Of a stretch of 11,659 nt of DNA, positions 1 through 11,659 are shown piece after piece. Within the stretch, counting starts at the first letter, position 1. Every line of letters starts with the position of its first letter. This DNA is from Flavobacteriales bacterium (lineage in GTDB: Bacteria > Bacteroidota > Bacteroidia > Flavobacteriales_E > Vicingaceae). The position numbers and the translations under genes are program-made. Under the pieces are notes generated by a model. The model had not been told where the DNA came from and did not search any database. It was given only the letters and a program-made list of their open reading frames with translations. Where the stretch lies: NCBI GenBank assembly GCA_029262915.1, contig JAJCYN010000058.1:1-11659 (forward strand), read 5' to 3'.

Positions 1-876
1 GGTACAGAAAATATGACGCTTTCCCCAACGGTCAGTTTCGGAAATAGAATGGGCTATGGTTTGGGAAGAATTGATTTTAAAGATATGCTTTGGGAAGCGT
101 TGAATGATACTGCAGCAGTTCCTATGGGCTGCACAGCAGAAAATATAGCCGAAAAGCACGGTATTACAAAAGCTGATGCTAATGAATTTGCCAAGCAATC
201 TATCGATAAATATTTAGCGGCAAAAGAGCGAGGTTTCTTTGATGGTGAAGTCATTAAAATGAATTCTACCGTTTTTGAAATGGAAGGTCTAAATCCACGT
301 AAAGTAAGATTACCACGAAAAGCAGTTGACTTTACCACAGATGAGAACGTTCGTCCAGCAGATTTAGAATCGATGGCAAAATTACCATCTGTATTTGCTC
401 GTGATGGTGTTCAAAACGCAGCTAATTCGAGTGGTATTGTTGATGGAGCTGCTTCGGTAGTAGTAGCAAGTGGAGATTTTGTAAAAGAAAAAGGATTAAA
501 ACCATTATCAAGGGTAGTAGCATCTGCAACCAGTGCTTTAGACCCAAAAGTAATGGGATTAGGACCGGTTCCTTCTATTCAATTGGTATTAGAAATGGCT
601 GGTTTGACTTTAGATGATATCGGATTAATTGAAATTAACGAAGCCTTTGCAGCCCAGTTTTTAGGTTGCGAAAAGGAATTAGGATTGAACAGAGATATCT
701 GTAATGTAAATGGTGGAGCCATCGCTTTAGGGCACCCATTAGCAGCAACAGGAACTCGATTATCCTTAACACTATCAAGAGAGATGCAAGCTCGAGGAGT
801 TAAATATGGTATTGCTTCAGCTTGTATTGGTGGTGGACAAGGAACAGCAATATTATTTGAAAACCCTAATGTTTAG
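1..876 (+). CDS. Thiolase (acetyl-CoA C-acyltransferase), 3' part; probable 3-oxopimelyl-CoA thiolase
   Basis: This is the C-terminal 291 residues of a thiolase. The reading frame is open from base 1 and begins in the conserved GGTENM segment, so the ATG at base 13 is internal. Thiolases are usually about 390-400 residues, so roughly 100 residues, including the nucleophilic cysteine, lie upstream of the window. Visible family motifs are NEAFAA, then GGAIALGHPLAATG with the catalytic histidine (residue 245 of this fragment), and CIGGGQGTA with the second active-site cysteine (residue 275). The family cleaves 3-oxoacyl-CoA with CoA, in the cytoplasm. From its position before had-oah-dch I infer that it cleaves 3-oxopimelyl-CoA to glutaryl-CoA and acetyl-CoA; acetoacetyl-CoA is another possible substrate. 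The stop codon lies inside a dispersed repeat that is copied again after oah. Family assignment is firm, substrate is inference. Confidence 0.93.
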   Translation, partial: GTENMTLSPTVSFGNRMGYGLGRIDFKDMLWEALNDTAAVPMGCTAENIAEKHGITKADANEFAKQSIDKYLAAKERGFFDGEVIKMNSTVFEMEGLNPRKVRLPRKAVDFTTDENVRPADLESMAKLPSVFARDGVQNAANSSGIVDGAASVVVASGDFVKEKGLKPLSRVVASATSALDPKVMGLGPVPSIQLVLEMAGLTLDDIGLIEINEAFAAQFLGCEKELGLNRDICNVNGGAIALGHPLAATGTRLSLTLSREMQARGVKYGIASACIGGGQGTAILFENPNV

Positions 877-958
877 CCATTAGAAAATAGGCAAAAGTGA
901 ATAGTTAAAAACATAAACAAGTGAATACTAATGGCTATTGCCTAGTCACTAATAACTA
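871..958 (+). repeat. Dispersed two-arm repeat, copy A (between thiolase and had)
   Basis: The left arm (871-908) and right arm (927-958) recur at 3379-3416 and 3448-3479 in the same orientation. By eye, 35 of 38 and 31 of 32 bases match, while the spacers differ in sequence and length. The two arms hold complementary blocks (GCCATTAG with CTAATGGC, TAGGCAA with TTGCCTA, AGTGA with TCACT, TAGTTA with TAACTA), but the blocks run in the same order in both arms. They therefore cannot all pair in one simple hairpin. The left arm includes the thiolase stop codon. Confidence 0.85.
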
Positions 959-993
959 GAAAAAATAAAGAAATGACTGAAATAATAAAAGAC

Positions 994-1038
994 AAGCAAC
1001 CATCTTCCTCCCCTTCGGGGAGGACTGAAGAGGGGCTT
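994..1038 (+). repeat. G/C-rich palindromic repeat ending at the had start codon
   Basis: The core hairpin is CCTCCCC (1007-1013), a TTC loop, then GGGGAGG (1017-1023). Weaker outer pairs can form between CTTC (1004-1007, sharing base 1007 with the core) and GAAG (1027-1030), and between AAGC (994-997) and GCTT (1035-1038). The last base directly precedes the ATG at 1039. Related copies lie before oah and before korA, each ending in a run of G followed by CTT. An in-frame ATG at 973 would translate through this repeat. Confidence 0.8.
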
Positions 1039-2082
1039 ATGTATCAATGGCAAATGACAGCACTAAAAGAAGATTTTTCTTTGGTAGAATCTGAATTGCC
1101 AGCTATAAACGAAAATGAGGCAGTTATAAAAATTGCCGGTTGTGGTGTTTGCCACACCGATTTAAGCTTCTGGCACGATGGTGTTCGTACAAAAAAAGAA
1201 ATGCCATTAACGCTTGGTCACGAAATTAGCGGTGTTGTAATTGATGGTCCTGACCATTTAAAAGGAAAAAATGTAATCATTCCTGCCGTTTTACCTTGTG
1301 GAGATTGTGAATTGTGTAACAAAGGAAGAAGCAATATGTGTCAGAATCAATTGATGCCGGGCAATGATTTTCACGGAGGATTTGCCTCTCACATTACCGT
1401 TCCTTACCAATATTTATGTGAAGTTCCCGATTCATTACTCACTAAATATGACTTGGCAGAAGTCTCTGTAATTGCAGATGCCATTTCTACACCTTATCAG
1501 GTAATGAAAAAATCAGAATTACAAGAAGGTGATTTAGCCATTGTAATTGGCGTTGGAGGAGTTGGTGTTTATGGTGCTTTAATCGCTAAAATTATGGGAG
1601 CAAAAGTATTAGCAATCGACATCAACGATGAAAAATTAACCAATGCCAAGAAGCACGGAGTAGATGCTACCTTAAACTCCAAAGACTTAACCCATAAAGA
1701 AATCAAGGGAAAAGTAAGAGAGATTGCGAAAGAATTGGGTGCATCCAAATTCGGTTGGAAGATCTTTGAAATTTCAGGCACTACCCCTGGTCAGGAATTA
1801 GCTTTTAGTTTACTCACTTTCACCTCAACATTAAGCATCGTAGGGTTTACAATGGATAAACTCAATGTTCGGTTGAGCAACCTAATGGCTTTCGATGCTA
1901 AATTGATTGGTACTTGGGGATGCAAGCCGGAACTCTATCCAGAAGTGGTAGAGTTAATAGCCTCAGGAAAATTAGATATTAAGGACTTTGTAGAGACATT
2001 TCCAATGTCACAAATCAACGAAGTCTTTCAAAATACATTAGAACACAAATATGATAAACGTTCGGTTTTGGTACCGGATTAG
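1039..2082 (+). CDS. had: 6-hydroxycyclohex-1-ene-1-carbonyl-CoA dehydrogenase (Zn-dependent alcohol dehydrogenase family)
   Basis: The 347-residue cytoplasmic enzyme oxidises 6-hydroxycyclohex-1-ene-1-carbonyl-CoA to the 6-oxo compound with NAD+ in the benzoyl-CoA pathway. It is a medium-chain alcohol dehydrogenase. Catalytic-zinc residues are C38 (GCGVCHTD) and H61-E62 (GHE). The structural zinc is held by C87, C90, C93 and C101. The Rossmann motif GVGGVG is at 171-176, and D194 at the end of the second strand fits NAD rather than NADP. The segments YQWQMTA, DGVRT and LTLGHEISGV match my memory of Thauera-type Had. I chose ATG 1039 because conserved sequence begins there; the in-frame ATG at 973 would add 22 residues encoded mostly by a palindromic repeat. 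Lying directly before oah and near dch makes the specific call much safer than general alcohol dehydrogenase. Confidence 0.88.
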   Translation: MYQWQMTALKEDFSLVESELPAINENEAVIKIAGCGVCHTDLSFWHDGVRTKKEMPLTLGHEISGVVIDGPDHLKGKNVIIPAVLPCGDCELCNKGRSNMCQNQLMPGNDFHGGFASHITVPYQYLCEVPDSLLTKYDLAEVSVIADAISTPYQVMKKSELQEGDLAIVIGVGGVGVYGALIAKIMGAKVLAIDINDEKLTNAKKHGVDATLNSKDLTHKEIKGKVREIAKELGASKFGWKIFEISGTTPGQELAFSLLTFTSTLSIVGFTMDKLNVRLSNLMAFDAKLIGTWGCKPELYPEVVELIASGKLDIKDFVETFPMSQINEVFQNTLEHKYDKRSVLVPD

Positions 2083-2137
2083 CCCTTCCCGACCTCCCCA
2101 AAGGGGAGGAGATTCACCTCTTGATAGAGGGTAGGGA
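2082..2137 (+). repeat. Cloverleaf-like G/C-rich repeat after had
   Basis: Two hairpins, CCTCCCC-AAA-GGGGAGG (2093-2109) and CCTCT-TGAT-AGAGG (2117-2130), are enclosed by an imperfect closing stem, CCCTTCCC (2083-2090) with GGGTAGGG (2129-2136). The start of the closing stem abuts the had stop codon. The same architecture recurs at 6328-6385 after another gene of the operon. It could fold as an RNA three-way junction and affect termination or mRNA stability. Confidence 0.8.
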
Positions 2138-2198
2138 TGTGTTAAGATTAATAATTAAATGAAAAAGAATAATAATAAATAATAACAAGACTCTATTT

Positions 2199-2226
2199 CC
2201 CCCTTCGGGGGATTAAGGGGGCTTTT
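2199..2226 (+). repeat. G/C-rich hairpin repeat upstream of oah
   Basis: CCCCC (2199-2203), a TTC loop and GGGGG (2207-2211) are followed by ATTAA and a second G run, GGGGGCTTTT (2217-2226). The first C run could pair with either G run, so two structures are mutually exclusive. It belongs to the same family as 994-1038 and 6505-6537, but ends 12 bases before the oah ATG instead of adjoining it. Confidence 0.75.
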
Positions 2227-2238
2227 AAAACAAACGAT

Positions 2239-3339
2239 ATGGAATTACACAGTCACAATTTAGTAAAACATAACTACACCGATATTCTTTATGAATTAAG
2301 ACCAGCAAAAGATGTTGATGGTAACGAAGTTTCAGGATTATATAACGCCTGGATTATGTTGAACAATCCAACCCAATACAATTCATATACAACACAAGCC
2401 GTAAAAGAAGTAATTCTTGCAATGCGAGAAGCTTCTAACGACAGAAGTGTTGTTGCAGTAGTTTTTACAGCCGTAGGCGACAAAGCATTTTGTACCGGAG
2501 GAAACACCAAAGAGTATGCAGAATACTATGCCGGAAATCCTCAGGAATACAAACAATATATGCGTTTGTTTAACGATATGGTTTCTGCTATTTTAATGAA
2601 TGACAAGCCAGTTATTTGTCGAGCTAACGGAATGCGTATTGGAGGTGGACAAGAAATTGGAATGGCTTGTGATTTTACTATAGCTCAAGATTTAGCCAAG
2701 TTCGGACAAGCAGGGCCCAAGCACGGAAGTGCACCAGATGGTGGTTCAACAGATTTCTTACACCTATTTGTAGGGATTGAAAAAGCGATGGAATCCTGTA
2801 CCGTTTGTGACCCTTGGAGTGCTCACGAAGCACTAAGGTTAGGTTTGTTAACTGAAGTTGTTCCTGCGTTAAAGGTAGATGGGGAGTTTGTAAATAATCC
2901 AATGGTGAGAACAGACAGATGGATTAGCAAGAAAACAGGTCAGATTATTTACGGAATGCCTAAAAAAGGAGATGCTTTAGCAGAAGGAAAAGCTTTATTC
3001 AAATCTGGAGAAGTTGATTTATCTTTATTGGATACCGCAGTGGAAAAAATGTGTACGAAACTAATGATGACTTTTCCGAACTGTTTGAGCAAAACAATTA
3101 ATTCTATCCGAAAGAAAAAATTAGAACATTGGGATGCTAACAAAGAATCGAACAGAGATTGGTTAGCACTCAATATGATGACAGAAGCGAAAGCTGGTTT
3201 TAAAGCATTTAATGATGGCCCAAGAGGAAACAGAGAAGTAGATTTTATAAAACTAAGACAATTATTGGCTGAAGGAAAAGAATGGGATGAATCGGTTCAT
3301 CAAACAATTTCGCCACAGTATCAAAATACGGAGGTGTAA
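2239..3339 (+). CDS. oah: 6-oxocyclohex-1-ene-1-carbonyl-CoA hydrolase (ring-opening)
   Basis: The 366-residue protein belongs to the crotonase superfamily and is called Oah in facultative and BamA in obligate anaerobes. It adds water to 6-oxocyclohex-1-ene-1-carbonyl-CoA and hydrolytically opens the ring to 3-hydroxypimelyl-CoA. The sequence shows blocks I recognise as nearly invariant in this family: GLYNAWI (33-39), NPTQYNSYTT (43-52), SNDRSVVAVVFT (66-77), CTGGNTKEYAEYYAGNPQEY (85-104), and MRIGGGQEIGMACDF with the oxyanion-forming glycines at 135-137. FGQAGPKHGSA follows. Length is close to the roughly 375 residues of characterised members. This gene is widely used as a marker for anaerobic aromatic degradation, because generic enoyl-CoA hydratases lack these blocks and are about 100 residues shorter. 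It is the most specific functional anchor in the window. Confidence 0.96.
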   Translation: MELHSHNLVKHNYTDILYELRPAKDVDGNEVSGLYNAWIMLNNPTQYNSYTTQAVKEVILAMREASNDRSVVAVVFTAVGDKAFCTGGNTKEYAEYYAGNPQEYKQYMRLFNDMVSAILMNDKPVICRANGMRIGGGQEIGMACDFTIAQDLAKFGQAGPKHGSAPDGGSTDFLHLFVGIEKAMESCTVCDPWSAHEALRLGLLTEVVPALKVDGEFVNNPMVRTDRWISKKTGQIIYGMPKKGDALAEGKALFKSGEVDLSLLDTAVEKMCTKLMMTFPNCLSKTINSIRKKKLEHWDANKESNRDWLALNMMTEAKAGFKAFNDGPRGNREVDFIKLRQLLAEGKEWDESVHQTISPQYQNTEV

Positions 3340-3378
3340 TTAGTCAGTTTCAGTGATTTAAGAAACGAACCTCTCAGT

Positions 3379-3479
3379 GTTTAGGCATTAGAAAAGAGGC
3401 AATAGTGAATAGTTAAGAAGAATATAATTGAAATATTGATAAGCAAAACTAATGGCTATTGCCTAGTCACTAACAACTA
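3379..3479 (+). repeat. Dispersed two-arm repeat, copy B (between oah and dch)
   Basis: This is the second copy of the repeat at 871-958, in the same orientation, with arms at 3379-3416 and 3448-3479 and a longer spacer of 31 bases instead of 18. In this copy AGGCAATAG (3397-3405) and CTATTGCCT (3456-3464) form a perfect nine-base inverted repeat. It ends eight bases before the dch ATG. Copies A and B together bracket had and oah. Confidence 0.85.
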
Positions 3480-3487
3480 AATAAAAA

Positions 3488-4261
3488 ATGGAAAAATTAA
3501 GATTAGAATATTCTCATAACAACACGGTAGCCAACATCATTTTAGATGATGGAAAAGGCAATGTGCTGGATAACACGATGATGTTAGAAATGTTAGGATT
3601 GTTTAATGATTTTAAAAAGAACAAAGACATCAAGCTCATCACATTTCAAGGAGAAGGAAAACACTTTTCTTTTGGAGCGAGTGTTCCAGAACACACTAAA
3701 GATTTAGCTCCATTGATGATTGAAACTTTCCACACCATATTTTATGAAATCATAGAATTAAGTATTCCTACAATGGCAATAATCTCAGGGCAATGTTTAG
3801 GTGGCGGAATGGAATTGGCATTAGCCTGTAATTTTATGTTTGCTGATAAAACAGCAGTTTTGGCTCAGCCAGAAATCATTTTAGGTGTTTTTCCACCACC
3901 GGCATCCATTATGTTACCCTTAAAAATTGGGAATGCCAGAGCAGAAGAAATCTTGCTGACAGGTAGAAATATTAAAGCTGAAGAAGGTAAAGAAATAGGA
4001 TTGCTCAATAAAGTTTTTGAAGATAAAGAAGCCTTAAATACTGGAGTTGAAGAATGGATAACTAAAAACATCTTGCCAAAAAGTGCTTCTTCATTAAAAT
4101 ATGGAGTAAAAGCTGCTAGAGCAACATTTAATTACATTATGAATAACAAATTACCTTATTTAGAAGAACTTTATGTAAAACAATTAATGGAAACTAATGA
4201 TGCCAACGAAGGCATTAATTCATTTTTAGAAAAAAGACAACCCGTTTGGGAAAACTGCTAA
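3488..4261 (+). CDS. dch: Cyclohexa-1,5-diene-1-carbonyl-CoA hydratase (dienoyl-CoA hydratase)
   Basis: The 257-residue crotonase-fold enzyme hydrates cyclohexa-1,5-diene-1-carbonyl-CoA, the product of benzoyl-CoA reductase, to 6-hydroxycyclohex-1-ene-1-carbonyl-CoA. That product is the substrate of the neighbouring had. Visible features are HFSFGASVPEH (59-69), the region before the first oxyanion position, then GQCLGGGMELALAC with E109, and AQPEI with E129, the twin glutamates of hydratases. GVFPPPAS (133-140) follows, where ordinary crotonases have a GxxPGxGG segment. The FSFGASVPEH and PPPAS features resemble Dch/BamR and argue against a housekeeping crotonase. The size fits the family. 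The start is the only ATG that leaves the N-terminal beta strand intact. The specific call rests on motifs and on placement beside had and oah. Confidence 0.88.
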   Translation: MEKLRLEYSHNNTVANIILDDGKGNVLDNTMMLEMLGLFNDFKKNKDIKLITFQGEGKHFSFGASVPEHTKDLAPLMIETFHTIFYEIIELSIPTMAIISGQCLGGGMELALACNFMFADKTAVLAQPEIILGVFPPPASIMLPLKIGNARAEEILLTGRNIKAEEGKEIGLLNKVFEDKEALNTGVEEWITKNILPKSASSLKYGVKAARATFNYIMNNKLPYLEELYVKQLMETNDANEGINSFLEKRQPVWENC

Positions 4262-4263
4262 TC

Positions 4264-4300
4264 CGTTAAACGTTTAAAACGTTCTAACGTTGAGACGTTA
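4264..4300 (+). repeat. CGTT-rich short repeat between dch and the fusion gene
   Basis: Five CGTT units begin at 4264, 4271, 4280, 4288 and 4296. They make a perfect palindrome TTAAACGTTTAA (4266-4277) and a small hairpin TAACGT-TGAG-ACGTTA (4285-4300), all in a 53-base gap. It could be another dispersed repeat or a regulator site; nothing in the window decides between them. Confidence 0.5.
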
Positions 4301-4314
4301 AAAAACTAATTAAT

Positions 4315-6318
4315 ATGAAAAAAATAAAAACAGTAGGAGTAATTGGAGCTGGAACAATGGGTGCAGCTATTGCTCAAAAATTTGCACAAGAGGGATTTAC
4401 CGTTTATTTAAACGATAGAGAACAGCAATACATTGACAAAGGAGTTGCAGGAATTAGAGCAATTCTGGAGCAAGGAGTAGAACGAAGATTGTTTACCCAA
4501 GAGAAAGTAGAAGGAATCCTTGGTAACATCAAAGGCACTACTAATCAAGAAGATTTAAAGGTTTGTGATTTAATTGTAGAAGCTATTTTCGAAGACTTTG
4601 AAGTAAAATCAAATCTTTTCAAAACCTTAGATAAAATTGTGCCTACTGATACTATTTTGGCAACAAATACTTCCTCGTTTTCTGTTACAGAATTGGCAGA
4701 AGCAGTTTCTCATCCAGAACGATTTATCGGATTACACTATTTCTTCCACGCTGCAAAAAACAGGTTAGTAGAAATTATTCCTGGAGCAAAAACATCTGAA
4801 GAGACTTACAAAGCAATGCAAGTATTCTCTGTACAATCAGGAAAAGATGCCATTACCACCAAAGATGTTTATGGATTTGCAGTCAATCGATTTTTTGTGC
4901 CTTGGCTCAATGAAGCCTGTAAAATGCTAGATGAGGGAATAGGAACTATTGCGGAAATTGATACCGTTTGTATGAAAACATTTGGAATAGGAATGGGTCC
5001 ATTTGCCTTAATGAACGCTACTGGAGTTCCTATTGCTTTACACGCTCAAAAAACATTAGAACATTTCGGACCATCTTATAAAATTGCTAAAAAATTAGAA
5101 GAACAAGTAGCAACAGGTAATGATTGGAGCTTAGATGGAATGGACAGTGTGAACATCACACCTGAATTAACTAAAGCAGTAAATGACAGAATTTTAGGAG
5201 TTACTTTCTTTGTCTGTTCTCAAATTTTAACCGAAGAAGTTTGTACTGCTGTTGATTTAAATCGCGGAGCAAAAATTGGTTTACGCTGGAGAAAAGGGCC
5301 AGTTGATTTAATGCAACAATTTGGAGAATCAGAAGTGGTAAGAATTGTTTGTGAATACGCAAAATTGTATAATGAGCAAATCCCGGAAGGAATAGAAACG
5401 AAAAGTTGGGAAATGGAATTTGTCACTTTAGATGTAAACGGAAGTGTGGCTACCATTACGATGTCTCGTCCCGAAGATATGAATGCCCTAAACGAAGAAG
5501 TAATGGGACAACTGGATTGTAAATTTTCTCAAGCAGATGCGCGTCCAGATATTGATACAATTATTTTAACAGGTTCAGGAAAAGCTTTTGTAGCTGGTGC
5601 AGATATTAAATTCTTTGTAAAAAACATTAAATCCAATTCAATAGATAACATTGTCACCTTTACCAAATATGGTCAGGAAGTATTAGAAAAAATAGATAAG
5701 TCCTCCAAAAAAATAGTTGCCATTTTAAATGGTTTAGCATTAGGTGGAGGAATGGAGTTGGCATTAAGTGCTGATGTATTGTTAGCCGTTCCAAAAACAA
5801 AAATTGCTTTCCCAGAAACAGGAATTGGAATCTATCCAGGATTAGGCGGAACACAACGTTCAGCTTTAAGAGTAGGAAAAGGATTGGCAAAATATTTAGT
5901 CTTAACTGGCCAAATGTTAGGAGCCAAACAAGCCTTAGAAATTGGTTTAGTGGATGCCATCATTCAACCTTCAGAAGTTTTTGATTTAATTTCAGGAGAA
6001 AAAGTAATTCCAGAAAAAGCAACAATTGAACTTTCTGATAATTGGAAAGCTGTAGAATCACTTTATTCAAAAAATAATTACAAATCTATTATAGCTGGAG
6101 AATATTCTAATGGAGGAATGGAAGCCGATGCTGTAGCAAAACTGGGTAAAGCAATGAGTTTTAAAGCTCCTATTGCAATGGATTTTTCAGAAGAATTAAT
6201 CGAAGCAGCCGAAGGCCCTTCTTCTGAGTTAGATAAATTAACAGCTATTTTCACAACTAAAGATGCCTTATTAGGATTAACTTCCATTGGCAAGCGAGTG
6301 GAATATAGTGGGGAGTAA
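4315..6318 (+). CDS. Bifunctional 3-hydroxyacyl-CoA dehydrogenase / enoyl-CoA hydratase, dehydrogenase domain first
   Basis: This 667-residue fusion starts with a 3-hydroxyacyl-CoA dehydrogenase. It has the NAD-binding motif GAGTMG (11-16), NTSSF, the catalytic histidine H141, LVEII with the partner glutamate, and AVNRFF leading into the helical C-terminal domain. A crotonase domain begins near residue 367. It shows AGADIKFF, GGGMELAL with E481, and FPETGIGIYPGLGGTQR with E501, so the hydratase glutamates are present. The order is opposite to FadB and like the crotonyl-CoA hydratase/3-hydroxybutyryl-CoA dehydrogenase fusions of archaea. The usual GLHFFNP motif after H141 reads GLHYFFH. In this operon the dehydrogenase can oxidise 3-hydroxypimelyl-CoA, the product of Oah. 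The hydratase is not needed for that step, so I infer it may act on crotonyl-CoA formed from glutaryl-CoA, making the protein serve two stages of the pathway. Confidence 0.88.
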   Translation: MKKIKTVGVIGAGTMGAAIAQKFAQEGFTVYLNDREQQYIDKGVAGIRAILEQGVERRLFTQEKVEGILGNIKGTTNQEDLKVCDLIVEAIFEDFEVKSNLFKTLDKIVPTDTILATNTSSFSVTELAEAVSHPERFIGLHYFFHAAKNRLVEIIPGAKTSEETYKAMQVFSVQSGKDAITTKDVYGFAVNRFFVPWLNEACKMLDEGIGTIAEIDTVCMKTFGIGMGPFALMNATGVPIALHAQKTLEHFGPSYKIAKKLEEQVATGNDWSLDGMDSVNITPELTKAVNDRILGVTFFVCSQILTEEVCTAVDLNRGAKIGLRWRKGPVDLMQQFGESEVVRIVCEYAKLYNEQIPEGIETKSWEMEFVTLDVNGSVATITMSRPEDMNALNEEVMGQLDCKFSQADARPDIDTIILTGSGKAFVAGADIKFFVKNIKSNSIDNIVTFTKYGQEVLEKIDKSSKKIVAILNGLALGGGMELALSADVLLAVPKTKIAFPETGIGIYPGLGGTQRSALRVGKGLAKYLVLTGQMLGAKQALEIGLVDAIIQPSEVFDLISGEKVIPEKATIELSDNWKAVESLYSKNNYKSIIAGEYSNGGMEADAVAKLGKAMSFKAPIAMDFSEELIEAAEGPSSELDKLTAIFTTKDALLGLTSIGKRVEYSGE

Positions 6319-6327
6319 AAAGCCCAT

Positions 6328-6385
6328 CCTCAACCCTTCCCAAAAGGAAGGGAGACTTTCCCTCTAAAAAGAGGGGTTTAAGAGG
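6328..6385 (+). repeat. Cloverleaf-like G/C-rich repeat after the fusion gene
   Basis: Hairpin CCCTTCC (6334-6340) with GGAAGGG (6346-6352) and hairpin CCCTCT (6360-6365) with AGAGGG (6370-6375) lie inside an imperfect closing stem. That stem is CCTCAA (6328-6333) against TT (two of 6377-6379) and GAGG (6382-6385), with a small bulge. The architecture is the same as at 2082-2137, while the stem sequences differ with compensating changes on both sides, which suggests selection for the fold. Confidence 0.8.
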
Positions 6386-6406
6386 TGTGTAAAATATAAT
6401 TAGAAC

Positions 6407-6480
6407 GTCATTGCGAATCTTATTAAGAATTAAATATGTTTTAATGTCTATCCTTCGATAAACTCAGGATGACATTAAAA
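6407..6480 (+). repeat. GTCATTGCGAAT fragment plus long hairpin of the TGTCATCCTGAG type
   Basis: GTCATTGCGAAT (6407-6418) also occurs as the left end of the complete element at 8392-8498. It is followed by a hairpin of TTTTAATGTC (6439-6448) and ATCCT (6450-6454) with AGGAT and GACATTAAAA (6466-6480). That gives 15 pairs with one bulged base. Read on the minus strand, the loop side gives TGTCATCCTGAGTTTATCG, a repeat word I know as widespread in bacterial genomes. Confidence 0.75.
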
Positions 6481-6504
6481 TTTGGAATACAAAATAATTA
6501 CAAA

Positions 6505-6537
6505 CCTCTCCCCTTTGGGGAGATTAGAGAGGGGCTT
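6505..6537 (+). repeat. G/C-rich palindromic repeat ending at the korA start codon
   Basis: TCTCCCC (6507-6513), a TTT loop and GGGGAGA (6517-6523) form a seven-base hairpin. CCTCTC (6505-6510) can instead pair with GAGAGG (6527-6532), so two alternative folds compete. The repeat ends in GGGGCTT directly before the ATG at 6538, exactly as the copy at 994-1038 does before had. Confidence 0.8.
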
Positions 6538-8376
6538 ATGAAAACAGAATTAGAAAGTGTAGTTATCAAATTTGCCGGAGATTCAGGTGATGGAATGCAA
6601 TTGGCAGGTTCCTTATTTACCGAAACTACGGCTAATATTGGAAATCAGATAGCAACATTTCCAGATTTTCCATCAGAAATACGAGCTCCACAAGGAACAG
6701 TAGCTGGTGTTTCTGGATATCAAATTCATTTTGGAAAATCAGGAGTACACAGTCCCGGAGATGCTCCGGATGTATTAATAGCAATGAATCCTGCCGCATT
6801 ACAAGCCAATTTACATAATTTAAAACCAGCGTCCACTATTATTATTGATAGTGATACCTTCAAGAAAAAAGACTTTGAAAAAGCAGGATTTGATGGTAAT
6901 CCATTAGAAGACAATACGTTTTCCGATTACAAAGTAATAGAAGCACCCATTACTTCTTTAACCAAAACAAACATTACCGATTTAGGGTTAGACAATAAAA
7001 GTATGGTACGCTGCAAAAATATGTTTGCATTAGGAATGGTGTACTGGTTATTTAATGAGCCGCTGGAAAAAACAATCAATTTCTTCGATAATAAATTTAA
7101 GAAGTTACCAGCAGTATGTGAAGCCAATAAACGCACTTTACAATCAGGACACAATTATGCTGAAACGATAGAAGCATTAACCTCATCGTTTACTGTTTTA
7201 CCAGCAAAAAAACAACCCGGCACTTACAGAAATATTACAGGAAATCAAGCAGCAGCTTGGGGCTTTTTAGCAGCAGCAGAAAAAGCCAAAAAGGACTTAT
7301 TTTTAGGAACCTATCCCATTACTCCAGCCACAGATATTTTACACGAACTCACCAAACACAAATGGGCAGGTGTGAAAATTGTACAAGCCGAAGATGAAAT
7401 TGCAGGGATTTGTTCTGCAATCGGAGCCAGTTTTGCTGGTGATGTAGCCATAACCACAACTTCAGGACCAGGAATGGCGTTAAAAACTGAAGCTATTGGA
7501 TTGGCTGTTATGACAGAATTGCCATTGGTAATTGTTAACGTTCAACGAGGTGGGCCATCTACAGGATTACCGACCAAAACAGAACAAAGCGATTTACAAC
7601 AAGCGCTATATGGACGAAATGGAGAAAGTCCTCTAGTGGTTCTTTCAGCAAGTACACCAGCCGATTGTTTCGATTGGGCTTTTGAAGCTACTCGAATTGC
7701 TTTAGAGCATATGACTCCAGTAATTCTGCTAACAGAAAGTTACATTGGTAACGGAGCAGAACCTTGGAAAATAAAATTAACCGAAGAATTGCCAGACATT
7801 CATCCAAGAACTTTAGATAGCTATGATGAGAATTGGAAACCTTATGACAGAGATACCGAAAAATTAGCACGACAATGGGTTGTTCCTGGAACCAAAGGAA
7901 TGGAACACCGAATTGGTGGTTTAGAAAAAGACGAGTGTACGGGTTGTGTCTCTCACAATCCACAAAACCACGCCATAATGGTAGCTACTCGTCAGAATAA
8001 AATTGACAAAATCGCGGACTTCATCCCTTTACAAAAATACAAAGGAAAGGATGCTACTAAATTATTGGTTGTGGGTTGGGGAGGTCAGTTTGGTATTTTG
8101 TTTGGAGCCGTAAACGATTTGCAAAAAGAAGGAAAAAACATTGCCTTTACTCATTTTAACTACATCAACCCACTACCAAAAAACACGGCAGAAATCTTTG
8201 CCAAATTCGATAGAATATTGGTCTGTGAATTAAATAACGGGCAGTTTGCTGATTATTTAAGAGCTCAATTCCCACAATTTACCTACGAGCAGTTTAATAA
8301 AGTAGAAGGATTGCCTTTTAAAATTAAAGATTTGAAAAATAAGTTTAACGAAATGTTGGAGGCAGGTAATGCCTGA
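6538..8376 (+). CDS. korA: 2-oxoacid:ferredoxin oxidoreductase, fused gamma-alpha subunit (probable 2-oxoglutarate type)
   Basis: This 612-residue subunit works with the downstream KorB to decarboxylate a 2-oxoacid, probably 2-oxoglutarate, to the acyl-CoA while reducing ferredoxin. The N-terminal gamma domain (about 1-190) opens with KFAGDSGDGMQ (11-21). The alpha domain follows, with YPITP (259-263) and conserved EDEIAGICSAIGASFAG and TTTSGPG segments of the thiamine-diphosphate-enzyme pyrimidine domain. The C-terminal domain has LLVVGWGGQFG. Both the fused order and the length match two-subunit enzymes common in Bacteroidota. I start at ATG 6538 because the gamma domain begins there; the in-frame ATG at 6469 would add 23 residues of repeat-derived sequence. 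Placement in a benzoyl-CoA operon matches Thauera-type clusters, where Kor re-reduces the ferredoxin used by benzoyl-CoA reductase. 2-Oxoglutarate specificity is inferred; a housekeeping TCA-cycle role is also possible. Confidence 0.88.
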   Translation: MKTELESVVIKFAGDSGDGMQLAGSLFTETTANIGNQIATFPDFPSEIRAPQGTVAGVSGYQIHFGKSGVHSPGDAPDVLIAMNPAALQANLHNLKPASTIIIDSDTFKKKDFEKAGFDGNPLEDNTFSDYKVIEAPITSLTKTNITDLGLDNKSMVRCKNMFALGMVYWLFNEPLEKTINFFDNKFKKLPAVCEANKRTLQSGHNYAETIEALTSSFTVLPAKKQPGTYRNITGNQAAAWGFLAAAEKAKKDLFLGTYPITPATDILHELTKHKWAGVKIVQAEDEIAGICSAIGASFAGDVAITTTSGPGMALKTEAIGLAVMTELPLVIVNVQRGGPSTGLPTKTEQSDLQQALYGRNGESPLVVLSASTPADCFDWAFEATRIALEHMTPVILLTESYIGNGAEPWKIKLTEELPDIHPRTLDSYDENWKPYDRDTEKLARQWVVPGTKGMEHRIGGLEKDECTGCVSHNPQNHAIMVATRQNKIDKIADFIPLQKYKGKDATKLLVVGWGGQFGILFGAVNDLQKEGKNIAFTHFNYINPLPKNTAEIFAKFDRILVCELNNGQFADYLRAQFPQFTYEQFNKVEGLPFKIKDLKNKFNEMLEAGNA

Positions 8377-8391
8377 TATAATTAATAACCC

Positions 8392-8498
8392 GTCATTGCG
8401 AATTAATTTTTATGTCATACTGAGTGCGAACGAAGTATCTATAAAAATTAAAGAAGCAATCTCATCAAGAATAAGATTGCTTCATTCCTCGCAAAGAC
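8392..8498 (+). repeat. Composite three-way-junction repeat filling the korA-korB gap
   Basis: The outer stem pairs GTCATTGCGA (8392-8401) with TCGCAAAGAC (8489-8498), with one mismatch. Inside lie TTAATTTTTAT (8403-8413) with ATAAAAATTAA (8441-8451), a perfect 11-base stem, and GAAGCAATCT (8453-8462) with AGATTGCTTC (8474-8483), a perfect 10-base stem. The loop of the first stem carries a second repeat word, GTCATACTGAGTGCGAACG, closed by ATACT (8417-8421) with AGTAT (8434-8438). The whole structure ends 15 bases before the korB start and could tune the KorA:KorB ratio. Confidence 0.85.
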
Positions 8499-8513
8499 GC
8501 AAACGATAAAAAA

Positions 8514-9539
8514 ATGGAAGAAGCAACATTAGAATGTCCGTTAAAACCAAAAGATTTTGCCAGCGACCAGGAAGTAAAATGGTGTCCCGGCTGTGGTGAC
8601 TATGCGGTACTCAATGCCGTAAAACGAGCATTGGCAGAGCTAAACATAAAAAAAGAAGATGCCACTTTTGTTTCTGGAATTGGGTGTTCTTCCCGATTTC
8701 CATATTATGTGGATACTTATGGCTTCCATACCATACACGGTAGAGCAGCAGCCATTGCAACAGGCGTAAAAGTGGCGAACCCGAACTTAAGCGTTTGGGT
8801 AGCATCAGGAGATGGCGATTCATTAGCAATTGGAGGAAACCATTTTATCCACGCCATTAGACGTAATATAAATATGAACCTGATTTTGTTTAACAACGAA
8901 ATTTATGGTTTAACCAAAGGACAATATTCTCCCACTTCAGAACGAGGAAAAGTAACCAAATCTTCGCCTCACGGAACAGTAGAAGACCCATTTAACCCCG
9001 CTGAATTGGCTTTAGGTGCACAAGGTAGTTTTTATGCCCGAGTACCCGATACCGATGTAAAATTGATGACCAGCGTAATGGTAGAAGCAGAAAAACATCA
9101 AGGGTTATCATTAGTTGAAGTATTACAAAACTGTGTGATTTTTAACGATAAAGTACACGCTGCCATTACTGGTAAAGAAACCAAATTGGACAATCAACTC
9201 ATTTTAGAACACGGACAGCCAATGCTGTTTGGAGCAGAAAAAAATAAAGGACTCCGCCTAAACGGATTGGATTTAGAAGTAGTTACTATTGGAGAAAATA
9301 ACATCACCGAAGCGGATATCTTAATCCACGATGAAACTTTAGTTAATCCTACTTTACACTTTATGCTAAGCCGTATGCAATTACCCGAGTTCCCCATTGC
9401 AATGGGAGTGATAAGAAACGTAAATAAAAACGTATACGACCAAGCCCTACACCAACAGCGTGCAGATGAAAAGACAAACAGCAAATTTGCTTCCCTCAAT
9501 GACTTGTTTTTGAGTGGGAATACTTTTAAAGTTGTTTAG
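8514..9539 (+). CDS. korB: 2-oxoacid:ferredoxin oxidoreductase, beta subunit (probable 2-oxoglutarate type)
   Basis: The 341-residue catalytic partner of KorA binds the diphosphate end of thiamine diphosphate and the single [4Fe-4S] cluster. GDGDS (99-103) followed by NNEIYGLTKGQ (127-137) is the Mg-thiamine-diphosphate motif of the family. C24 and C27 in WCPGCGD, C58 in GIGCSSR and C207 in LQNCVIFND are the expected four iron-sulfur ligands. No extra ferredoxin domain is present, so an external ferredoxin is needed. Length fits two-subunit Kor enzymes. It follows korA after a 137-base gap occupied by a structured repeat, an unusually long spacing for two subunits of one complex. In this operon the likely job is to make reduced ferredoxin for benzoyl-CoA reductase. 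The family is certain; the 2-oxoacid used cannot be read from the sequence with certainty. Confidence 0.9.
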   Translation: MEEATLECPLKPKDFASDQEVKWCPGCGDYAVLNAVKRALAELNIKKEDATFVSGIGCSSRFPYYVDTYGFHTIHGRAAAIATGVKVANPNLSVWVASGDGDSLAIGGNHFIHAIRRNINMNLILFNNEIYGLTKGQYSPTSERGKVTKSSPHGTVEDPFNPAELALGAQGSFYARVPDTDVKLMTSVMVEAEKHQGLSLVEVLQNCVIFNDKVHAAITGKETKLDNQLILEHGQPMLFGAEKNKGLRLNGLDLEVVTIGENNITEADILIHDETLVNPTLHFMLSRMQLPEFPIAMGVIRNVNKNVYDQALHQQRADEKTNSKFASLNDLFLSGNTFKVV

Positions 9540-9555
9540 TTGCTAGTTTTTTGTT

Positions 9556-9594
9556 TTGTCAGTTCGAGTGTCATGAAAACACTCGAATGGACAA
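9556..9594. terminator. Long hairpin between convergent genes, probable bidirectional terminator
   Basis: TTCGAGTG (9563-9570) and CACTCGAA (9580-9587) form a perfect eight-base stem. It extends outward through TTGTC (9556-9560) and GACAA (9590-9594, with G9590 pairing to C9560), separated by a G-T pair and one mismatch. It sits in the 59-base gap between korB and the minus-strand gene. T runs precede it on the plus strand; there is no strict T tract after the stem, so the terminator role is an inference from position. Confidence 0.6.
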
Positions 9595-9598
9595 TGAT

Positions 9599-10981
9599 TT
9601 ACTTTATGATCAATTTTGTAGATTTCTCTTTTTGTTCGGTATGAACATTAATCAAATACATTCCTGTAGCTAAATTATAATTGGTAAAATCTATTTTATT
9701 GTTACCATAACTTAAAGATGTTGATGAGCTAAAAATGAGGGCTCCATTTAAGTTATATATTTTAATTAAAACATTTTCTATAGACGCATTTACTACTATA
9801 TTTACTTCATTGATATTTCCATTTAAATCCATTTGAAAATTGCCATCCTCACAAATTGAAACAGTTATTTTATCATTATAAGTATGAGCTTCTCCATCAA
9901 AATCAACTTGTGTTAACCTGTAATATGAAATTTGGTTGGAATTATTATCCTCAAATTTATAATTTATGGGTTGATTGGAATTTCCATTTCCTTGTACCCT
10001 TCCAATAGTTGCAAAACTATTTTCATTGTCCATTTTCTCTACTAAATAATAATCACAATTTATTTCTGAAGCAGTAGTCCAATTTATTTGAGTTGTACCG
10101 TCAACACATTTAGCATTAAATGCTACCAATTCAACAGGTAAAGGATTGCTTGAAGAAACAGATCCTAATGTAAATAGATTAAAATTAGTAACAACATTTG
10201 AAATAATGCTCCCTGAGGAAGTGTTTCCAGTAGTTCCTGCATTTCCTTCGTCAGTCCATAAAGAACCATCCCAACGAACCACACTTAAATCAACAAGATT
10301 ATTTACCCCGCTAGCTGTATCCCAATACAATGAAACATTTACATCGCTAGTTCCATTCGTTCTATCCAATGCCCAATATTCAATACTACTTACATTGTAT
10401 ATGCTTGGAGCTAATAATGACACATTGTATAATGGATTAGGGTTTTGATTGTAATAAGAAGCCGTAAAATGGTCTGAAATGCTAGTTGGAGCCGTAATTG
10501 CTATTGGTGCATATTTACCATTATTTCCTATAGGGAATAGAAAAGCATCGTTACCTACTTTTCTACAATTCCCATTGATATATTTAATCATATTATTTCC
10601 AGTAATTATAGCATTGTCGTTTATGGTTATGTAATTCGTATTTGTATTCAATAAACCATTAGAAAAAGTAAGCATATCATTAATTACATTATATCCAGTA
10701 CTTAAAAGACTAACTCCATTGCTATTATTTATAGTAAGATGATAAAAATCGTTATTGCTCGATCCTAAGATGCTTCCATAAGAAGACCCTGAAAATATTA
10801 AATTTCCTGTACCTATAATATATGTCCCACTGTTCATAAAATTACCATCCGTAATTTCAATTGATGTATTTCCAATAGATTCTATGGAGCCACTTGCAGG
10901 AATTTCTATTCCTTGCGCAAAAAAATTTTGCAGTATAAAAAATGAAGTGATGATTAATACTATTCTCAATTCCGCTACCAT
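9599..10981 (-). CDS. T9SS type A sorting domain-containing secreted protein
   Basis: The 460-residue protein is exported by Sec and then probably by the type IX secretion system. ATG at 10981 gives a signal peptide, MVAELRIVLIITSFFILQ, ending in FFAQ. A TTG-initiated frame from 11029 would put 16 residues before it and overlap the upstream gene, so I reject it. The middle region is rich in Asn, Ser, Thr and Gly with short beta-strand repeats, and contains FLFPIGN and YWALDR segments common in large Bacteroidota surface proteins. Next comes the module starting LPVELVAFNAKC and running to YYRLTQVDFDGE, which usually precedes the sorting signal. The last 80 or so residues form the type A sorting domain, with VLIKIYNLNGALI, GMYLINV and terminal KLIIK. 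Substrate or binding partner is unknown; surface adhesion is possible. It lies 19 bases after the small exported protein's gene, so the two probably form one transcript. Confidence 0.85.
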   Translation of the reverse strand: MVAELRIVLIITSFFILQNFFAQGIEIPASGSIESIGNTSIEITDGNFMNSGTYIIGTGNLIFSGSSYGSILGSSNNDFYHLTINNSNGVSLLSTGYNVINDMLTFSNGLLNTNTNYITINDNAIITGNNMIKYINGNCRKVGNDAFLFPIGNNGKYAPIAITAPTSISDHFTASYYNQNPNPLYNVSLLAPSIYNVSSIEYWALDRTNGTSDVNVSLYWDTASGVNNLVDLSVVRWDGSLWTDEGNAGTTGNTSSGSIISNVVTNFNLFTLGSVSSSNPLPVELVAFNAKCVDGTTQINWTTASEINCDYYLVEKMDNENSFATIGRVQGNGNSNQPINYKFEDNNSNQISYYRLTQVDFDGEAHTYNDKITVSICEDGNFQMDLNGNINEVNIVVNASIENVLIKIYNLNGALIFSSSTSLSYGNNKIDFTNYNLATGMYLINVHTEQKEKSTKLIIK

Positions 10982-11000
10982 AATAAAATGAATTAAATAG

Positions 11001-11657
11001 TTATTTAATATATTCTGAATGACTCCCAACTGTACTTATCTCATAATGAAAATCTAATGAAATAGCTCCAGCATTTGCATTATAAGTATCATCTGCATCA
11101 CTTGAATCCCTCCAAATACGACAAATCAATACACTTGAAATTTTTTTACCTGTACCATCTATACCAACACCACCTGAAGTTAAGGCAGTAATTAAACTAG
11201 TGGTAGCTGTAAATGGTCCGGTAGCTACTACAGTACTTGTTGTAATTGCTGGAAATACTTCTGGTGTAGTTGGATTATAATTTGCCCAGGTATATTCAAA
11301 ATTCCATTCAACATTACCTGTTCCTGTATTTTTAGGCACCCAATGTATATGCGGATAAATGGTTGTCCCTTCTTTCCAGGTATGAGGAATTTGAACGGTA
11401 AAAGACATTGCTTCTACCGATTGATTATCACGAAAAAACCAAATCTGAGGACCAGAGCTACCTGTTAGATAACCCATCTTTGAAGCATCTTTCCCTTTAT
11501 CTAATGTTACCCTTAGATCATCCCAAACGGTAGCAGTACTATCCATTCTTAATGTGCCATCAGCTTCTACAACTAAATTGTTATTAATTTTTACTTCCTG
11601 AGCATAAATAAGACTTGAGACTATAATTAAAGTAAATAATATAATTTTTCTTTTCAT
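11001..11657 (-). CDS. Exported beta-rich protein of unknown function, phage-structural-like
   Basis: The 218-residue protein starts two bases inside the right edge of the window and is complete. It has a signal peptide, MKRKIILFTLIIVSSLIYAQ, with cleavage expected after AQ. The mature part is predicted beta-rich from its alternating pattern. It includes VWDDLRV, IWFFRDNQ, VQIPHTWKEGTTIYPHIHW, WNFEYTWANYN, GKKISSVLICRIWRD and a final LDFHYEISTVGSHSEYIK. From memory these segments resemble structural proteins annotated in phage and metagenomic sequences, but I cannot test that here and would not assign a function. No membrane helix follows the signal and there is no sorting domain, so periplasmic location or secretion is open. 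It is probably co-transcribed with the T9SS cargo gene; the promoter lies outside the window. Confidence 0.75.
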   Translation of the reverse strand: MKRKIILFTLIIVSSLIYAQEVKINNNLVVEADGTLRMDSTATVWDDLRVTLDKGKDASKMGYLTGSSGPQIWFFRDNQSVEAMSFTVQIPHTWKEGTTIYPHIHWVPKNTGTGNVEWNFEYTWANYNPTTPEVFPAITTSTVVATGPFTATTSLITALTSGGVGIDGTGKKISSVLICRIWRDSSDADDTYNANAGAISLDFHYEISTVGSHSEYIK

Positions 11658-11659
11658 AA

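Follow-up and report, generated by a model that had tools for sequence, protein, structure and literature searches.

Can a member of the Flavobacteriales open aromatic rings without oxygen, and which compounds would feed such a pathway? The question is raised by an 11,659-nt contig (C58, JAJCYN010000058.1) of the bin G000, which in its entirety forms the window analysed here. We called open reading frames and scanned their products against NCBIfam and Pfam, comparing bit scores with the cut-off of each family. Our preferred answer, to which we assign a probability slightly above one half (roughly 0.53), is that the window spans the central and terminal parts of a class I (ATP-dependent) benzoyl-CoA operon, joined by a module that would make benzoyl-CoA from aromatic amino acids.

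Genes of a benzoyl-CoA degradation operon

All genes of the pathway in the window lie on the forward strand. The window opens with the C-terminal 291 residues of an acyl-CoA thiolase (1..876; TIGR01930, 275.4 bits, cut-off 240.55), whose 5′ end is cut by the contig edge. It is followed by the 6-hydroxycyclohex-1-ene-1-carbonyl-CoA dehydrogenase Had (973..2082; TIGR03201, 455 bits, cut-off 338.65; 362 bits to PDB 7qul/7quy) and the 6-oxocyclohex-1-ene-1-carbonyl-CoA hydrolase Oah (2239..3339; TIGR03200, 587.4 bits, cut-off 464.45), the latter 95% identical to the Oah of each of two relatives, L008 and L009. Comparison with the same relatives suggests that Had probably starts near 1039, the longer reading frame running through a short GC-rich repeat at 1011–1041. 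The next gene (3488..4261) is a probable cyclohexa-1,5-diene-1-carbonyl-CoA hydratase, Dch; its best family is TIGR03189, with a score of 210 bits that falls short of the cut-off of 292.5, and Dch lies directly 3′ of Oah in 62 of the 76 loci with an Oah-cluster ORF. These adjacency figures omit L073, L082, L083 and L085, where a longer antisense ORF displaced Oah. The preliminary description had read Had, Oah and Dch as the diagnostic middle section of anaerobic aromatic degradation, which stands for Had and Oah, both above their equivalog cut-offs, while Dch reaches its best family without passing the threshold. Whether Oah falls into the characterised clade had been raised as a possible objection; the protein exceeds the TIGR03200 equivalog cut-off by 123 bits, and its probable placement is based on that model. 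A plasmid collection searched for named Oah references gave no match at E 1e-60.

Downstream lie a fusion of 3-hydroxyacyl-CoA dehydrogenase and enoyl-CoA hydratase (4315..6318; Pfam 3HCDH_N, 3HCDH and ECH_1) and the KorA-like alpha (6469..8376; TIGR03710, 647.1 bits, cut-off 482.75) and KorB-like beta (8514..9539; TIGR02177, 262.8 bits, cut-off 261.9) subunits of a 2-oxoacid:acceptor (ferredoxin) oxidoreductase. KorAB is the likely name of this pair, assigned through models that cannot separate 2-oxoglutarate from other 2-oxoacids. KorA probably starts near 6538, judging from L008, and here the longer frame likewise reads through a short GC-rich repeat.

Ring reductase and upstream genes in the same bin

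The ring reductase, correctly noted earlier as absent from the window, is present in the same bin. Contig C235 encodes BcrC (433.7 bits, cut-off 421.15), BcrB (653.7 bits, cut-off 486.55) and the start of BcrA, which is cut at the contig end (92.4 bits for the partial protein); no BcrD was found among the PF01869 matches of the bin, which is 72.6% complete. BcrC was also considered as a BzdN-like six-cysteine protein and rejected, just three of the six BzdN cysteines aligning; six cysteines of another pattern are common to BcrC (7/7) and MbdN, and we make no claim about the type of cluster.

The part of the operon that precedes base 1 lies on a further contig, C78: the N-terminal 95 residues of the thiolase stand at its end (L093:5553-5837), and the join to C58 leaves a gap of 33 residues, the same against all four full-length relatives compared. 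Read across C78 and then C58, the order is the end of an acyl-CoA ligase, a dehydratase subunit (HGD3), KPR/activase, a tryptophanase-like gene, thiolase, had, oah, dch, dehydrogenase/hydratase and korAB. We infer that bcrCBA and bcrD precede the ligase in G000 by analogy with two single-contig genomes of the phylum, G089 and G324, in which bcrCBAD through dch and the hydroxyacyl-CoA dehydrogenase form one run without korAB. In G324, BcrA scores 430.8 bits, below its cut-off of 578, and BcrD 322.6 bits, above its cut-off of 312.85. Because only 6 of 80 loci have both the KorA and the KorB cluster, and in G089 and G324 these do not adjoin the operon, coupling of KorAB to benzoyl-CoA reductase (BCR) is not a general feature. 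The anaerobic benzoyl-CoA operon proposed in the preliminary description is supported, and none of the three findings it had named as speaking against that reading was made, one of them having been examined in part.

A conserved module beside the operon

Neighbour genes of the loci were clustered by BLAST with Louvain splitting. Next to the operon is a conserved module of three components: a CoA ligase, HGD3, which is a lone 2-hydroxyacyl-CoA dehydratase subunit of the alpha type, and an enzyme resembling ketopantoate reductase (KPR). In C78, the KPR-like part (TIGR00745, 160.9 bits, cut-off 141.35) is fused to an activase (TIGR00241, 164.3 bits, cut-off 125.4; best PDB match HadI), an arrangement found in 29/80 loci; KPR-family membership, as a sequence-based assignment, leaves the identity of the 2-oxoacid unfixed. 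The ligase carries a four-cysteine domain (CFCPRSLDELGRCLTGC type) at its C-terminus, and in several loci with an ADP-forming ligase a domain of this type is a separate protein of ~150 residues adjoining HGD3. The alpha-subunit [4Fe-4S] cysteine triad, Glu55 and Ser37 are kept in 46/46 aligned HGD3 sequences; Ser37 and Glu55 have roles in HadB. Their BzdO equivalents are given in PMC11971306. The structure model was built for the HGD3 of L010, not for the C78 copy.

HGD3 occurs together with reductases of the Bcr, Bzd and Bam types. G190 has a Bzd-type class I reductase (BzdN 482.7, BzdO 658.5 and BzdQ 444.3 bits, each above its cut-off), with HGD3 standing alone, away from KPR and Oah, and L020 has a class II reductase matching 4z3w_A ('Benzoyl-CoA reductase, putative') over its full length (1240.9 bits, residues 1–651), which we take to be Geobacter BamB. 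A role of HGD3 as a reductase subunit was rejected, since the protein is retained whichever of these three kinds of reductase is present.

The C78 gene between KPR and thiolase was tried as a tyrosine phenol-lyase (TPL) and rejected. Since tryptophanase outscores TPL (512 versus 478 bits) and isoleucine occupies the site that is presumably TPL Arg381, we do not claim a phenol route. Genes read as an aminotransferase and an IorB-like protein adjoin the operon in L008 and L011; these would also fit a phenylacetyl-CoA route.

A predicted pathway linking aromatic amino acids to ring opening

The gene content of the ring-degradation part is observed directly, and its reactions would follow those of known homologues. 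BCR would reduce benzoyl-CoA with ferredoxin electrons and ATP, KorAB could recharge the ferredoxin, and Dch, Had and Oah would hydrate, oxidise and open the ring to yield 3-hydroxypimelyl-CoA, from which the fusion enzyme and thiolase would form glutaryl-CoA and acetyl-CoA. Ahead of these steps, a transaminase would turn an aromatic amino acid into phenylpyruvate (or 4-hydroxyphenylpyruvate), the KPR-like enzyme would reduce the arylpyruvate to (R)-aryllactate, and the ligase would produce aryllactyl-CoA. HGD3, switched on by the activase, would then remove water to give cinnamoyl-CoA (or coumaroyl-CoA), operating without a HadC-type beta subunit, and the fusion enzyme and thiolase would shorten the product to benzoyl-CoA (or 4-hydroxybenzoyl-CoA, to be dehydroxylated by an Hcr-like molybdoenzyme). 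Hcr-like genes are found in 25/80 loci; for HcrA-like proteins, 4-hydroxybenzoyl-CoA reductase is the best family, with scores below its cut-off of 994.55 (806.2 bits for the whole protein in G089, 578.2 bits for a cut piece in G000).

The passage from arylpyruvates through cinnamoyl-CoA to benzoyl-CoA by way of HGD3 is a prediction, as regards both substrate and reaction, and it may couple a radical dehydratase of the Stickland type to reduction of the ring. We offer only tentatively the wider proposal that anaerobic breakdown of phenylalanine and tyrosine in Bacteroidota and phyla close to them runs via aryllactyl-CoA, cinnamoyl-CoA and benzoyl-CoA, with HGD3 acting beta-less, as a homodimer or together with the CFCPRSLDELGRCLTGC-type four-cysteine domain.

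The operon might instead serve benzoate or mixed aromatics, the ligase being an unusual benzoate (arylcarboxylate) CoA ligase and HGD3/KPR serving another 2-hydroxyacid such as 2-hydroxyglutarate or 2-hydroxyisocaproate. The ligase belongs to the AMP-forming family or is replaced by an ADP-forming one, neither type being diagnostic of substrate, and HadB, the nearest solved relative of HGD3, is named for 2-hydroxyisocaproyl-CoA. Against this, the four genomes of the phylum that have HGD3, out of 395, are also the four that have Oah (for HGD3, G000 and G089 match by construction, their sequences being part of the profile, G324 and G190 independently), and Hcr-like genes are inserted within the module of G324, both of which link the module with CoA esters of aromatic acids. 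The best benzoate-CoA ligase match in G000 (72.6% complete) reaches 31.8 bits versus a cut-off of 375.25, and this cut-off is exceeded in 1 of 20 relatives; because no such ligase was found in G000, benzoate does not stand out as the compound that enters the pathway. We consider the benzoate or mixed-aromatics explanation unlikely, if still a serious contender.

HGD3 could also be an alternative alpha partner of BcrC (or BzdN), one beta subunit then serving two enzymes. In the tree HGD3 groups with the alpha subunits (support 100/100), and 39 of 49 genomes, including the single-contig G089 and G324, have exactly three HGD-D (PF06050) matches, read as BcrB, BcrC and HGD3; this assignment was made with family models for G000 and G324, with BLAST for G089, and from place and score for the others. 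No further HGD-D gene that could supply a beta partner was found in these 39, which counts against our preferred reading, HADs being described as alpha–beta heterodimers (PMC11574389); because no second subunit was found there, we do not file HGD3 as a canonical 2-hydroxyacyl-CoA dehydratase. G006 has an extra HGD-D pair that is unassigned. Sharing of BcrC, though conceivable in Bcr-type genomes, is unlikely as a general explanation: in four of the 49 genomes (MAGs without known completeness) the HGD3-type match is the only one and an AFOR-family gene is present, the one such gene checked being BamB.

A reductive role for the operon, which would then make benzoate or cyclohexanecarboxylate during fermentation as is known for cyclohexanecarboxylate in Syntrophus, is very improbable. 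Class I reductases are common in facultative anaerobes (PMC11971306), and ATP-dependent reduction would fit degradation in a respiring host.

Host and distribution

The host is a Flavobacteriales bacterium, in line with the Bacteroidota origin claimed at the outset. The window itself carries a T9SS cargo gene (9599..11029, reverse strand; Por_Secre_tail TIGR04183, 32.6 bits, cut-off 23; PF18962), a host marker outside the pathway, and RpoB of the bin is 97% identical to that of a Vicingaceae MAG and 91% to that of Vicingus serpentipes. Contamination or a chimeric contig is scarcely credible: the bin (2.76 Mb) is fragmented into 536 contigs with 2.39% contamination, and bins titled Patescibacteria and Parcubacteria occur among the relatives, but we saw no sign of chimerism, with the T9SS gene on C58, a Flavobacteriales RpoB in the bin, relatives in which long contigs titled Bacteroidota, of up to 600 kb, bear the operon, and G089 and G324 carrying it on single contigs.

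In a tree of 80 Oah sequences (76 loci, the window and three further genomes), the window groups with NORP67 (Flavobacteriales) and a bin titled Chlorobiota. Loci do not equal genomes, L050 and L057 coming from one genome. Because named phyla do not form clades in this tree (10 changes for Bacteroidota versus a shuffled mean of 12.1), we claim neither vertical descent nor transfer. The suggestion that a Bacteroidota carrier would extend the range of ring-breaking organisms holds in that the carrier is a Flavobacteriales bacterium; such a carrier is not wholly new, as 58 of the 76 loci are titled Bacteroidota and such enzymes have been reported (PMC8099898). A word search of PMC10803450 returned no Bacteroid- term.

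Significance and comparison with known systems

A great deal of aromatic carbon reaches anoxic water and sediment as protein, which Bacteroidota are major degraders of there, and the module may feed aromatic amino acids into ring breaking via a route not yet described. If the proposal is true, a single operon in Bacteroidota would take aromatic amino acids all the way to an opened ring, and part of the 'pollutant degradation capacity' ascribed to bcr/oah in environmental metagenomes would be amino-acid catabolism. In known HADs the beta subunit stores the electron, so that a beta-less radical dehydratase would allow a direct test of the need for a second iron–sulphur cluster in electron recycling.

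The operon resembles the Bcr-type class I pathway of the denitrifying Thauera and Azoarcus in its bcr, had, oah, dch and kor-like genes, but differs in its Flavobacteriales host, in a Dch below cut-off, in that no benzoate-CoA ligase was found in the bin, and in the embedded ligase–HGD3–KPR/activase module. HGD3 shares alpha-subunit residues, fold and activase with the (R)-2-hydroxyacyl-CoA dehydratases of Clostridia (HadBC/HadI and FldBC, the phenyllactyl-CoA dehydratase); unlike these, it has no beta-subunit gene that could be found in most genomes, can have its activase fused to KPR and sits in a ring-cleavage operon. FldBC is named as phenyllactyl-CoA dehydratase in PMC13416013. As with HGD3, the double-cubane cluster protein DCCP, a homodimer (PMC11971306), has just one kind of HGD-D subunit, served by a dedicated activase.

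For the benzene degrader BzS1, the same route from 2-oxo-3-phenylpropanoate through cinnamoyl-CoA to benzoyl-CoA has been proposed, and a protein with a dehydratase domain was detected beside a likely acyl-CoA synthetase (PMC13416013). BzS1 is, by contrast, a sulphate reducer growing on benzene whose FldB-like protein (30% identity) went undetected, and the text on its dehydratase does not place it in a benzoyl-CoA operon (PMC13416013). Closer in host is the Flavobacteriales koll-22 MAG 18 from a nitrate-reducing benzene culture, which expresses enzymes of anaerobic benzoyl-CoA degradation along with peptidases and peptide uptake systems, the passages on it describing no gene cluster or amino-acid route (PMC8099898). 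Our search of the open-access full-text literature, preprints being outside its scope, found no description of the ligase–HGD3–KPR/activase module. With benzoyl-CoA enzymes already reported in a Flavobacteriales MAG (PMC8099898), the new part is the conserved ligase–HGD3–KPR module.

Operon genes and host

The window carries seven plus-strand genes over 1–9539, followed by two minus-strand genes (ORF calling), and opens with a thiolase gene truncated by the contig edge. The preliminary description had read a benzoyl-CoA degradation operon here, and this is borne out by two equivalog matches, with Had (6-hydroxycyclohex-1-ene-1-carbonyl-CoA dehydrogenase) at 455 bits (cut-off 338.65) and Oah at 587.4 bits (464.45); Had also matches the solved enzyme (7qul/7quy) at 362 bits in a PDB search. 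Dch was named after its best family, TIGR03189, albeit at 210 bits, below the cut-off of 292.5. NCBIfam and Pfam scans recover the 3-hydroxyacyl-CoA dehydrogenase/hydratase fusion and the two 2-oxoacid oxidoreductase subunits as described, all on the plus strand, while the 2-oxoacid used by KorAB is not fixed by the family models.

Between the genes lie GC-rich elements (window 1011–1041, 2083–2108 and 6508–6540) and longer blocks (870–973 and 3378–3494) that form two similar pairs (86% and 90%); two GC-rich elements span the positions where Had and KorA seem to start. On the minus strand, 11001–11657 encodes a protein of 218 aa whose N terminus looks signal-like and which has no match in Pfam or NCBIfam at E 0.001.

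A Bacteroidota host, as had been proposed, is supported by a T9SS cargo gene, its product bearing a Por_Secre_tail domain, on the same contig (C58) as the operon genes, and by the RpoB of the bin (contig C325), which is 97% identical to that of a Vicingaceae MAG and 91% to that of Vicingus serpentipes over the 500 residues searched. On these markers, the host is a member of the Flavobacteriales. The closest Oah proteins among the matches listed (95% identity) come from Flavobacteriales bacterium NORP67 and a bin titled Chlorobiota. Bins titled Parcubacteria and Patescibacteria also hold the operon or its Oah (L043, L072), probably through mis-binned contigs.

Probable continuation of the operon on other contigs

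The bin (2.76 Mb, 536 contigs, 72.6% complete, 2.4% contamination), in which the window is all of contig C58, contains HGD-D proteins on two further contigs, C235 and C78. The ring reductase, which had to be sought outside the window, is encoded in part on C235, with BcrC (433.7 bits, cut-off 421.15), BcrB (653.7, cut-off 486.55) and BcrA up to residue 135 (92.4 bits); the place of these genes relative to the operon in this genome is presumed. Neither BcrD nor a benzoate-CoA ligase above cut-off was found in the 72.6% complete bin. Beside bcrC (L094:3434–5320, on C235), genes resembling an iron-sulphur repair di-iron protein and Rrf2-type and Crp/Fnr-type regulators were read from the sequence; hemerythrin-like genes adjoin hcr-like genes.

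Contig C78 (5.8 kb) ends within a thiolase gene whose remainder opens the window. Because the gap between the two pieces is the same 33 residues against each of four full-length relatives, it is very probable that C78 sits immediately upstream of window base 1, ~99 bases off. The contig starts with the C-terminal 106 residues of an acyl-CoA ligase (L093:1–321, 80.8% identity to L010), followed in order by a 405-aa HGD-D protein (HGD3), a 632-aa protein in which a ketopantoate-reductase-like enzyme (KPR; TIGR00745, 160.9 bits, cut-off 141.35) is fused to an activase of acyl-CoA dehydratases (TIGR00241, 164.3, cut-off 125.4), a tryptophanase/tyrosine phenol-lyase family protein (L093:3985–5382; tryptophanase is the better fit) and the thiolase. 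Between the ligase and HGD3, a ~565-base stretch (L093:309–896) is flanked by a 23-base direct repeat (96%), a pattern resembling the aftermath of insertion or local duplication. The benzoyl-CoA core belongs to a known type, here in a host that has been little described; the module of ligase, HGD3, KPR and activase is a new variation, and this most interesting part lies outside the window.

Gene order in relatives

An Oah scan of 84,980 species genomes, open to any phylum, gave at least 590 stretches, of which the best 80 were retained (L008–L087). By title, the 76 tree-placed loci from these best 80 are Bacteroidota (58), Ignavibacteriota (6), and Zixibacteria, Calditrichota and others; in 62 of the 76 the gene immediately upstream of Oah is Had, and in 62 Oah is followed immediately by Dch.

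Two single-contig genomes, G324 (3.86 Mb, 99% complete) and G089 (2.84 Mb, 100% complete), display the entire arrangement. The order in G324 is BcrC, BcrB, BcrA, BcrD, AMP-forming ligase, HGD3, KPR, FAD and molybdenum subunits from the xanthine dehydrogenase family (Hcr-like on our reading), activase, thiolase, Had, Oah, Dch and hydroxyacyl-CoA dehydrogenase/hydratase; BcrB, BcrC and BcrD exceed their cut-offs and BcrA falls below (430.8 versus 578). G089 has BcrC, BcrB, BcrA, a 373-aa gene, BcrD, ligase, HGD3, KPR-activase fusion, thiolase, Had, Oah, Dch and the fusion enzyme, adjoined by Hcr-like genes. Since korAB is absent downstream of the operon in both genomes, and korA and korB clusters occur together in only 6 of the best 80 loci, the korAB of the window represents a minority arrangement.

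Downstream of the operon, the two nearest relatives both encode a protein that resembles a multihaem cytochrome and carries several CxxCH motifs (L008:17255–18469, L009:6633–7862). Ahead of the NORP67 operon (L008:797–6167) we read, from the sequence, IorB-like, HcrC-, HcrA- and HcrB-like and aminotransferase genes.

HGD3 accompanies Oah and all three reductase types

Oah exceeds its cut-off in 4 of 395 sampled genomes of the phylum, our bin among them, and a profile of 12 HGD3 sequences (including ones from our bin and G089, not G324 or G190) scores above 700 bits in the same four. Leaving out our bin, which was chosen for its Oah, HGD3 occurs in 3/3 genomes with Oah versus 0/391 without, for which random placement has a chance of about one in ten million (1 in C(394,3); a hand calculation that ignores relatedness). 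Plain operon linkage fails to explain the co-occurrence in G190, as its HGD3 and Oah are on separate contigs (C37 and C76).

According to PMC11574389, 2-hydroxyacyl-CoA dehydratases (HADs) are alpha-beta heterodimers, the beta cluster holding the electron between turnovers. Across 49 genomes (30 + 19), HGD-D matches number exactly three in 39, read as BcrC, BcrB and HGD3, one in 4 and four or five in 6; the single-contig G089 and G324 have three each. Among the six, G006 has two further matches that are unassigned (254 and 145 bits), the fourth match in G190 is weak (47.9 bits), and the others include partial matches. Most of the 49 have no HGD-D gene beyond these three that could encode a beta subunit.

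HGD3 might instead be a subunit of the ring reductase, but its partners vary. All four single-HGD-D genomes (G005, G427, G428, G429) carry an AFOR-family gene at 240–242 bits, versus none in five of seven comparison genomes and a lower-scoring one (~152 bits) in two. The one checked (L020:3688–5670) is BamB (4z3w, full-length match at 1240.9 bits), neighboured by ADP-forming ligase, KPR, Had, Oah, Dch, HGD3 and activase genes. G190 has BzdN, BzdO and BzdQ above cut-offs, and HGD3 as well. Present with Bcr-, Bzd- and Bam-type reductases, HGD3 is therefore not part of any one; to the extent that these MAGs are informative, Bam-type genomes also lack a BcrC that it could borrow. Its active-site residues are conserved, and it would work as a homodimer or with a partner.

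The AMP-forming operon ligase has a C-terminal domain with a four-cysteine motif (CFCPRSLDELGRCLTGC type), found in 7/7 and 18/19 ligases longer than 500 aa in two clusters (clusters 11 and 13, L010–L087). Ten loci encode the domain as a free-standing ~150-residue protein, the motif present in 10/10; eight of them have an ADP-forming ligase gene immediately ahead of HGD3, and two are truncated by a contig edge. The domain may bind a metal or an iron-sulphur cluster and assist HGD3, but no gene for it was in reach in the Bam-type loci seen.

A possible route from aromatic amino acids

A KPR-like enzyme, a CoA ligase and a HadB-like dehydratase with its activase make up the set needed to convert a 2-oxoacid into a 2-enoyl-CoA. 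Phenylpyruvate would yield cinnamoyl-CoA, which the operon enzymes could hydrate, oxidise and thiolyse to benzoyl-CoA and acetyl-CoA. In the same way, 4-hydroxyphenylpyruvate would give 4-hydroxybenzoyl-CoA after thiolysis, a product that would explain the Hcr-like genes in or near the operon (a cluster present in 25 of the best 80 of at least 590 loci). KPR-family enzymes acting as D-2-hydroxyacid dehydrogenases are known, and the best PDB matches of KPR include 3wfi (66.4 bits), which we take to be D-mandelate dehydrogenase. HADs use the (R) form of their substrate (PMC11971306). PMC8099898 describes a Flavobacteriales MAG expressing extracellular peptidases, peptide uptake and benzoyl-CoA degradation enzymes, which fits amino acids as the source.

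From the genes, we infer the substrates and direction of the module, and KorAB may supply ferredoxin. We place the joint reading, a class I benzoyl-CoA operon with a module making benzoyl-CoA from aromatic amino acids, at slightly better than even odds (about 0.53). The novel reading, in which phenylalanine and tyrosine pass through cinnamoyl-CoA to benzoyl-CoA with a beta-less dehydratase, is tentative, possible rather than probable. Two findings count slightly against both: korAB does not generally belong to the operon, and G006 has an extra HGD-D pair.

The known anaerobic phenylalanine route, in Thauera and Aromatoleum, proceeds via phenylacetyl-CoA and phenylglyoxylate. Closer to our proposal, a phenyllactyl-CoA dehydratase, cinnamoyl-CoA and benzoyl-CoA have been proposed in a benzene degrader (PMC13416013); the step is the same, whereas the sections on it do not describe the present gene arrangement. 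In Desulfococcus multivorans, which grows on phenyllactate, a cluster is said to turn phenyllactate into phenylpyruvate (PMC5109826), and so runs in the opposite direction to the module proposed here.
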